Source of the DNA: an uncultured Psychroserpens sp.
Lineage (GTDB): Bacteria > Bacteroidota > Bacteroidia > Flavobacteriales > Flavobacteriaceae
NCBI RefSeq assembly: GCF_947501425.1
Contig: NZ_CANMVN010000004.1
Span: 248,001-312,000 of the forward strand
Length of the DNA stretch: 64,000 bases
Reading direction: 5' to 3'
Positions 1 through 64,000 of the stretch are shown one piece after another (positions within the stretch are counted from its first letter, which is position 1; each line of letters begins with the position of its first letter). The notes below the pieces were generated by a model. It made no database searches. It saw nothing but the letters and a program-made list of their open reading frames with translations, and had not been told where the DNA came from. A program made the position numbers and the translations under genes.

Positions 1-1
1 A

Positions 2-598
2 TTTATTTCATTTTTTGTCGGAGGTGTTGTTACTATCCAAACTGCTTTGAATATCAGCAATCCACTAATTCCTAAATATCTTGTTGGTTTTGCTACAAGA
101 CAATCGGTTATTTTAGAGTTTGCTCCTACGTTCATTTCAATAATCATGGCAGGAAAAGTAGGATCTTTTATTACATCAAGCATAGGAACAATGAGAGTAA
201 CTGAGCAAATTGATGCGCTTGAGGTAATGGGAATTAACTCACTAAACTACCTGGTATTTCCAAAATTCATTTCATTGATGTTATATCCATTTGTAATTTC
301 AATTGCCATGTTCTTAGGAATATTAGGTGGAATGATTGCTGCTGTATATGGTGGATTTGGAACACTGGAAGATTATGTTACTGGTGTGCAAACCGATTTT
401 ATTCCTTTTCATATTATCTATGCTTTTATTAAAACATTTGTTTTTGCATTTGTATTGGCAACCATTCCATCATTTTATGGCTACTATATGAAAGGTGGCG
501 CATTAGAAGTTGGAAAAGCCAGTACAACATCTTTTGTTTGGACCAGTGTGGTGATTATACTTCTCAACTATATTCTAACTCAATTATTACTAAGCTAA
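2..598 (+). CDS. mlaE: MlaE-type ABC transporter permease (5' end outside window)
   Basis: This is the inner-membrane permease of a lipid (Mla/MCE) ABC transporter. Coding sequence runs in frame from base 2, so the gene starts to the left of the window; a TTG at 47 is internal. Visible are the MlaE coupling-loop signature EQIDALEVMGI and four or five hydrophobic segments, including an AGKVGSFITSSIG stretch. Its TAA overlaps the ATG of the ATPase gene by one base (TAATG), which implies translational coupling. No MCE (MlaD) gene follows mlaF as in many genomes; the next gene is convergent. Function is from family knowledge; exact substrate is unknown. Confidence 0.9.
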   Translation, partial: FISFFVGGVVTIQTALNISNPLIPKYLVGFATRQSVILEFAPTFISIIMAGKVGSFITSSIGTMRVTEQIDALEVMGINSLNYLVFPKFISLMLYPFVISIAMFLGILGGMIAAVYGGFGTLEDYVTGVQTDFIPFHIIYAFIKTFVFAFVLATIPSFYGYYMKGGALEVGKASTTSFVWTSVVIILLNYILTQLLLS

Positions 599-1365
599 TG
601 ATAGAAGTAAAAAACTTACATAAGTCGTTTAAAGATGCTCACATTCTAAAAGGTATCTCTACTGTTTTTGAAAATGGAAAAACAAGCTTGGTTATTGGAC
701 AGAGTGGTTCTGGTAAAACTGTATTTCTTAAATGTTTATTGGGTTTATTTTCTCCGGAAGAGGGATCAATTTCCTATGACGGAAATATATATTCTGAACT
801 TACCGACGATCAAAGGCGAAATCTAAGAGCAGAAATGGGAATGGTGTTTCAGGGAAGTGCACTCTTTGATTCTATGACCATTCAAGAAAATGTCATGTTT
901 CCATTGAAAATGTTTACAAAGCAAAGTAAAAGTGAGATGGAGGATCGTGCCGATTTTGTACTGAAACGGGTTAACCTTCCTGATGCGCATCATAAAATGC
1001 CTAGTGAGGCGTCTGGTGGTATGCAAAAGCGTGTGGCTATAGCAAGAGCCATTGTAAACAATCCAAAATATTTGTTTTGTGATGAACCTAACTCTGGATT
1101 AGACCCTAAAACTGCTATTGTGATTGATAATCTTATTCAAGAAATCACAGATGAGTACAACATCACAACTGTGATCAACTCACACGATATGAATTCTGTA
1201 ATGGAAATTGGTGAAAAAATTGTGTTTTTAAAAGACGGACTCAAAGCATGGGAAGGATCAAAAGAAACCATCTTTAAAACCGACAACAAAATTGTTACTG
1301 ATTTTGTGTATTCTTCAGAATTATTCAAAAAAGTACGTAAAATGTACTTAGAGGAAAGAGACTAA
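598..1365 (+). CDS. mlaF: MlaF-type ABC transporter ATP-binding protein
   Basis: ATPase partner of the preceding permease, powering lipid transport between the membranes. Read from the ATG at 598 (255 aa): Walker A GQSGSGKT at about residues 34-41, signature SGGMQKR near 138-144, Walker B YLFCDEP near 158-164, followed by SGLDP and an H-loop (NSHD). The frame is open upstream to 538, but the ATG at 598 gives the standard MlaF N-terminus (IEVKNLHKSF) and the coupled overlap with mlaE. It ends one base before the convergent DUF389 gene. Confidence 0.93.
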   Translation: MIEVKNLHKSFKDAHILKGISTVFENGKTSLVIGQSGSGKTVFLKCLLGLFSPEEGSISYDGNIYSELTDDQRRNLRAEMGMVFQGSALFDSMTIQENVMFPLKMFTKQSKSEMEDRADFVLKRVNLPDAHHKMPSEASGGMQKRVAIARAIVNNPKYLFCDEPNSGLDPKTAIVIDNLIQEITDEYNITTVINSHDMNSVMEIGEKIVFLKDGLKAWEGSKETIFKTDNKIVTDFVYSSELFKKVRKMYLEERD

Positions 1366-1366
1366 A

Positions 1367-2830
1367 CTACTCTACAACTAATGTGTCTAATTTCAATTTA
1401 TCCTTAAACCAAGTTCTTAACTTTCCAAGATCCTTGTCTTTTTGTTCTTGCGTTGTAAGAGAATCTACCCATTGAAATGAAAATATAGAAAGTGTATCAA
1501 GTTTAGAAAAGTCTGAAGTAATACGCTTTGAATACGATACAGACTTCAAATTTTCATAATTAATTTTTGCTTCTCTAACCAAATCTTCAAAAGGAATTTG
1601 ATCACGCTCTAAACGTAATAATCTTGCTACACGATCCTCAAGAAATGTGATTTTCTGACTTTGGGATAGGAGATCAATAGAGTCTCTGGTACGTAACTCT
1701 TCCATATACTCTAAATTATTGATTGCTCGGTTCTTCACCTGATTGATATAGAGTTTAGCATTTTTTAAAGCGGAATAATCACTAAAACGAGATTCCAATA
1801 AGCGTTTTGTTTCATCGGATATTTCATCATTTCCAAACGGAATCAATTCAATAAATGAGTTCCCTAAAGGATCATAATTAATAGATGCGTTTTTCTTTAT
1901 GTATCCTGAATTAGGTAAGGCCTTTAATTCGTTTTCTAAATAAGCTTTAGCATCAATCTCAAATCGACTCTCTCTCAAGACATCCACAAACGTAAAACTT
2001 GCAGGAATCATAACAATGATTGCTACTAATGATGCCAATCTAGCTATACGTTTACGCTTTGCTGAATTGGCATATTTCAGCATAGGAAAACGCAATATTT
2101 TTAACACTAAAAATGTGGCTAATGCTATGAAAATCGTGTTGATTGTAAACAAATACATGGCTTGCCCAAAATACACCCAGTTGGCTTTAGCTAAACCATA
2201 TCCAGCTGTACATAAAGGAGGCATTAAGGCAGTTGCTATGGCAACACCAAAAATCACAGAAGCAATTGTTCCTTTTTTAGTTCGGGCTATTATTAATGCT
2301 AAACCACCAAAAAAGGCAATCAATACATCTCTGATATCTGGTTTCACGCGACCCAGAAGTTCTGAGGTATCTTCACTTAAAGGAAAAAATCTAAAAAAGA
2401 GAAAAGCAGTTAATAAACTTAAAACAATCATAATTGCCAAGTTGATTAACGAACGTCTTAGGGTATCAATATCATTTATTGCAATGGATAAACCAACACC
2501 TAATATTGGTCCCATTAGAGGAGAAATTAACATGGCTCCAATAACAACAGCAGTAGAGTTTGCATTTAATCCAACCGATGCTACAAAAATAGAACACACC
2601 AAAATCCATGCAGTAGCACCTTTAAAAGGAATATCATTTTTGATTGCTTGAACAGTAGCGTCACGATCAGTGTCATCTCTAAAATCGAGTAATTCGTTTA
2701 AAAACTGTTTAGTACTTTGCCATAAGCCTTGTGCATCTTTTCTAACAGCTTCCTTAGATTGCTCAACAGCCTTTTCTTTGTTTATCTGAGCTTCCTCTTC
2801 AGAGAAATTAAATTTATTTTCTTCACTCAT
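1367..2830 (-). CDS. DUF389 family membrane protein
   Basis: 487 aa. A charged cytoplasmic N-terminus (about 70 aa) is followed by a block of six or so hydrophobic segments (about residues 75-290) with the DUF389 hallmarks NSTAVVIGAMLISPLMGPI and GVAIATALMPPLCTAGYG, then a soluble C-terminal domain of about 190 aa rich in charged helices. The biochemical role of the family is not established. It starts 2 bases after the guanylyltransferase gene ends, so the two are probably co-transcribed. Confidence 0.88.
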   Translation of the reverse strand: MSEENKFNFSEEEAQINKEKAVEQSKEAVRKDAQGLWQSTKQFLNELLDFRDDTDRDATVQAIKNDIPFKGATAWILVCSIFVASVGLNANSTAVVIGAMLISPLMGPILGVGLSIAINDIDTLRRSLINLAIMIVLSLLTAFLFFRFFPLSEDTSELLGRVKPDIRDVLIAFFGGLALIIARTKKGTIASVIFGVAIATALMPPLCTAGYGLAKANWVYFGQAMYLFTINTIFIALATFLVLKILRFPMLKYANSAKRKRIARLASLVAIIVMIPASFTFVDVLRESRFEIDAKAYLENELKALPNSGYIKKNASINYDPLGNSFIELIPFGNDEISDETKRLLESRFSDYSALKNAKLYINQVKNRAINNLEYMEELRTRDSIDLLSQSQKITFLEDRVARLLRLERDQIPFEDLVREAKINYENLKSVSYSKRITSDFSKLDTLSIFSFQWVDSLTTQEQKDKDLGKLRTWFKDKLKLDTLVVE

Positions 2831-2832
2831 AA

Positions 2833-3915
2833 TTATCCATAATGTTCCCCAAATTTGTCCTTAACCTTTTGGAGTACTTTTTTAATATCTTGCTCTTTTG
2901 TCTTCGGAAAGATAAGTAAAACTTCGTCTTTATCAACAATAATGTAATCTTCTATACCATCAACCACTACAACTTTATTGTTTTTGGTTCGTATCATATT
3001 ACCCGAAGCATCTTCTGTCAGCGTTTGGGCATTCACAACTGCATTTCCATTATTGTCCTTATCCAGTTTATCGTATAAACTTCCCCATGTTCCCAGATCA
3101 TTCCAGTCAAAAGTAGCAGGTAAAACATATACATTTTTTGAACGCTCCATAATAGCATAATCCACTGATATATTTTCAGCTTTACCATAATTATCTCTTA
3201 CAAAATCATCTTCAAAATCGGTATTATAGATCTCACATCCTTGATAAAAAAGATCATACAATTCAGGTTGATTATTTTTAAAAGCTTCAATAACACTATT
3301 AACACTCCACATAAAGATTCCTGCGTTCCATAGGAAATTACCTTGAGCCAAAAACCCTTTAGCAGTCTCATAATCTGGTTTTTCTCTAAATTGTTCTACA
3401 CTTTTTATAGACTCCATCGAAGCGTTATCAAACTCAATATAACCATATCCTGTATTAGGAAATGTTGGCTGAATACCTAATGTCATTAAGGCATCATGTT
3501 CTGTACAAAAGTTGAAAGCATCCTGTACATTTTGGGTAAAAGCATTTTCATCTTCTATCCAATGATCACTCGGAGCCACAATCATCACAGCATCCTTATT
3601 TTCCTTCTGAATCTTTAGTGATGCATACAAAATACAAGGCGCTGTATTTCGCATAGCAGGTTCTAAAACTACTTGACGTTTTGTTACTTCCGGAAGTTGC
3701 TCAAACACCAGATCATTGTAACGCTCATTGGTTAAAATGAATATATTTTCTTTTGGAATTAGTTGAGATAGCCTATGAAATGTCTTCTGGATCAACGTAT
3801 CACCAGTTCCTAACATATCGTGGAACTGTTTTGGAAACTCCTCAGTACTAACTGGCCAAAACCTTGAACCAACTCCTCCTGCCATTAAGATGGCATAATA
3901 ATTTTTATTTTGCAT
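2833..3915 (-). CDS. manC: Mannose-1-phosphate guanylyltransferase
   Basis: Makes GDP-mannose from GTP and mannose-1-phosphate, feeding polysaccharide and glycan synthesis in the cytoplasm. The N-terminal nucleotidyltransferase signature AGGVGSRFWPVS with the following PKQF is at residues 13-29, and FWNAGIFMW and DWNDLGTW also match the family. At 360 aa it has only the guanylyltransferase domain plus the left-handed beta-helix end, not the fused phosphomannose isomerase. First in a pair with the DUF389 gene; the SprT-like gene lies 23 bases upstream on the same strand. Confidence 0.92.
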   Translation of the reverse strand: MQNKNYYAILMAGGVGSRFWPVSTEEFPKQFHDMLGTGDTLIQKTFHRLSQLIPKENIFILTNERYNDLVFEQLPEVTKRQVVLEPAMRNTAPCILYASLKIQKENKDAVMIVAPSDHWIEDENAFTQNVQDAFNFCTEHDALMTLGIQPTFPNTGYGYIEFDNASMESIKSVEQFREKPDYETAKGFLAQGNFLWNAGIFMWSVNSVIEAFKNNQPELYDLFYQGCEIYNTDFEDDFVRDNYGKAENISVDYAIMERSKNVYVLPATFDWNDLGTWGSLYDKLDKDNNGNAVVNAQTLTEDASGNMIRTKNNKVVVVDGIEDYIIVDKDEVLLIFPKTKEQDIKKVLQKVKDKFGEHYG

Positions 3916-3938
3916 GTAATCCTATTTCATTTAAATCG

Positions 3939-4550
3939 CTAAATGAACTCATCTTTTTCGATAAGATCAACCTCAGCATTTGCATTAAAAAGATAAATTT
4001 TACCTGACGATACTTCAACACATTCATAACGTGTACGGCGTTTAGAGCCCTTTCTGAAAATTCGCCCATTATATATCTTGAACTTATGATGCAAAGGTAC
4101 TTCAAATATAAATGTTTTGTCGTTTGGTGCGTCGAATTGCTTTAAAGCGTAGGCGAGTTGTAGATCTGTGTCGCTGGATGCTTTCGGATTCTTAAAATGC
4201 TGTGCTAATAATGGTAGTAATTCAGACGGAAATATATCTGGATTCAAAAACGGTAACATCAAACGTTGAAACGTATGTTTCCATTCAATTCCATGAGGTT
4301 TGATAAGCTTTCCATAAGCTTTATAAGTTTCAAAATGAGCAATCTCATGTATGAGTGTAATTAAGAACCGATACGAGTTAAGATTAGAATTCACAGTAAT
4401 TTGATGCCTTCCATCTGGCAAACGTTTGTAATCACCATGTCTGGTTTTACGTTCTGACTTTACTTTGACAGTTAAGTTGTCATGATCTAAAAGGTCAACA
4501 ACCTTCGGAATAGCGTTTTGCGGAATATAATCTTGAAGCATGTGTTGCAT
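3939..4550 (-). CDS. SprT-like zinc metallopeptidase domain protein
   Basis: 203 aa. The zincin motif HEIAH is at residues 68-72 and a further His lies near 86 (KPHGIEWK), as in SprT/Spartan-type domains. The C-terminal 60 residues carry a beta-rich segment (RRTRYECVEVSSGKIYLF) but no obvious zinc-ribbon cysteine pairs. Family members are associated with DNA-protein crosslink processing in eukaryotes; the bacterial role is unclear. It starts 9 bases after the end of the haloperoxidase gene and may be read through from it. Confidence 0.85.
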   Translation of the reverse strand: MQHMLQDYIPQNAIPKVVDLLDHDNLTVKVKSERKTRHGDYKRLPDGRHQITVNSNLNSYRFLITLIHEIAHFETYKAYGKLIKPHGIEWKHTFQRLMLPFLNPDIFPSELLPLLAQHFKNPKASSDTDLQLAYALKQFDAPNDKTFIFEVPLHHKFKIYNGRIFRKGSKRRTRYECVEVSSGKIYLFNANAEVDLIEKDEFI

Positions 4551-4559
4551 AGAAGACGT

Positions 4560-7500
4560 TTAACGCTTAATAGCAATCAGTTTTGATTCCTCATTAATGT
4601 TTAAAAAATACAAACCTGTTGCTGTTCCCTCTGGAACAACTATTCGTGTAACACCACCAAATTCATTGAACTGCTTTTTCAAAATATTCACCTGACGGCC
4701 TCTGATGTCAAAAATAGTAATGACATCGTCAATCGATGAGTTGGTAACAAAAATTTCGTTATTCAAAACAGGATTTGGATATACAATTTGCTCAGAATTT
4801 TCTTCAATAATAACGTTTCCGCTAAAATAAGGAACCGCAAAATCAAAAGCTTCGTTACCTACTTTCTCTCCTATCAAGCGACCAGGAATATCATCGGCAG
4901 GCGGATGAATTCCACCCCAAATTCTTGACAAACTTGTTTGATCTGATGCATCTCTGTAGGTTGCCCATTGCAATTTTATATCAACTGAAGGTCCTTGTTC
5001 AAATACTAAAAAGTCATTTTGTTTGGCAATAAACTCTCCAAGACCTCCAGGAAAAAAAGGACTGCCAGTAATTTTAGTGAGTACTTCTGAAGCTGCTCTA
5101 GAATAAGTAGAATGCCCAGACACATAACCTGCAAAAGGAGGTGTTACAAATGTTGGTCGTTGATATGGCCACCAATTTTCTGCCAGAATCCATCCAACAC
5201 CAGCAACATCAGTTGACTCATCATCAATATAATCTGGACCTTTCCATGTATACAGTTTAATTTTTCCAACATTTTGATTTTCATCTCCTCTCAGTGGATC
5301 TGTAGGTCCTACAACTTCAACATATCCATCCACAAGAGGAATACCTGCAATGTTATAATTATCGAGTGTTTGGTCTGTACTCTGACCTAAAACAGCCATA
5401 TTCCTTATTGCAGAAATTGGTCTGACATAATCATACCACCCTTTGACACTCCAAGCTGAAATAGCCGAATCATGCATAGCTCCACCTAAAATAAAATACG
5501 ATTTCACATCCCATTCTAAATCATCTAGCACCTCACCTTCTCCTTCAAATTTCTTTTCTAATTGCGGATGTTCATTAACGTAATTTAAAATGGTAAACCA
5601 ATGTCCTGGAGGAGTTTCCGAATCTGGACCATCTGCCCAGAATTCTGCTAAAACTCTCGTATAATCCCCTCTCGGCACAACTTGAGATTCATATGCCTGT
5701 CCAGTAATTGGATTAACACTATGACCTTGACCTATATCTCCACCTTCGATCACATTGTAGAAATCAGGATAATTTTCATAGCTGGTTGGAAACGTTGAAA
5801 TATTAGTATTACCAATAGCTGCAGGCGAAATATCCCAAAGCACACCGTCTGCAGGATCTAAATGAGCTCCCCAAATTGAAACCATTGAAAATCCTAATTT
5901 ATAGGCATCACTGGAGTCATCATCAGACTCAAGGTTGAGATAAGGAGGACTTCCAGGATCATTGTAAACGTTATAGGTTTCTCCATCACGTTGGTAGCTC
6001 ACTTTATCTTCATCAGTCATTGCAAAAGGAAATACATTTCCCCATTCTGGACTCAAAAACTCAACAACCGATCCTTCGATTAGATTTCCACTTTGATCAA
6101 TAAAAGTATTTAAACTTAGAGGTTGCCAACGATTAGGATCGAACATGAGGTCTTGGGTAGGCACGTTTGGTGCTAAAGGTTGATTAACCGAAAAGTAATA
6201 GGCGTTATTAAAAAAGTCTAATTCTCTTGAACCATCTCCGTTTCCGTAGTTAATAATGGTTTCAGCAACAAAATTTCCCAGTGCAGCCGCATTTCCGAAT
6301 TGATATAACGTTGAGACTGCAAATGTGGTTTCATATCCTAGTTGCTCCATAATAAGGTCAAACAAGCGTTGTGATTCTTCTACATTAGGAGAGTTTTGAA
6401 ATCTGTAAGTTAGTATGCGATACATTGCATAGCTAATGGCTTTTTTTCTCGATTCTTCAACACTTTCTAAGGGTATAAAATCAAGCAACTCTGTTGAGAA
6501 ATTATTTACGGTGTTTCCTATTAGGTATGGTTTAGCTTCATCATCATAAATAGCCCAAATGTCATACATAGCCACACTGGTATGAAACAGATTTCTGGCA
6601 TGTACTGTTGGTCTGGCAAAATCATTTCTAATGGCTACAAGTAAGACTTCATTCCACAATCTTGCAATGGATACATCTTCTGGAATTTGATCGGCATTAA
6701 GCGCTACTTCAATATTTTGCTCTTCACTAAAACAATTGCCGTCATTTTCTCTAACACTTAAACTTCCTGTCTCATTTAATCCCCATTTTACACTAATTAT
6801 ATCTGTACCTTGCCCTTCTATAATCTCTCCTCCAGTAACTGTCCAATTAGCCATTGAACCTTCTGCAATTGGGTAGGTATAATTTTCTATTCGGAAAAAT
6901 CCAGAAGATGCATTACCAGTTATTTGACTGGCATCTAAATAAGAACAAGTCCCATCATCTAGAGTTGCATCTGGATTGTAATTACATGAAAAAGGATCGG
7001 TACAACCATATATTTTTTGACTTGGTGGAAGGTCTAAAGCGGTTATGTCTCCTCCTTCGATAGCCAGAAATGTTTGGTCTGCATCTAAATTTTGATACGT
7101 CTCTATTAAGCCTGATGGCCATTTAATTTCAAGCTCCTGAATTTGGGTATCATTACCCAAACCAAAATGAACAGCTTGCAAACTCTGCGACAAAAAACCA
7201 ACACCAGTATAATGTCTTTTGTAAGTACCTAAATCTGTTGTGAGAGTCAAGGTTGTTCCGATAGCATCACGATTAGAGGTGGTACCTTGCAGCATTACCT
7301 TAACCCAATGTAAGGAGTTCTCTTCGTCAAAATTCAACAATTTATTTTCATATAATATGGATTGTTGATCTGCATTAGTTACATAGATATCAAGATCGCC
7401 ATCATTATCGTAATCAAAGTCTACGGCTTCCACACTAACAGTAAGTGCATTAAAGTTGACATTTCCAGAGATATCTTCAAAACCTGACGAACCTTCCGCA

Positions 7501-8594
7501 GTTAAATTTTTGTAATACACATTATTTTCGGCGGAACGTTCTTCAAACTCATATCCATTAACAATGATTAGATCTTCGTCTCCATCAAGATCAAAATCGG
7601 CAAATCGTGTTCCCCAAGCCCAACCTGTTTCTGAAATATTATTAGCAGAAGTTCCATCTGAAAAATTATTTGACCCATCATTGACCAGTAAAGAATTCAT
7701 TTCGATACCTGTGATGAATACGTCAAAAGCACCATCAAGATTAAAATCGCCAATGGTAACTCCCATATCATCAATCATATTGTCTAAACCGTAAGTTTGT
7801 GCATCATCAATAAATGATGTTCCATTTTGATTGACAAATAAGCTATTAGGTTGATTAAAATCATTAGAGACGTAGAGATCCATAAATCCGTCATCATTAA
7901 TATCAAAAGGAATTGCTGTGTAACTTGCCAACACTCCAGTATCTTGAACATTAGCTTCTGTAGTTACATTAGTAAAAGTACCATTTCCATTATTTAGATA
8001 TAATGAATTGGTCTCACAGGCATCCCAATCGTTAACGTAAATATCAAGAAATCCATCATTATTATAATCAAACCATGTAGCACCTGTGTGTCGACATTCA
8101 CTTGAAGCTTCTAATCCAACCCCTTCTGACACTTCAGTAAATATCCCTTCCTGATTGATAAACAATTGTAATTTTTCAGAATGTGTAAATAAAATATCTG
8201 GAAATCCGTCATTATTGTAATCACCCCATGACACCCCATGTTTGAATCCTTTAAGTCCGAAAAAATCATCCAAGTCCTCATCAAAAGGCAATAAATTGGT
8301 CAATCCCACTTCGGCTGTCACATCTGTAAACGAGCCATCATTATTATTTCTGAAAAGCTTACTATGCGTAGTCTCATCACCTTCAACATCCTGAGCTAAT
8401 GCTACCACAAAAATGTCAAGATCCATGTCGTTATCATAATCGGCTACAGCTATACCATTATTGTTTTCTAGGCTTCCTAATCCAGAGATGACTTGTGCTT
8501 GCTCAAAAGTTTGAGCAAAAAGCGTAGTCGACAATGTTAGAAAAGCCAAAACAAAAGCAAGTGGCAATTTGTGAAAGTGTAGAATTTTATTCAC
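4560..8594 (-). CDS. Secreted VCBS/ASPIC + vanadium haloperoxidase-type fusion with T9SS tail
   Basis: About 1344 aa from a GTG at 8594 that begins a clean signal peptide (NKILHFHKLP...LFAQ); the frame is also open from an ATG at 8666. Order, numbered from 8666: FG-GAP/VCBS repeats with calcium-type DYDNDGDLDIYV loops (about 55-435), an ASPIC/UnbV domain (about 450-525), a GCTDPFSCNYNPDAT insert (about 552-570), a vanadium haloperoxidase/PAP2-like domain (about 650-1290) with SGHSTYSRA near 1180 and IHPPADD near 1255, and a Por tail (YPNPV...) at the C-terminus. It is probably exported by T9SS and attached to the surface. Halide specificity cannot be read. The fusion is unusual. Confidence 0.85.
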   Translation of the reverse strand: MNKILHFHKLPLAFVLAFLTLSTTLFAQTFEQAQVISGLGSLENNNGIAVADYDNDMDLDIFVVALAQDVEGDETTHSKLFRNNNDGSFTDVTAEVGLTNLLPFDEDLDDFFGLKGFKHGVSWGDYNNDGFPDILFTHSEKLQLFINQEGIFTEVSEGVGLEASSECRHTGATWFDYNNDGFLDIYVNDWDACETNSLYLNNGNGTFTNVTTEANVQDTGVLASYTAIPFDINDDGFMDLYVSNDFNQPNSLFVNQNGTSFIDDAQTYGLDNMIDDMGVTIGDFNLDGAFDVFITGIEMNSLLVNDGSNNFSDGTSANNISETGWAWGTRFADFDLDGDEDLIIVNGYEFEERSAENNVYYKNLTAEGSSGFEDISGNVNFNALTVSVEAVDFDYDNDGDLDIYVTNADQQSILYENKLLNFDEENSLHWVKVMLQGTTSNRDAIGTTLTLTTDLGTYKRHYTGVGFLSQSLQAVHFGLGNDTQIQELEIKWPSGLIETYQNLDADQTFLAIEGGDITALDLPPSQKIYGCTDPFSCNYNPDATLDDGTCSYLDASQITGNASSGFFRIENYTYPIAEGSMANWTVTGGEIIEGQGTDIISVKWGLNETGSLSVRENDGNCFSEEQNIEVALNADQIPEDVSIARLWNEVLLVAIRNDFARPTVHARNLFHTSVAMYDIWAIYDDEAKPYLIGNTVNNFSTELLDFIPLESVEESRKKAISYAMYRILTYRFQNSPNVEESQRLFDLIMEQLGYETTFAVSTLYQFGNAAALGNFVAETIINYGNGDGSRELDFFNNAYYFSVNQPLAPNVPTQDLMFDPNRWQPLSLNTFIDQSGNLIEGSVVEFLSPEWGNVFPFAMTDEDKVSYQRDGETYNVYNDPGSPPYLNLESDDDSSDAYKLGFSMVSIWGAHLDPADGVLWDISPAAIGNTNISTFPTSYENYPDFYNVIEGGDIGQGHSVNPITGQAYESQVVPRGDYTRVLAEFWADGPDSETPPGHWFTILNYVNEHPQLEKKFEGEGEVLDDLEWDVKSYFILGGAMHDSAISAWSVKGWYDYVRPISAIRNMAVLGQSTDQTLDNYNIAGIPLVDGYVEVVGPTDPLRGDENQNVGKIKLYTWKGPDYIDDESTDVAGVGWILAENWWPYQRPTFVTPPFAGYVSGHSTYSRAASEVLTKITGSPFFPGGLGEFIAKQNDFLVFEQGPSVDIKLQWATYRDASDQTSLSRIWGGIHPPADDIPGRLIGEKVGNEAFDFAVPYFSGNVIIEENSEQIVYPNPVLNNEIFVTNSSIDDVITIFDIRGRQVNILKKQFNEFGGVTRIVVPEGTATGLYFLNINEESKLIAIKR

Positions 8595-8771
8595 GCAAAC
8601 AATTTTTGCTAAAGATAAGGATTCGTTAGAATATATTGAAGTTGAAATACTGTTAGAAACACACATGGGTTTTATAACTAAACAACTAAGGTCGCATAAC
8701 TCCTTATTTACAGCCTGAGAATTAGAATTGAGTATTCTAATCGATTGATAAAATGGTAGTTTTAAACATCT

Positions 8772-10013
8772 TTAAATTAAAACCGATTTGGTTGTCTTAG
8801 CCAGTGTTTTAGCCTCTTTAAGTACCTTATTCCATGAACTAGCAATAGTGGTCCAATTGTAACAATCTGAAGCGGAATGCTGAAGTGCTTTTTTGGACAT
8901 CTCTAATAAATAGGATTTGTCGTTGTAAAGCTTTTCTAGAGATTTCTGAAGCGCTAGTGGATCTATCTCGCCCATGGTAAATGGATTATTATCTAATACT
9001 CTCCACTCTTTGACCTCTAAAAGTTCACCATAATCTTTCCATAATTCTTGACAAGCGGTATGATCTGGCACTATTTGAGCAGCACCTGTTGCACCATGTT
9101 CAAAAGCAATCATGCCCCAGCCTTCTCCCATTGAAGTGTTGACACCAACATCACAAGCATTGTAAAGTCGATTCAAAACAGGATTAGAAACGTACTTATC
9201 GCCCAAAGGGTTTAAAATGATCTGATCTGAAACTCCAGATGCTTCAATTTTAGCTCTTAATTTGTTTAGTAAGAATTCAGGAGTGTTAGGAATATGAAAA
9301 CACAAATATGCATTAGGCTTATCTTTTGCAAATTGAGCGAACCCGTCTATGGTTAAATGTAATGCTTTACGTTCAGAAATACGATTTGCATTAAGTACGA
9401 TAAAACTATCCTCAGGATTTGATATGGAAGGAAATATTTCAGATTTTAAACTGGTTCTATCTAAAAATAGATCAGGAATTTGTCTTTGGTTTAAAGGGTA
9501 AAAATCCTGAACATCAGTACCATGAGGAATAACATGAGATTTTGGTATGTTTGATTCTGAAAGTTTAGAATAGGCTTGTAAAGTCTGCTCTAATGCATAA
9601 TCTGTGTAACATATCAGATGATCTAAAAACAATGTATCTTCTACGTCATGGGGATTATCTATTTTCCCATCCAACGGGATATAGGCTACAGAAATAGGCT
9701 TAGGATCTAATGTTTTAATGACGCGCTCATAATTTTTAAACATCCAAAAATCATTCAGAATAAAAATAAAATCAGCCTTAAGTTCTTTAACCAATGCTTC
9801 CATTTGAAAGGCAGCATATAAATCACCACCTTCGAGATTAGTTGGGTATAATGTATATCCATTGGTTTTGATTCTTGGCTTTTTGTAACCAATACCTAAC
9901 CAATGGATGTCATACTGTAATTGTAGTCTTTCAAATAAAGACGTAAGTACTCTAGTAAAACCTGAACCTGGTACATAGAGCCCTATAGCTACAATTTTTA
10001 ATTTTTTATTCAT
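8772..10013 (-). CDS. Glycosyltransferase family 4-like protein
   Basis: 413 aa, cytoplasmic, GT-B fold. The C-terminal half has the retaining GT4 pattern: a nucleotide-sugar binding region around NANRISERKALHLTIDGFAQF and the EX7E-like stretch STSMGEGWGMIAFEHGATG. The N-terminus (IVAIGLYVPGSGFTRVL) matches the acceptor domain glycine loop. Acceptor and donor are unknown. The gene starts 8 bases after the small 10022-10573 gene, so the two form a unit, and it lies just upstream of the haloperoxidase fusion. Confidence 0.88.
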   Translation of the reverse strand: MNKKLKIVAIGLYVPGSGFTRVLTSLFERLQLQYDIHWLGIGYKKPRIKTNGYTLYPTNLEGGDLYAAFQMEALVKELKADFIFILNDFWMFKNYERVIKTLDPKPISVAYIPLDGKIDNPHDVEDTLFLDHLICYTDYALEQTLQAYSKLSESNIPKSHVIPHGTDVQDFYPLNQRQIPDLFLDRTSLKSEIFPSISNPEDSFIVLNANRISERKALHLTIDGFAQFAKDKPNAYLCFHIPNTPEFLLNKLRAKIEASGVSDQIILNPLGDKYVSNPVLNRLYNACDVGVNTSMGEGWGMIAFEHGATGAAQIVPDHTACQELWKDYGELLEVKEWRVLDNNPFTMGEIDPLALQKSLEKLYNDKSYLLEMSKKALQHSASDCYNWTTIASSWNKVLKEAKTLAKTTKSVLI

Positions 10014-10021
10014 CTAAAACA

Positions 10022-10573
10022 TTAGGATCTTAACTCTATAGGAGAGTAATACGTTGTTCCGCTTATGTCAATTGGAGCCAATTCAAGTGTGGTTATGAGT
10101 CGTGAGGTTTCTAAACCTGAAAATTCAAACGTACTAGAATCTTTTGGTCCAAAAATATCTACTAAAGTATAAGATATTGAAGACCATGATCCACAATTTA
10201 ATGTTTCTGCTGCTTGTTCAATTCGTGTAAGTTCTTTACCAGCACCTTCAGCTCTTAACCACTTATAAAATGGGCCTGTAGGTAAATTAGGTGTTGACAT
10301 CAATTGAGTGGTTAATACATAAAAGAAATTTGTATCGTTTTGATACTTTGAAATTTGACTAGGAACAGCACTATTGTTAGAAAACTGAAAATTTTCAACG
10401 ACCTTAAGTGAACGTCTATCAAATATAACCATCCAATATTGGTTGCTTTTAGGAGGATATGGAGGCTGCATATGATTAAAAAAAGTCCCTCCCTTGACAT
10501 CTAATACGATTTCACTAACAGTATTTTCAGATCTAATAGAATTGATTGTAAGTGCGACATTTGTCTTTGCCAT
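10022..10573 (-). CDS. Conserved hypothetical protein, possibly ILEI/FAM3-like fold
   Basis: 183 aa, no signal peptide and no membrane segment. I do not recognise it with certainty. The central part (YWMVIFDRRSLKVVENFQF, then a spacer, then YVLTTQ and later EGAGKELTRIEQ with SYTLVDIFGP) resembles the layout of interleukin-like EMT inducer (ILEI) domains, in which a lid strand is followed by a GAG-type loop and a closing strand; this is inference from pattern only. It is co-directional with the glycosyltransferase 8 bases downstream and its product may act with it or be exported by an unknown route. Confidence 0.6.
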   Translation of the reverse strand: MAKTNVALTINSIRSENTVSEIVLDVKGGTFFNHMQPPYPPKSNQYWMVIFDRRSLKVVENFQFSNNSAVPSQISKYQNDTNFFYVLTTQLMSTPNLPTGPFYKWLRAEGAGKELTRIEQAAETLNCGSWSSISYTLVDIFGPKDSSTFEFSGLETSRLITTLELAPIDISGTTYYSPIELRS

Positions 10574-10711
10574 GATGTATGATTTAATTGATTAATAATT
10601 CTATAAAAATGAACTAATACTAGCTGATAATTTAGCGTAGAATTGATGAAAATAAAAAACAGGTATAATTACTTGGTTTTTTAGATTAGAAAGTAGGCAT
10701 TAAAAAGAGTT

Positions 10712-11620
10712 CTAGCTAAAAATCTCAAGAAGTGCAGGCTCTAAATGATGAAATTTAAAGTCAAAACCTTCTGCCTCTATTTTGGCTGAACTAACACGCT
10801 GACTTTCAAAAAGGAGAATATGCATTTCACCTAACACCAATTTCATAGCCAGTTTTGGAATATTTGGTAATATTAATGGCTTGTGCAACACTTTTGCCAC
10901 TGCTTTTGTGACTTCAGCATTTGATACTGGATTAGGAGCTACTGCATTGTAAACTCCATCTAAGTCATTGGCTACAGCAAAAACAAACAATTGAGCCAAA
11001 TCTTCAATATGAATCCATGATTGCCATTGCTCTCCACTACCAAATGCTGCACCTGCACCAAAACGTATAGGTTTTGCTATTTCTGGTAAAGCACCTCCTT
11101 TTTCAGAAAGCACCAAACCTATTCTAATCTTTGCGACTGTAATTCCAAGAGACGAAAATTCATCAACTACAGCTTCCCATTGTTCAACAACCTGACCTAG
11201 AAAAGATGTAGACACTTTCGTTTCATCTTCTTCGTAATAATTAGTATCAGAACTTGGATAGATACCAATAGCGCTGGCAGATACGATTTGCTTTACCGGA
11301 AAATTATTCTTCTTTATGGTAGCATACAATAACTTTGCAGTGTCTACTCTACTGGATATGATTTCTTTCTTGTAACTCTCAGTCCAACGCTTAGATATTG
11401 TTGCTCCAGCAAGATTTATGATGGCACCAACACCTTCAAAACACTTCTCGTCAATTTCGTTTTGTTCTGGATTCCAATAAAAACCTTTATAATTATCAGA
11501 TTGAACCAACTTATTTTTTGACGTGGTTAAATAGTGAACTGCTAAATTATGATCATGACAAGCTTTGACAATTTCCTGACCAATTAATCCTGTAGCACCT
11601 GTAATAAGTATCTTTTGCAT
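10712..11620 (-). CDS. TIGR01777-family epimerase/oxidoreductase (YfcH-like)
   Basis: 302 aa. An extended short-chain dehydrogenase with the N-terminal NAD(P) loop GATGLIGQEIV (residues 7-17), INLAGATISKRWT, and the family C-terminal helix region (PKLAMKLVLGEMHILLFESQRV). The catalytic tyrosine region is replaced by SASAIGIYPSSD, as in this family. Substrate is not known. The gene is a single unit: 54 bases separate it from mnmD upstream, and a TAnnTTTG-like element (11628-11635) lies directly before the ATG. Confidence 0.88.
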   Translation of the reverse strand: MQKILITGATGLIGQEIVKACHDHNLAVHYLTTSKNKLVQSDNYKGFYWNPEQNEIDEKCFEGVGAIINLAGATISKRWTESYKKEIISSRVDTAKLLYATIKKNNFPVKQIVSASAIGIYPSSDTNYYEEDETKVSTSFLGQVVEQWEAVVDEFSSLGITVAKIRIGLVLSEKGGALPEIAKPIRFGAGAAFGSGEQWQSWIHIEDLAQLFVFAVANDLDGVYNAVAPNPVSNAEVTKAVAKVLHKPLILPNIPKLAMKLVLGEMHILLFESQRVSSAKIEAEGFDFKFHHLEPALLEIFS

Positions 11621-11627
11621 AGTATTG

Positions 11628-11635
11628 CAAATTTA
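11628..11635 (-). promoter_or_regulatory. Candidate -7 promoter element (TAAATTTG) for the epimerase gene
   Basis: Reads TAAATTTG on the minus strand, a full match to the Bacteroidota -7 consensus TAnnTTTG. It sits 8 bases before the ATG, so a transcript from it would be almost leaderless. No good -33 TTTG is seen at the usual distance. Confidence 0.35.
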
Positions 11636-11674
11636 CTCAAATACCACTCCAAGCTACGACATTTTAATAAGGGT

Positions 11675-12346
11675 TTAACGTTTGATCGCTCTGATCATAT
11701 GTCGTTTACCCGGAGGACCTTCCAGACGTTGAACTTCGAACCCTAAAGATTGTAATATTCTTCGAACACTACCAATTGCTGCATAGGTTGTAAGTACTCC
11801 ATTTTGTCTTAAAGCCCTATGCATCAGCCTGAAGATATCCTCTGTCCATAATTCTGGTTGTACTCTTGCCCCAAAGGCATCAAAATAGATAATATCATAA
11901 GCATTTTCTTCAGAAATATCTTTAAAAAATTTCTGTTGCTTGGTAAGTTGAAACAGATTAGAAATTTGATGTACTTCTTCCCAAGAAGGTTGATGAAGTT
12001 GTTGAAAATATAAGGAATCAATATTTAATTCAGATGTGTAATTGAGTTGGTTTAATTCTTCCGAAGACACAGGAAAAGCTTCAACTCCAACATAACTCAT
12101 GGGTAACTTCAGCTCTTCTGATTTCAGCAAGGTAAGGAGTGCATTTAAACCTGTCCCGAAACCAATTTCTAATATTGATATAGGGTCATGAGGCTTATTT
12201 TCAGAGATAAAAAAAAGCAAACCATGCTTGATATATACATGACTTGCTTCTTGTATGGCACCATGAACAGAGTGGTATTGCTCGTTCCAATCTTCTATTT
12301 GAATGGTTTTTGAGCCATCTGCCGTGGTAATTATTTTACGTTGCAC
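11675..12346 (-). CDS. mnmD: tRNA mnm5s2U34 methyltransferase MnmD
   Basis: 223 aa. SAM-dependent methyltransferase matching the C1-independent MnmD/MnmC2 (DUF752) family, which performs the last methylation of the wobble uridine in tRNAs. It has the SAM loop EIGFGTGLNALL, then YFDAFGARVQPELWT and the C-terminal GPPGKRHMIRA that is diagnostic of the family. It lacks the FAD oxidase domain of fused MnmC, as is usual in Bacteroidota. The two lipoprotein genes upstream end 6 bases before its start. Confidence 0.9.
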   Translation of the reverse strand: MQRKIITTADGSKTIQIEDWNEQYHSVHGAIQEASHVYIKHGLLFFISENKPHDPISILEIGFGTGLNALLTLLKSEELKLPMSYVGVEAFPVSSEELNQLNYTSELNIDSLYFQQLHQPSWEEVHQISNLFQLTKQQKFFKDISEENAYDIIYFDAFGARVQPELWTEDIFRLMHRALRQNGVLTTYAAIGSVRRILQSLGFEVQRLEGPPGKRHMIRAIKR

Positions 12347-12352
12347 GCTGTT

Positions 12353-12799
12353 TTATTTAATCAATAACTTTTTGATCTTAGGAATTGGTCCTGTACACTC
12401 TGTTTTGTGACATGACAAACACATATTGATCGCGTTATTATATCGATCTTTCACAGATAGTTCAGAATCTGACATGAACACCTGTCTCTGAGCATCAATA
12501 AACTTACCTGAATAATGTTGAAAAGTTTCATTCCGTAACTTGGTCTCAGATAACTCAGCTGAATGAATCTTTAAGAACTCCTCAGGAAATTCGTTAGATA
12601 GTTCATTACCATCTACAATCTCTGCCTTGATTTGCTCATTGTAAGCATACATGCCTTTCATGAGCGAGGACATTTCAGAAGGTTTATAAACCTCATAGGA
12701 TTTAGCACCATCGGTAATGGTAACCTTTTTCTCTGTATGTTCTGAAGTGTTACAACCTAAAAGTACTATAAGCAATAAGCCGCTTAGGTATACTTTCAT
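12353..12799 (-). CDS. Lipoprotein with one CxxCH motif
   Basis: 148 aa. The N-terminus (VYLSGLLLIVLLGC) is a lipoprotein signal with Cys16 as the likely lipid anchor. The C-terminus has CLSCH, a c-type heme attachment motif, followed by another Cys (KTEC). No other cytochrome hallmark is clear, so heme binding is inference. Its ATG overlaps the TAA of the DUF4920 gene by one base (TAATG), which indicates translational coupling and a shared function in the periplasm. Confidence 0.75.
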   Translation of the reverse strand: MKVYLSGLLLIVLLGCNTSEHTEKKVTITDGAKSYEVYKPSEMSSLMKGMYAYNEQIKAEIVDGNELSNEFPEEFLKIHSAELSETKLRNETFQHYSGKFIDAQRQVFMSDSELSVKDRYNNAINMCLSCHKTECTGPIPKIKKLLIK

Positions 12800-13314
12800 T
12801 AGTCCTCTTTTAGAAGCACACCGTCTGCTTCAAATGATAATGTTTTTTTAGGCTCAGTAATTTTAGCAATTTCCTCTGCCGTTGCTCCACCATCTTCTGC
12901 ATAGTGACGTTGTTCATCAACAGGCACTTCGTTAACAAAGGCTTTACCATTGATAATCACCTCTTTTCCTGCAATATCTTTTGGCATAAAAAAACCATAG
13001 TCTTTAAATTTTACCATCACCTGCTCGCCGTTAGCCAAATCAAGTTTCATCCAGCAACCCTTAGCTTGACAAACTTCATCAACCTTAGCGACCATTTTAG
13101 CATTGATAGTATCACCTACAGACATTTTAGTGTAGTTAGCTGCCATTTGTTCAGCAGCAAGAGCGTCAGTAGCTGTGATTTCTTTACCAAATGATGCATA
13201 AGCAATATCTTGAAGCTCTGTTTCAGCTTGTGCAACTTCTTCTGTTTTTTTGGCTTCATCTTTACATGATACTAGTAAAAAAACAACTAATAATATTGAA
13301 AAAATATGTTTCAT
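12799..13314 (-). CDS. DUF4920 lipoprotein
   Basis: 171 aa. Lipoprotein signal ending in LLVSC, then a low-complexity linker rich in Glu and Ala, then the DUF4920 beta-barrel-like domain with VDEVCQAKGCWMKLDL and MVKFKDYGFFMPKDIAGK. The conserved CxxxGCWM motif suggests metal or redox chemistry, but this is not established for the family. It is first in the coupled pair with the CxxCH lipoprotein. Confidence 0.88.
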   Translation of the reverse strand: MKHIFSILLVVFLLVSCKDEAKKTEEVAQAETELQDIAYASFGKEITATDALAAEQMAANYTKMSVGDTINAKMVAKVDEVCQAKGCWMKLDLANGEQVMVKFKDYGFFMPKDIAGKEVIINGKAFVNEVPVDEQRHYAEDGGATAEEIAKITEPKKTLSFEADGVLLKED

Positions 13315-13402
13315 TTTGAATGTGATTTATGTTAAGTTTTAAGTCTACGAAGTTACAAAATTTTTGTGAAAATATTATGTTTTTTTACCCATTAGAAATG
13401 AC

Positions 13403-13410
13403 TAATTTTG
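13403..13410 (+). promoter_or_regulatory. Candidate -7 promoter element (TAATTTTG) for ilvE
   Basis: Perfect match to TAnnTTTG, 21 bases before the ilvE ATG, giving a predicted leader of about 15 bases. The -33 element is weak. Confidence 0.5.
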
Positions 13411-13431
13411 CAAGACTAAATACAACCAAAA

Positions 13432-14505
13432 ATGTCAAACATAAATACCAGTAATTTACTCATTGAAAAAGTAGAATCTTCAAAAATAAAGGGTGTAGAT
13501 TTTAGTAATCTTACCTTCGGAACAACCTTTACAGATCATATGTTTGTATGTGATTATGTTAATGGCGAGTGGCAACAACCAAAGATAGTTCCTTATGGAC
13601 CAATGCCAATGGAGCCATCAGCTCGTGTGTTTCATTATGGACAGGCTGTTTTTGAAGGTATGAAAGCTTACAAAGACGAACATGGAGACGTATTTTTATT
13701 TAGACCTGATGAAAACTTCAGACGAATTAACAAATCTTGTTCGCGACTAGCGATGCCTGAATTTCCTGAAGAGTACTTTTTTGAAGGTTTGACAACACTT
13801 TTAAATCTTGATAAAGAATGGATCCAATCTGGAGTTGGTAATTCTCTATACATAAGACCTTTTGCTATAGCAATAGAGCCTGTAATTTCTGCAGCTCCTT
13901 CAGAAAGCTATCGTTTTATGATTATTTGCTCTCCTGTATCCCCTTATTATAAAGGAAAAGTAAAAGTTGTCATTGCTGAACATTTTAGCAGATCTGCAGA
14001 TGGTGGTGTTGGTTATGCAAAAGCAGCTGGAAATTATGCCGCTCAATTCTATCCAACAAAATTAGCTCAGGAAAAAGGATTTCAACAAATTATCTGGACC
14101 GACTCTAACACACACACATTCTTAGAAGAAGCTGGAACAATGAATGTGTTTTTCAGAATCAATGACACTTTAATTACTGCGCCAACTAGCGACAGAATTC
14201 TGGATGGTGTGACTAGGAAAAGTGTTATTCAACTAGCCAGAGATAATGGTATTACAGTAGAAGTAAGACCTATTAAAGTTCAAGAGATTGTTGATGCTTC
14301 AAATGATGGAACACTCAAAGAAATTTTCGGAGCTGGAACAGCAGCAGTGATTAGTGAAATATCGGCTTTTGAATATAGAGATGAAGTATATGATCTTCAA
14401 GATCTTGGTTCAAATTCGTACGCTGCTAAACTGAAACAAAACATGCTAAACATACAGCATAATTTAGCTGAAGATAAACATAATTGGAGATATCCTGTAA
14501 ACTAA
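13432..14505 (+). CDS. ilvE: Branched-chain amino acid aminotransferase
   Basis: 357 aa, fold-type IV PLP enzyme that transfers amino groups between glutamate and the 2-oxo acids of Leu, Ile and Val. The Schiff-base lysine is probably Lys197 in GGVGYAKAAGNYA; EEAGTMNVFF and FGAGTAAVI match the BCAT class II pattern. Early motifs YGQAVFEGMKAY and FRPDENFRR are also present. Monocistronic: its own promoter lies upstream and a strong terminator begins at its stop codon. Confidence 0.95.
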   Translation: MSNINTSNLLIEKVESSKIKGVDFSNLTFGTTFTDHMFVCDYVNGEWQQPKIVPYGPMPMEPSARVFHYGQAVFEGMKAYKDEHGDVFLFRPDENFRRINKSCSRLAMPEFPEEYFFEGLTTLLNLDKEWIQSGVGNSLYIRPFAIAIEPVISAAPSESYRFMIICSPVSPYYKGKVKVVIAEHFSRSADGGVGYAKAAGNYAAQFYPTKLAQEKGFQQIIWTDSNTHTFLEEAGTMNVFFRINDTLITAPTSDRILDGVTRKSVIQLARDNGITVEVRPIKVQEIVDASNDGTLKEIFGAGTAAVISEISAFEYRDEVYDLQDLGSNSYAAKLKQNMLNIQHNLAEDKHNWRYPVN

Positions 14506-14533
14506 AAAAAAGAGCCTCACGGCTCTTTTTTTT
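14504..14533. terminator. Bidirectional intrinsic terminator after ilvE
   Basis: Stem AGAGCC/GGCTCT (14511-14516 and 14521-14526) with a 4-base loop, flanked by an A-run on the left and a T-run on the right, so it can end both ilvE and the convergent pyrophosphohydrolase gene, whose stop codon lies inside it. Confidence 0.9.
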
Positions 14534-14918
14534 ATGACTCTAAAATCTCTTTTATGTGTGGTTTAAAATAGTTAGGTCCTTTCAAGACCTTACCATCTTC
14601 TCTGTAAATTGGCTCTCCATCTTCACCTAATTTACTCATATTACTGCGTTGTATTTCGTCAAAGACCTCTTCAATTTTGTATTGAAGTCCGTGCTCTATA
14701 ATTGTACCACAAAGAATGTAAAGCATATCACCTAAAGCATCAGCAACTTCTACCAGATCATTATCATTAGCGGCTTCGAGATATTCCTCATTTTCTTCAC
14801 GCATGAGTTTATAGCGTAACATATTTTTTTCAAGACCTAAATCTGCTTTTGGTGTTTCTCTGTGACCTATTTTAAATGCTGTATGAAATGCTTTAACAGC
14901 TTCTATTTTATTTTTCAT
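14532..14918 (-). CDS. MazG-like nucleoside triphosphate pyrophosphohydrolase
   Basis: 128 aa, all-alpha NTP-PPase. The Mg-binding acidic residues are visible in REENEEYLEA and in VEVADALGDMLYILCG, matching the dUTPase/MazG superfamily layout. It probably hydrolyses a (d)NTP to the monophosphate and PPi, perhaps cleaning non-canonical nucleotides. Convergent with ilvE and sharing its terminator. Confidence 0.88.
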   Translation of the reverse strand: MKNKIEAVKAFHTAFKIGHRETPKADLGLEKNMLRYKLMREENEEYLEAANDNDLVEVADALGDMLYILCGTIIEHGLQYKIEEVFDEIQRSNMSKLGEDGEPIYREDGKVLKGPNYFKPHIKEILES

Positions 14919-15044
14919 GGTATTTATTTAATATTAAAAACTTTATGTAGTTATTTTTCGTACCTATAGTATAACTTGATAATAATTTGTTTAAATTAAA
15001 TTAATATTCACATTTTATTTATAGGGTTAGACACAATGTTTAAT

Positions 15045-15052
15045 TATTTTTG
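15045..15052 (+). promoter_or_regulatory. Candidate -7 promoter element (TATTTTTG)
   Basis: Perfect TAnnTTTG match 16 bases before the ATG at 15068. Its last bases supply the TTG at 15050 that could be mistaken for a start, which argues for the ATG start. Confidence 0.5.
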
Positions 15053-15067
15053 TATAAAAATAGAGAT

Positions 15068-15253
15068 ATGTTTACTAACGGTCAATTGATTTTTGGAATT
15101 TTATTCGCCATCGCCTTTGCGATCATCATTTTTATGGCTTACCGAAAAGACCTAAAGCTTCATAGAAAATACTACAAAGGAAGTGTTTGGGTATTAATTG
15201 CCTTTATAGCTTTTCTGGTTATGATTGCCACCATCAAGTACATATTTGTATAA
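15068..15253 (+). CDS. Small membrane protein
   Basis: 61 aa. Two hydrophobic helices (GQLIFGILFAIAFAIIIFMAY and VWVLIAFIAFLVMIATIKYI) separated by a basic loop (RKDLKLHRKYYKGS). No known domain is recognised; the form is typical of small flavobacterial inner-membrane proteins. The ATG at 15068 is chosen because the more upstream TTG lies within the predicted promoter. Function unknown. Confidence 0.75.
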   Translation: MFTNGQLIFGILFAIAFAIIIFMAYRKDLKLHRKYYKGSVWVLIAFIAFLVMIATIKYIFV

Positions 15254-15335
15254 TTGTATTTCTTCGGAAATTTCCTGCGTATTGACAGAAATTTCTCCTT
15301 ACTATCACTTTTTTACGTAACTTATTGACTTAATA

Positions 15336-15351
15336 TACCTGTTATTGGGTA
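15336..15351 (+). promoter_or_regulatory. NarL-like operator dyad before the protease/kinase operon
   Basis: TACCT-GTTATT-GGGTA, an inverted repeat with the 7-2-7 geometry of NarL/FixJ-type sites. Its centre is about 43 bases before the predicted transcription start and 39 bases separate its first base from that of the -7 element, the same offset as at the second copy (19712-19727). Probable target of the response regulator encoded at 19085. Confidence 0.55.
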
Positions 15352-15354
15352 TGT

Positions 15355-15382
15355 TTTGATGTGTTCCTACTTCTCATCTTTG
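15355..15382 (+). promoter_or_regulatory. Candidate promoter of the 15410 operon
   Basis: TTTG (15355-15358), 16 bases, then CATCTTTG (15375-15382), which is one mismatch from TAnnTTTG. The start codon is 28 bases further on. The weak -7 and the adjacent upstream dyad fit a promoter that needs an activator. Confidence 0.45.
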
Positions 15383-15409
15383 TAATATTAACTGACTAAA
15401 CCAACCATT

Positions 15410-15763
15410 ATGAAGAAAACAGTTCCACCATTTGTTATGTTTCTTGTTTCCATAGGCGCATTGGCAATTACCGCAATTACATTAAACAACATTTCACAAA
15501 AAATAGTTGATCCCAGTAATGAGCTCACCAAAGACAATTACGAGTTTGTCTTTTGGTTCTTTAGAGTCATCACAGCTCTGGCAGCAAGTGCTGTGAGTAT
15601 TTCTATACCTGGAATGCTAAAGGTAAGTTACAATAATGATGGTTCATTTATTACCACTCAAAACAACCAACATGCTACTTTGGTAGATAAACAACCAACT
15701 ATTGTTGCTGGTGGTGCTATTGCTGTTTTTGTATTAGTGTATTTGTTTAATCCGATTAACTAG
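15410..15763 (+). CDS. Small membrane protein, first gene of the protease/two-component operon
   Basis: 117 aa with about three hydrophobic segments: residues 7-27 (PFVMFLVSIGALAITAITL), about 50-68, and about 97-113 (AGGAIAVFVLVYLF). I do not recognise a family. The segment between helices 2 and 3 is polar and Asn/Gln-rich. It is followed after 6 bases by the trypsin-like protease gene, so it may anchor or be a substrate of that protease; this is inference from position only. Confidence 0.75.
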   Translation: MKKTVPPFVMFLVSIGALAITAITLNNISQKIVDPSNELTKDNYEFVFWFFRVITALAASAVSISIPGMLKVSYNNDGSFITTQNNQHATLVDKQPTIVAGGAIAVFVLVYLFNPIN

Positions 15764-15769
15764 GTTTGA

Positions 15770-16840
15770 ATGAAAAGAGATTATGCTGAAGATTTATTTA
15801 ATAGTATTGAACCAATAGTTTTTAGTCCTGTTTTTCTTAGGATGCATAAAACTGTTCATATCGCAATAATCAAAGACAGTTACGATAAAGATGAAAACGG
15901 TAAATTTGAATTAGACGATGATTACAAAATTGAAATAGCGTTTGAAAAGCTACCCGTTTTCCAAATTGGACTTCAATCATTTTCTGACAATGTAATTCAG
16001 GAAATTAATAAATCACTTGACACAAAGACTGTAAGTAATGATGAAACAGAGTTTACAGAAAGCACCAGACCAGCACTTCAAAATGATGACTATTATAAAC
16101 ACTATAATCCTTATAAACTAAGAGATAAAAATCCTTCGGGAGGCACCAGTGTAATCAATAATCAATTACACAAAGATTTTAGTGGTAGTTTAGGGTTGGC
16201 GTTTAAACTAAAAAACCATACCGGCTCTTATTTTTTATCAAATTTTCATGTTTTAGCTAGAAGAAAAGAACTAAATGTAAAGCGCTATGAAACAATAATA
16301 CACCCAAGTAAATCTGATACTTATGATAATAACACCTCAGATTTAAATCCAATTGCTACACTCTTTTGGTTTAATTTAGATGAATATGTAGATGCAGCAA
16401 TTGCAAAATCAAATTGTGAAAAATCTATAGGTTCTGGAATTCGATGCTTACCCAATCTAAAAATAGAAGGCGTTGATTCTCCAGAAATAGGTCAAAATGT
16501 GATGAAGTGTGGAAGATCTACAAATTTAACACACGGTGTTATTAGATCTGATCGCTGTACCGTACTAATTAAAGACAAATATAAGCTTGTCTCAAAAACT
16601 GGAAGTAGGATATTCAAAGACCAAATATTAACAAAATGTATGTCTTTAGCAGGAGACTCAGGATCAGTATTGTTGAAATCTGCAAAAAACGGTCATTCTA
16701 CTTCAGCTCTTGGGCTTCTATTTGCGGGTGATTCTGAAAATTATTCTTATCACAATAAACTCAATAATATTTTTTATAGGCTTATCGGAGATTCAGAATA
16801 TTTGATAATGCCAAAATTGGATTTCGACAATTTTTTATAA
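15770..16840 (+). CDS. Cytoplasmic trypsin-like serine protease
   Basis: 356 aa, no signal peptide. The chymotrypsin-fold triad is visible: His160 in FLSNFHVLAR, Asp208 in YVDAAIAK and Ser297 in LAGDSGSVLL; CGRSTNLTHGVI fits the region before the serine. The first 120 residues are an unrecognised N-terminal part. Most bacterial trypsin-like proteases are exported, so an unexported one within a sensor kinase operon suggests a regulated intracellular cleavage or a signalling role; this is inference. The distribution of catalytic motifs makes the fold assignment fairly secure. Confidence 0.82.
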   Translation: MKRDYAEDLFNSIEPIVFSPVFLRMHKTVHIAIIKDSYDKDENGKFELDDDYKIEIAFEKLPVFQIGLQSFSDNVIQEINKSLDTKTVSNDETEFTESTRPALQNDDYYKHYNPYKLRDKNPSGGTSVINNQLHKDFSGSLGLAFKLKNHTGSYFLSNFHVLARRKELNVKRYETIIHPSKSDTYDNNTSDLNPIATLFWFNLDEYVDAAIAKSNCEKSIGSGIRCLPNLKIEGVDSPEIGQNVMKCGRSTNLTHGVIRSDRCTVLIKDKYKLVSKTGSRIFKDQILTKCMSLAGDSGSVLLKSAKNGHSTSALGLLFAGDSENYSYHNKLNNIFYRLIGDSEYLIMPKLDFDNFL

Positions 16841-16857
16841 CTCTTAAATTATTTTTT

Positions 16858-17283
16858 ATGGCAACAATAACAATTAAAACAAAAGATGATCAAACAAATT
16901 ATGAACTCTTTAAATCTGGTTACTGGTTACTGGAGGGGAAATTCACCAAATGGGACAACTCAGAAGTCACACAACTAAAATTGACTCTTACCGATTATGA
17001 TGTTACTCATTTAATAGATTATGTTCATTATTGTAAAGATCAAAACACATTAGAAATTCATGTTTTTAAAGGTGGAGCACAAGTAAGTACATTTACTGCT
17101 GAAAAGAAACACTTAAATGGAATGACTTTGGCTCCTAGTGAAAAGATTACACTCGATTTCATCGACTACATCAAAGATGAAAAACCTAAATTAGAATTGT
17201 GCTTCGTAGATCCTGCGCAAAATGGTGGTCCAGGTAATCAACCTGAGCGAAAAAAAGGTAATATTTTACAAGGAGGTAATTAA
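16858..17283 (+). CDS. Hypothetical beta-rich protein in protease operon
   Basis: 141 aa, soluble, no signal. The sequence alternates short strands (ATITIKTKDD, LKLTLTDYDVT, TLEIHVFKGGAQVSTF) and ends in a Gly/Asn/Lys-rich flexible tail. Not recognised. It lies 17 bases after the protease gene and 2 bases before the sensor kinase gene, so co-expression is likely. Could be a protease partner or substrate. Confidence 0.75.
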   Translation: MATITIKTKDDQTNYELFKSGYWLLEGKFTKWDNSEVTQLKLTLTDYDVTHLIDYVHYCKDQNTLEIHVFKGGAQVSTFTAEKKHLNGMTLAPSEKITLDFIDYIKDEKPKLELCFVDPAQNGGPGNQPERKKGNILQGGN

Positions 17284-17285
17284 AT

Positions 17286-19088
17286 TTGAACAAAACCAAT
17301 TTTAAATACTACCTATTTATCTCAGCAAGTATCCTTCTGCTTGCTGATTTTTCATATGCACAAAACTCAACCTTTGAAAGTTTCTATAATGCCTATGATA
17401 CTGAAGACTATGAATTTGCCGAACAACGTCTTGCCATAATAGATACAAGCAAACTTACAACTTATGAAAAAGCCACATGGCTATATTTTAAAGCTGACTG
17501 TCAGTTTTATCTAGACAAACACCATAAAGCTTACAGGAATATTTTAGAATCTAAAGACCTATTCGAAAGTATGGATTCTGTAAATGACGTTTCAGATGCT
17601 AACTTTTTAACAATTTCTATTTTAAGCCACCAAAATAACCTTAAGGACCGTTACAAAAAAATTAATAATATAATAGATGAAGAGCATAAAAAAGCAATTA
17701 GCCGAAAAGACTCCAATGCGCTAAGAAAAATATATCATAGAATTGCAGCAGATTTACTTTATAGGGATAATGGATCAGAGTCTATTAAATACTTTAAAAA
17801 AGTAATTGACATTGCTAAAGAAAAAAATGATTCTTTAAATATAGCCTTCGCTCTAGAGAATATAGGCACAGTTCATCAAACTGTATTTGGGAACATTGAT
17901 TCCGCAATGTACTACACTAAAAAAGTGGTTCCCGTCTATAAAAAACTTCAAGACAATAACGCTTTATTTAATAATTATAATAATCAAGCAGAACAATATA
18001 AACAGTTAAAAGAATATGATGAAGCTATTAGATTATACCTCAAAGCTGACTCTATTCCATTAGACAAATACGAAGCCAAAAGTAAGATTATCCTTTATGA
18101 AAATATGTCTGAGGCCTATGAGCTCAATAAAGATTTTATTAATTCTACATATTACCTTAAAAAATTAGACAGTTTAAAAGGAAATGTCAATGACACCAAA
18201 CAAAACATAGCTATCACAGAAATTAAAGAGCAATTTGACAACGAAAAACTCAGAGCTGAAAAAGCCGAAAGTGAAGCGCGTCGTCTGGAGAGTGAAGCCA
18301 AAAGCAGAAAAAACAGAAACATCGCCATTGGCTTAGGAGGCAGCCTCACACTAGGCAGTATCATTGCCTTCCTCCTCTTTAAAAACACCAAACGAAAACA
18401 AAAACTCGCCGAACAGGAAAAAGCACTCGAAACCCAAAAACTGGCTACCGTTTTAAAAGAACAGGAACTTACAGCCATTGATGCTATGATTGAAGGTCAG
18501 GAAAAAGAACGTCAGCGTATTGCTAATGACCTTCATGATGACCTTGGCGGACTTATGGCTACAGTGAAACTCCATTTCAATGCGCTAAAAGAGAAGCAAA
18601 CTCCTGAGCTCTACTCGAAAACCAATCAGCTTATTGATGAAGCTTATGACAAAGTGAGAACAGTTGCTCATGCTAAAAATTCGGGTGTGATAGCTAAGCA
18701 AGGTCTTTTAAAAGCTATTAAAGACATGGCCGATAAAGTTTCAGTAGCAAATAAAATTACTATTGATGTTATAGACCACGGTTTAGAAAACCGATTAGAG
18801 AATAGTCTTGAGCTTACCATTTTCAGAATAGTACAAGAACTCATCACTAATGTGATTAAACATGCTAATGCCAACGAGGTTTCTATTCATATCACCAATC
18901 ATGAAGATAGTCTTAATATTATGGTAGAAGATAATGGTAAAGGTTTTAATCCAAGTCAAATTACCAAAACCAATAAAGGCATGGGTATAAGCAGTATAGA
19001 CAAGCGCGTAGAACATCTGGAGGGATCAATGACCATAGAATCAGAAAAAAATCAGGGTACAACCATAATAATTGACATTCCATTATGA
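17286..19088 (+). CDS. TPR sensor histidine kinase (NarX/LiaS-like, HisKA_3)
   Basis: 600 aa, starting with TTG 2 bases after the preceding stop; this gives a good signal peptide ending at YAQ. A periplasmic TPR-type helical sensor (about 30-320) is followed by a coiled coil rich in Glu/Ala (about 318-340), one transmembrane helix (about 344-366), a HisKA_3 dimerisation box with His417 in ANDLHDDLGG, and a HATPase with NVIKHANA, DNGKGF and NKGMGIS. It should phosphorylate the regulator, whose ATG overlaps its TGA by four bases (ATGA). The signal is unknown. Confidence 0.9.
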   Translation: MNKTNFKYYLFISASILLLADFSYAQNSTFESFYNAYDTEDYEFAEQRLAIIDTSKLTTYEKATWLYFKADCQFYLDKHHKAYRNILESKDLFESMDSVNDVSDANFLTISILSHQNNLKDRYKKINNIIDEEHKKAISRKDSNALRKIYHRIAADLLYRDNGSESIKYFKKVIDIAKEKNDSLNIAFALENIGTVHQTVFGNIDSAMYYTKKVVPVYKKLQDNNALFNNYNNQAEQYKQLKEYDEAIRLYLKADSIPLDKYEAKSKIILYENMSEAYELNKDFINSTYYLKKLDSLKGNVNDTKQNIAITEIKEQFDNEKLRAEKAESEARRLESEAKSRKNRNIAIGLGGSLTLGSIIAFLLFKNTKRKQKLAEQEKALETQKLATVLKEQELTAIDAMIEGQEKERQRIANDLHDDLGGLMATVKLHFNALKEKQTPELYSKTNQLIDEAYDKVRTVAHAKNSGVIAKQGLLKAIKDMADKVSVANKITIDVIDHGLENRLENSLELTIFRIVQELITNVIKHANANEVSIHITNHEDSLNIMVEDNGKGFNPSQITKTNKGMGISSIDKRVEHLEGSMTIESEKNQGTTIIIDIPL

Positions 19089-19708
19089 TACGATTAGCTA
19101 TTGCCGAAGATCATCAATCTCTCATTGATGGTATACAATTACTTCTGGAATATGAAGATGATATTTCTATTATTGGTACAGTTAATGATGGGGAAATGCT
19201 ACTTGACATTGTAGAAAAAAAGCGGCCAACTGTTGTGCTAACAGATATTAGAATGCCAAAAATGGATGGTATTGAAGCTACTAAACGCATAAAAAGCTTT
19301 AACAAGGACATCAAAGTTCTTGCATTTTCCATGTTTGACCAAACAGATGCCATTCAACAAATGCTTACTGCTGGTGCTAGTGGGTACATCTTAAAAAACT
19401 CATCACTAACTGAAGTCCTCAATGCCATTCGTACTGTAGCCAAAGGCGACACATATTTTGATGCTAATATTAATACTAATGCCTTAGATTCAAAAAATAC
19501 TACTAAAACTAAAGGACTACTAACCAAGCGTCAAATAGAAATTCTCGAGCTTATTGCTTTAGGCAAAACCTCCCGTGAGATTGCTGATGAGTTATTTATT
19601 GGAGTTCATACCGTAGATACGCACAGAAAAAATATGGCTCGCATTTTAGGTTTACAAGGCAAAGGTGAATTAATGCGATATGCCTTAGAAAAGAAATACA
19701 AATTCTAG
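19085..19708 (+). CDS. NarL/FixJ-family response regulator
   Basis: 207 aa. Receiver domain with acidic pocket (AEDH, residues 7-10), phospho-acceptor Asp54 in VLTDIRMPKMDG and the conserved Lys in GYILKNSS; then a LuxR-type HTH (LTKRQIEILELIALGKTSREIADELF, HTVDTHRKN). Overlaps the kinase gene by four bases, so the two are a cognate pair. Two NarL-like dyads flank the operon (15336 and 19712) and are the likely targets, implying autoregulation plus control of the secreted LRR gene at 19789. Confidence 0.93.
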   Translation: MIRLAIAEDHQSLIDGIQLLLEYEDDISIIGTVNDGEMLLDIVEKKRPTVVLTDIRMPKMDGIEATKRIKSFNKDIKVLAFSMFDQTDAIQQMLTAGASGYILKNSSLTEVLNAIRTVAKGDTYFDANINTNALDSKNTTKTKGLLTKRQIEILELIALGKTSREIADELFIGVHTVDTHRKNMARILGLQGKGELMRYALEKKYKF

Positions 19709-19711
19709 ATT

Positions 19712-19727
19712 TACCCGTTATTGGGTA
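19712..19727 (+). promoter_or_regulatory. NarL-like operator dyad before the secreted LRR gene
   Basis: TACCC-GTTATT-GGGTA, a perfect 5-6-5 inverted repeat whose first base is 39 bases before a -7-like TAAGTTTA at 19751-19758. The 13-base core GTTATTGGGTATG is identical to the copy at 15341-15353. Confidence 0.55.
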
Positions 19728-19788
19728 TGGTTTCCCCTAAGACAGAAAACTAAGTTTACATAATTATTAATTCAACACCTTATTAATT

Positions 19789-22011
19789 ATGAAACGAGTA
19801 TTACTCTTACTAACCATTACCCTTTTCTTTTTGCAACCTGCTTTTTCTCAAATGGAATTTGTTCAAGATATCAATCTTGGAGCTAATGCCAGTTCACCCA
19901 GAGGATTTGTCGAATTTGACGGGAAAGTTTATTTCATTGCAAACAATTCTTCCGGCAACCAAAGTATTTTTTCAATAGATGCTAATGGGACAGTTACAGA
20001 AGCTAACACGTTTAACTTTTCAGTACAGATTGTAAAGTTAATTCCTTTAAATGGTCAAATGTATGCAACAGTAAAGTCCATTGTATTGCCTTTTGGAGAA
20101 TTTTCAGAACCTCAACTTTGGAGAATTAATTTCTTCGGAACTGATCAAATTCTTGATGCTTTCTGCGGAAACTATCAATTCTTAGTTTATGACAACTTTG
20201 TGTATAATAATGAACTTTATATGAGTGCAAAATCGGCATGTCTCAGCAATGAAAACAAGCAATTATATGCCTTCAATGGTTCATCATTTCGATTGGTAGA
20301 CGCTGTAAATCCATCAGGAGATTTCAGCCCTCAGGACTTTGAGATTCACAACAACGAGCTCTACTTTAGAGGATTTACAAGTACTAATGGATGGGAATTG
20401 TATAAAACCAACGGAGTCAACGTCACTTTGGCCTTTGAATTTCTTCCTGGTGCATTGAGTAGCTTTCCCATTCACATGACATCTTTTAATGGTTATCTCT
20501 ATTTAGGTCTTCTTAACGAAGGGGTTAACATCCAGCTTTTTAAGTTAGATACTTCTACCTCAAATGCTACTGCGTTTACAACTACAATAGGCTTCGAAAT
20601 GAAAGTATTCAATAACGAATTATATTTTTCTGAAATAAACACAAGTAATAATACGAGACAGCTAGCAAAACTTAATACCAATGACGTAAAGACTGCTATT
20701 CCTTTGGGAGGCACAACTGAAGACATTACCAACATTATATTCTATGATGAATTAGATGGCTCTTTATATTTTTCTGCAGCAAAACCTAGCACAGGATTTG
20801 AATTATATAGATATGCTTTAGGTCCATCAGCACAACTTATTGAAGACTATAATCCAGGTTCAACAAGTTCGAACCCCTTCTATAGAGCTGCATTCAATAA
20901 CACCTTATATTTTGGTGCAGATAACGGAAATGGCCTCGGGAATGAACTGCATAAATACACACCTCAAACTGTTGTGATGACCACAATTTCTGATGCTAAT
21001 TTCGAACAATTACTGATAAATCTCGGACTCGATTCAGGGGCAATAGACGGACAAGTTCCGACACAAAATATTGAAAATGTAACTGCTTTGGACATATCGT
21101 CTATGAACGTTTCTAATATCACAGGGATTGAAGATTTTACTGCTTTGGAAGAATTTACCTCGATTCAAAATCCGTTGACAACATTAGACTTTAGTTCTAA
21201 TACAAATCTTACAAAAATCAATGTAATCAACAACCCAATTACCAGCGTTAATGTAAGTCAGAATGTATTACTTGAAGAACTAACAGTGTCTTCCCAGACA
21301 TTTACTTTAAACTTTATAGATGTTTCGCAAAATATAAACTTAAGAATACTTGAACTCGGAGCAAATAATCTCACTTCTTTGTATGTTGGTAATAACCCAC
21401 AACTTACTTATCTGAATATTGGATTAAATCCTATAGCTGCAATTGATGTTAGCTCTAATCTTCTATTAGAATCTTTTGGTGCTTACAGTACTAACCTGAT
21501 CAACTTAGACCTGTCTGGCAATTTCAACTTACAAAGTATTTCAGCTCACAGCAATAATCAACTTAATAGTTTAAACATAAAGAATGGAAATAACAATAGG
21601 AATACGCAAGATGCATTGACCTTAACTTATCTAGACGCTACAGGCAACCCTAACTTAACGTGCATTCAAGTTGATAATGCCAATGCTGCTTTAAATAATT
21701 CCAACTGGTTTAAAGATGCAATAGCGACTTACAGTGAAGACTGTTCTACCCTAAACATTTCAGATACCGAACTTGAAGAGCTTATCAATGTGCATCCAAA
21801 TCCAAGCAGCAATATGATACACATAAGATTCCCAAACTCCATTAACATATTAAAAGCAATTCTATACGATGTCCAGGGAAAACAGTTGATATCAAAACAT
21901 TTAGATCAGCAACATAAAAGTATGGATATATCTAAGCTAAACAGTGGCATTTATATACTATCCTTAGAAACCAAGTCAGGTTCAACAAAAAAGCGTATCA
22001 TAAAACAATAA
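19789..22011 (+). CDS. Secreted LRR-type protein with T9SS sorting domain
   Basis: 740 aa. Signal peptide (RVLLLLTITLFFLQPAFSQ), then about 370 residues of short repeats with NELYF, GELY and WELYKTNG patterns that resemble ELWxxDGT-type beta-propeller blades. Then a leucine-rich repeat-like region (about 400-640) with repeated LxxLDxSxNxxL units, and a Por secretion tail beginning VHPNPSSNMI. It is probably exported and attached by the type IX system. Its putative promoter carries a regulator dyad shared with the operon upstream. Ligand unknown. Confidence 0.85.
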   Translation: MKRVLLLLTITLFFLQPAFSQMEFVQDINLGANASSPRGFVEFDGKVYFIANNSSGNQSIFSIDANGTVTEANTFNFSVQIVKLIPLNGQMYATVKSIVLPFGEFSEPQLWRINFFGTDQILDAFCGNYQFLVYDNFVYNNELYMSAKSACLSNENKQLYAFNGSSFRLVDAVNPSGDFSPQDFEIHNNELYFRGFTSTNGWELYKTNGVNVTLAFEFLPGALSSFPIHMTSFNGYLYLGLLNEGVNIQLFKLDTSTSNATAFTTTIGFEMKVFNNELYFSEINTSNNTRQLAKLNTNDVKTAIPLGGTTEDITNIIFYDELDGSLYFSAAKPSTGFELYRYALGPSAQLIEDYNPGSTSSNPFYRAAFNNTLYFGADNGNGLGNELHKYTPQTVVMTTISDANFEQLLINLGLDSGAIDGQVPTQNIENVTALDISSMNVSNITGIEDFTALEEFTSIQNPLTTLDFSSNTNLTKINVINNPITSVNVSQNVLLEELTVSSQTFTLNFIDVSQNINLRILELGANNLTSLYVGNNPQLTYLNIGLNPIAAIDVSSNLLLESFGAYSTNLINLDLSGNFNLQSISAHSNNQLNSLNIKNGNNNRNTQDALTLTYLDATGNPNLTCIQVDNANAALNNSNWFKDAIATYSEDCSTLNISDTELEELINVHPNPSSNMIHIRFPNSINILKAILYDVQGKQLISKHLDQQHKSMDISKLNSGIYILSLETKSGSTKKRIIKQ

Positions 22012-22074
22012 TTGGAGTGTTAGTTATGGTTGGACTGCTATTTCATAGGGAGATTCATGTTTAATCCAACCAAC

Positions 22075-22100
22075 AAAAATCCCCTTAATTGGGGATTTTT
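22075..22100. terminator. Intrinsic terminator after the LRR gene
   Basis: Stem AAATCCCC/GGGGATTT with a TTAATT loop, A-run before and T-run after; works in either direction. Confidence 0.85.
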
Positions 22101-22176
22101 CAATTTTATTAATACAATTTGCCTCTAAAAATAGAAGACAAATCTAAAAAATAACGATACTAATTAAACATTAACT

Positions 22177-22260
22177 ATGATTATCATATATACAATCATC
22201 TGCCTAATTGTAATCAATCTATTGCTATTGAAATTCAGTATCAATAAAAACAGAATGTAA
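22177..22260 (+). CDS. Possible 27-aa single-helix membrane peptide
   Basis: ATG to TAA reads 27 residues: a hydrophobic helix of about 20 residues (IIIYTIICLIVINLLLLKF) then a basic polar end (SINKNRM). It lies between a terminator and the next promoter. The composition is that of a small membrane protein, but chance cannot be excluded in such AT-rich DNA. No other support. Confidence 0.3.
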   Translation: MIIIYTIICLIVINLLLLKFSINKNRM

Positions 22261-22306
22261 ATACTAGCAGTCATTTTACTTCAACTCTTGATCTGCTAAA
22301 ATTGAT

Positions 22307-22314
22307 TATCTTTG
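22307..22314 (+). promoter_or_regulatory. Candidate -7 promoter element (TATCTTTG)
   Basis: Full TAnnTTTG match 32 bases before the ATG of the SRPBCC gene; a TTG at 22288-22290 lies 16 bases upstream as a possible -33. Confidence 0.45.
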
Positions 22315-22346
22315 GGTACCTAATCAATTTAATAGCGTCAATCAAA

Positions 22347-23366
22347 ATGAAAGTATTAAAATACATCTTGTTCTTACTGTTAATTGTATTTATCGGATTA
22401 GCAATATACATAGCAGTTCAACCTAATTCATTTGAAGTACAACGATCTAAAACCATCAATGCACCTGCGAGTGTAGTTTATGAAAATATCATTGATTTTA
22501 AAAACTGGGAAACTTGGTCCTCATGGGTAGAGTCAGATCCTGAGATGACATTAAGCTATCCTGAACAAACCAGAGGCATTAATGGTTCTTATTCATGGGA
22601 AGATGCTGATGGTGTAGGTGTCATGAAAACCATCGATGCTAAAACCAACTCAACAATTATTCAGGAAATGCAATTTGCTGAGTTCCCTAAATCTGATGTA
22701 CGTTGGGATTTAAAACCTAACCCTAATGGCACAACCGACGTGACCTGGTCCATTCAAGGTAAAGACCTCCCTTTTGGATTTAAAGCATATGCAGCTTTTA
22801 CGGGTGGAATGGAAAAACAAATTGGTCCGCATTATGAGAGAAGTCTTGAAAAATTAGATAGTATATTGATGGTCGATATGAAAAAATATACTGTAAACGT
22901 TGAAGGAATCACACAACATAGTGGCGGCTTTTATCTTTACAACACAACCTCTTGTAAACTTTCTGACTTTAAGCAAAAAATGCAGGAAATGATGCCAAAA
23001 ATTGGTGGTTATGCCTTAGCAAACAATATCACTATGGCTGGAAAACCATTTGTCATCTATCATAAGTGGGACGAAGAAAATAACGCGGTCATGTTCTCTT
23101 GCTGTATTCCTACAACATCAAAGATTATCAGCAATGATCCTGAAGTGATCACAGGACAATTAGAACCATTTAAAGCGCTTAAAACTGTGCTTACTGGCGA
23201 TTATGAAAACCTGAAAGAGGCATGGGATACATCTATGACTTATATCGAAGAGAATAATCTTGAATTAGTTGAAAATGGTCCAATGATAGAATCTTATTTA
23301 ACTGACCCAACTTCTGTTCCTAATCCAGCTCAATGGATTACTGAAATCTATTTGGCCATAAAATAA
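22347..23366 (+). CDS. SRPBCC-domain and GyrI-like-domain protein
   Basis: 339 aa from the ATG at 22347; the frame is open 45 bases upstream, but that part overlaps the predicted promoter. N-terminal membrane anchor or uncleaved signal (YILFLLLIVFIGLAIYIAV), an SRPBCC/polyketide-cyclase-like lipid pocket (INAPASVVYENIIDFKNWETW...) about 30-165, then a GyrI-like/AraC effector-binding domain (about 175-335). This two-domain layout is common in flavobacteria; role unknown. crcB begins directly after its stop, so they form an operon. Confidence 0.85.
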   Translation: MKVLKYILFLLLIVFIGLAIYIAVQPNSFEVQRSKTINAPASVVYENIIDFKNWETWSSWVESDPEMTLSYPEQTRGINGSYSWEDADGVGVMKTIDAKTNSTIIQEMQFAEFPKSDVRWDLKPNPNGTTDVTWSIQGKDLPFGFKAYAAFTGGMEKQIGPHYERSLEKLDSILMVDMKKYTVNVEGITQHSGGFYLYNTTSCKLSDFKQKMQEMMPKIGGYALANNITMAGKPFVIYHKWDEENNAVMFSCCIPTTSKIISNDPEVITGQLEPFKALKTVLTGDYENLKEAWDTSMTYIEENNLELVENGPMIESYLTDPTSVPNPAQWITEIYLAIK

Positions 23367-23735
23367 ATGAAACAATTATTACTTGTATTTGTTGGTGGCG
23401 GTTTTGGAAGTGTATTGCGATATATTATCGGAAAACTTCTAAACAATGCTGAAAATGGAATTCCTTATGGAACCTTTGCTGCAAACATCATTGGAAGTTT
23501 ACTTATCGGAATTATTCTGGGAATAGCAGCAAAAAATGACACCTTAACATCTAATCAAACTCTATTTTTAGCAACAGGGTTTTGTGGTGGCTTTACAACA
23601 TTTTCAACGTTTGCATATGAAAACCACGTCATGTTAAAATCAGGAGATTTCACCTCTTTTGCAATTTACACTATTGCAAGTTTTATTGTTGGCTTCTTAG
23701 CCGTTTTCTTTGGAATGTATTTGATAAAATCTTAA
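23367..23735 (+). CDS. crcB: Fluoride efflux channel CrcB (Fluc)
   Basis: 122 aa, four transmembrane helices, dual-topology dimer by family knowledge; exports F- across the inner membrane. Signature segments: GGGFGSVLRYIIG, GTFAANIIGSLLIG and the TM3 break GFCGGFTTFSTFAYE. No fluoride riboswitch was seen upstream; the ATG directly follows the TAA of the SRPBCC gene. Overlaps the convergent DUF1684 gene by four bases. Confidence 0.94.
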   Translation: MKQLLLVFVGGGFGSVLRYIIGKLLNNAENGIPYGTFAANIIGSLLIGIILGIAAKNDTLTSNQTLFLATGFCGGFTTFSTFAYENHVMLKSGDFTSFAIYTIASFIVGFLAVFFGMYLIKS

Positions 23736-24337
23736 TGTTTATCAAAAGCCTTAACTCCTGCTTTAATCTCAAGGTCTAAGTAGTTTTCTCTTGGTACAAT
23801 CGGACAAGAGTAACGCTCATTATAAGCACAATATGGATTATATGCCTTATTGAAATCAATCACAATTTCATCGCCTTCAGGAATTCTCATATCGATGTAA
23901 CGCCCTCCACCATAACTCTCCTCGCCGTTAGTATTGTCTAAAAACGGAAGAAACAGATAGTCTTCATACCCCTCCTTTTTAATCAATCCTTGATTTTGAT
24001 AAATATTAAGTTGACGTTTTTCTCCTTCTAACTCAAATTCAACTTCTCCATATTTTACATACTCTGGAAGACGACTGGTCGTGGTTTTCATTTTAAAAAC
24101 TTCCTCATTAGGTGTTCTTGTAAATTTTGCTTTTACAACAAATATAGAATCGAATTTAAAAAAATCTAAGCCTTTAAAGGTTTTTCGATCTTTATCCTTT
24201 AAAGGTGAAGTGGTAGCATCTTTATATTCGGCATTGATCTCTCTTTGAAACTCTGTTTCACCAGCAATTGGTCGTTTATCTTGAGCACAACTAAGGGTTG
24301 AAGTAAATATGAGTAAAATGTAAAAGAAGTGTCGCAT
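23732..24337 (-). CDS. DUF1684 lipoprotein
   Basis: 201 aa. Lipobox at STLSC after a 15-residue hydrophobic stretch. DUF1684 features: a GLDFFKFDSIFVVKAKF strand region, GGGRYIDMRIPEGDEIVIDFNKAYNPYCAYNERYSCPIVP and ENYLDLEIKAG near the end. Function not established. Predicted promoter TATTTTTG at 24357-24364. Ends overlapping crcB on the opposite strand. Confidence 0.87.
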   Translation of the reverse strand: MRHFFYILLIFTSTLSCAQDKRPIAGETEFQREINAEYKDATTSPLKDKDRKTFKGLDFFKFDSIFVVKAKFTRTPNEEVFKMKTTTSRLPEYVKYGEVEFELEGEKRQLNIYQNQGLIKKEGYEDYLFLPFLDNTNGEESYGGGRYIDMRIPEGDEIVIDFNKAYNPYCAYNERYSCPIVPRENYLDLEIKAGVKAFDKH

Positions 24338-24356
24338 AGTATTCTAATTTCCAGAT

Positions 24357-24364
24357 CAAAAATA
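24357..24364 (-). promoter_or_regulatory. Candidate -7 promoter element (TATTTTTG) for the DUF1684 gene
   Basis: CAAAAATA on the plus strand, so TATTTTTG on the coding strand, 20 bases before the ATG. Confidence 0.4.
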
Positions 24365-24413
24365 CAACTTTAAAAAAAAATTCATAGCTTTGAGGTACAA
24401 TAAGACCAAAACA

Positions 24414-24488
24414 ATGCAAAACTGCGTCATTACATATACAAAAAGACAGACCTCTTTTATGAAGAGTCGGACTTCCTATATGTTATGA
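24414..24488 (+). CDS. Putative 24-aa leader peptide
   Basis: ATG-to-TGA frame encoding 24 residues, starting MQNCVITYTKRQT and rich in Thr, Ser, Lys and Arg. It ends 14 bases after the segment that can pair with the terminator arm. A ribosome that completes it would cover that segment and let the terminator form; one that stalls early would expose it. Also possible is a non-coding coincidence. Confidence 0.3.
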   Translation: MQNCVITYTKRQTSFMKSRTSYML

Positions 24489-24515
24489 TGATATAATTAT
24501 TTAACCAATCAATCA

Positions 24516-24546
24516 TAAAAAGTCCGACGATATCGTCGGACTTTTT
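24516..24546. terminator. Strong palindromic terminator ahead of the MFS gene
   Basis: Perfect 20-base palindrome (arms GTCCGACGAT/ATCGTCGGAC, 24522-24541) flanked by five A and five T. It sits between two divergent genes, so no upstream protein gene ends here; it must end a leader or small RNA. Confidence 0.8.
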
Positions 24547-24594
24547 ACATTTAAAGACCAATCAGATTCTAAATACTAGGATCGACCAATCAAA

Positions 24595-25806
24595 ATGAAA
24601 ACACTATTTAACAATTACCTCAACACATTTAAAGGACTCTCAAAAGAGATATGGTGGTTAGCACTTATGACTCTCATCAACAGAGCCGGAACTATGGTTA
24701 TTCCATTTTTGTCATTGTATCTCACTGAAAATTTAAAATTCACATTTAGCGATGTGGCTTGGATCATGTCAGCCTATGGTCTAGGCTCAGTTATTGGCAC
24801 ATGGATTGGTGGAAAACTAACAGATATTATTGGCTATTATAAAGTGATGGTTCGTAGTTTATTATCAACAGGTATTCTTTTTATTTTTTTACAATATCTT
24901 GAAACCTTCAATGCCATTTGTATTGGGATATTCCTGGTTATGGTTGTTGCCGACACATTTAGACCTGCAATGTTTGTTGCTATGAGCGCTTACAGTAAAG
25001 AAGAAAACAAAACACGTTCTGTAACATTAATCAGACTTGCTATTAATCTCGGATTTTCAGCTGGACCTGCAATTGGTGGTTTAATTATTACTACTATTGG
25101 TTATAGTGGTTTGTTTTGGATTGACGGTATAACCTGTATTCTTGCAACAATTCTATTAGTAAAAGTACTGAACCCAAAAGTCACTAAACCACTAGATGAA
25201 TTTAAAGTTGAAAATCCTAAATCGGTTTATACTGACAAGCCTTTCTGGATATTTTTTATAGCAATGCTATTATTCGGAATTATATTCCTTCAGTATTTTT
25301 CTACCATGCCTCTGTACTATAAAGATGTGCATGCGCTCACAGAATTTGAAATTGGACTTTTACTTGGGCTCAATGGTTTTGTAATATTCGCATTAGAAAT
25401 GCCATTGATTAAGTGGTTGGAAAATACATCATATACAAAAACTGGATTGATGCTTTTTGGAGCAATTCTGCTTGGCATCAGTTTTATCATTTTGACCTTC
25501 ACGTCATGGGTTGGCATTCTAATTATTGGAATGCTATTTATGACCATAGGCGAAATGATAACATTTCCATTTTCAAACGCTTTTGCCATTCAACGTGCTA
25601 AAAGAGGAAACCAAGGAGAATACATGGCTATGTATGTTATGGCGTTTTCCGTAGCACATATTTTCGGACATAATATTGGTCTACAACTAGTGGATGGTTT
25701 AGGATTTAATAACACATGGATTATTGTTACACTTTTAGCTATTGTATGTGTATTACTGTTAATGTTCTTGAAATTTTATATGAAACGTAAAAACGAAACA
25801 CAATGA
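24595..25806 (+). CDS. MFS transporter (drug/metabolite efflux type)
   Basis: 403 aa with 12 hydrophobic segments. The loop 2-3 motif is GKLTDIIGYYKVMV (a variant of GxLaDrxGrk), and FRPAMFVAMSAY and GFSAGPAIGGLII fit TM4-5 of the DHA-type family. No substrate can be assigned. First gene of a unit with the VOC gene, which overlaps it by four bases (ATGA), and the DJ-1 gene. Expression may be set by the attenuator-like leader upstream. Confidence 0.9.
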   Translation: MKTLFNNYLNTFKGLSKEIWWLALMTLINRAGTMVIPFLSLYLTENLKFTFSDVAWIMSAYGLGSVIGTWIGGKLTDIIGYYKVMVRSLLSTGILFIFLQYLETFNAICIGIFLVMVVADTFRPAMFVAMSAYSKEENKTRSVTLIRLAINLGFSAGPAIGGLIITTIGYSGLFWIDGITCILATILLVKVLNPKVTKPLDEFKVENPKSVYTDKPFWIFFIAMLLFGIIFLQYFSTMPLYYKDVHALTEFEIGLLLGLNGFVIFALEMPLIKWLENTSYTKTGLMLFGAILLGISFIILTFTSWVGILIIGMLFMTIGEMITFPFSNAFAIQRAKRGNQGEYMAMYVMAFSVAHIFGHNIGLQLVDGLGFNNTWIIVTLLAIVCVLLLMFLKFYMKRKNETQ

Positions 25807-26189
25807 ATCTCAACCAAATTACCATTCCGTCACTGGATGTCAAAAAAGCCTCAGAATTTTATAAAACTTTGGGGCTCATTCTCATTGTTGAATCCTTACC
25901 AAGATATGTAAGATTTGAATGTCCTGACGGAAATGCTACGTTTTCAATCCATCAGGTAGAGAATTTACCAAAAGGCGATGGCATTACCATTTACTTTGAA
26001 GAAGATAATCTTGACGATTATGTAAGCTATCTTCAGCAAAAAGGAATTATATTTACCTCAGAAGTTGAGGATAAACCTTGGCTGTGGAGAGAGGCACATT
26101 TAAAAGATTCTGACGGCAACCAAATTATATTATTTAAAGCTGGAAAGAACAGAAAAAATCCACCTTGGCGAGTTAATACATCAAATTAA
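25803..26189 (+). CDS. VOC family (glyoxalase/bleomycin-resistance fold) protein
   Basis: 128 aa, two beta-alpha-beta-beta-beta halves. Opens with NQITIPSLDVKKASEFYKTLG and closes with HLKDSDGNQIILF, the two typical ends of a VOC domain; the metal-binding His/Glu pattern is incomplete at the N-terminal half (no clear His), so catalysis or binding cannot be assigned. Translationally coupled to the MFS gene. Confidence 0.87.
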   Translation: MNLNQITIPSLDVKKASEFYKTLGLILIVESLPRYVRFECPDGNATFSIHQVENLPKGDGITIYFEEDNLDDYVSYLQQKGIIFTSEVEDKPWLWREAHLKDSDGNQIILFKAGKNRKNPPWRVNTSN

Positions 26190-26190
26190 A

Positions 26191-26952
26191 ATGAAACAAA
26201 TTTTATTTTTACTTTCAGTAATTTTGGTTGTGAGTTGTAATACTTCAAGCGATAAAACAGAGGTTCAAAATAATGAGATGCTGAAACAAGTTCAGCATGA
26301 CAAAAAACAACTCCCAAAATTAGAACCCAACCGATATAATGTCGCCTTTCTTATTATGAATGGTGTTTATAATACTGAACTAACAGCACCTTTTGATATA
26401 TTTCAACATACCATTTTTAGAGATAGTATCAAGCCAATGAATGTGTTTACTGTAGCTAAAACCAACAATCCAATTGTAACATTTGAAGGCATGAGAATTC
26501 TACCTGATTTTAACTACACCACTGACGAGTTACCCAAAATTGATATTCTGGTTGTTCCAAGTGCTGAACATCACTTAGATACTGATCTTGAAGATAAAGT
26601 CATGATTGATTTTGTGAAACGAGTTGACCAAGACGCTCAGTATATAACCTCACATTGTGATGGTGCTTTTGTACTAGCTCAAGCTGGACTATTAGATCAT
26701 TCTGTATCAACAACATTTCCTAGTGATATTGATACCATGCGTGAGCGCTTTCCAAATTTAGATATCAGAAAGAATGTGCTGTTTGTACACGACGGAAAAT
26801 ATATTACTTCAGCTGGAGGCGCAAAATCTTTTGAAGCTGCTTTATACCTCTGCGAATATCTCTACGGAAAAGAGATTGCTAAGAGCCTTGCTGGTGGATT
26901 GGTCATTGATTGGAAACTGGACAATGTACCTCATCTTATCATTGAAAAGTAA
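26191..26952 (+). CDS. DJ-1/PfpI family lipoprotein
   Basis: 253 aa. Lipoprotein signal ending VVSC, a linker, then a DJ-1/PfpI domain (about 45-250) with the nucleophile-elbow Cys156 in SHCDGAF, as in GATase1-like family members. Unlike most DJ-1 proteins it should be outside the cytoplasm. The linker (residues 29-37, EMLKQVQHD) is encoded by a palindromic element shared with icmF. Starts 1 base after the VOC gene, so third in the MFS operon. Confidence 0.85.
   Translation: MKQILFLLSVILVVSCNTSSDKTEVQNNEMLKQVQHDKKQLPKLEPNRYNVAFLIMNGVYNTELTAPFDIFQHTIFRDSIKPMNVFTVAKTNNPIVTFEGMRILPDFNYTTDELPKIDILVVPSAEHHLDTDLEDKVMIDFVKRVDQDAQYITSHCDGAFVLAQAGLLDHSVSTTFPSDIDTMRERFPNLDIRKNVLFVHDGKYITSAGGAKSFEAALYLCEYLYGKEIAKSLAGGLVIDWKLDNVPHLIIEK
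26275..26301 (+). repeat. In-frame palindromic element, copy 1
   Basis: 27 bases, with perfect 8-base arms ATGCTGAA/TTCAGCAT (26278-26285, 26291-26298) and a 5-base loop. It is in the linker of the DJ-1 lipoprotein and reads EMLKQVQHD. It matches the copy at 29921-29947 except for two positions that form one swapped base pair. Confidence 0.7.
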
Positions 26953-26956
26953 CCAA

Positions 26957-27400
26957 CTACTTTAAAGGTTTGACCTCATTGTGTTTAACGACGTGTGATA
27001 ACACGATTTGTGTTTTGGTCTCTCCATATACAATGAGCTGATCAATAAAGGTTTCTAGATGTTTTTGGTTTTTTAAAACAACTTCCATGACTATATTTTC
27101 ATTACCTGTAATACGATAGCAATTGATCACCTCGTTATAGGTTTTTACTTTTTCAAGAAAGGGTTTTAACATGCCCATAAATGCTCTTAGTGTAATCAAT
27201 GCCTTGAGTTGGTATCCAACTTCAAAAGGTGATACTAAAGTGTTATAACTCTCAATAATACCAGCATCTTCCATTTTTTTAATACGCTCTGAAACTGCTG
27301 GTGAACTGATACCAACTTGGCGTCCAATTTCTGTATGAGATTGTCTCGCATTGAGCTGAAGGCATTTCAAAATCTTCCAATTTAGAGTATCTAGTTGCAT
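26957..27400 (-). CDS. Lrp/AsnC-family transcriptional regulator
   Basis: 147 aa. N-terminal HTH (LNWKILKCLQLNARQSHTEIGRQVGISSPAVSERIKKMEDAGII) and C-terminal RAM/AsnC ligand domain (ALITLRAFMG, CYRITGNENIVMEVVLKN). Regulates by binding an amino acid or related ligand by family knowledge; ligand unknown. Convergent with the MFS-VOC-DJ-1 operon, 4 bases apart. It has a well-matched promoter at 27437-27466. Confidence 0.93.
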   Translation of the reverse strand: MQLDTLNWKILKCLQLNARQSHTEIGRQVGISSPAVSERIKKMEDAGIIESYNTLVSPFEVGYQLKALITLRAFMGMLKPFLEKVKTYNEVINCYRITGNENIVMEVVLKNQKHLETFIDQLIVYGETKTQIVLSHVVKHNEVKPLK

Positions 27401-27436
27401 TTAAAGTAAATTAAAAATATACGTTAATATTTAAAT

Positions 27437-27466
27437 CAAATATACATTTTTGCTTTAAATTACAAA
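27437..27466 (-). promoter_or_regulatory. Well-matched promoter of the Lrp gene
   Basis: On the minus strand: TTTG (27463-27466), 18-base spacer, then TATATTTG (27437-27444), both full matches to the Bacteroidota -33 and -7 elements. Predicted start about 33 bases before the ATG. Confidence 0.65.
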
Positions 27467-27488
27467 GTTAATTTTACCTATTTGTCAC

Positions 27489-27496
27489 TAATTTTG
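27489..27496 (+). promoter_or_regulatory. Candidate -7 promoter element (TAATTTTG)
   Basis: Full TAnnTTTG match 20 bases before the ATG of the 131-aa gene; no clear -33. Confidence 0.45.
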
Positions 27497-27516
27497 TTAA
27501 CCTTGCTATTAGAAAA

Positions 27517-27912
27517 ATGAATTATAATATCCCATCTCACTTATCTGAACTGCCTATATATCAAAAGGCTATGGACATTCTTGTATTGTCAAGAAGTATT
27601 TCCACATATATCAATCAGGATCTATCTTATTTGAGACCTGATGGTTCTGAAGACACTGATATCTATTTTTCAGGAGATATTGTTCAGCAATCTGAATCAC
27701 TTGCACCAGAAATTGAAAAAGCTCAGGCGGAACGTTTTTCAGAAAAGAAACATAAACATATTGCTTCAATTGAACGATTAACGCATCGCTTACATCTTAA
27801 CTGTGATCGCTTACAACATTGCAATAGTAACGGTAAAGACTATTTACCAATACTTCAAAAAGAACTTAGAAAATTTAAACGCTTGCAACGCAGTTGGATG
27901 ATGACCTTATAA
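27517..27912 (+). CDS. Hypothetical helical protein
   Basis: 131 aa, soluble, mostly helical. No domain recognised. The N-terminus SHLSELPIYQKAMDILVLSRSISTYI and a C-terminal helix with many His, Lys and Arg (HLNCDRLQHCNSN) are the main features; three His and several Cys are clustered (CDRLQHC), which could bind a metal. Own promoter and terminator, so monocistronic. Confidence 0.75.
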   Translation: MNYNIPSHLSELPIYQKAMDILVLSRSISTYINQDLSYLRPDGSEDTDIYFSGDIVQQSESLAPEIEKAQAERFSEKKHKHIASIERLTHRLHLNCDRLQHCNSNGKDYLPILQKELRKFKRLQRSWMMTL

Positions 27913-27915
27913 ACT

Positions 27916-27948
27916 AAAAAAAACCTCTTATTAAACAAGAGGTTTTTT
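27916..27948. terminator. Bidirectional terminator between the 131-aa gene and icmF
   Basis: Stem AACCTCTT/AAGAGGTT with a 7-base loop, A-run on the left and T-run on the right; serves both convergent genes. Confidence 0.88.
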
Positions 27949-27976
27949 TGTGTTTGTGTTGCAGATATAATGTCTG

Positions 27977-30900
27977 CTACATATTTCTTCTATACTGACC
28001 TCCTACTTCAAATAATGCCGAGGTGATCTCACCAAGAGAACAGACTTTGCAGACATCCATTAAAGCTTCAAATATGTTTTCATTGTTAATAGCCTTATGT
28101 TGAAGATCTCTTAAAAGTGTTTTAGTATCATTACCACTATGAAGATTTTCAAGAGTCCTAATCTGGTATTGTTTTTCTTCCTCAGTTGCTCTAATTACTT
28201 CAGCAGGAATAACAGTTGGAGATCCTTTACTACTTAAGAATGTATTTACGCCAATTATTGGGAATTGTCCATTATGCTTCAAGGTCTCATAATACAAACT
28301 TTCTTCCTGAATTTTACTGCGCTGGTACATTGTTTCCATAGCACCAAGTACACCTCCACGTTCGGTAATACGATCAAACTCCATTAATACAGCTTCTTCA
28401 ACTAAATCGGTGAGTTCTTCAATAATGAATGATCCTTGAATTGGATTTTCATTTTTAGCTAGCCCTAATTCTTTGTTAATAATCAATTGAATGGCCATAG
28501 CACGTCTAACCGACTCTTCTGTTGGTGTGGTAATGGCTTCATCATAAGCATTGGTATGCAGTGAATTACAATTATCATAAATAGCATACAGCGCTTGTAG
28601 TGTTGTACGAATATCATTGAAGTCAATTTCCTGAGCATGTAAGCTACGTCCAGAAGTTTGAATATGATATTTCAGCATTTGAGCTCTGGCATTAGCTCCA
28701 TATTTATGCTTCATGGCTTTAGACCATATTTTTCTGGCTACACGACCAATAACAGCATACTCAGGATCAATACCGTTAGAAAAAAAGAATGATAAATTCG
28801 GACCAAATTTATTGATATCCATTCCTCTTGACAAATAATACTCAACATAAGTAAAACCATTAGCCAATGTAAATGCTAATTGCGAAATTGGATTTGCTCC
28901 AGCTTCGGCAATATGATATCCTGAAATAGATACCGAATAGAAGTTTCGTACGTTATTTTCAATAAAATATTCTTGTACATCACCCATTAAACGCAATGCA
29001 AATTCTGTAGAAAAAATACAGGTATTTTGCGCCTGATCTTCTTTTAATATGTCTGCCTGAACCGTTCCTCTCACTTGAGCAATTGTTTTTGCTTTGATGT
29101 TGTTGTAAACATCGGCAGACAATACCTGATCTCCTGTAACACCCAATAACATTAAACCAAGTCCGTCGTTACCTTCAGGTAATTCTCCGTTATACTTTGG
29201 GCGTTCTCTATCCATATAAATCTTAGCAATCTTAGCTTCAACCTCTTTTTCTAATCCATTTTCCTTGATGTAGATCTCACACTGTTGATCGATTGCTGCA
29301 TTCATGAAGAAACCTAATAACATTGGTGCAGGACCATTAATGGTCATACTCACAGACGTCATAACATCTGCCAGGTTAAAACCTGAATATAATTTTTTAG
29401 CATCATCTAAGCAGCAAATAGACACACCAGCGTTACCAATTTTACCGTAGATATCTGGTCTGTGATCTGGATCATTTCCGTAGAGTGTTACACTATCAAA
29501 TGCTGTAGATAAACGCTTTGCAGGTAATCCCATACTCACATAGTGAAAACGACGATTGGTTCGTTCAGGACCACCTTCACCTGCAAACATACGTGCAGGA
29601 TCTTCCCCAGTTCTTTTGAAAGGATATAATCCTGAAGTATACGGAAATTCTCCAGGTACATTTTCCTGTAAGGTCCAACGCAATATATCTCCCCAAGCCT
29701 GATACTTAGGTAAAGCTACTTTTGGAATTTGTGTGTGAGACAACGATTCTGTATGCGTTTCAATTTTGATCTCTTTATCACGAACTTTAAAAGAATAAAT
29801 TGGGTTTTTATAAGTATTCACTTTGTCTTCCCAACCTGTAATTACCTCCCAGTTGTATGGATCTAAATTAAGTTTCACACGATCAAATTCTCCAATAAGA
29901 AGCCTTGCAAAATCCTTATTGTCATCCTGAACTTGTTTCAGGATCTCATTATTAATACCTGCTTTATCTAATTCTGGGGTGCTTTCAGCCACAGATTCTA
30001 CTGTTTTATAAATACCGTAGAGCTTTTGAGCCACTTCAACCTGTTCGTTAGCCTTTTTATCATAGGCACGGTTATTTTCTGCTATTTCAGATAAGTAACG
30101 TGTTCTTGCTGGTGGAATCACAAAGATTTTTTCACTCATTTCATCTGAAATATGAAATGTAGATTTTAAATCAGTATCTGTTTTCTCTACAAGTTTATCC
30201 ATGATGGCCTTGTAAAGCGTATTCATTCCAGGATCGTTAAACTGTGATGCTATCGTTCCAAAGACTGGAAGATCTTCCTGAGGTGTATCCCAAAGATTAT
30301 TATTACGCATGTATTGTTTCTTCACATCACGTAATGCATCGAGTGATCCTCGTTTATCAAATTTATTGATAGCTACAAGATCGGCAAAGTCAAGCATATC
30401 AATTTTTTCTAATTGTGTTGCTGCTCCAAATTCTGGAGTCATCACATATAATGACACATCACTGTGTTCAATAATCTCAGTATCTGACTGACCAATACCT
30501 GATGTTTCTAAAATAATAAGGTCAAACTCTGCAGCTTTTAGAACTTCTACCGCCTCATTAACGTATTTGGATAATGCCAAATTAGATTGACGTGTAGCCA
30601 AACTACGCATGTAAACGCGTGGAGAATTGATGGCATTCATACGAATTCTATCACCTAACAAGGCGCCTCCTGTTTTTCGTTTTGAAGGATCGACAGATAT
30701 GATGCCTATAGTTTTTTCAGGAAAATCAATCAAAAATCGACGAACCAGTTCATCAACCAAACTAGATTTCCCAGCACCACCTGTACCTGTAATTCCAAGA
30801 ACTGGTGTTTTAGAATTTTTATTTTTGACATGAATTCTATCTAAAGTCGCTTTAGCAACATCTGGAAAGTTTTCCGCAGACGAAATAACACGAGCAATCG

Positions 30901-31393
30901 CTTTAGGATTTTTCTTCGGAAGGATATCAAATTCACCATTTAAGGACTCACCTATGGCAAAATCAGATTTTTCAACCAAATCATTAATCATTCCTTGAAG
31001 TCCCATTTCACGACCATCATCTGGTGAATAGATACGATCGATACCATAATCCATTAATTCTTTAATTTCCGAAGGTAGAATTACACCTCCTCCTCCTCCA
31101 AAAATCTTAATGTGTCCTGCACCTTTCTCTTCAAGAAGATCATGCATGTACTTGAAATATTCATTATGACCACCTTGATACGATGTCAAACAAATAGCAT
31201 TTACGTCTTCTTGGATAGCGGTGTTTACCACTTCTTCAACACTTCTATCATGACCTAAGTGAATCACTTCAACTCCTGTTGATTGGATGATTCTTCTCAT
31301 AATATTAATAGAGGCATCATGACCGTCAAATAATGATGCTGCGGTAACAATTCTAACTTTATGCTTTGGATTATATGGTGCGACTTGTTTCAT
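27977..31393 (-). CDS. icmF: Fused acyl-CoA mutase IcmF (B12 domain, GTPase, mutase)
   Basis: 1138 aa. Order: B12-binding domain with DGHDASIN (residues 23-30), GTPase chaperone domain of the MeaB type with P-loop GTGGAGKSS near 201-210 and NKFD, linker, then mutase TIM barrel ([19 protein letters not shown] ... [10 protein letters not shown]...). This order is that of isobutyryl-CoA mutase IcmF, which interconverts isobutyryl-CoA and butyryl-CoA with adenosylcobalamin; other acyl specificities are possible. The GTPase-mutase linker (residues 483-491) is encoded by a palindromic element. Predicted promoter at 31421. Confidence 0.9.
29921..29947 (-). repeat. In-frame palindromic element, copy 2
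   Basis: On the coding strand GAGATCCTGAA..., 8-base arms ATCCTGAA/TTCAGGAT (29937-29944, 29924-29931) around a 5-base loop. It encodes EILKQVQDD in the IcmF linker in the same frame as copy 1. The two differences from copy 1 are compensatory. Confidence 0.7.
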
Positions 31394-31748
31394 TCGTAAT
31401 TATATATGGTTTTGATGCGACAAATTTACGGAATTTTCAAAAGAAGCATTCAATTAATTAGAATTCTTTAACGCAAGGAAAAACAACTCAAACAAATTTT
31501 TAAAAAAATATTTGTAAGATTTTTTATATTAAAAAATTACATATAACATATAATTTTATGTTAATTTTTATTAAATTTGTATTCCGCTATCCAAATAATT
31601 GAATTAAAACTAAAATTTTAAGATTCCCCTGCTTTAACAAAGATCACTTAATAGTGACCCTTTAAGTTATTGTGTGTCTAATGTATGACTACACGATGAG
31701 TGTTGGTGCAAAATTATTATCTATAACCATTAACTAATTATTATTTTT
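31394..31748. other. Intergenic region with long OmpA leader
   Basis: 355 very AT-rich bases between divergent genes. Seen: a -7-like element for icmF (31421-31428), TAAATTTG (31572-31579) as a possible promoter for ompA about 170 bases from its ATG, and a small stem TCACT/AGTGA with TAAT loop near 31644-31657. No gene recognised. Confidence 0.5.
31421..31428 (-). promoter_or_regulatory. Candidate -7 promoter element (TAAATTTG) for icmF
   Basis: Full match on the minus strand, 28 bases before the icmF ATG. A CAA on the plus strand at 31451-31453 is a possible but distant -33. Confidence 0.4.
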
Positions 31749-32849
31749 ATGAAACAAAAATTATTTTTATTCCTATGCTTATTAGCAAGTGTAGGCTACG
31801 TACAAGCTCAAGGGCTTCCAACTAATCCAGAACCTGGAAAATGTTATGTAAAGTGTATTACTAAAGATACATTTAAAGAAGTGACTGAAACTTTACAAGT
31901 ATATCCTGCATATACAACTTTAGAAGTTGTACCTGCAACATATAAAACTGTAGAGGAAACAGTATTAGTTAAAGAAGCAACAGAAAAGTATGTATATACT
32001 CCAGCTACTTATGAAACAGTAGATGTTTCTTACGTAAGAAAAGAAGGACGTACAGATTTAAGTATTGTTCCTGCTACATTTGGAAGAGATTCTAGAACAT
32101 TTGAAACTTATCCTGCAACTTCAGGTTGGGAATACAAGGTTCTTGAAGATTGTCCTTCTGTAAACAAAGATGACTGTGTTGCTGCATGTTTTGTAGAGTA
32201 TCCAGCAGTGATGAGAGATGTACCTTTTACAACTTTAGTTACTGATGCTAGCACGACTTCAGCTCCAGTTCCTGAGCAAATGTCTTCTTACAAAAAACGT
32301 GTTATTAAGACTCCAGCTCGTATGGACAAGATTGAAATTCCAGCTGAATACAAAACAATTACGCGTCAAGTTGTTGATGTTCCTGCAACAACAAGAAGCA
32401 ACACTATTCCTGCGAGAACTGAAACAGTAACAAGAACTATTTTAGATCAAAAAGGTGGTATCACTACTTGGGAAGAAGTTGAGTGTGAGTTATTAAACCC
32501 AACTGTTATTCCTATTTTTTATGAAACTGCTAGTGCTCGTTTAACACCTGCTTCTAAAAGAGTTATTGACGAAACATTACTTCCTATCTTAAATGATAAG
32601 CCAGTTAACATTGAAATCATGTCTCACACAGATTCAAGAGGTAATGATGATTACAACATGTCTTTATCTCAGCAACGTGCTAATTCTGTAGTAAACTATT
32701 TAGTTTCTAAAGGAATTTCAAGAAGCCGTTTATCTGCTAAAGGATATGGTGAGTCAAGATTAACAAACCGTTGTTCTAATGGCGTTGATTGTTCAGACAA
32801 TGAGCACCAAAGAAACAGACGTACTGAATTTAGAGTATTGAATAACTAA
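31749..32849 (+). CDS. OmpA-family outer-membrane protein with PAT-repeat N-terminus
   Basis: 366 aa. Signal peptide to VQAQ; then about 215 residues made of repeated units around PATYxTVxxxxxVK (for example VPATYKTV, TPATYETV, VPATFGRD, IPAEYKTI, VPATTRS); then a C-terminal OmpA peptidoglycan-binding domain (about 250-366) with MSHTDSRGNDDYNMSLSQQRA and AKGYGESRL. The acidic and arginine anchors for diaminopimelate are in place. No beta-barrel is obvious. Family role is to tie the outer membrane to peptidoglycan. Terminator at 32871. Confidence 0.9.
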   Translation: MKQKLFLFLCLLASVGYVQAQGLPTNPEPGKCYVKCITKDTFKEVTETLQVYPAYTTLEVVPATYKTVEETVLVKEATEKYVYTPATYETVDVSYVRKEGRTDLSIVPATFGRDSRTFETYPATSGWEYKVLEDCPSVNKDDCVAACFVEYPAVMRDVPFTTLVTDASTTSAPVPEQMSSYKKRVIKTPARMDKIEIPAEYKTITRQVVDVPATTRSNTIPARTETVTRTILDQKGGITTWEEVECELLNPTVIPIFYETASARLTPASKRVIDETLLPILNDKPVNIEIMSHTDSRGNDDYNMSLSQQRANSVVNYLVSKGISRSRLSAKGYGESRLTNRCSNGVDCSDNEHQRNRRTEFRVLNN

Positions 32850-32870
32850 TCGTTATTTCAAATAGATAAT

Positions 32871-32902
32871 AAAAAAAGACACCTTTTTAAGGTGTCTTTT
32901 TT
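32871..32902. terminator. Bidirectional terminator after ompA
   Basis: Stem AGACACC/GGTGTCT with A- and T-runs; the stop codon of the convergent thioredoxin-like gene lies within it. Confidence 0.88.
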
Positions 32903-33999
32903 CTTATAGTATAAACTTTAAAGTTGCCTTTCTCTTTGCTTACTTTTATACCATAGGTGTCTTGGAAATCTGTTTGCATAAGATTAAAGAACCTGTGATG
33001 TATTTGCCAGTCATGCTCTTCATTATCTGCTTCTGCGCCTTTTGTTATTACTGGCATATTCAACACAGAAGCCAATTGATACATAGCATCTTTAAACGTT
33101 ACATTATCTCCTTGAATTTGAGTGTCATCTATAAGATATGGAGCTGTATCTTTACCCCAATCTATTTGTTTTGTATCCCAATAATTGATATTTGATATAT
33201 CTAACATTAAGACATCGCCTTCTTTTTCGGTATGATAAAGGTCTAATTTTAATTCGTCTAAAATTTGAAACGTTACATTTCCACCTTTCTTTTTATACAC
33301 CTCATAGGTCTTATTTAGTTCTGGAGTAATTTGGACTTGATTATTGAGAAGCTTTTGTTCTTTTGCGATAATACTTTTTAAGTCACCTTTATAATGCACA
33401 TAATCACCGTTAATATTCATTACAAGTGTTTCATAGCTTTCATTTTTAAGTCTTTTAATCTCAAAATCTGATTTTGGAGTATAATCAGCTTTAAATGTTT
33501 CTTCCTTTATTCGCTGAACTTTAAACACTTTACTTATGTCTCTTTGCTTAGTATTCTGTCTTAAATACCGCTCTAAGTCACCTTGCTTGAAATCGGTTGG
33601 ACTTCCCTTCCATAAGACAACTCCGTCAGCATTTAAAAGAAGTCCGTATGGCAAAACTCTTGTGTTATTTGCCTTAAAAGTTTCACCTTTGTAATCTATA
33701 GACACCGCTAAATCTGTTGGATTTTTTTTAAGAAAACGCTTTACTACTTCAGGGTTTTCTTCTGAAAGTGATATGACATAAAACCGATCAGGATATTGAC
33801 GCTGAAGTACGCCTAAATACTCAGAGGCGTAAACACAAGGCCCACACCATGTTGCCCAGAAATCAATAAAGAACAGTGATGCTTGGGTATCATTAGCGCT
33901 TTTTGATGTTTGCAAGGTTTCAGAAAACCGAATTTGCCCGCTACTTAATAAGGGAAGACAAATACAGAGAATGACTAAAAAAAATTTACTTAAATTCAT
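32887..33999 (-). CDS. TlpA/thioredoxin-like periplasmic protein with extra C-terminal domain
   Basis: 370 aa from the ATG at 33999, which starts a normal signal peptide (NLSKFFLVILCICLPLLSSGQ); the frame is open 36 bases further. The thioredoxin domain (about 25-150) has the WCGPC redox site in DFWATWCGPCVYASE. The C-terminal 220 residues have the segment layout of TIGR03435-type domains (SDFEIKRL, LDISNINYWDT, APYLIDDTQIQG...), a guess. It probably reduces or oxidises periplasmic thiols; partner unknown. Confidence 0.82.
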   Translation of the reverse strand: MNLSKFFLVILCICLPLLSSGQIRFSETLQTSKSANDTQASLFFIDFWATWCGPCVYASEYLGVLQRQYPDRFYVISLSEENPEVVKRFLKKNPTDLAVSIDYKGETFKANNTRVLPYGLLLNADGVVLWKGSPTDFKQGDLERYLRQNTKQRDISKVFKVQRIKEETFKADYTPKSDFEIKRLKNESYETLVMNINGDYVHYKGDLKSIIAKEQKLLNNQVQITPELNKTYEVYKKKGGNVTFQILDELKLDLYHTEKEGDVLMLDISNINYWDTKQIDWGKDTAPYLIDDTQIQGDNVTFKDAMYQLASVLNMPVITKGAEADNEEHDWQIHHRFFNLMQTDFQDTYGIKVSKEKGNFKVYTIRKKTP

Positions 34000-34127
34000 T
34001 TTTTGTTTGTTTACTTTCTCCCTTATGATTAACAACTATTGTGCTAAAATAGTATTTTAAACTAATTAATTTAAAATTCAACAGCATGTAATTCACAAAG
34101 TTTTGAACTATAACAGCTTTAATATTT

Positions 34128-34135
34128 TATATTTG
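34128..34135 (+). promoter_or_regulatory. Candidate promoter of the DUF4197 gene (TATATTTG)
   Basis: Full -7 match 22 bases before the ATG, with TTTG at 34102-34105 and a 22-base spacer. Confidence 0.5.
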
Positions 34136-34157
34136 TCATAAATAAAATCCCGAAATC

Positions 34158-34868
34158 ATGATTCGTAAACTTCTCACTTTCATTCTAATTTTTAATCTTA
34201 CAGCCTGTGCCGAATTACAGGATGTTGTTAATAGTCTACCTCAACAAGGAGGTGGTGTTTTAAGCAATGCTGATATCGCTTCAGGTTTGCGTCAAGCTTT
34301 GGATTTTGGAATCGATAAACAAGTAAGCAAACTGACACAAAAGGACGGATTCTTTAAAAATGAATTGGTTAAAATTTTACTGCCTGATGAATTAAAAAAA
34401 GTAGATAAAGCCTTACGTGATATTGGTTTGAGCAGTTTAGCAGATGATGGTTTAAAAGTATTGAACCGAGCTGCAGAAGATGCTGTAAAAGAAGCTACAC
34501 CTATATTCGTAAATGCTGTAAAAGGCATTACATTTAATGATGCAAAAGACATTCTATTAGGTGCTGATGATGCTGCAACCCAGTATTTAACAAGCAGAAC
34601 ACAAACAGAACTTTATAACAAATTTAAACCTGTTATCAATAATTCATTCAGTAAAGTTGGAGCCGATCAAATTTGGGAAAATCTCATCACCAAATATAAC
34701 GCCATACCGCTTACCAATAATGTCAATCCAGATCTTACAGATTATGTCACCGGAGAGGCTTTGAAAGGTGTTTACACTATGATTGCTGTCGAAGAAAAAG
34801 AGATACGAAATAAAGTATCATCTAGAACTACTGATTTATTGCAAAAAGTTTTTGCGCTTCAAGATTAA
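34158..34868 (+). CDS. DUF4197 lipoprotein
   Basis: 236 aa. Lipobox LTAC after a short hydrophobic stretch; then the mainly helical DUF4197 domain (about 35-230) with LRQALDFGIDKQVSKL, ATPIFVNAVKGITFNDAKDIL and ATQYLTSRTQ. Role not known; probably periplasmic face of a membrane. Own promoter; no terminator was recognised before the convergent gene at 34896. Confidence 0.88.
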   Translation: MIRKLLTFILIFNLTACAELQDVVNSLPQQGGGVLSNADIASGLRQALDFGIDKQVSKLTQKDGFFKNELVKILLPDELKKVDKALRDIGLSSLADDGLKVLNRAAEDAVKEATPIFVNAVKGITFNDAKDILLGADDAATQYLTSRTQTELYNKFKPVINNSFSKVGADQIWENLITKYNAIPLTNNVNPDLTDYVTGEALKGVYTMIAVEEKEIRNKVSSRTTDLLQKVFALQD

Positions 34869-34895
34869 AAGTTCTATCCTGTAAACTGTAAGAGA

Positions 34896-36131
34896 TTAAA
34901 ATAATTTATAACCTAAAACAACACCAACAGAATTAAAACGACCTTCAACTATTGTATAGTCATTAGTAATATCTCTCATCGTATTAATTCTAGCTTCGAT
35001 ATTAAACCTATTATCAAATTCATAACCTATACCAAACAATAAGTTTGGAGAAGATCGGATATCTAAATCTACAATACCAGGATTATCAGAGTATTCAATT
35101 TTATCTGACATGTCAAACACAATAACGTAGGCTGCGTTTACAAAAATTTTAGACTTTTCAGACAACAGAAAATAATGCCTTAAACCAATTGGAACATCAA
35201 TATACTTGTAGTCTACCGATATATCTTGTCTCCTATTGGCTTCAATTACACTTTCGTAAAAAATAGTAACAGAACTTTCATACGATTGAAAACCTGGCTC
35301 AATAAACACAGACCATCTTTTTGACTTTGAAGATAACATGTACTCTAACTCTGCTGCAATTCTATATGAACTTTGAGAACCTAAATCTCCTCCTTGTCTA
35401 TCAGCAGCTATAGCTCCTCCGTCATAAACCACATCTAAACTTGAATTAAAATAGCCAACTTTAACCGATAGGTTTAAATCTATTTTTTTATTAGGATTCT
35501 CATAAACTTTATTTAATGAAGAGCTACACATATTGTATTTAGAGACAATGTCTTTCAAATCATCTTTAGAATACTTTAAATCTCTTGTTTGATCTAGTGT
35601 AATACTCTCACATTTTAACTCATCAAATATTTGTTTTTTGTATGTTGAATTTGTTCCAAGTGTTTTATTTGTGAGTAAATACTTTTTATAAACAAGCGGC
35701 TGAAGATCTGTTTCACCAATTCTAATGAAAAAACGATTTTTATCATTATCATGAAAGTAAAATAAATCGGCGTCGCCTTCAATTAGTTGTTTCAAAAAAA
35801 CCGTTTGATTCAAATATTCAGGCTCTTTAGTAATACTCAGTTTATTGGCTCTGGATGATGACTGATCAATATCAACACTAAACCTCTCAAACTTGATATA
35901 ATCACCTATTCCAAATTCTTTTACATTTTCGATATCTGTGATGAGTGTTTCTTTAGACGCTTTAGACAACCTGTATTTGAACTCTGTCGGATTATTATTC
36001 CAATCAACATTTTTTATATACACCTCAGTTCTCTTATTTTGATTATCTATTATATAACCAGGCTCATAATTTAATTGAGCAAATGACAAGAAACTAAAAA
36101 ATAAAAAAAAGAAAAGTAGATTGGATTTCAT
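34896..36131 (-). CDS. Outer-membrane beta-barrel protein, paralog A
   Basis: 411 aa. Signal peptide to SFAQ; an N-terminal half (about 20-200) that is not a barrel and contains a Cys-bearing ELKCESI and NMCSSS pair; and a C-terminal barrel-like half (about 220-411) of alternating strands ending in GVVLGYKLF with a terminal Phe, as outer-membrane proteins do. Paralogous to 36678-37913 along its whole length (for example SSSRANKLS against SSSKASKLS, IYKKYY/VYKKYL, GLRHY, NLLFGLGYEF). Function unknown. Confidence 0.8.
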   Translation of the reverse strand: MKSNLLFFFLFFSFLSFAQLNYEPGYIIDNQNKRTEVYIKNVDWNNNPTEFKYRLSKASKETLITDIENVKEFGIGDYIKFERFSVDIDQSSSRANKLSITKEPEYLNQTVFLKQLIEGDADLFYFHDNDKNRFFIRIGETDLQPLVYKKYLLTNKTLGTNSTYKKQIFDELKCESITLDQTRDLKYSKDDLKDIVSKYNMCSSSLNKVYENPNKKIDLNLSVKVGYFNSSLDVVYDGGAIAADRQGGDLGSQSSYRIAAELEYMLSSKSKRWSVFIEPGFQSYESSVTIFYESVIEANRRQDISVDYKYIDVPIGLRHYFLLSEKSKIFVNAAYVIVFDMSDKIEYSDNPGIVDLDIRSSPNLLFGIGYEFDNRFNIEARINTMRDITNDYTIVEGRFNSVGVVLGYKLF

Positions 36132-36438
36132 AAATAGGAAAATTAAAATTTATTAATAGCTGCAATGATATGCATTGATCCAATAGCTACAAAATTAAAG
36201 TTTCCTTTTTTACAAATTAAGAATTAATATAAACCTAATGTTAGCATAACATAAGACTATTAGATAATGCCCATCTTTGTATCAGTTAGCAGAATAATAC
36301 CATTCATTTTGAATTAGAAAAGTTAGTTGCAAAAATCGATCTTGTCCTAAGGTCGGTTTTTTTTTGGCCTTTTTGTAAATTTATCTTGCTCAATTACAAT
36401 ATTTTATCTACATTTAATTACGAAAAGCCATTACCATA
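36132..36438. other. Intergenic region with possible small RNA
   Basis: 307 bases. Candidate -7 for paralog A (TAATTTTG on the minus strand, 36190-36197); on the plus strand CATCTTTG near 36271-36278 and, about 75 bases on, a stem with T-run (36338-36368) with no coding frame between. Confidence 0.4.
36338..36368 (+). terminator. Intrinsic terminator without an upstream protein gene
   Basis: Stem CGATCTT/AAGGTCG (one G-T pair) with a short loop and nine T. It can only end a short transcript begun after 36132 on the plus strand, so it suggests a small RNA of about 80-90 bases. Confidence 0.55.
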
Positions 36439-36639
36439 ATGAATCAGACTAAGAAAATTATAAATCACCAATCCTTGTTACTTTCACGTTACAAAAAGTT
36501 GGTTGAACAAGCTTATAATTTTCGCCAGACCGATTCTGCACTTAGTGATATTTCAGAATATAAAGCCATCAAGTTACTTCACAAGATCAATAAACTGAAA
36601 TACCTAATTAGAGATTTAAACACACTACAGCAAAACTAA
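36439..36639 (+). CDS. Small helical protein, Lacal_2735-like
   Basis: 66 aa. Basic and helical, without a signal. The core (RYKKLVEQAYNFRQTDSALSDISEYKAIKLLHKI) resembles the small flavobacterial Lacal_2735 family pattern YxKLxxEAxxLxxTxRxxSDxxxxEAxxxLxxI; assignment is by eye. Function unknown. It is placed between the two outer-membrane paralogs on the other strand. Confidence 0.65.
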   Translation: MNQTKKIINHQSLLLSRYKKLVEQAYNFRQTDSALSDISEYKAIKLLHKINKLKYLIRDLNTLQQN

Positions 36640-36677
36640 AAAAGCTAGACTGTAGCGTATCAAATCATTATTTCCAA

Positions 36678-37913
36678 TTACAAAAATCTATATCCTAGTA
36701 CAACTCCGTAGCTACTAAACTCTCCGTTATAGGTCACAAAACTTGAGAGTATATCTCTATTAGTATATGTTCTGGCTTCGATACTAAATCTATCGTTGAA
36801 TTCATATCCTAATCCGAAAAGTAAATTTGAACTTGATTTGATGTCAGGATCATTATCTGTGGCAACAGAATCATCAGCATAGTCAATTTCATCTGTTAAA
36901 TCAACCGTTAGTACTAAAGCCGCATTAATAAAAATCTTTGATTTATCACTCAAATACATATAGTGACGCAATCCAAACGGAATTTCAATGACTTTATAAT
37001 CTATTGTAGCAGTATCTTCAAAAACTGTCACATCGTTTTCTACTCTAATATCTACAGAAGACGAGTAACTCATGAATGTTGGCTCTAAAAAAACACCCCA
37101 TTTGTTTTTATTAAATGGCAATAAGGATTCTAACTCCAAACCAAATCTCGGTCCTATTTCCTGCGGAAATTGAGCAGATTGTCTATCTTGTCTGATAGCT
37201 CCTTCATCAAATTCTACATTCAACTGATTGACGCTTAAACCTGCTTTCACTCTAATATTGAACTTCCCTTTAAGTGGTTCTTCTTGTAAGACTAAGTTTT
37301 CTCCACTAATACAGATATTATAGTCTGAGAAGAAACCAACGAGATCATCCTGATTATAATCAATTTCTCTCAAGGTATTGGAATCAATTCCTCGACATTT
37401 CATAGTGTCAAAAAGTGTTTTTCTGTAGGATTCGTTTGTGGCAACCGAGTTATTAGAAACATAATATTTCTTATAAATTAAAGGTTCAATTTTTCCACCA
37501 TCCAGCTGATAAAAGAACCGCTTAAACTTGTTACTTTTATAAGCGTACAATTTTGCGTCACCAGACACCAACTCTCTAATAAATACAGTTTCAGATTTAA
37601 AATTTGGCTCAGGTCTATTGCTAAGTTTAGAAGCTTTTGATGAGGATTGATCTACTTGGACAGTTGCTTTTACATATTTAATGCTATTTCCAATCATAAA
37701 ACTGCTTACAGATGTTATGTCGGCAGTGATTGTTTCAGAATTTTCTTCTAATCTGTATTGAACTTCCAATGGATTGTTACTCCAATCCAGGTTTCTAATG
37801 TAACAATCAATTTTTTTACCAGTATTATCAATAACGTATCCTTTTTCGTATTTGATTTGTGCAAATAAGGTAAAAGAAAAGAGGAATAAAAAGAGGGTAA
37901 TAGTTGACTTCAT
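36678..37913 (-). CDS. Outer-membrane beta-barrel protein, paralog B
   Basis: 411 aa, same length and layout as paralog A: signal peptide to LFAQ, non-barrel N-terminal half with KCRGID and NICIS, and a strand-rich C-terminal half ending GVVLGYRFL. The two genes are a tandem duplication split by the small plus-strand gene. It begins 27 bases after the metal-chelate receptor gene, so it is probably co-transcribed with it. Confidence 0.8.
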   Translation of the reverse strand: MKSTITLFLFLFSFTLFAQIKYEKGYVIDNTGKKIDCYIRNLDWSNNPLEVQYRLEENSETITADITSVSSFMIGNSIKYVKATVQVDQSSSKASKLSNRPEPNFKSETVFIRELVSGDAKLYAYKSNKFKRFFYQLDGGKIEPLIYKKYYVSNNSVATNESYRKTLFDTMKCRGIDSNTLREIDYNQDDLVGFFSDYNICISGENLVLQEEPLKGKFNIRVKAGLSVNQLNVEFDEGAIRQDRQSAQFPQEIGPRFGLELESLLPFNKNKWGVFLEPTFMSYSSSVDIRVENDVTVFEDTATIDYKVIEIPFGLRHYMYLSDKSKIFINAALVLTVDLTDEIDYADDSVATDNDPDIKSSSNLLFGLGYEFNDRFSIEARTYTNRDILSSFVTYNGEFSSYGVVLGYRFL

Positions 37914-37940
37914 AAATGAGTTTTTTTTAGGTTAATATTT

Positions 37941-38738
37941 TTAAGATGTAAGTAATTTCTCAAAAATTGTACCAAAATACTTGTATGAATATTTCAATCT
38001 ACTCCCATACCAGGAAAATAATTCTCCATCAATAATAATAACCTGTTTATTTGGATATTTTACAAAAAACTCTTGTTTGTCTTTTTCCTTAAACGGAAAT
38101 GGCTCACTGGAGAGCAATATCACTTCGGCATCATTAAGTAAGGGATCATCAAGAAGCACTTCTGGATAACGCTCTCTCTTTTTAAATACATTATCAAAGC
38201 CAGCTTCAGTCATCATAACATTGACAAACGTATGATTAGCACAAACCATCCATGGATTTTTCCAAATGAAATAGGCTACCTTACACTGCTTTCTGTTCAA
38301 AAACTTCTCTCTAAATACATTACGCTCATTATTAATAACTGATATGAGTTGTTCTCCTTTTGATTTAATCTTGAATAAAGCACTATACATCTTAATAAGC
38401 TCATAACAGTCATCAAGATTATTTATATCACTAACATGAACAGCTGCTATAGTTTCCAATTCTGAAACCATTTCCTGAGTATTCTCTTCCTTATTACATA
38501 AAATGATATCTGGCTTTAAGGCTTTGATTTTATTCATGTTTACTGCCTTAGTTCCTCCTACAATAGTTTTTTCCTTTCGCAAATATTCAGGATGAACACA
38601 AAACTTGGTCACTCCAACTATTGACGCTTCTAAACCAAGATCAACTAGTAATTCTGTTTGAGAAGGCACTAAAGAGATAATGCGTTTGGGAGTGGTCTCA
38701 AACTCTAAAAGCCTTTTAAGTTGGTCTCGATGTATCAT
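37941..38738 (-). CDS. BtuF-like helical-backbone metal receptor
   Basis: 265 aa. Cobalamin/siderophore-type substrate-binding fold: KRIISLVPSQTELLVDLGLEASIVGVTKFCVHP opens the first lobe, a long helix links the lobes, and NVMMTEAGFDNVF with EVILLSSEPFPF forms the second. There is no signal peptide, which is usual for the shorter members of this family in flavobacteria and leaves its location unclear. Lies 36 bases downstream of pyrF. Confidence 0.85.
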   Translation of the reverse strand: MIHRDQLKRLLEFETTPKRIISLVPSQTELLVDLGLEASIVGVTKFCVHPEYLRKEKTIVGGTKAVNMNKIKALKPDIILCNKEENTQEMVSELETIAAVHVSDINNLDDCYELIKMYSALFKIKSKGEQLISVINNERNVFREKFLNRKQCKVAYFIWKNPWMVCANHTFVNVMMTEAGFDNVFKKRERYPEVLLDDPLLNDAEVILLSSEPFPFKEKDKQEFFVKYPNKQVIIIDGELFSWYGSRLKYSYKYFGTIFEKLLTS

Positions 38739-38774
38739 GATGAGAAGCTAAAAATACTCAGCTAAGCGCTATGT

Positions 38775-39590
38775 CTACTGCAATAAAATGATCTTCATTT
38801 GCTCCTGGAGCTCCTGAGCCTTACGAGCTGCAGCCTGTGCAAAATCATCCTCTTGTGACGCATAAATAATTCCTCTTGAAGAGTTGATTAGCAATCCCAC
38901 AGAATCATTCATTCCATATTTACACACCTCCTGCAAATTTCCGCCTTGAGCTCCAACACCTGGAACCAACAGAAAGCTATCAGGTATAATCTGTCTTATA
39001 TCTGCAAGGTATTCAGCTTTAGTAGCACCAACCACGTACATTAAATTGTTGGAGTTTTTCCATGATTTTGAAATCTCTAGAACTTGTTTGTATAACTCTT
39101 GCCCATTAACTGTTTTTGTTTGGAAATCAAAAGCTCCTTGATTGGAAGTTAAGGCTAACATAATAGTATGTTTGTCTTCAAAAGCTAAAAAAGGCTCTAC
39201 AGAATCTTTTCCCATATAAGGTGCTACAGTAACACTATCAAAGGCTAGGTCTTCAAAAAATGCTTTAGCATACATCGTACTGGTATTACCGATATCACCA
39301 CGTTTGGCATCAGCAATGGTAAATATTTCGGGATGCTTAACATTGAGATACATAATAGTCTTCTCTAAAGCTTTCCATCCTTTAAGTCCGTAGGCTTCAT
39401 AAAAAGCAGTGTTTGGTTTATAAGCGATACATAAATGATGAGTCGCATCAATTATAGCCTTATTGAAAGCAAATATTGGATCTTCCTCTTTTAATAAATG
39501 CTTTGGAATTTTATCTAAATCGACATCCAATCCTATACAAAGAAAAGAGTTCTTTTTTTTGATTTGTTGTGTAAGTTCTTGTGTTGTCAT
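38775..39590 (-). CDS. pyrF: Orotidine-5'-phosphate decarboxylase (type 2)
   Basis: 271 aa from the ATG at 39590; the frame is open to 39620, but the extra codons lie in the terminator stem. Converts OMP to UMP, the last step of de novo pyrimidine synthesis. The catalytic lysine motif is in [23 protein letters not shown] and [11 protein letters not shown] match type 2 (TIGR02127). An intrinsic terminator ends only a few bases before its ATG, which may be an attenuation device. Followed by the BtuF-like gene. Confidence 0.93.
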
Positions 39591-39593
39591 ATT

Positions 39594-39617
39594 AAAAAAG
39601 CCTCTAAAACAGAGGCT
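39594..39617 (-). terminator. Terminator between prfA and pyrF
   Basis: On the minus strand, arms AGCCTCT/AGAGGCT (39611-39617 and 39599-39605), 5-base loop, then six T just before the pyrF ATG. Ends prfA; pyrF transcription needs read-through or a start within it. Confidence 0.8.
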
Positions 39618-39623
39618 CAAAAT

Positions 39624-40700
39624 TTATATGTGTTCGTCACTAGCTTTTAACTTCTCAGTATTTTCAGCTAGCATTAATTCATCAATTATTTTTTGAATAT
39701 CACCATTGATGATATTCTGAAGATCATATAAAGTCAATCCTATTCTATGATCGGTTACACGACCTTGCGGATAATTATAAGTTCTAATCTTAGCACTTCT
39801 ATCTCCAGAGGTTACCATACTACCTCGTTTAGCCGCATCTGCTTCCTGTTTTTTTGCTAATTCCAGATCATATAAACGAGAACGCAATACTTTGAATGCC
39901 TTCTCTTTGTTTTTATGCTGTGACTTTTGATCCTGGCATTGTGCTACTAATCCGGTTGGTTCGTGAGTTAATCTAACAGCTGAATAGGTTGTATTTACCG
40001 ACTGACCTCCTGGACCTGACGAGCAGAAATAATCGATACGTACATCTTTAGGGTCAATCTCCACATCAAATTCTTCAGCCTCAGGAAATACCATACAAGT
40101 TGCAGCACTGGTATGAACTCGCCCTTGGGTTTCAGTTTGAGGCACACGTTGCACACGATGCACACCGGCTTCAAATTTTAAAGTTCCGTAAACATCATCA
40201 CCTGTGACTTCAAACTGAATTTCTTTAAATCCACCATTAGTCCCTTCGCTGTAATCTACAGTACTCACATTCCAACCTTTACTCTCGCAATACTTAGTGT
40301 ACATTCTATAAAGATCACCTGCAAAAATACTTGCCTCATCTCCACCAGTTCCGGCACGCAACTCAACAACAGCATTTTTAGAATCTTCAGGGTCTTTAGG
40401 TATGAGTAAAAACCGTATATCGTCTTCTAATTTTGGAATTCCTTCTTTGGCCTCTTCATATTGCATCTTAGCCATTTCTACCATTTCAGGATCACTTCCA
40501 TCTGCAATAATCTCTTCTGCTTCTTTTAAATTATTGGTAAGCTCTATGTATAATTCACGTTTATCCATCAGCAAACGTAAATCTTTATACTCTTTATTGA
40601 GTTGTACATATCGTTTTTGATCAGTTATGATGTCGGGCTGAATGATCAAATCACTCACTTCATCAAAACGTTGCTTAACTATTTGTAATTTCTCTAACAT
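39624..40700 (-). CDS. prfA: Peptide chain release factor 1
   Basis: 358 aa. Reads UAA and UAG and releases the peptide chain in the ribosome. Has the GGQ loop in [15 protein letters not shown], the PxT-type region in the N-terminal domain and [15 protein letters not shown]. Length is normal for RF1. Predicted promoter TATTTTTG at 40722-40729. Separated from pyrF by a terminator. Confidence 0.96.
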
Positions 40701-40721
40701 CTATCTTCTAAAATTGAGATT

Positions 40722-40729
40722 CAAAAATA
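40722..40729 (-). promoter_or_regulatory. Candidate -7 promoter element (TATTTTTG) for prfA
   Basis: Full match on the minus strand, 22 bases before the prfA ATG. Confidence 0.4.
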
Positions 40730-40810
40730 CGATAATTTATGGATTAGCCATAGTGAATAAGTTGTTACTGCCTTCAAAAATATTCTTATATCTTTTGACG
40801 TTATATCCTC

Positions 40811-41101
40811 ATGCGAAAGCAAGTAAAATCTATACTAAACTACTACAAATCAATGGCTTTGTGGTCATTTATTGTGACGCTGGGAATTACTATAATCAAC
40901 CCTGAGCTCATTTTAGCGTTATCAACAAAACTATTTTTAGTCTTTGTATTGTGGTTTATGATAAGTGACCGAAAGGTAAGACAGCGTTTACGTTTTTACA
41001 GAATTAGTGGTGTTTCAAACATTAAATTTTTTACCGTAATCTATCTTTTTGATGGTTTTCTGACAACGACCTTCTTACTGTTAATAAAAGGCTTTATTTA
41101 A
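40811..41101 (+). CDS. Small membrane protein, possible
   Basis: 96 aa with three hydrophobic segments (LWSFIVTLGITIINPELILAL, LFLVFVLWFMI, and a C-terminal FFTVIYLFDGFLTTTFLLLI) and basic loops between. No family recognised. Convergent with purM, overlapping its stop by four bases. Composition is that of an inner-membrane protein; function unknown. Confidence 0.65.
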   Translation: MRKQVKSILNYYKSMALWSFIVTLGITIINPELILALSTKLFLVFVLWFMISDRKVRQRLRFYRISGVSNIKFFTVIYLFDGFLTTTFLLLIKGFI

Positions 41102-42276
41102 TATTCAAAAACGCCATACTCACTTTTGATCGTAAGTTTTTTTACTTCGGAAGCTTCAACACGTCCAATGATTTGCGCATTGACATTAAAAGATTTTGAT
41201 ATCGCTATAATATCTTCGGCTATTTCAGAAGACACATATAACTCCATGCGATGACCACAATTGAACACCTGATACATTTCTTTCCAATCGGTTTCAGATT
41301 GCTCCTGTATCAATTTGAATAATGGCGGAATAGCAAACATGTTATCCTTTACAATATGCAAATTATCAATAAAATGCAAGATTTTAGTTTGAGCACCTCC
41401 AGAACAATGAACCATACCATGCAAACTTTCCGAAGAAAATTTAGATAAGATAGCTTTAATAATTGGCGCGTAAGTTCGTGTAGGTGACAATACTAATTTA
41501 CCAGCATCGATAGGTGAATGCTCTACAGCATCGGTTAGTTTTGTTTGTCCGGAATACACCAAATCTTCGGGAACAGATGCATCAAAACTTTCAGGATATT
41601 TTTCAGCCAAATACTTATGAAACACATCATGACGAGCAGATGTTAAGCCATTACTACCCATACCTCCGTTGTACTCAGTTTCATATGTAGCTTGCCCAAA
41701 GCTTTCAAGACCAACAATCACGTCACCAGCTTGAATATTTGCGTTATCAATAACATTACTTCGTTTCATACGAGCTGTCACTGTAGAATCTACAATGATG
41801 GTACGCACTAAATCGCCAACATCGGCTGTTTCGCCTCCAGTTGAATGGATGGTAACGCCAAATGACTTAAGATCTTTGATAAGTTCTTCTGTACCATTAA
41901 TTATTGCTGAAATAACTTCACCTGGAATTAAGTTTTTATTACGACCAATAGTTGATGACAGCATGATATTATCGGTAGCGCCAACGCATAACAAATCGTC
42001 AATATTCATGATAAGTGCATCTTGAGCTATCCCTTTCCAAACAGAAAGATCTCCAGTCTCTTTCCAATACATATAGGCAAGTGAACTTTTGGTTCCTGCA
42101 CCATCAGCGTGCATAATCAGGCAATAGTCTTCATTATTGGTTAAATAATCGGGAACAATTTTGCAAAATGCTTTTGGAAATAACCCTTTGTCTATATTCT
42201 TGATGGCATTATGCACATCTTCTTTAGAGGCTGAAACACCCCTTTGCGCATAACGTTTACTGATATCTTGGCTCAT
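41098..42276 (-). CDS. purM: Phosphoribosylformylglycinamidine cyclo-ligase (AIR synthase)
   Basis: 392 aa from ATG at 42276; a TTG further up (42294) lies inside the predicted promoter and is rejected. Ring closure step of purine synthesis (FGAM to AIR, ATP-dependent). Motifs: YCLIMHADGAGTKSSLAY, HSTGGETADVGD and MVHCSGGAQTKI, matching the PurM/AIRS superfamily. Slightly longer than E. coli PurM, typical for Bacteroidota. Promoter TATTTTTG overlaps the false start. Confidence 0.92.
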   Translation of the reverse strand: MSQDISKRYAQRGVSASKEDVHNAIKNIDKGLFPKAFCKIVPDYLTNNEDYCLIMHADGAGTKSSLAYMYWKETGDLSVWKGIAQDALIMNIDDLLCVGATDNIMLSSTIGRNKNLIPGEVISAIINGTEELIKDLKSFGVTIHSTGGETADVGDLVRTIIVDSTVTARMKRSNVIDNANIQAGDVIVGLESFGQATYETEYNGGMGSNGLTSARHDVFHKYLAEKYPESFDASVPEDLVYSGQTKLTDAVEHSPIDAGKLVLSPTRTYAPIIKAILSKFSSESLHGMVHCSGGAQTKILHFIDNLHIVKDNMFAIPPLFKLIQEQSETDWKEMYQVFNCGHRMELYVSSEIAEDIIAISKSFNVNAQIIGRVEASEVKKLTIKSEYGVFEY

Positions 42277-42293
42277 GGCTTTGTTTTGAGCCA

Positions 42294-42301
42294 CAAAAAT
42301 A
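42294..42301 (-). promoter_or_regulatory. Candidate -7 promoter element (TATTTTTG) for purM
   Basis: Full match on the minus strand, 17 bases before the ATG at 42276; the final TTG of the element is the alternative start. Confidence 0.45.
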
Positions 42302-42312
42302 AGAATTGTTAA

Positions 42313-42996
42313 TTACAATTTACGCCTATTTTTATCATCTGTTATTGAATTTGCTTCAATAACGGTAGAATAATCCTTTAATATTTTAGCTTTCTTCTCA
42401 GCACCTCCAAAATAGAAATTAGTTCCAAAGGCAATTCTGAAATACGTATCATCAGATGCTCCGGCTTCCAAACCATCAAGCGTATCACTAGACACATAGT
42501 TATAATCTGTATAAATTTTTAATGATAATTTATTTGAAACCACACATTCTAATCCAATACCACCTTGAACTTTAGCTGCTGTTTCTTTAAAGTGATTGGA
42601 AGCATTATAACCTGCTCCACCAAAAATAAATGGAGAAAAGCGCTCATGAGGAATTAATAACAACTCCATATTTAGGTCAAAGGACATGAATCCTTCATTA
42701 TAGATATCTATATATGCGAGATTAAATTTATGGTATCCAAAATCTATTGCTAAATGTGGTGTTAAATGTCTTTTGTATCCAAAATGACTGTAAATCTCAA
42801 ACATTGGATCCACAAAATCACCATTAATAACAGATGTACCTATGGCCACATCAAAGGCATTTGTTCCTCTTATATCGTAAAATTTGGTTTTAGGTTCAAT
42901 TGGTATTTCAGTATCCTCTTGAGTAAAGGCTTGAAACACTGTTAAACATGCTACTAGTGTTAGTAAATGTAAACGAATTTGTTGTGCTATCATCAA
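42313..42996 (-). CDS. Outer-membrane beta-barrel protein
   Basis: 227 aa. Signal peptide (HLLTLVACLTVFQAFTQ), then about eight amphipathic strands (FGYKRHLTPHLAIDFGYHKFNL, PFIFGGAGYNASNHF, LSLKIYTDYNYVSSD, YFRIAFGTNFYFG), a barrel of the OmpA-like 8-strand class, then a short charged tail. It lies upstream of purM on the same strand, 36 bases away from the purM ATG. Function unknown. Confidence 0.8.
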   Translation of the reverse strand: MMIAQQIRLHLLTLVACLTVFQAFTQEDTEIPIEPKTKFYDIRGTNAFDVAIGTSVINGDFVDPMFEIYSHFGYKRHLTPHLAIDFGYHKFNLAYIDIYNEGFMSFDLNMELLLIPHERFSPFIFGGAGYNASNHFKETAAKVQGGIGLECVVSNKLSLKIYTDYNYVSSDTLDGLEAGASDDTYFRIAFGTNFYFGGAEKKAKILKDYSTVIEANSITDDKNRRKL

Positions 42997-43124
42997 ATCT
43001 TGTTTTGGTTAAACTAAACCAATAACAAATAGACATTAGATTCAAAAGATTTGGGCAAAGGGCTGGCAATATAAAAAATTAATTTTCAATGAGTTATGTT
43101 TTTATCAAAAATTAACTATGGAGC

Positions 43125-43170
43125 ATAAAAAAAGACAAATGAATTTTATAAAACCCATTTGTCTTTCTAA
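43125..43170 (-). terminator. Terminator of the 46-aa gene
   Basis: Arms AAAGACAAATG/CATTTGTCTTT (43131-43141, 43156-43166); on the minus strand followed by T-run. Confidence 0.82.
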
Positions 43171-43219
43171 TTGGCAATGATAGCAATGCCAACTAATTTT
43201 TGTAAGCATCAAAAATCAT

Positions 43220-43360
43220 TTACGATTCTGCTTGAAATCTCGCTTCAGTTTTAACAACATTGTCCTGCGTAAGGTCATCTTTCACGTCGTTAGAATCGTC
43301 CTGAGAAAACAACAAGGTAGCAAACATAAGAGCAGCTACGCTTAGTAGTAACTTCTTCAT
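43220..43360 (-). CDS. Small secreted protein (46 aa)
   Basis: ATG (43358-43360) to TAA (43220-43222). A textbook signal peptide (KKLLLSVAALMFATLLFSQ) is followed by an acidic 26-residue mature part (DDSNDVKDDLTQDNVV, ending RFQAES). It has a candidate promoter TAAGTTTG and a strong terminator just downstream, which supports a real gene. Role unknown. Confidence 0.65.
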   Translation of the reverse strand: MKKLLLSVAALMFATLLFSQDDSNDVKDDLTQDNVVKTEARFQAES

Positions 43361-43387
43361 TTTACAAAAAATTGATTAATAGCACTA

Positions 43388-43395
43388 CAAACTTA
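43388..43395 (-). promoter_or_regulatory. Candidate -7 promoter element (TAAGTTTG) for the 46-aa gene
   Basis: Full TAnnTTTG match on the minus strand, 28 bases before the ATG. Confidence 0.4.
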
Positions 43396-43534
43396 ACTAT
43401 TTGCACCAGTGTTTACTTAGGTTTAACTATATTTTCGATTAGTTGATAAAATTATGCGTTGAAATGCAATAATTATGGTCAGTATATACGTATGACTACG
43501 TAGTTATCAACACTTTCATGATCATAAAAAACAT

Positions 43535-43560
43535 AAAAGCCTCATTAAATGAGGCTTTTA
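43535..43560. terminator. Terminator of glutamine synthetase III
   Basis: Stem AAAAGCCTCAT/ATGAGGCTTTT with a 3-base loop (TAA); T-run on both strands. Confidence 0.85.
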
Positions 43561-43586
43561 AGCTATAGGTACCAGTTTGGTTATAA

Positions 43587-45773
43587 CTAATTTGTAAACA
43601 ATAATTCTCTGTACTTTGTAAGTGGCCAAAGTTCATCATCAACCAGCAGTTCTAATTTATCGCAATGGTATCTAATATCGTCAAACAGAGGCTTTACTTT
43701 ATTGCAATATGCATCGGCTCTTTTTTCCAGATTATTGATAGAGTTAGCTGATTTACGTTCCTCGGTCATTTTAGTCACATTAGAATTAATACCTTCAATA
43801 TGACTGGATATGTCTTCTATCAAATTGAGTTGTTCTTTGGCAAGTTTTTTAAAGGATGTACCATAAATTTCTTTTAATCCTTTAACATTTTCGATTAAAA
43901 TATTTTGATAACGCACTGCAGTAGGAACCACATGATTTCTAGCAATATCACCTAGAACTCGACCCTCAATCTGAACTCTTAAAACATACTCCTCCATCTC
44001 AATCTCATATCGTGCTTCAGACTCAATTTTGTTCATCACACCTAAATCTTCAAAAAGACGAATTGCTTTTTTAGACACCTTAGCTTTGAGCGCTTCAGGA
44101 GTTGTTTTGTTATTACTCAAGCCTCGTTTTTTTGCCTCTTTTTCCCAAGCCTCGCCATAACCATTACCTTCAAAAAGAATATGCTTAGACTTTTTGATGT
44201 ATTCTCTTAACACATTAAATATCGCATCATCTTTTTTCATGTCCTTTTTAGAAATGAGTAAATCTACTTCTGTTTTAAAATCAATTAACTGCTTCGCTAC
44301 AATAGTATTTAAAACAGTCATTGGATTTGCACAGTTAGCTGTTGAGCCTACAGCTCTGAACTCAAATTTATTCCCAGTAAATGCAAATGGAGACGTTCTG
44401 TTTCTATCGGTATTGTCCAACAATACATCAGGAATTTTACCAACTACATTTAATTTGAGATCGGTTTTTTCCTGAGGCGATAATTTCCCATCAGTTACAT
44501 TTTCTAGCTCATCCAACACCTTAGTCAATTGATCTCCAATAAACACTGAAATAATAGCAGGTGGTGCTTCATTAGCTCCCAAACGATGATCATTACTTGC
44601 AGAAGCTATGGCAGCTCTTAATAATTCCTCATTGTCATAGACTGCTTTTATGGTGTTAATAAAGAATGTAAGGAATTGAAGGTTACTCATTGGTGTTTTT
44701 CCTGGACTCAACAAGTTAACACCTGTATTGGTTCCTAAACTCCAGTTGTTATGTTTACCTGAACCATTTACACCTGCAAATGGTTTTTCATGAAATAACA
44801 CCTTAAAATTATGACGCTCTGCTATTTTATCCATAACATCCATAAGTAGAGAGTTATGATCCACAGCAAGGTTTGCTTCATCATATATAGGAGCAAGCTC
44901 AAACTGATTAGGAGCTACTTCATTATGTCTTGTTTTTACAGGAATACCTAACAGCATACATTCGGTCTCTAAATCACGCATATAAGCCATTGCTCTATTT
45001 GGGATAGTCCCAAAATAATGATCATCTAACTGCTGTCCTTTAGCTGGAGAATGTCCCAGTAAAGTACGGCCAGTAAGTACTATATCTGGTCTTGACATTG
45101 CCAGACCGCTATCTATTAAAAAGTACTCTTGCTCCCATCCTAATGACGCATTAACTTTTTTGACATTCTTATCAAAATATTTACAAACAGCTACTGCAGC
45201 TGCATCAACTGCTTGAAGTGCTCTTAATAATGGTGCCTTGTAGTCTAACGCTTCTCCTGTGTAAGCGACAAATATTGTTGGAATACACAATGTTGTTCCA
45301 TATATAAAAGCAGGAGATGTAGGATCCCATGCTGTGTAGCCTCTAGCTTCAAACGTATTTCTAATACCACCATTAGGAAAACTTGAAGCATCTGGTTCTT
45401 GTTGTACTAATTGTCCGCCACCAAATTTTTCAATAGCAAGCCCATTTCCTATAGTTTCAAAAAACGCATCATGCTTTTCTGCTGTTGCACCTGTTAAAGG
45501 CTGAAACCAATGTGTATAATGTGTAGCTCCTTTAGAGATAGCCCATTCTTTCATACCTGTTGAAATGTGGTCGGCAACTGTTCTATCAATTTTTGAACCA
45601 TCACTTATGGCATTCATGACGCTTTCAAAAGCTTCTTTTGTTAAATATTGACGCATTGTTGATTCGTTAAAAACATTAGCTCCAAACAATTCTGACCGTC
45701 TTTTATTTTCTTCTATATGAATAGGCTGATGTTTAAATACTTCTTTTAATGCATGAAATCTTAAAGTTGACAT
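43587..45773 (-). CDS. glnN: Glutamine synthetase, type III
   Basis: 728 aa, the length of GSIII. Forms glutamine from glutamate, ammonia and ATP. Family marks: LIDSGLAMSRPDIVLTGRTL, KTRHNEVAPNQFELAPIYDEA, VNGSGKHNNWSLGT and NRTSPFAFTGNKFEFRAVGS. The C-terminal helical region (about 600-728) is specific to GSIII. Divergent from a type II glutamine synthetase; a 5-6-5 dyad lies in the shared promoter region. Monocistronic with terminator. Confidence 0.95.
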   Translation of the reverse strand: MSTLRFHALKEVFKHQPIHIEENKRRSELFGANVFNESTMRQYLTKEAFESVMNAISDGSKIDRTVADHISTGMKEWAISKGATHYTHWFQPLTGATAEKHDAFFETIGNGLAIEKFGGGQLVQQEPDASSFPNGGIRNTFEARGYTAWDPTSPAFIYGTTLCIPTIFVAYTGEALDYKAPLLRALQAVDAAAVAVCKYFDKNVKKVNASLGWEQEYFLIDSGLAMSRPDIVLTGRTLLGHSPAKGQQLDDHYFGTIPNRAMAYMRDLETECMLLGIPVKTRHNEVAPNQFELAPIYDEANLAVDHNSLLMDVMDKIAERHNFKVLFHEKPFAGVNGSGKHNNWSLGTNTGVNLLSPGKTPMSNLQFLTFFINTIKAVYDNEELLRAAIASASNDHRLGANEAPPAIISVFIGDQLTKVLDELENVTDGKLSPQEKTDLKLNVVGKIPDVLLDNTDRNRTSPFAFTGNKFEFRAVGSTANCANPMTVLNTIVAKQLIDFKTEVDLLISKKDMKKDDAIFNVLREYIKKSKHILFEGNGYGEAWEKEAKKRGLSNNKTTPEALKAKVSKKAIRLFEDLGVMNKIESEARYEIEMEEYVLRVQIEGRVLGDIARNHVVPTAVRYQNILIENVKGLKEIYGTSFKKLAKEQLNLIEDISSHIEGINSNVTKMTEERKSANSINNLEKRADAYCNKVKPLFDDIRYHCDKLELLVDDELWPLTKYRELLFTN

Positions 45774-45802
45774 AATCTTACCTTGTTTTCGAATTATTAG
45801 GG

Positions 45803-45810
45803 CAAATCTA
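45803..45810 (-). promoter_or_regulatory. Candidate -7 promoter element (TAGATTTG) for glnN
   Basis: Full match on the minus strand, 30 bases before the ATG; TTTG at 45835-45838 is a distant -33. Confidence 0.4.
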
Positions 45811-45839
45811 ATTAATATTTAAAAATATACAGGACAAAC

Positions 45840-45855
45840 CCCTAAAAAAATAGGG
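45840..45855. promoter_or_regulatory. Inverted repeat in the glutamine synthetase divergent promoter
   Basis: CCCTA-AAAAAA-TAGGG, a 16-base dyad between the two divergent genes. It may be a binding site for a nitrogen-responsive regulator; unproven. Confidence 0.4.
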
Positions 45856-45901
45856 TATAAACAATTGTTAATAACATTTTATCTAAAACACCCCTCTTTT
45901 T

Positions 45902-45932
45902 TTTGACTGAAACTTAAAATTTTTAATATTTG
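45902..45932 (+). promoter_or_regulatory. Candidate promoter of the GSII gene
   Basis: TTTG (45902-45905), 18 bases, then TAATATTTG (45924-45932), a -7-like element with one extra base. ATG is 31 bases on. Confidence 0.4.
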
Positions 45933-45962
45933 TGCTTTAAATTTTAAAAACATTAAATCAGC

Positions 45963-46976
45963 ATGAGTAAATCGAAGTTAGAATACATTTGGTTAGATGG
46001 TTACAAACCAACTCAAAACATGAGAAGTAAAACTAAAGTTGAAGATAACTTTAGCGGAAAATTAGAAGATTGTCCAATATGGTCTTTTGATGGAAGTTCA
46101 ACTAGGCAAGCCGAAGGAGGAGATTCTGACTGCTTACTAAAACCAGTAGCAATTTATCCTGATCCAGCCAGAGAAAATGGATATTTAGTTATGACCGAAG
46201 TTTTAAATGCTGATGGAACACCACATGAGTCCAATGGAAGAGCAACTATTGATGATGATGACAATGATTTCTGGTTTGGCTTTGAACAAGAGTACTTTAT
46301 CATGGATAAACACACACAATTACCTTTAGGATTTCCTATCGGTGGATATCCTGGTCCACAGGGTATGTATTATTGTTCTGTTGGTGGTAGACACACACAT
46401 GGTAGAAGCTTTGTAGAAGAACATGCCGATTTATGTATTGCTGCTGGATTAAATTTTGAAGGTATTAACCAAGAAGTGGCTTCAGGACAATGGGAATACC
46501 AATTATTTGCTAAAGGTGCAAAGAAAGCTGGAGATGAGATTTGGATTTCACGCTACTTATTAGATCGTTTAACTGAGCAATATGGTTACTATATTGAATA
46601 CCACCCAAAACCTGTAAAAGGTGATTGGAATGGTTCTGGTATGCATGCCAACTTCTCTAATACAACATTGAGAACTTGTGGCGATAAAGAAACTTATATG
46701 AAAATTTGTGAAGCCTTTAGACCAGTTGTAAAAGAGCATATCGCTGTTTATGGTGAGTTTAATGACGAGCGTTTAACAGGAGACCATGAAACCGCATCTA
46801 TAGATGAGTTTAGCTATGGTATTTCTGATAGAGGTGCTTCCATTCGTATACCTATTATTACAGTTGAAAAAGGTTGGAAAGGCTGGCTAGAGGACAGACG
46901 TCCAGCTTCTAACGGTGATCCTTACAAAATTGCAGGTAGAATTGTAAAAACTGTGAAATCTGCTAACATTAGCTAG
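45963..46976 (+). CDS. glnII: Glutamine synthetase, type II (eukaryotic-like)
   Basis: 337 aa, shorter than GSI and GSIII. Beta-grasp N-terminus (YIWLDGYKPTQNMRSKT), IWSFDGSSTRQAEGGDSDC, EQEYFIM, NGSGMHANFSN and GDHETASIDEFSYGISDRGASIRIP place it in the GSII group that is common in eukaryotes and some bacteria. Same reaction as glnN. Two unlike synthetases back to back suggest different affinities or conditions. Confidence 0.94.
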   Translation: MSKSKLEYIWLDGYKPTQNMRSKTKVEDNFSGKLEDCPIWSFDGSSTRQAEGGDSDCLLKPVAIYPDPARENGYLVMTEVLNADGTPHESNGRATIDDDDNDFWFGFEQEYFIMDKHTQLPLGFPIGGYPGPQGMYYCSVGGRHTHGRSFVEEHADLCIAAGLNFEGINQEVASGQWEYQLFAKGAKKAGDEIWISRYLLDRLTEQYGYYIEYHPKPVKGDWNGSGMHANFSNTTLRTCGDKETYMKICEAFRPVVKEHIAVYGEFNDERLTGDHETASIDEFSYGISDRGASIRIPIITVEKGWKGWLEDRRPASNGDPYKIAGRIVKTVKSANIS

Positions 46977-47000
46977 ACTTTAAAATATCGTTTTGTTCAT

Positions 47001-47037
47001 AAAAACGTTCTCTTCGTCATGGAGAGAGCGTTTTTTT
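47001..47037. terminator. Bidirectional terminator between the GSII and antiporter genes
   Basis: Stem ACGTTCTCT/AGAGAGCGT with one G-T pair, eight-base loop, T-run on the right, A-run on the left; overlaps the antiporter stop codon. Confidence 0.85.
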
Positions 47038-47983
47038 ATACCTGAGATCTAAACGCTAAAAAGATAAAGGCACCATAAGCTACAACGAGTAAAAGCCCTT
47101 TATATCGGGATATATTTAGTCTTTTTGGAAGTATAATCAAAGGAATCAATACAGCAGAAAAAGCTAACATCCAGAAAATATCATGATCTAAAATAGCTGC
47201 ATCTGTAACTGGAATTGTTTTTACAATTGAGGTCAATCCTAATACTGAACCAATATTAAAAATATTAGAACCAATCAGATTACCTAAAGATAGGGCTTTT
47301 TCTTTTTTAACAGCAGCAATAACAGAAGCGGCTAATTCTGGCACACTAGTGCCTATAGCAATAACTGTGGCAGCAATTACAGCATCACTAACGCCCAACA
47401 TTGTCGCGAGTTCCTTAGCGCCATCAACAAGCCATTCAGATCCAAAATATAGAGCTACAGCTCCAATAAGTAGCCATAAGGTAATCTTAAAATTTGAAAC
47501 AATGGCTAAACTCTCATCAACCTCTTCAGGTATAGTATCTTTCTTTGCAGATTTAATAAGTACAATTAAAAATAGAATCAAACCACCAAACAAAACTGCA
47601 CCTTCTAGAGGTCGTAAATGATCATCATTTTTTAAGAAATAATATAAAACTATTGAAAAGACCATCATGACTGGCCAATTGAGTTTGTAAAACGATTTAT
47701 CTACAGCAATAGAACTCACAAGTGCTGTGATACCTAGTACTAAACCAATATTTGCGATGTTAGATCCTATGACATTATTAATTGCAATAGCTGGAGAACC
47801 TGTCAAGGCAGCATTTAAACTCACCAATAACTCTGGAGCTGATGTAGCAAAACTAACTACAGTCATACCAATAACCATTTTTGATATCTTCAGTTTAAAT
47901 GATAAAGCCACAGAAGAACGCACCAGGAACTCACCTCCTATAACTAATAACATCAATCCTAAAATGATCCAGACTAAGCTCAT
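47036..47983 (-). CDS. Calcium/sodium antiporter (CaCA family, YrbG-like)
   Basis: 315 aa, ten hydrophobic segments with two alpha-repeats: GMTVVSFATSAPELLVSLNAAL (about 40-62) and ATVIAIGTSVPELAASVIAAV (about 205-225), the cation-binding TSAPEL/TSVPEL motifs with the essential Glu. Exchanges Ca2+ (or K+) for Na+ across the inner membrane by family knowledge. Convergent with the GSII gene. Confidence 0.93.
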   Translation of the reverse strand: MSLVWIILGLMLLVIGGEFLVRSSVALSFKLKISKMVIGMTVVSFATSAPELLVSLNAALTGSPAIAINNVIGSNIANIGLVLGITALVSSIAVDKSFYKLNWPVMMVFSIVLYYFLKNDDHLRPLEGAVLFGGLILFLIVLIKSAKKDTIPEEVDESLAIVSNFKITLWLLIGAVALYFGSEWLVDGAKELATMLGVSDAVIAATVIAIGTSVPELAASVIAAVKKEKALSLGNLIGSNIFNIGSVLGLTSIVKTIPVTDAAILDHDIFWMLAFSAVLIPLIILPKRLNISRYKGLLLVVAYGAFIFLAFRSQV

Positions 47984-48115
47984 GAATTTTAAATTTTTGC
48001 GAATATACTACAAAATGAATTGCTCTTAAATAGTTTAGATCATATCACATTAACAATTTTTTAAACATCGATTTTAAAGTTTAGTTAAAAATTGGACTTG
48101 AATATATTCTACTTT

Positions 48116-48123
48116 TAAATTTG
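48116..48123 (+). promoter_or_regulatory. Candidate promoter of the plug-module gene (TAAATTTG)
   Basis: Full -7 match 28 bases before the ATG; TTG at 48092-48094 with a 21-base spacer. Confidence 0.45.
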
Positions 48124-48151
48124 ATATGTTAATCTCAAAAAAATAATTAAA

Positions 48152-48994
48152 ATGAAAACAACTCGACTTACAAAATTAGTTTTGGGCATAGTGCTGGCCA
48201 TATCAGTTGGTTTAACCTCATTTAATTTAAGAGCACAGTCTAGTGATAAATCCACTAAGGAAATTATTGATGACATCAACATTACTATCGATAAATCTAC
48301 TTCTGAAAGCGATTTGAATGATATTAAAGAGCTACTGCTTGATTATGATATAGATGTTGAATTTAACAACATACAAAGAAATGATCTTGAAGAGATTACA
48401 GGAATAAGTATAAAACTAAAATCAAATAACGGACAACAAGCTATGAGCCAGATGTCAAGCAATGTTCCTATCAATAAGATCTCCTTCGGAAGAAAAAACA
48501 GTAGCCTCTATGTCGGACAAGGAGATCAGCCTTACAACATGTTTATGTTATTAGGAAAAGATAGCCAATTCCCTTCTGCTTTTGAAAGCGATTCTATTTT
48601 TTCTCAGCATTTCAAATCATTCAAACAATTCAACCTTGATGATTTTTTTAACGATAACAATTCGATGTTTATGTTTGATGGTGACTCTATGACCATCGAA
48701 GAGCTCAAAGATAAAATGATGCAGAATTTCAGTTTTAAAAACCCATCTGGAAATCGCTTCTCTTATCTATTTTCAGATGATGAAACCAATAGCTCAGTAC
48801 GATATAACTTTATAGATGACCCAAATAAAGAGAAAGTCATTATAATAGATGGTGAAACTTCAAACTTTGAAACTTTAAACAGACTTGCCAAAGCTGACAA
48901 AATTGATAAAGTGGATATACTAAAACCTGAAACTGCAATGAGTATCTATGGAAAAAAAGCTAAAGACGGCGCAATCATTGTCACCACCAAATAA
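48152..48994 (+). CDS. Secreted protein with TonB-plug-like end
   Basis: 280 aa. Signal peptide to LRAQ. First module (about 40-120, INITIDKSTSESDLNDIKELL...) also occurs twice in the M56 protein at 49520. A mid region rich in Phe/Asp/Asn; then a C-terminal TonB-receptor-plug-like unit (VIIIDGE ... VDILKPETAMSIYGKKAKDGAIIVTT). No membrane barrel, so it is a free plug. The shared module implies it works with the BlaR1-like protein; this is inference. Confidence 0.75.
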   Translation: MKTTRLTKLVLGIVLAISVGLTSFNLRAQSSDKSTKEIIDDINITIDKSTSESDLNDIKELLLDYDIDVEFNNIQRNDLEEITGISIKLKSNNGQQAMSQMSSNVPINKISFGRKNSSLYVGQGDQPYNMFMLLGKDSQFPSAFESDSIFSQHFKSFKQFNLDDFFNDNNSMFMFDGDSMTIEELKDKMMQNFSFKNPSGNRFSYLFSDDETNSSVRYNFIDDPNKEKVIIIDGETSNFETLNRLAKADKIDKVDILKPETAMSIYGKKAKDGAIIVTTK

Positions 48995-49018
48995 ACACAT
49001 TATCTCAAAATCAAAGAC

Positions 49019-49050
49019 AAAAAGACGCTTAAAAAAGCGTCTTTTTTTTA
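49019..49050. terminator. Terminator after the plug-module gene
   Basis: Stem GACGCTT/AAGCGTC with AAAA loop and eight T; A-run on the left. Confidence 0.88.
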
Positions 49051-49089
49051 TTATCAACTAAACATTATAACTTAAAATTTAGTTAAATA

Positions 49090-49123
49090 ACTACACAAAT
49101 AGTTGTATAACTATAAAAATAGT
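49090..49123 (+). promoter_or_regulatory. Tandem BlaI-type operators over the blaI promoter
   Basis: Two dyads ACTA-N6-TAGT (49090-49103 and 49110-49123), 20 bases apart on the same face of the helix. The arm geometry equals that of known BlaI/MecI sites (ACTACATATGTAGT). They cover the -33 and spacer of the promoter at 49103-49133. Confidence 0.7.
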
Positions 49124-49133
49124 TATAGGTTTG
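49103..49133 (+). promoter_or_regulatory. Promoter of the BlaI/M56 operon
   Basis: TTG (49103-49105), 20-base spacer, TAGGTTTG (49126-49133), 24 bases before the ATG at 49158. Repression by BlaI at the overlapping dyads is expected. Confidence 0.6.
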
Positions 49134-49157
49134 CTAAGCACATTAAAATCAGTCAAA

Positions 49158-49517
49158 ATGCAAAAACTCACAAATAAAGAAGAAGAGATCATGCACATCT
49201 TATGGAAGCTTGAAAAAGCCTTTGTAAAAGATGTTCTTGCCGAAATAAAAGATGAGAAACCACATTACAATACGCTTTCTACTATTATCAGAAATTTAGA
49301 GGAAAAGGGCTATGTGAGCTACAATGCCTACGGAAAAACTCATCAGTACTTTCCTATTGTGAGTAAAGAAGCTTACAAGGAACGTTTTATGAATACAGCC
49401 ATTGAGAACTACTTCAATAATTCTTATAAAAATGTTGTTTCGTTTTTTGCTAAAGAAGAAAAAATCAGTGTTGATGAACTAAAAGAAATCATAGCTTTAA
49501 TCGAGAAAAAGAACTAA
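49158..49517 (+). CDS. BlaI/MecI/CopY-family transcriptional repressor
   Basis: 119 aa. Winged-helix repressor starting MQKLTNKEEEIMHILWKLEKAFVKDVLAEI, then HYNTLSTIIRNLEEKGYVSYNAYGKTHQYFPIVS and a C-terminal dimerisation helix. It would be released from DNA by the sensor protease encoded 2 bases downstream. The ATG at 49158 is chosen because the upstream TTG (49131) is part of the -7 element. Two matching operators lie on its own promoter. Confidence 0.93.
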   Translation: MQKLTNKEEEIMHILWKLEKAFVKDVLAEIKDEKPHYNTLSTIIRNLEEKGYVSYNAYGKTHQYFPIVSKEAYKERFMNTAIENYFNNSYKNVVSFFAKEEKISVDELKEIIALIEKKN

Positions 49518-49519
49518 TC

Positions 49520-51733
49520 ATGGACTACTTAATCAAAGCATCAGCAGTACTTATTATATTTTATATTTGCTATCAACTATTCCTTCAGCGAGAAACATTT
49601 TTTCAGGCCAACCGTTGGTTTTTATTATCAGGCCTCATCATGGCATGTTGTATTCCACTTGTTGTTATTCCTATATATATTGAGTACACACCAATTGAAA
49701 CACCAGAATTTATCTATACTACAACTAATATCACTCCTACTCCTGTCGACATTCAAGAATCATCATTTGATTACACACAACTCATTTTCTGGATGTATTT
49801 TGCTGGTATTCTTTTTTTCTGCGGAAAATTAATCGTAGAATTTCTATCTCTAAAGCGTATACTAAGCAATAGCAAGCCAAGAACACAAGGCTCCTACAAA
49901 CTCTTAGAGACTAAGGATGTTGTAGCCCCTTTTTCATTTTTTAATCACATTGTATACAATCCAGATCAGTTTAAAAACGAAGAGTTAGACCACGTGATCA
50001 ACCACGAAATGGTACATACCAAACAATTACATTCTATAGATACAATAATTGCGCAATTATCCTGCATTATTTTTTGGTTCAATCCTATCGTATGGCTTTA
50101 CAAAAAAGCATTACAACAAAATCTTGAGTTTATAGCAGACCAAAAAGCGCAATACATTTCAAAATGTCAAAAAAGCTATCAAACTGTACTATTAAAAGCC
50201 AGTGTTCAAAATCATCAATTGACACTGACAAACAATTTCTACACATCATTAATTAAAAAACGAATAATCATGTTACACAAATCGAAATCTCACAAATTAA
50301 ATCAACTAAAATTTGCGCTTGTACTTCCTATTTTAGGAGTCTTTATGATGAGTTTTAGTACCGAAAATGTCTACATCGAAACTCCTCTAGCTGAAGATGA
50401 ATTCATCTTTGAAGCACTTGATCAAATTAGTGAAGATATTGAAATTATCATCACTAAAGACACTACAGATGAGGAATTAAAAACCATTCAATCTGAATTG
50501 AAAAAAGAAGGAATTACCTTTGATTATAGTGGTGTTAAACGTAATGACAAAGGTGAAATTACAAGTATTAAAACCGATTTTAAAAATGATAAGAACAGTT
50601 CCAACTATAACATCAAAGGTGATGATGGTATTAAGCCATTTCGTTTTAAAAGCACTGAAGACTCGTTTAGTATAGGCACTATTGACAACGACAGTAATAC
50701 GTTTGTTTTTGAATCAAAAGACGGAACTGCTAAAGTACAATCTACAGGAAGCAACGTTTATGTTTTTGAAAGTGATGATGAAGAGGAAGACAATAGCTCT
50801 GAATCCAGACCCAAGAGTGAAGAAGATGTAAAAACCATCGTCTATAGAACCAAAACATGGACAAACAAGGATGGAGAGAAAATAACAATAGATGCTTCTG
50901 AAAAAGGAAATTCTAATGTATTTATCACACGTTCTGAGGATCCTATATTTATTATTGATGGAAGTGCGGTGGATAAATCGATTTTCGAAAATGTCGATTC
51001 TGAAGATATTCAATCCGTAAATGTTTTAAAAGGAAAAAATGCACAAACACTCTATGGTACTAAAGCCAAAAATGGTGTTGTGATTATGACGACAAAGGGT
51101 TCTAAAAACACCTTTACAAATGAACAAAACAGTAAAGGAATTATTTTAAAAACCAATGGAACGTTCATCGAAGATGATGGTCAGCAACCTTTATTTATTA
51201 TTGACGGAAAGACAATTTCCAAAAAAGAATTGGAAGATATAAATCCTAATAACATCGAAAGCATTGATATCATCAAGGATGACAAAGCGATAAAGGCCTA
51301 CGGAAAAAAAGCTAAAAATGGTGCTGTAATCGTGAGAACACATAAAAACAACATTCTAACAGGAGATAGTAAACCTGTTATTGTAGAAATAAGAGAAGAA
51401 TCGCCTAATAGAATTGAAACGGCTGTGTCTTCAGTGTATATTGTTAATGATAATGATGTTATAGAAACTATAGAATTTGTGATCTCAAAAAATTCTTCAG
51501 ATGCGTTTTTAGATAAGCAGAAAAAAGATTTGAAAGCACAAGGAATCGATGCAAAATTTTCAAAAGTAAGACGAAATAAAGCTGGAGAGATTACAAGTAT
51601 CAAAATATCTCTAAACGATAATAACGGACGAAAATCTAGTGCAACATGGAGGGATAAAGATGAAGCCATTCCTGATATCGTGATGGGCAAATCAAAAGAC
51701 GATAAACTCTTTGTAAGAGCAATAGGTTATTAA
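49520..51733 (+). CDS. BlaR1-like M56 metallopeptidase with TonB-plug modules
   Basis: 737 aa. Four hydrophobic segments (about 5-20, 33-52, 86-110, 262-284). Between them is the M56 zincin with HEMVH (162-166) and third ligand Glu203 in NLEFIAD. The extracytoplasmic C-terminal part carries a module (about 300-365), two plug-like units (about 470-525 and 545-605: FIIDG ... YGTKAKNGVVIMTTK) and a second copy of the module (about 640-705). No penicillin-binding sensor domain is present, so the inducer is not a typical beta-lactam. Probably cleaves the co-encoded repressor. Confidence 0.85.
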   Translation: MDYLIKASAVLIIFYICYQLFLQRETFFQANRWFLLSGLIMACCIPLVVIPIYIEYTPIETPEFIYTTTNITPTPVDIQESSFDYTQLIFWMYFAGILFFCGKLIVEFLSLKRILSNSKPRTQGSYKLLETKDVVAPFSFFNHIVYNPDQFKNEELDHVINHEMVHTKQLHSIDTIIAQLSCIIFWFNPIVWLYKKALQQNLEFIADQKAQYISKCQKSYQTVLLKASVQNHQLTLTNNFYTSLIKKRIIMLHKSKSHKLNQLKFALVLPILGVFMMSFSTENVYIETPLAEDEFIFEALDQISEDIEIIITKDTTDEELKTIQSELKKEGITFDYSGVKRNDKGEITSIKTDFKNDKNSSNYNIKGDDGIKPFRFKSTEDSFSIGTIDNDSNTFVFESKDGTAKVQSTGSNVYVFESDDEEEDNSSESRPKSEEDVKTIVYRTKTWTNKDGEKITIDASEKGNSNVFITRSEDPIFIIDGSAVDKSIFENVDSEDIQSVNVLKGKNAQTLYGTKAKNGVVIMTTKGSKNTFTNEQNSKGIILKTNGTFIEDDGQQPLFIIDGKTISKKELEDINPNNIESIDIIKDDKAIKAYGKKAKNGAVIVRTHKNNILTGDSKPVIVEIREESPNRIETAVSSVYIVNDNDVIETIEFVISKNSSDAFLDKQKKDLKAQGIDAKFSKVRRNKAGEITSIKISLNDNNGRKSSATWRDKDEAIPDIVMGKSKDDKLFVRAIGY

Positions 51734-51735
51734 AC

Positions 51736-51765
51736 AAAAAGCGTCCAAAATTTGGACGCTTTTTT
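51736..51765. terminator. Bidirectional terminator after the M56 gene
   Basis: Perfect palindrome with arms AAAAAGCGTCCAAA/TTTGGACGCTTTTT (51737-51750, 51751-51764), serving both convergent genes. Confidence 0.9.
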
Positions 51766-51778
51766 GTTGATATTATTT

Positions 51779-53794
51779 TTAATTGACAATCAGTTTCCTT
51801 ATTGTTTTTTTGTCACCAGATAGCATTCTAATGAAATATAAACCACTATCAAGATCTAAATCAATACTAAAGTCTGTTTCAATAGCTATAGATTTCACTC
51901 GTCTACCATCAGCAGAATAAATATCAATCTTAGTTTCTCTATCAAGACCTTTAAAAGAAACGCGTCCATTAGTTGGATTAGGAAACACTAAAATTTTACT
52001 AGTATTCACTTCAGAAATACTTAAAGGCTGGTCCCATACATCACCAACATTAGTTCCCCAAATATATTCTACTAAATCTGGCTGATCTATAAATGGATTT
52101 CTGTTAAACTGCCAAGTGTACACCACATTGTTGCGATTCATCTCAAAATCATCTGGCGGATCATTTCTGTGCCAATCTAACAATGTTGCCAAGTCTCCTA
52201 ATTCTCCAGGACCATTTTCTGGATATCCATTAACCACAGCTAAACCATTATATCTAATTTCCATATACAAGACACTTCTGGCCACATCACCTCGGAAACT
52301 TTCTCCTAACCTTAAAGGATCACCTATTGTAGCCTCAGAACCATCATAACCACCTAATAAAGGATCTCCATAATGTTTATTGTTTCGTAAACTGTTTTCT
52401 GGTCCGTCAGCAGCACGAAGCGCATGCGCATCAGAATTTCCGTGACGTAACGAATCAGCTTTAGTTGTCCAAAAGATATCTCTACCATCAGCAATCTCAT
52501 CGTCTTCAATATCATTAAACCCACCTCTTGAACGTGGATACGTGTGCTCTCTATTCCATTTTCCATTGTTATCAGAACCCGTTTGAAGATCTAATTTTGG
52601 ACGTCCTTGTTCTGTGTATAATAACCAAACTTCATTACTATTTAAAGGATTTTGATCTGCTTCCACTAATATATCTAAAACGTCAGCATATGTTTGAGCT
52701 CTCACGACATTTGGGTCTGCAATAATATCCTGCAAAGCTTGACGAAGCGCTGTATCAGCCAATCCATCTAGTGAATTGTAATAGCCTGTAGGTTGTGTAC
52801 TAGTTACATTTCCGAAGGTAGGATTTAAAGGTGTACCGAAATTGGCCATTGTAAAATCGTTATCTACAATACGAATTTCTAAATTGTTATTGAGTGCTAA
52901 ATAAGTTGCAGGTAAATTTTCAAATCGAACTCTGGTCACCTCATCACCTTCATCATCGGTATCATCTACTAAAGTAATTGTAGTAGATGCTGTAGTTTGA
53001 TTTATAGGAATGGTAATGGCTGTATTTCCAGTGAAATCAGAAGTATCAAATCCGTTGTTATCTAAAAGAATATTAAAGTTGAGATTTTCAGTCACAGGTG
53101 TTTCCGAAGTAAACGTGATATCAAAACTTTCATCTTCGTTGTATTGTGACTGTGCAATACTGATACTTATTCCGTTAAGTACGATACCGCTACCATCGTT
53201 AAGTTGCCTTGGTGTTGGTGTTGTAGATGAATACGTTACATTATCATCCATATCAACAAAGCGCTGGATAGAGTTTGTGTTATTTGCCGAACCTTCATTG
53301 ATTTGCTGGATATTCGTAAATCTTGGATCCTGATTAAAAATAGCAATCATATCCAGATCATCAGCATCTGAAGTATCATATATCAAAACATCAACAAGAT
53401 TTTCAATAGTAGCAACAGTTTCTTCTGGGAAATCTATATCATCAGCTTGATAAATAGCTACAGCGTCGGCTCCATTTTGAAATACATTTTCAGAAATCAA
53501 TAGCTGCGGCACTGGACTTACTGAATTACTACCAATGAGTAGAAGTCCGTTAACATCTGTTTCGTAGCCATCCAGATCAACAGTAAAGTAGCTGGAGTTC
53601 ATTCCGGAAGATGATCCGTTAAAAAAGACAACAACATAGCCGTCTAAGGGAAAGTTTGGAGTATCACTGAGTAGTTCTAAGAATTCCATATTATCAACTC
53701 CAGGAGTATCACAATCTAATTCGTTGATAACAACTTGTGAATACGAAAGCTGAAAAAAACATATGGAAATGAAAAATAATAGCGGTCTTTTCAT
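51779..53794 (-). CDS. Secreted endonuclease I-family nuclease with T9SS tail
   Basis: 671 aa. Signal peptide to SYSQ; a lamin-tail-type domain (about 20-180, VVINELDCDTPGVDNMEFLEL...); a Calx-beta-like segment (about 205-310, ending TRVRFENLPATY); the endonuclease I domain (about 330-580) with KWNREHTYPRSRGGFND and DAHALRAADG...N; and a Por tail (FPNPTNGRVSFKGL). Acts on DNA outside the cell, probably for nutrient scavenging or matrix breakdown. Exported by T9SS. Confidence 0.9.
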   Translation of the reverse strand: MKRPLLFFISICFFQLSYSQVVINELDCDTPGVDNMEFLELLSDTPNFPLDGYVVVFFNGSSSGMNSSYFTVDLDGYETDVNGLLLIGSNSVSPVPQLLISENVFQNGADAVAIYQADDIDFPEETVATIENLVDVLIYDTSDADDLDMIAIFNQDPRFTNIQQINEGSANNTNSIQRFVDMDDNVTYSSTTPTPRQLNDGSGIVLNGISISIAQSQYNEDESFDITFTSETPVTENLNFNILLDNNGFDTSDFTGNTAITIPINQTTASTTITLVDDTDDEGDEVTRVRFENLPATYLALNNNLEIRIVDNDFTMANFGTPLNPTFGNVTSTQPTGYYNSLDGLADTALRQALQDIIADPNVVRAQTYADVLDILVEADQNPLNSNEVWLLYTEQGRPKLDLQTGSDNNGKWNREHTYPRSRGGFNDIEDDEIADGRDIFWTTKADSLRHGNSDAHALRAADGPENSLRNNKHYGDPLLGGYDGSEATIGDPLRLGESFRGDVARSVLYMEIRYNGLAVVNGYPENGPGELGDLATLLDWHRNDPPDDFEMNRNNVVYTWQFNRNPFIDQPDLVEYIWGTNVGDVWDQPLSISEVNTSKILVFPNPTNGRVSFKGLDRETKIDIYSADGRRVKSIAIETDFSIDLDLDSGLYFIRMLSGDKKTIRKLIVN

Positions 53795-53807
53795 GACATG
53801 TTTTTTA

Positions 53808-53815
53808 CAAATGTA
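53808..53815 (-). promoter_or_regulatory. Candidate -7 promoter element (TACATTTG) for the nuclease gene
   Basis: Full TAnnTTTG match on the minus strand, 14 bases before the ATG. Confidence 0.4.
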
Positions 53816-54299
53816 ATCAACTAGTTAAGCTAATTGCCATTCTGAGTTTAATAAATTATAGAATTTAACAAAGTAGGCAGTTTTTGATCTCAATTTGAAT
53901 GCTATAAATATTCAAAAATTAAAAACTAAAAAAGATGAAATATCAGTTTTTGATCAATTTTATAACGAAAAGCCCCTTGGTTTAGAAAAAACACTTAAAA
54001 AACCCCCTTGAATTATTACAAAATGTAACGTTTATAAATATTTAAACTTACATTTTATTACTTTACTAAAGAGGGTCACATATTTATTGAAATTAAAACC
54101 ATTTTTTTAGTTATAATTTCATATTCAAATTCATAGATTTTGATAAAATCATTTGGAGAATAGATTTCCAAAATTCTATATTGAAAACTCAATCAAGAAA
54201 ATGAGATAAATATTAACCTTAAAACCAAAACATTATGATGACACTTGCAAAACTAATGATCGATATTTTATTTTCGATTAGCTAAACCAACCACATGAT

Positions 54300-54329
54300 T
54301 GTAAAACTTAGTCTAGAATAAGTTTTACA
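54300..54329. repeat. Perfect inverted repeat, 11-base arms
   Basis: TGTAAAACTTA and its reverse complement around an 8-base spacer. Followed by ATCATTTT, so it might end the short transcript covering the 16-codon frame, or be a protein site. Confidence 0.5.
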
Positions 54330-54404
54330 TCATTTTAAACAAAAGTTCTTTTATATCTAAATGCTTAATTTTACACTCAGGTTGAATCTACAAACCTTAG
54401 TTGT

Positions 54405-54557
54405 ATGACACAAAAGTTCTTTAAGGCGTTAGCCAAACTCAACAAAATACTCTTACCTAGTTATTCCAAACAACAGTTAGACCTTAGCAAGGCAACTAAA
54501 CTCCAATTAGCTATTATTGGCTGGAGAGTTTATGTTACCAAGCGTGCTTTAGGATAG
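54405..54557 (+). CDS. Small conserved-type basic protein (50 aa)
   Basis: ATG to TAG, 50 residues: TQKFFKALAKLNKILLPSY, then KATKLQLAIIGWRVYVTKRALG. Strongly basic amphipathic helix. I recall very similar flavobacterial short proteins, some labelled SsrA-binding protein in databases, though the sequence is far shorter than SmpB; this label is doubtful. Codon pattern and lack of stop support a real gene; the hairpin at 54564-54592 follows. Confidence 0.6.
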   Translation: MTQKFFKALAKLNKILLPSYSKQQLDLSKATKLQLAIIGWRVYVTKRALG

Positions 54558-54563
54558 TACCAT

Positions 54564-54592
54564 AAAAAAGGCTTCTTTAAAAGAAAGCCTTA
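54564..54592 (-). terminator. Terminator of the eCIS operon
   Basis: Stem AAGGCTT(T)CTTT with its complement (one-base bulge); on the minus strand followed by six T. It is about 170 bases beyond the stop of the AAA ATPase, the last gene of the operon. Confidence 0.7.
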
Positions 54593-54763
54593 CTTTATAC
54601 AGAAGATTTAATTTTTAGAGTAAAAAAATTATGCTACCAAAACACAGTTCTGATAGGACGATTTGTAGCAATTATGTAAATTCCCGTTCTTTTCATTTGT
54701 TTTTTCAAATCTACGCAAATACGCGTTTTAAAAATTAGTGTACAAATCATTTGAATCGTAACG

Positions 54764-56047
54764 TTAATTAGAATTTAATTCAATAAACATACGTTCTTCT
54801 TTTTGGAATTCAATTTTAACAGCTTTCAACACATTGTCTATGCTTAGTACTTTAGTTTGTAGTTCTAAAGCTTGTAAACATGAATATGTCATAGCACTAA
54901 CAATCTGGGCACCAGTTAACTCATAGTTTCTTGCTATTTCGGGAAGCATTGCCTCATCCAAACTCATATGTGTAGGCTTAGCCTTTTGCCATAATTTAAG
55001 TCGCTCATCAGCATTTGGTTTTACAAAGTTTATAATATTATTGAAACGCCTTAAGAATGCTTGATCTATATTATTTTTATAGTTACTAGCTAATATTACT
55101 ATTCCGTTAAAGGTTTCTATTCGCTGCAACAAGTAACTTACACCTTGATTAGCAAAACGATCCTGTGCAGTACGAGTGGTAGATCGTTTACCAAAAAGAG
55201 CATCACCTTCATCAAAAAATAAAATCCAATCTTTATGTTCTGCTCTGGAAAATATTTTTTCAAGATTCTTCTCAGTTTCTCCGATATACTTAGATACAAT
55301 TTGAGAGAGGTCTATACGATACACAGGTTTTTTAAATTCTTTACCGAGTAAAGAAACAGTAAGTGTTTTTCCTGTTCCTGAGGGTCCACAAAACAACGCA
55401 CGATAACCAGGATTAATTCTTTTCTCCAGACCTAGGTCATATCTTAAGGCTTCGTGATGCTTCATCCAAAGTTTAAGTTGTTGTAGTTGGTCTATAGTAT
55501 TTTTTCCTAAGATTAAATCATCCCATTCCATAAGAGTACTAACCTCTTTTGCTGGAAAGCTTGGTCCAAATTGAGGTCTTGAAATTTTTCCATCAACCAA
55601 AAGGCTAAGCGTCTCTGGTGGCAAAATAATCTTACCACTCATAACAGGCATTCCCTCTTTAACATGTTCTATATATAAAATTTGATCTTTATAAAACCAA
55701 TGATCAGGTTCAAAATAGTGTTGAATGGCTGCACGTTTTTGAATATCTAAACCTCCAAGAATATAAAGTATAGTCTCACCTGTTGGCTGCATACTGCGAT
55801 AAGGTTCTGTTTTAACACCTCCCCATTCTGGAAATTCGCCACCATTGGGATACAACTCTTTTATAATAGCATCATAAAATCCTGGTAGTATGTGTGGTGC
55901 TAAGACCATTAACATAATCAGTGATTCTTCGTGTGTAGTATTGCGGTTCAACACTTCCGAAAATGTATTTTGAAAGTTGAATTCTTGTCCGTTTCCTTCC
56001 TTATTGAAGGCTTGTAGGATGAAGTGTTTTAAGTTGTCTAAGACCAT
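54764..56047 (-). CDS. eCIS-associated AAA+ ATPase
   Basis: 427 aa. N-terminal helical region (about 1-170), then an AAA domain: Walker A GPSGTGKT (221-228), Walker B WILFFDEGDALFG (274-286), sensor 1 SNYKNN, arginine finger FLRRF (331-335). It resembles the ATPases always found in eCIS loci (Afp15-like), thought to help assembly or loading. Last gene of the operon, 10 bases after the preceding stop. Confidence 0.88.
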   Translation of the reverse strand: MVLDNLKHFILQAFNKEGNGQEFNFQNTFSEVLNRNTTHEESLIMLMVLAPHILPGFYDAIIKELYPNGGEFPEWGGVKTEPYRSMQPTGETILYILGGLDIQKRAAIQHYFEPDHWFYKDQILYIEHVKEGMPVMSGKIILPPETLSLLVDGKISRPQFGPSFPAKEVSTLMEWDDLILGKNTIDQLQQLKLWMKHHEALRYDLGLEKRINPGYRALFCGPSGTGKTLTVSLLGKEFKKPVYRIDLSQIVSKYIGETEKNLEKIFSRAEHKDWILFFDEGDALFGKRSTTRTAQDRFANQGVSYLLQRIETFNGIVILASNYKNNIDQAFLRRFNNIINFVKPNADERLKLWQKAKPTHMSLDEAMLPEIARNYELTGAQIVSAMTYSCLQALELQTKVLSIDNVLKAVKIEFQKEERMFIELNSN

Positions 56048-56057
56048 AATTTTAGTG

Positions 56058-56744
56058 TTAATTATTCCATTTTGCTTTCGATCTTAAATATGGGGTCAAC
56101 CTTTTGAGTTCTTCTACAGTTCTTTTACTTTTAGGAGTATTACTATCTGAATATCCTTGAATTTGAATTATATCATTTTCGCATTCCTTAACCATGACTG
56201 CAGGAGCCGCTAGAAGATCCTTCTTTCCATATTCATCCAAATACAATGATGGCGCTATAAAATGCATGAATTCAACATACATTCCTCCGAAAGACTTTGA
56301 CGGCACTTTAGTGATTTCATTTTCATAATAAAAGTCTCCTATTTCATTTCCTTTGATTAACTTTATTGTTGCAGTATGAAATTGTGGTAAGGAATTAGCT
56401 AACCGAAGTATATAGCTATTAAGTTCATTATTTAATAGATTTAACGATTCATTTTTGTTAAGATGAAAATGAATCACATTTTTATGTTTAGTTTTCACAA
56501 CACTGATATACTCCTTTGAATCAGGTTTGGAAAACAATCTAAATGACGTCTGTTTCTTCCTCGATAATTGCTTACACAAATCCTCTTTATTAATAGAATC
56601 ATTGTAAGAATACTTTAGTTCATAATCTGCTACTTCAACCTCTATGAATGGGTTATCAAGAATGACACTAATAATTTCATTAAGAACATCTTTATCGTTA
56701 AAATTATCTCTAACATCTACTAAATATAACTCTATTGCTTCCAT
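56058..56744 (-). CDS. Hypothetical protein, candidate immunity or chaperone partner
   Basis: 228 aa, soluble, no signal peptide. Not recognised. C-terminal part has FGGMYVEFMHFIAPSLYLDEYGKKDLLAAP and ends in a basic tail (TPYLRSKAKW). The gene starts 9 bases after the end of the 1277-aa cargo-like protein, the place where immunity genes of polymorphic toxins are found; the sequence also fits a loading chaperone. Neither is shown. Confidence 0.7.
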   Translation of the reverse strand: MEAIELYLVDVRDNFNDKDVLNEIISVILDNPFIEVEVADYELKYSYNDSINKEDLCKQLSRKKQTSFRLFSKPDSKEYISVVKTKHKNVIHFHLNKNESLNLLNNELNSYILRLANSLPQFHTATIKLIKGNEIGDFYYENEITKVPSKSFGGMYVEFMHFIAPSLYLDEYGKKDLLAAPAVMVKECENDIIQIQGYSDSNTPKSKRTVEELKRLTPYLRSKAKWNN

Positions 56745-56753
56745 TTTTAATTT

Positions 56754-59700
56754 TTAAATTCCTGTAAATTCTTTTACAACATTATCTACATCTAAATAAA
56801 ACACTTTAAAAAACTGACTATAATCAGTCCCACTTATCACGTCAAATGCTCTACGAGCTGCAATCAAAGCATCTCCATTAGCTCCTCTAGGTAAAAATAA
56901 GTAATCGTGACCATCTATTCTACTTAAACCAGGCTGAACTGTTTCAAGAGCATTAACTACATCTTGCTGCCCTCTATTAGAGCGTGTAATTAGCTCTCCA
57001 TAATATTGCAATTGTTGTGGGTCAATATTTGTGCCTTCATATCCTGTTTTGATATCTAACGTTCTTGGAGGAGGAATTCTAATTTGATCTGGAATAATAA
57101 ATTTTCTTGCATTAAATCCTTCAACACCTTCAACGGCTATTCTAGGTTGTATTACTCTTGTCTGAGCTTGTAACAAATTCTGTGCTCTTGCAAAATGCTC
57201 TCCAACACTTCCTATTGAGCCAGATTGATCAAGTAAGTCAGTAATATATTTAAAGTCATTAACATCTGTGATTTGCTCTCCAACAAGACGATTAACTCTG
57301 CTAACCACCCTACCTCTAGCATTACTTAGAACAGATACATTTCTTATAATATCTTCATTTAATAATTCATCTAACATTCTATGAATATCAGGAAATCGCT
57401 GAGCTAAGGTATTTGCTTGAAATGCAGCTACTAAACGTGGAGCTGATTCTCGCAACAATAAAAGATTTTTTTGGAAATTGTTTAATTGTAAAAATGAACG
57501 TCCAAAGCGGTTAATTAAAGTTTGACTAGATCTAACTCCTCCATCTATACGTGTACTAAAGTTTAAACCTCTACTTAAATATTGAAGGAAGTTACTTGAT
57601 ACAGGATCTCTAGGTCTTCTTCTTGCAGCTTGCCATGTATCCCAAGCTCTTAATAATGTCTCTGGATCCTCATAATGATCCAGTAGTACTTTCTGGATTC
57701 TCGGATCGGTCAATATTGATTGATAAAGTTGTGGATTACGTGTTGCTATTTGACCTGCATCAATAACGTGTAACACTTCTGGCAATTGGTTTAACCATTG
57801 TGCTCCAACACCAGTATAAAAATCTATAACTGTAGTCAAGTTCTCATCCTGAAGTCGAATTAGTGCGCGAATCAGATTTGGGTTATCCAAAATATTCTGA
57901 CTAATTCTAGCTAAAAGTCCTGTTTGATTTAGTCGATTAAGCATGACTAAGGATTCGGCAAATTCCTCTGTTTGAACCAATGCTCTGGCAGCTTGAGGAT
58001 CTGCTAGCCTTAGTGCTTCATCTGTCGATTGCTCTAACTCATTTATAACTCTCACAGCAGCTGTTTGAATTTCGGTGACCTCCGTTAGAGCCTCACCTGT
58101 TCTCCCTATAGCCCTTATAAGTTTGAAAGCATCAAAAACATCCAATCCAAGACCAAGTAGACTTAATCCAAATCCCCACCAAGAAGCATCAACATTAGTT
58201 AACGAATTAGATGGATCTATTGCAGTTCTATGGGCAGCACTTGTAAAAGATGCTTCTTGATACTGAATTACGGCATCGATAACATTAACAGTAACACTTC
58301 CAGCAAGTGCCACCCAACCAACTGGCCCACTAGCTAAGGCTAATAAGCCTAAGCCTATACCTAGTGCAGCTAGCCATATATCCCTAGCAAATTCACTATC
58401 TCTATGGTCTTGTACAGCATCATTAATCAAGGTATCATGGATAGTACCGTCTTGAATACCTAGTTCGAGTTTGGTTTGTGCAATAACTACATCTAATTCC
58501 CATATATTATTGCTATCTATTGATCCAACAATCTGATCAATATTATTTTTTATATCTGTTGTAATACTACTAATATGAGGAAGCAACCTTGCTCCTAACT
58601 CTTCTGGTTCAAGACTTTCATAAGATGAGGCATGACGCTTGAGCGCTTTATGAAAATCAGGATGAGCTAAAATAGAGAAGTTTGGCGCATGTGCCTCGGT
58701 CAAGTCAAAAGCACGTTGATTAGCATCATAAGCATTAATGAAATGATCATTACCACCACGTCTGCCTGTACCAAACTTATAGTGTTCATAAACCCTTTCT
58801 GCAGCAGCTCTAGGATTCCCTAATGATCCGCCTCCCATTTCAACTCCAGTTACGTGATATGGCATCTCTTCTACAATACCAGCACTTCGCTCTCTTGCTG
58901 CCAAGCTGTAATGAGCTGCAAGTTGTTTGACTATTCTAGACAAACTAAGTAAGCTCTCGCTATTCTGGTACCTTTGACTTTCAATATTAGCGCTCACCTC
59001 GTTACTTCGTAACATTCTTACTGCCACGGTCTGAGCATATCGACCAAATGAATTTTTAAATTCGGTTTCTGATTGACGATAAATACTTAAACTAATTCCT
59101 CGTTCTTGTAATAATCTGTTTCTTTCGGCAATAAGTCGACTCTTCTCTGCTCTTAATTCAATCCTAAGATCTTCTCCACGAACTCTGGGATCATGACCTA
59201 AACTTAGTAACATTATAGTATTCTCAAGCTCACTTATTCTCTTATTTAATTCATAAATAGAATCAGTTCCATAGAGGTCAAAAATACTATCTTGAACTCC
59301 TTCAATTGCAGAGTTTTGTGATTCGTCTCTTGAATTATACCTCCGATCAAAATATTCACCATGTATACTCTGATATAAATCATTACGAATTCTCATGTTT
59401 CTGAAGCCTCTCTCAACATCTAAATCAGTCAAAGGGGTGTAATTGGTAAGATGCCAGTTATGTTCTGTTCTTAATATATCTGCTTCACGCTCAGAAACAT
59501 TAAGCATATGCATTACCGAATTTGTAAAATATGTTCTTCTATCTACAATTCTGTCTATCGGAATCCTAAAAACCAAATACAATTGCCCCTCTCCACTGTA
59601 AGAGGCTGATCTCCTTGAATACGATTGAGTGGTTAACGCACTATCAACAGCTCTTAAGGTAGTGGCGTCTAATCTTCCATGCGAATCTGACCCAATTCCT

Positions 59701-60587
59701 CTTTCTATTTGAAAATTTCTTAAAGCCCTTTCAGTTTCACCTCCAAACTTGCTATCAACACCAAATTCATCCAAAATATAGTTTAATATCACTAGAGCTT
59801 GTTGTAACCTTCCTATATTACTATTATTAGTAAAATTGGTAACTACCCGTCCAGGCTCACTCAAAATTCTTTGAAAATAAGGTGTATTTAGTAATCTGGA
59901 TTGTAATGGAAGCTCATCTATTTGCTCATATTCAAGATCATACTTTTGAATTCTCGTTTTATCTCCTGCGTCTTGTTGAATTGTATGTGTTAGTTCATGC
60001 GCTAATAGATGTTTCCCCGAATGAGAATTAGGATTGTACTTTCCTTCATTAAAATAGATGTCATTACCTACTGTAAACGCTTGAGCATTGAGTTTTTTAC
60101 TTAAATTAATGGCATTAGAATCTGTATGAATACGGACATTGGAAAAATTAGTATCAAAACCACTTTCCATCACATCTTTAGTTTGCTTATCCAATGCTTT
60201 ACCACCACCCTTTGATTTGTAAATTTTACTAGTAATATCATTTGTAGTAGTATGGTCGCTTAAGAGACTTGATGATTTACACTGAATAATTGGTGTAATT
60301 TGCTCTGACAGTGGCTTTTTACGTATACGCTCTTCATCTTCTTCACAATTATTACATTTACGTTGTATTCTTCCAGTAGATGGTATTGGTTTCTCAACTG
60401 CAGTAAGTTTCATCTGGGTTACCTGATCAGCCATTCGATCTGCCTCAACTTCGTATTTATCATCTGACTCACCTATTTCCAGCTTCTCTTGAATGATTGG
60501 AGCAGATTTAATAAATCCTGGCCTTGCTGAAGACAGACCACCATTGGGTATATTATTAATCTTATTATGCTCGTTTGAAAATATCAT
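56754..60587 (-). CDS. Large DUF4157 cargo-like protein with possible nuclease tip
   Basis: 1277 aa, no signal. N-terminal linker with EVEADRMADQV (46-56) and RKCNNCEEDEER; DUF4157/eCIS core domain (about 140-205) with HELTH (197-201); a peptidoglycan-binding-like helical repeat (about 257-318, RNFQIERGIGSD); a long helical middle with two hydrophobic segments (about 735-775, 795-825); and a C-terminal domain (about 1110-1277) with GEHFARAQ and PRTLDIKTGYEG, resembling an E-x-K/D-x-K restriction-endonuclease fold. Probable injected effector; nuclease activity is inference. Confidence 0.75.
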   Translation of the reverse strand: MIFSNEHNKINNIPNGGLSSARPGFIKSAPIIQEKLEIGESDDKYEVEADRMADQVTQMKLTAVEKPIPSTGRIQRKCNNCEEDEERIRKKPLSEQITPIIQCKSSSLLSDHTTTNDITSKIYKSKGGGKALDKQTKDVMESGFDTNFSNVRIHTDSNAINLSKKLNAQAFTVGNDIYFNEGKYNPNSHSGKHLLAHELTHTIQQDAGDKTRIQKYDLEYEQIDELPLQSRLLNTPYFQRILSEPGRVVTNFTNNSNIGRLQQALVILNYILDEFGVDSKFGGETERALRNFQIERGIGSDSHGRLDATTLRAVDSALTTQSYSRRSASYSGEGQLYLVFRIPIDRIVDRRTYFTNSVMHMLNVSEREADILRTEHNWHLTNYTPLTDLDVERGFRNMRIRNDLYQSIHGEYFDRRYNSRDESQNSAIEGVQDSIFDLYGTDSIYELNKRISELENTIMLLSLGHDPRVRGEDLRIELRAEKSRLIAERNRLLQERGISLSIYRQSETEFKNSFGRYAQTVAVRMLRSNEVSANIESQRYQNSESLLSLSRIVKQLAAHYSLAARERSAGIVEEMPYHVTGVEMGGGSLGNPRAAAERVYEHYKFGTGRRGGNDHFINAYDANQRAFDLTEAHAPNFSILAHPDFHKALKRHASSYESLEPEELGARLLPHISSITTDIKNNIDQIVGSIDSNNIWELDVVIAQTKLELGIQDGTIHDTLINDAVQDHRDSEFARDIWLAALGIGLGLLALASGPVGWVALAGSVTVNVIDAVIQYQEASFTSAAHRTAIDPSNSLTNVDASWWGFGLSLLGLGLDVFDAFKLIRAIGRTGEALTEVTEIQTAAVRVINELEQSTDEALRLADPQAARALVQTEEFAESLVMLNRLNQTGLLARISQNILDNPNLIRALIRLQDENLTTVIDFYTGVGAQWLNQLPEVLHVIDAGQIATRNPQLYQSILTDPRIQKVLLDHYEDPETLLRAWDTWQAARRRPRDPVSSNFLQYLSRGLNFSTRIDGGVRSSQTLINRFGRSFLQLNNFQKNLLLLRESAPRLVAAFQANTLAQRFPDIHRMLDELLNEDIIRNVSVLSNARGRVVSRVNRLVGEQITDVNDFKYITDLLDQSGSIGSVGEHFARAQNLLQAQTRVIQPRIAVEGVEGFNARKFIIPDQIRIPPPRTLDIKTGYEGTNIDPQQLQYYGELITRSNRGQQDVVNALETVQPGLSRIDGHDYLFLPRGANGDALIAARRAFDVISGTDYSQFFKVFYLDVDNVVKEFTGI

Positions 60588-60599
60588 TTTGTTTTTTTA

Positions 60600-62141
60600 T
60601 CAATCCATTGCGTCTTCAGCTGAACTTCCTTTCTTTTTACATGAATTCCCTTTATCTAATGCTGTCATACTTTTCCATGTCCCCATTTCCAGATAGTAAA
60701 CTTGACCACCTTTGTAATATCCAGGAAGTCTAGTCTTTTCTTTGGGGTGATATTGTTTCATTGTTGATTTCCAAACATCTATCACTGACTGAACATCGAA
60801 AGACTGGTTTAACAATAATGGTTTGTTTAATGCTTTTATTTTTTTCTGAAAAGTACTTCTAACCTTACCACCTTCTAAAGGCGCAGATTTACGGTACCCA
60901 AGAATGACAGCATTAGGAAAAAGTGGAGCAAAAACTTCAATAGCCTCTTTACAAATAGTAGCACAAGATGTACTTATGATTAGCTTGACACGACTAAAAT
61001 CACCTTTACCTATTAACTTTCGTAAATCAATAAATTGTGTTTGTGTTCCATTTGCAAAAAGTCCTGGATGATTATACTGTGCATATTGATGCCCATAGAA
61101 GTACAAAATATCTGTAGCTTCCATTACAGGAGCTTCTGTTCTAGCTGCGCTTTCGAGTGCAGCAGTATCTAATGTTTTAGGAGCTGCCAAACCTTTTGCA
61201 TCAAAGCTTTCAATTTCAGAAAGACCAAGATTCTTTAACTTTGATCTCCCACCAGAATAATAGCCTGAATACATACCACTATGGCCTCCAAAAGCAGTAT
61301 TAGCTTCTGCCCATATTATTTTACCCTTTTCAGTACTCTGTAGCTTCTTCTTTATCTCTAAAAGCTTTTCGGAGCTGGCACATCTAATAATCCATTTCAG
61401 GTTTTTAATCAAAATTAATTTATCTTCTTTAGTTAAAGAATCAATCTTTGAAACCTGAGTTTCAATTTGTGAAATTTTTTGACTTTCGTTGTAAGTTTTG
61501 CACAAATCATCTTTCTTTTGAATTTTTAGCCCACTCTCCTGCTGGATGGTATGTGTTAATTCATGGGCTAGTAAATGTTTACCCGAATTAGATTCGGGAT
61601 TATACTTTCCCTCATTAAAATAAATATCATTTCCTACCGTAAATGCTTGTGCATTGAGTTCTTGACTTAATTGTTTAGCATTTGTATCTGTATGTAATCT
61701 TACATCAGAAAAGTCCCTGCCAAATCTGTTTTCCATGAAAGATTTTGTATCATTATCCATAGTTGAACCTAACCCCCTTGTTGAACTAATTTTAGAATTC
61801 ACACTATCTGAAGTCATTACTTCATTCTCAGAAGACGTTTGTTTTTTATTAATTAGTGGTGATACTTTTTTATGTAATGCTTTTTTTTGAACCTGTTCTT
61901 CATCACAAGCAGAACATTTTCGCTGTACTAAAGTACTTTTAGATGACTTTGTATTATCTAAATATGATGTATTTACTACTTGATCTGCAACTTGATCTGC
62001 CTCTTTTTCATAAGCGTCATTTTGTGAACCAATAATTAATTTTTTTTGAATTACAGAGGCTGAAATAAATGCTGGCACTTTTTTTAAGTTTGTTGTAGCA
62101 TTAGTTCTATCTTCTTTATTATGAAGTGGTTCTTTACTCAT
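60600..62141 (-). CDS. DUF4157 cargo-like protein with caspase-like C-terminus
   Basis: 513 aa, no signal. Same front as the 1277-aa protein: EKEADQVADQV, QRKCSACDEEQ (Cys76 and Cys79), DUF4157 domain with HELTH at 193-197. The C-terminal half (about 210-513) has ILYFYGHQYAQYNHPG (His351) and LIISTSCATICKEA (Cys393), spaced as the His-Cys pair of caspase/CHAT-type peptidases, with GYRKSAPL following. Likely an injected protease effector; not shown. Gap to the next gene is 12 bases. Confidence 0.75.
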   Translation of the reverse strand: MSKEPLHNKEDRTNATTNLKKVPAFISASVIQKKLIIGSQNDAYEKEADQVADQVVNTSYLDNTKSSKSTLVQRKCSACDEEQVQKKALHKKVSPLINKKQTSSENEVMTSDSVNSKISSTRGLGSTMDNDTKSFMENRFGRDFSDVRLHTDTNAKQLSQELNAQAFTVGNDIYFNEGKYNPESNSGKHLLAHELTHTIQQESGLKIQKKDDLCKTYNESQKISQIETQVSKIDSLTKEDKLILIKNLKWIIRCASSEKLLEIKKKLQSTEKGKIIWAEANTAFGGHSGMYSGYYSGGRSKLKNLGLSEIESFDAKGLAAPKTLDTAALESAARTEAPVMEATDILYFYGHQYAQYNHPGLFANGTQTQFIDLRKLIGKGDFSRVKLIISTSCATICKEAIEVFAPLFPNAVILGYRKSAPLEGGKVRSTFQKKIKALNKPLLLNQSFDVQSVIDVWKSTMKQYHPKEKTRLPGYYKGGQVYYLEMGTWKSMTALDKGNSCKKKGSSAEDAMD

Positions 62142-62153
62142 ACTTCTAAATTA

Positions 62154-62795
62154 TTATTGATTAATTTGACCTGATTCAATAATTAATTGCCTCCTTTTAT
62201 TGACATCTTCTCGTAATTTATCAATTTGTTTAGGGTCAATTATTGGATTATTTTCAAGTTCTTTCATTTTCCTATTCAGCTCTATTTGAAAGTTTTCCTT
62301 ATTCTTATTTAAAACAGGATCTTCGATGATTTTTTTTGTATTTGCCAATTCAATAGTTGCCTTAGCTTTTTGATTGGTACTATCTTTTGTGAGTGCTTCT
62401 TTTGAATATTTAATGGCCTTTGCGTCGTTGCCTACAACATAGTGTGCGTAACCTAAAACTGCATTTTCTTCAGCTGTTTTTGCCTTTTCCGTCGTTTCAA
62501 ATTCACTGATTTTTTTATTTAATATGGTTTTTATTTCATAATTATCCGGACAATATTCAGAGGCCTCAGCAAGTTCTTTAAGCTCTATTAATTTCTTCTC
62601 TTTTTCATATTTAAATAAGCCGAAAACTTCTGCATTTGAAATAGCTGAAAATCCCATCATAAAAAAAGAAATAAGTATGAGCCAAATGGCATTCAAATAA
62701 GGTTTATCCTTTCTTATTAATAAAACAACCAAAGCCAATGCAAACAGAAACAGTATTGATCCTGCGGTTGTAAGTATAATTTCATTTAATTCCAT
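62154..62795 (-). CDS. Membrane protein with TPR-like repeat
   Basis: 213 aa. Two hydrophobic segments (about 8-27 and 34-52, WLILISFFMMGFSAIS), then a soluble helical part with a TPR-like unit (NAVLGYAHYVVGNDAKAIKYSKEAL, about 111-135) and a coiled coil (KMKELENNPIIDPKQIDKLRED). Not recognised beyond this. In the eCIS operon between the CHAP and cargo genes; might tether the particle to the inner membrane. Inference. Confidence 0.7.
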   Translation of the reverse strand: MELNEIILTTAGSILFLFALALVVLLIRKDKPYLNAIWLILISFFMMGFSAISNAEVFGLFKYEKEKKLIELKELAEASEYCPDNYEIKTILNKKISEFETTEKAKTAEENAVLGYAHYVVGNDAKAIKYSKEALTKDSTNQKAKATIELANTKKIIEDPVLNKNKENFQIELNRKMKELENNPIIDPKQIDKLREDVNKRRQLIIESGQINQ

Positions 62796-62806
62796 TTTGA
62801 TTCTAT

Positions 62807-63628
62807 TTAATTGACCCAGTTTTCTATTGAAAACACATCCAGCTTAGATTTTCTAAAATTTCTAACACGCATATAAACCCCATCCCCATTTCTTGACCCT
62901 TCGGTATTTGTATTTCCTTCAATGGTTGTAAAAGTATCTGAATCAACATCAATAATAATAGCAGTATGTGTCCAATCAAGATGAGCCTTTCTTATGAGCA
63001 TAATATCACCTGATTGTATCAAACCTGGATTTTCTCTAATCTTATAATTTCTTATCAATGCGCCAGTTTCCATAGCTCTAACTCCTACGGTATCACAGCT
63101 ATAGGTTAAAGGCATCATTGTCTTGAAATTCTTATCATGCAATGTAAATGCCTGATCAATAATAGCCTGTACAAAGCCCATACACCAGAACCACCATTGT
63201 CCTTCATGCCCATCCATATAACTTCGAACCCATGGGCCAGAATTTGATTCTCCATTTATCTTTAATTCAAAAGGAAGTTCTTCCAGATGTTGACGAGCAA
63301 CCTCAACAATTGTATGTCTCATACTATGGTGCTTCGTTGCCCCTTCAAATGCATTTTTCAAAGGCTTGACCAATTTGTCAAACAGCGATTTAGATACAAT
63401 CCCATTTTGAGTAACACCAATGAAGTTTTGAAAATTTTTGACAGCAATCTCTGTTGCAGGTCCAAAATCACCATCAACTTTTGTCATTGATCCAATACCA
63501 GGATTCATACGTTCTTGAAGACATAACCATGATTGTATTTTTCTTACTTCTTTACGACTATTATTATTCCCATTCTTTCTTTGAGTGTTAGGAATATTTA
63601 ATTCTTTTAGATATTTATTTTTTTTCAT
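62807..63628 (-). CDS. Peptidoglycan-binding and CHAP-type hydrolase
   Basis: 273 aa, no signal peptide. N-terminal PG_binding_1-like domain (about 28-90, VDGDFGPATEIAVKNFQNFIG), then a CHAP/NlpC-type cysteine peptidase (about 105-270) with Cys149 in WWFWCMGFV, His221 in DWTHTAIII and an acidic/amide residue in IEGNTN. Could cut the wall during release of the particle or be an injected lysin. Follows the tape-measure gene by 10 bases. Confidence 0.82.
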   Translation of the reverse strand: MKKNKYLKELNIPNTQRKNGNNNSRKEVRKIQSWLCLQERMNPGIGSMTKVDGDFGPATEIAVKNFQNFIGVTQNGIVSKSLFDKLVKPLKNAFEGATKHHSMRHTIVEVARQHLEELPFELKINGESNSGPWVRSYMDGHEGQWWFWCMGFVQAIIDQAFTLHDKNFKTMMPLTYSCDTVGVRAMETGALIRNYKIRENPGLIQSGDIMLIRKAHLDWTHTAIIIDVDSDTFTTIEGNTNTEGSRNGDGVYMRVRNFRKSKLDVFSIENWVN

Positions 63629-63638
63629 GATCTAGAAT

Positions 63639-64000
63639 TTAATTCCAGTTACAAATTAAATAGTCTTCCATCCACGGGGTTTTTATCATTCCTATTCCCC
63701 ATGGTAATTGATCTAACAGTAGATCGTAACTTTTGTTTTCTACTGTGAGTTCATAGTGTTCATCTTCTCTCAAGGCTAGTTTACCTGATCGCTTAATAAA
63801 ACTTTCCTGCAATCCTGAAACAGAAGTGTTTTTTAGAATTGTCCAATGATTGATAACTGACTGTAGTAAATCCTGACACACTCTTATTTCTATTTGACTG
63901 GCTTCAAACTTAGTTTGAACTGTATCTATAGGGTTAACTCCACAAAAGAGTTTGTTTAAAATCAATTGGTTTTCAAAAATGACCTCTTCAAAACCAACGA
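63639..64000 (-). CDS. Contractile injection system tape-measure protein (C-terminus only)
   Basis: The frame is open through the right edge, so about 120 C-terminal residues are seen. They carry the family end: VINHWTILKNTSVSGLQESF, KRSGKLAL, then ELTVENKSYDLLLDQLPWGI, and IKTPWMEDYLICNW. A TTG at 63965 is internal. In eCIS this protein sets sheath length; its presence fixes the direction of the operon and shows the rest lies beyond this window. Confidence 0.8.
   Translation of the reverse strand, partial: VGFEEVIFENQLILNKLFCGVNPIDTVQTKFEASQIEIRVCQDLLQSVINHWTILKNTSVSGLQESFIKRSGKLALREDEHYELTVENKSYDLLLDQLPWGIGMIKTPWMEDYLICNWN

Follow-up and report, generated by a model that had tools for sequence, protein, structure and literature searches.

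Gene Content of the Cargo End

The right-hand end of the window (the whole stretch of 64,000 nucleotides analysed) raised the question of whether two DUF4157 proteins encoded there are cargoes of an injection particle, what their differing ends would do, and which cells they would reach. All seven genes at this end were encoded by the minus strand, and the successive gaps from the ATPase to the tape measure measured 10, 9, 12, 12, 11 and 10 bp. The features were:

54656-54634 and 54591-54568, minus strand: two terminator-like hairpins 3' of the ATPase gene (2 found vs. 0.2 expected in shuffles)
54764..56047, minus strand: AAA+ ATPase of 427 aa that closes the operon and probably loads cargo (Pfam AAA 6.8e-28; related ORF in most related loci)
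56058..56744, minus strand: orf228, which from its slot 9 bp after cargoA is a candidate for the immunity protein of that cargo
56754..60587, minus strand: cargoA (1277 aa), a DUF4157 cargo whose orphan C-terminus follows a PG-binding domain and a hydrophobic stretch
59964..60194, minus strand: eCIS_core (DUF4157) of cargoA, residues 132-208, HELTH at 197 (Pfam 8.8e-30)
59649..59825, minus strand: PG_binding_1 of cargoA, residues 255-313 (Pfam 4.6e-06)
58260..58379, minus strand: hydrophobic stretch of cargoA, 40 residues, 737-776 (mean hydropathy reached by 23/2000 shuffles)
57000..57200, minus strand: motif run in cargoA resembling PD-(D/E)XK, made up of E1130, P1166-D1167, D1178-I-K1180 and Q1192...Y1196 (post hoc pattern)
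60600..62141, minus strand: cargoB (513 aa), a DUF4157 cargo whose C-terminus is an orphan
61530..61760, minus strand: eCIS_core (DUF4157) of cargoB, residues 128-204, HELTH at 193 (Pfam 3.7e-33)
60963..61091, minus strand: caspase-like motif run of cargoB, H351 ... C393 (post hoc pattern)
62154..62795, minus strand: 213-aa protein with two hydrophobic N-terminal stretches (by eye) and weak TPR similarity (Pfam, under cut-off)
62807..63628, minus strand: 273-aa PG-binding/CHAP peptidoglycan hydrolase-like protein (Pfam)
63639..63998, minus strand: C-terminal part of the tape measure, the whole gene running past the window (CIS_TMP 2.7e-45)

A tape-measure C-terminus, a PG-binding/CHAP protein, two DUF4157 proteins with HELTH motifs and an AAA+ ATPase, on one strand with 9-12 bp gaps and a closing terminator, had been predicted from the letters, and the profile matches, gene coordinates and hairpins agreed with this. 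The 273-aa protein matched PG_binding_1 (1.6e-07) and, slightly below the 26-bit cut-off, CHAP (5.3e-05, 24.1 bits). For the TPR membrane protein also predicted, two hydrophobic N-terminal stretches were seen by eye and the TPR assignment was weak (highest TPR-type Pfam scores 16.7 and 13.5 bits, each below its own 27-bit cut-off). The G+C content of the cargo slot (30.0-37.5% vs. 34.0% for the window) gave no clear sign of foreign origin.

Related loci were taken from the best 80 matches with cargoB as query; 71 named loci plus the present one gave 72 for comparison. Among the matches listed, relatives of the 273-aa protein were found in 21 of the 71 named loci (52-70% identity) and relatives of the 213-aa protein in 2 (L020, 53% identity; L041, 29%). 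DUF4157 proteins of the 71 named loci listed lay mostly between the tape measure and the ATPase, in line with the known association of these three genes in eCIS loci.

Particle Genes to the Right of the Window

The window edge cut through an AlgoCIS-like contractile injection system operon of 19 genes and 26.4 kb on a single strand. Pfam matches identified a sheath gene (Phage_sheath_1C 1.3e-15, Phage_sheath_1 1.6e-08), two gp19-type tube genes (1.8e-42 and 1.1e-31), a CIS_tube gene (2.7e-43), a gp25 baseplate gene (3.4e-24), a spike OB domain (Phage_base_V 1.3e-19), a PAAR tip gene (1.4e-20) and a cap gene (Pvc16_N 1.5e-23), and the whole tape measure (463 aa) matched CIS_TMP at 9.5e-84. The first 771 aa of a 1042-aa ORF of the operon had no informative Pfam match. 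Sheath, tube, spike and baseplate genes, all sought to the right, were thus found; tubes, sheath and cap lay 13.6-17.2 kb beyond the right window edge, within the 25 kb whose lack of sheath or tube genes had been named as decisive against the original prediction. With sheath and tube, baseplate, spike and PAAR, and cap, tape measure and AAA+ ATPase all present, the cluster belongs by predicted gene content to the AlgoCIS-like eCIS, and what lies in the window is the cargo-bearing tail end of a complete cluster for a phage-tail-like particle of this type.

A decayed or silent cluster making no particle was considered most improbable. The distribution was patchy (tape-measure matches in 9 of the 57 genomes searched, own genome included), and two same-genus genomes carried short ORFs resembling the tape-measure C-terminus that stood alone, with no other CIS genes nearby. 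However, the 19 genes were all open and on one strand, with short gaps at the cargo end and terminator-like hairpins behind it. These stand-alone ORFs were also all that was found, in the genomes searched, of the gene set occurring where there is no particle, an occurrence that would have told against the original prediction.

In PDB sequence searches, the sheath had an AlgoCIS chain as its best match (7adz, 1.2e-106), a 1014-aa baseplate protein matched the AlgoCIS Alg12 chain (5e-108) and an 851-aa fibre-like protein matched a chain of one AlgoCIS entry (2.1e-47), so that sheath, Alg12-type baseplate and fibre-like protein all resembled AlgoCIS; the fibre-like protein was shorter (851 vs. 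1443 aa). Sheath and 1014-aa protein were about equally close to the Anabaena system (8.1e-105 and 4.8e-129, respectively). A machine that is not released, anchored in a membrane of the cell as in T6SSiv or the Anabaena thylakoid system or acting at the death of the producer, could accommodate these matches, along with the hydrophobic N-terminal stretches of the 213-aa protein and the peptidoglycan hydrolase-like protein in the operon. AlgoCIS, equally close, is nevertheless described as unattached in the cytoplasm and as compatible with an extracellular mode of action in the available text of PMC8894135. The 213-aa protein is also ill-suited as a structural anchor, since its relatives were so rare among the named loci listed. 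An unreleased machine was therefore regarded as unlikely.

Cargo Organisation

CargoA and cargoB shared 54% identity over 195 aa of their N-terminal parts, with none reported beyond. Nothing else in the 3.70-Mb genome matched eCIS_core with E <= 0.001. With an eCIS_core N-terminal part, a differing C-terminus and a gene in the particle operon, both class, as predicted proteins, as DUF4157 cargoes of the Cgo/EAT type. In AlgoCIS of Algoriphagus machipongonensis, two DUF4157 proteins, Cgo1 and Cgo2, fill the tube and are lost on contraction, and the locus tags make their genes direct neighbours close to an end of the cluster (both from the available text of PMC8894135). Compared by the description there, Cgo1 and Cgo2 resemble the present pair in having similar N-termini and different C-termini. 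The cargo end of the present operon differed in also holding the 228-aa gene and the peptidoglycan-hydrolase and membrane-type genes. eCIS-associated toxins (EATs) have an N-terminal DUF4157, a long linker and a C-terminal toxin, and are encoded at eCIS operon ends (PMC8213781 and PMC11297309, as far as available); cargoA and cargoB were similar in the position of both DUF4157 and gene.

The claim that two effectors are carried by a flavobacterial injection particle gained support from the complete set of predicted particle genes and the Cgo1/Cgo2-like organisation, and an injection system with two cargoes is very highly probable; that the host is flavobacterial was judged from the named loci nearest to the present one. 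DUF4157 proteins that are instead accessory or structural, or that act within the producer and are not injected, would fit a domain whose function is given as unknown in the available text of PMC11297309 and PMC8213781, and the HELTH zinc motif of both proteins could serve inside the cell. This was judged very improbable, because AlgoCIS provides a direct precedent for DUF4157 cargo (PMC8894135, available part) and because C-terminal parts falling in many clusters behind an N-terminal part that is alike suit cargo and not structure.

Large cargoes (at least 1000 aa) numbered 62 in the 72 loci among the matches listed. A 40-residue stretch with mean hydropathy of at least 1.2 was present in 44 of these 62, many of which are related to each other (16.0 expected in shuffles, maximum 23), and in 3 of 99 small cargoes; a role in translocation would be a guess. 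A membrane-crossing segment at a looser threshold was found in 51 of the 62 large cargoes and still in 41 after one shuffle, so that this count was not telling and was set aside. The motif GRPxxVVxxPLT was rejected as a general junction for swapping C-termini, since the 5 large cargoes of the 62 that had it all belonged to one C-terminus cluster.

C-Terminal Parts of the Cargoes

Both cargo C-terminal parts were without detected homologues, a feature that the original prediction had not remarked on. The last 186 aa of cargoA were found in the own genome only among 395 genomes of the phylum, as were residues 330-1277 among 397 genomes of the family. The C-terminus of cargoB was likewise confined to the own genome among the 397 family genomes, and cargoB matched only its own genome among 395 genomes of the class, apart from one weak match in G1047 (E 5.5e-4, 66 residues, three internal stops) that was rejected as chance. 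Viral contigs contained no homologue of either C-terminus; matches in plasmid records fell in the N-terminal part, and none covered 80% of either query. In lacking a detected homologue in the genomes searched, the C-termini set the present cargoes apart from those of AlgoCIS. Neither C-terminus matched a Pfam or NCBIfam profile (over cut-off for cargoA), and PDB sequence searches returned nothing convincing for either.

PD-(D/E)XK nucleases have catalytic motifs in the order E, PD, (D/E)xK, QxxxY. The same order was found in residues 1130-1196 of cargoA (pattern written post hoc; matched by 2-3 of 20000 shuffles), and a PD-(D/E)XK nuclease, read by eye from the motifs, is a somewhat likely identity for its C-terminus. 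The AlphaFold model of the last 190 residues, from the single sequence, was unusable (mean pLDDT 34.7).

In caspase-like (clan CD) peptidases a His and a Cys each follow a hydrophobic strand. H351 and C393 of cargoB may form such a run (pattern written post hoc; matched by 1 of 20000 shuffles), and the chances that its C-terminus is a caspase-type peptidase, again a reading by eye of motifs, may be put as even. The single-sequence AlphaFold model of the whole of cargoB was unusable (mean pLDDT 39.8). Loose versions of the caspase-like and PD-(D/E)XK patterns hit five of 167 cargo ORFs (L022, L046, L071, L084 and L031), which looked like chance and were discarded; with tighter patterns, 1 of 646 other ORFs matched, a cargo (L031).

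The Gene Following the Large Cargo

CargoA was directly followed by a small gene, orf228; cargoB had no immunity-like neighbour. That the slot of this small protein behaves like an immunity-gene slot had escaped the original prediction. Among the matches listed, 47 of the 62 large cargoes had an unassigned or orf228-type ORF at most 100 nt downstream, and 15 did not. The last 150 residues of the cargo and the next gene were compared across these 47 pairs of genes, giving 1081 comparisons that are not independent. In these listed loci, similar C-termini went with similar next genes in 51 of 51 comparisons, and with dissimilar C-termini the next genes were similar in 14 and dissimilar in 1016 of 1030. 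The 51 concordant similar pairs compared with at most 13 in 10000 shuffles, and all 9 C-terminus clusters with several members each fell within a single next-gene cluster. For cargoes whose backbones shared 70% identity or more across 300 aa, C-terminus and next gene were both similar in 25 pairs, both different in 89 and discordant in 2. At E < 1e-3, 24 pairs had unlike C-termini and similar next genes, and one pair the reverse. As controls, the ATPase was similar in 946 of 946 pairs regardless of C-terminus, and the CHAP gene in 113 of 120, the latter being the less clean control because the best match per locus was used and need not be CHAP (the sole match of L087 was a cargo ORF). That the next gene covaries with the large-cargo C-terminus in related loci is a new result.

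Large-cargo C-termini had matches to nuclease toxin families. Of 20 pairs scanned one at a time, 3 had a toxin family and an immunity family that both exceeded their Pfam cut-offs: AHH with Imm11 (L025), Endonuclea_NS_2 with SUKH_6 (L057) and Ntox15 with Tdi1_C (L055). Twelve of these 20 next genes matched no family. Tde1/Tdi1-type (Ntox15) proteins are a toxin-immunity pair of the T6SS; the same slot thus holds a pair of those families in L055, although neither cargoA nor orf228 matched them. The next gene of L044 was an N-acetylmuramidase and not an immunity protein, and that of L066 was alike.

orf228 itself matched no Pfam or NCBIfam family over cut-off, immunity families included, and had relatives only in the own genome among 23 genomes of the genus and only in the own locus among 87 loci. 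The covariation is a result for the slot; neither the C-terminus of cargoA nor orf228 has a detected homologue. As orf228 fills a slot that covaries with the cargo C-terminus, it was interpreted as the immunity protein for cargoA, a likely reading. BaCT, a Bacteroidetes polymorphic toxin, carries its PD-(D/E)xK DNase C-terminus behind various N-termini, DUF4157 being one of them, and the gene of its immunity protein BaCTic follows directly downstream (PMC7073777, available part). The predicted arrangement of cargoA is alike, in a comparison by description only; unlike cargoA, BaCT is not placed in an injection-system operon in the part of PMC7073777 available. Toxin-immunity pairs are demonstrated for some EATs, such as EAT5 (PMC8213781 and PMC11297309, available parts), and the missing immunity genes beside most tested EATs are called puzzling by Geller et al. 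(PMC8213781, available part). Large cargoes of the present loci, among the matches listed, differ in usually having a covarying next gene.

The covariation would equally be expected if the next genes, with orf228 among them, encoded cargo-specific chaperones or adaptors that fit each C-terminal part for loading, in which case the particle could target eukaryotes and need no immunity. Strong TPR proteins made up 7 of the 47 next genes and others had ankyrin, leucine-rich or propeller repeats, which are general protein-binding folds, and the missing family match of orf228 suits this as well. Against it, the same slot held Imm11, SUKH and Tdi1-type immunity families beside recognised toxins, SMI1_KNR4 occurred in 4 of the 47 next genes, and the C-termini matched nuclease toxins; a chaperone was given a low probability.

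With orf228 as immunity protein, the N-terminal 210 or so residues common to both DUF4157 proteins would serve as a loading module, the adjoining AAA+ ATPase would help to load the cargoes into the tube, and sheath contraction would deliver both. The C-terminal parts would be the active ends, a caspase-type peptidase in cargoB and a PD-(D/E)XK nuclease in cargoA, from which orf228 would protect the producer; a need for immunity implies that the targets would include bacteria. This explanation as a whole, an AlgoCIS-like system loading and delivering two such cargoes, was considered quite likely.

A wider reading is tentative and somewhat short of an even chance. The Bacteroidota particles of this group would be antibacterial to a considerable extent, their large DUF4157 cargoes being polymorphic toxins (nuclease-type where recognised) with an immunity slot just before the ATPase, and their small cargo having no immunity gene and other activities, often of the peptidase type. 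CargoA and orf228 would then be a pair from an undescribed toxin-immunity family, and cargoB would be a caspase-like effector of a kind undescribed in these systems. A slot that tracks the cargo C-terminus and has known immunity families among its occupants gives a handle on which cells most such particles hit. The present genome contributes a candidate immunity protein and two C-terminal domains, all three lacking known relatives.

In two same-genus loci, L089 and L090, eight non-cargo genes were 93-99% identical and the cargo stretch past the tape measure differed; a 304-aa next gene accompanied a 1439-aa cargo in L090 only.

Operon and related systems

The original prediction had assigned the genes at the window's right end to an injection particle carrying two effectors. 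Its structural part was borne out when the contig (C4) of the 3.70 Mb genome (G000) was read on beyond the right edge of the window (G000:C4:248001-312000): sheath, tubes, spike and baseplate-type gp25 were found, with sheath and tubes 13.6-16.5 kb past that edge. The operon comprised 19 genes, all on the minus strand, and spanned 26.4 kb (C4:329163 to C4:302764).

Genes of the operon, in order
16.5-17.2 kb right of the window edge, minus: cap (Pvc16_N; Pfam), first gene of the operon
14.6-16.5 kb right of the window edge, minus: sheath (Pfam)
13.6-14.5 kb right of the window edge, minus: two gp19-type tubes (Pfam)
Right of the window after the tubes, in this order, minus: CIS_tube, spike (Phage_base_V), PAAR, gp25 (Pfam)
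Between gp25 and tape measure, minus: ORFs of 1042, 1014, 851 and 179 aa
Thereafter, minus: tape measure (CIS_TMP) and, inside the window, CHAP protein, 213-aa protein, cargoB (513 aa), cargoA (1277 aa), orf228 (228 aa), ATPase (Pfam)

A response-regulator-like ORF with a LuxR-type C-terminus (by eye; L004:9522-10166, plus strand) was divergent from the cap gene, and is possibly a regulator of the operon.

In a PDB sequence search, the sheath matched chains of AlgoCIS, the Algoriphagus machipongonensis system (1.2e-106), and Anabaena All3325 (8.1e-105); the 1014-aa ORF matched All3315 (4.8e-129) and Alg12 (5e-108), and the 851-aa ORF matched All3314 (1.2e-44) and a chain of 9wt0, the PKD protein beside Alg12 (2.1e-47). 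The 179-aa ORF had no match in this search. We read the 851-aa ORF as a putative fibre-type protein because of its two matches and because excerpts of PMC8894135 and PMC8894136 list a fibre-type gene without AFP homologue for both systems. Judged by the sheath, 1014-aa and 851-aa matches, the system resembles AlgoCIS and the thylakoid-anchored system of Anabaena about equally, and the particle may be either released or anchored.

Survey of related loci

A search with cargoB matched 299 stretches, of which 140 encoded a relative; the best 80 of these 140 gave 71 named loci, with Flavobacteriaceae strongly represented. Length was the sole criterion for calling ORFs, and no gene finder was used. 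In many loci the tape measure was followed by a small cargo, a large cargo, a small unassigned ORF, in some cases CHAP, and the ATPase. Counting the own locus, there were 62 large (at least 1000 aa) and 99 small (300-999 aa) cargoes, and HELTH was present in 160 of 169 cargo ORFs. A next gene lay within 100 nt after 47 of the 62 large cargoes (46 unassigned ORFs and orf228); behind the remaining 15 came CHAP in 6 cases, a further cargo in 4, the ATPase in 2, the stretch end in 2 and a far ORF in 1. An unassigned ORF lay within 150 nt behind just 29/99 small cargoes, and the 213-aa type behind 1/99. Seven DUF4157 cargo ORFs, far above the usual two, stood behind the tape measure in one stretch of Aureisphaera galaxeae (L018).

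Covariation of cargo end and next gene

For these 47 large cargoes, all-against-all comparisons (1081 pairs) were made of the final 150 residues and, separately, of the next genes. At E < 1e-5, C-termini were similar in 51 pairs, and next genes were similar in all 51; among the 1030 pairs with unlike C-termini, next genes were unlike in 1016 and similar in 14. None of 10000 shuffles gave more than 13 joint matches (51 observed). Pairs similar jointly, in next gene only and in C-terminus only numbered 51, 24 and 1 at E < 1e-3, and 49, 6 and 0 at 1e-10. The ATPase, as control, was similar in 946/946 pairs. The pairs share descent and are not independent, which is addressed in part by the cluster count (9/9 C-terminus clusters with at least two members each fell within a single next-gene cluster) and the same-backbone count: among pairs whose backbones shared 70% identity or more across 300 residues, both were similar in 25 pairs, both different in 89, and the next gene only similar in 2. 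By these last counts, cargo end and next gene are swapped jointly on one backbone.

Between two loci from other genomes of the window's own genus (L089 and L090), eight non-cargo genes were 93-99% identical and one cargo 87%; behind the tape measure, L089 had a single 2870-aa cargo, whereas L090 had cargoes of 969 and 1439 aa and, behind the 1439-aa one, a 304-aa ORF without match in L089. The end of the 1439-aa cargo was HNH-like by eye. A ParA/MinD-like ATPase of 253 aa (by eye, first residues) was also observed in the cargo slot of both (L089:5925-6686, L090:6167-6928 (-); 98% identical).

Families in cargo ends and next genes

At Pfam E ≤ 0.01, the 47 large-cargo C-termini matched Tox-REase-7 (3 members), Endonuclea_NS_2 (2), AHH (2), and Ntox15, RNAse_A_bac, Endonuclease_NS and HNH_2 (1 each), with four without toxin sense; next genes, among the matches listed (25 of 96 families), included TPR proteins (7) and SMI1_KNR4 (4). 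One member may match several families in these counts and in those for the small cargoes below. Of 20 pairs scanned singly, over cut-offs, 4 C-termini had a nuclease toxin family, 4 next genes an immunity family, and 3 pairs both; 12 next genes had no family match.

Families in singly scanned pairs (C-terminus; next gene)
L025: AHH; Imm11 (over cut-offs)
L057: Endonuclea_NS_2; SUKH_6 (over cut-offs)
L055: Ntox15; Tdi1_C and GAD-like (over cut-offs)
L042: without family; SUKH-1
L071: Tox-REase-7; without family

One of the 20 next genes (L044:15834-16673) was a PG-binding N-acetylmuramidase (2.9e-62), a wall hydrolase near the ATPase unlike the CHAP protein of other loci; the next gene of L066 was similar. 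The 99 small-cargo C-termini matched PG_binding_1 (23), PG_binding_3 (11), Aspzincin_M35 (7), OmpA (6), further peptidase families with one or two members apiece, and a nuclease family once (1/99).

Candidate immunity gene

The slot was occupied by orf228, 9 bp behind cargoA and 10 bp ahead of the ATPase. Since no family exceeded its cut-off (best DUF6246, 0.011-0.016, below the DUF6246 cut-off) and no relative was found in the genus genomes or related loci searched, orf228 was judged from slot position to be a probable immunity protein. The part of the literature searched yielded no paper that describes a covarying immunity slot for eCIS loci of this kind. Three papers hold close precedents for a toxin with an immunity gene: DUF4157-BaCT has an immunity protein downstream (PMC7073777), EAT5 has an antitoxin (PMC8213781), and a review says in general terms that effector genes of eCIS are combined with immunity genes (PMC12961389).

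The two DUF4157 cargoes

CargoA followed the large-cargo plan in size and in having eCIS_core, a PG-binding domain and a hydrophobic stretch (equalled in strength by 23/2000 shuffles); its residues 330-1277 had no relative among 397 family genomes. At its end stood E1130, P1166-D1167, D1178-x-K1180 and Q1192...Y1196 (pattern set post hoc; matched by 2-3/20000 shuffles), in the motif order of PD-(D/E)XK nucleases. At the cargoB end, H351 and C393 each stood behind a hydrophobic run (pattern set post hoc; 1/20000 shuffles), an arrangement reminiscent of caspase-like peptidases. Profile and PDB sequence searches supported neither the nuclease nor the caspase-like reading, AlphaFold models of cargoB and the cargoA end were too poor for use, and neither end was filed, from its motifs, as a member of these families.

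CargoA and cargoB were 54% identical over 195 residues near the N-terminus, with no alignment reported past that, and both had eCIS_core with HELTH. Cgo1 and Cgo2 of AlgoCIS have the same build (similar N-termini, eCIS_core type). According to PMC8894135, nearly all wild-type AlgoCIS tubes were filled (~96%), whereas most tubes of the cgo1/cgo2 double mutant were empty (~93%); Cgo1 and much of Cgo2 were gone from contracted particles. PMC8213781 describes DUF4157 as a mark of eCIS toxins, whose toxin domain is C-terminal and sometimes set off by a very long linker. Payload loading in PVC through an N-terminal signal requires the ATPase Pvc15 (PMC11495950, in part); by analogy, the AAA+ protein of this operon may load the cargoes likewise. 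Between N-terminus and DUF4157 domain, both cargoes (56754-62141) had a CxxC pair (QRKCNNC, QRKCSAC), possibly a second metal site; a similar pattern occurred in 86/169 cargo ORFs of the surveyed loci.

CHAP and 213-aa genes

Relatives of the CHAP protein (52-70% identity) occurred in 21/71 named loci, mostly beside the ATPase or tape measure, and the cargo ends around them were unlike; speculatively, the protein may act in release or in passage through the wall. The 213-aa protein had relatives in 2/71, adjoining CHAP in one (L020).

Distribution

The system was patchy, which counts against the main reading: tape-measure matches occurred in 9/57 genomes, own included, among them 5/22 other genus members, two of which had short C-terminal pieces only. 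At L094 the tape measure adjoined the ATPase with no cargo between, and at L093 the queries matched neither cargo nor ATPase, so the slot was not filled in every such cluster. Other particle and cargo queries had no match in ~20 kb around the stand-alone ORFs of L095, L096 and L097. Such ORFs of 172-177 aa, in the same-genus genomes G010 and G005, matched CIS_TMP in its C-terminal part alone (6.3e-62 to 1.5e-55); one reading had two internal stops.

Stand-alone CIS_TMP C-terminus ORFs
L095:1463-1996, plus
L096:18259-18777, minus
L097:18269-18802, minus
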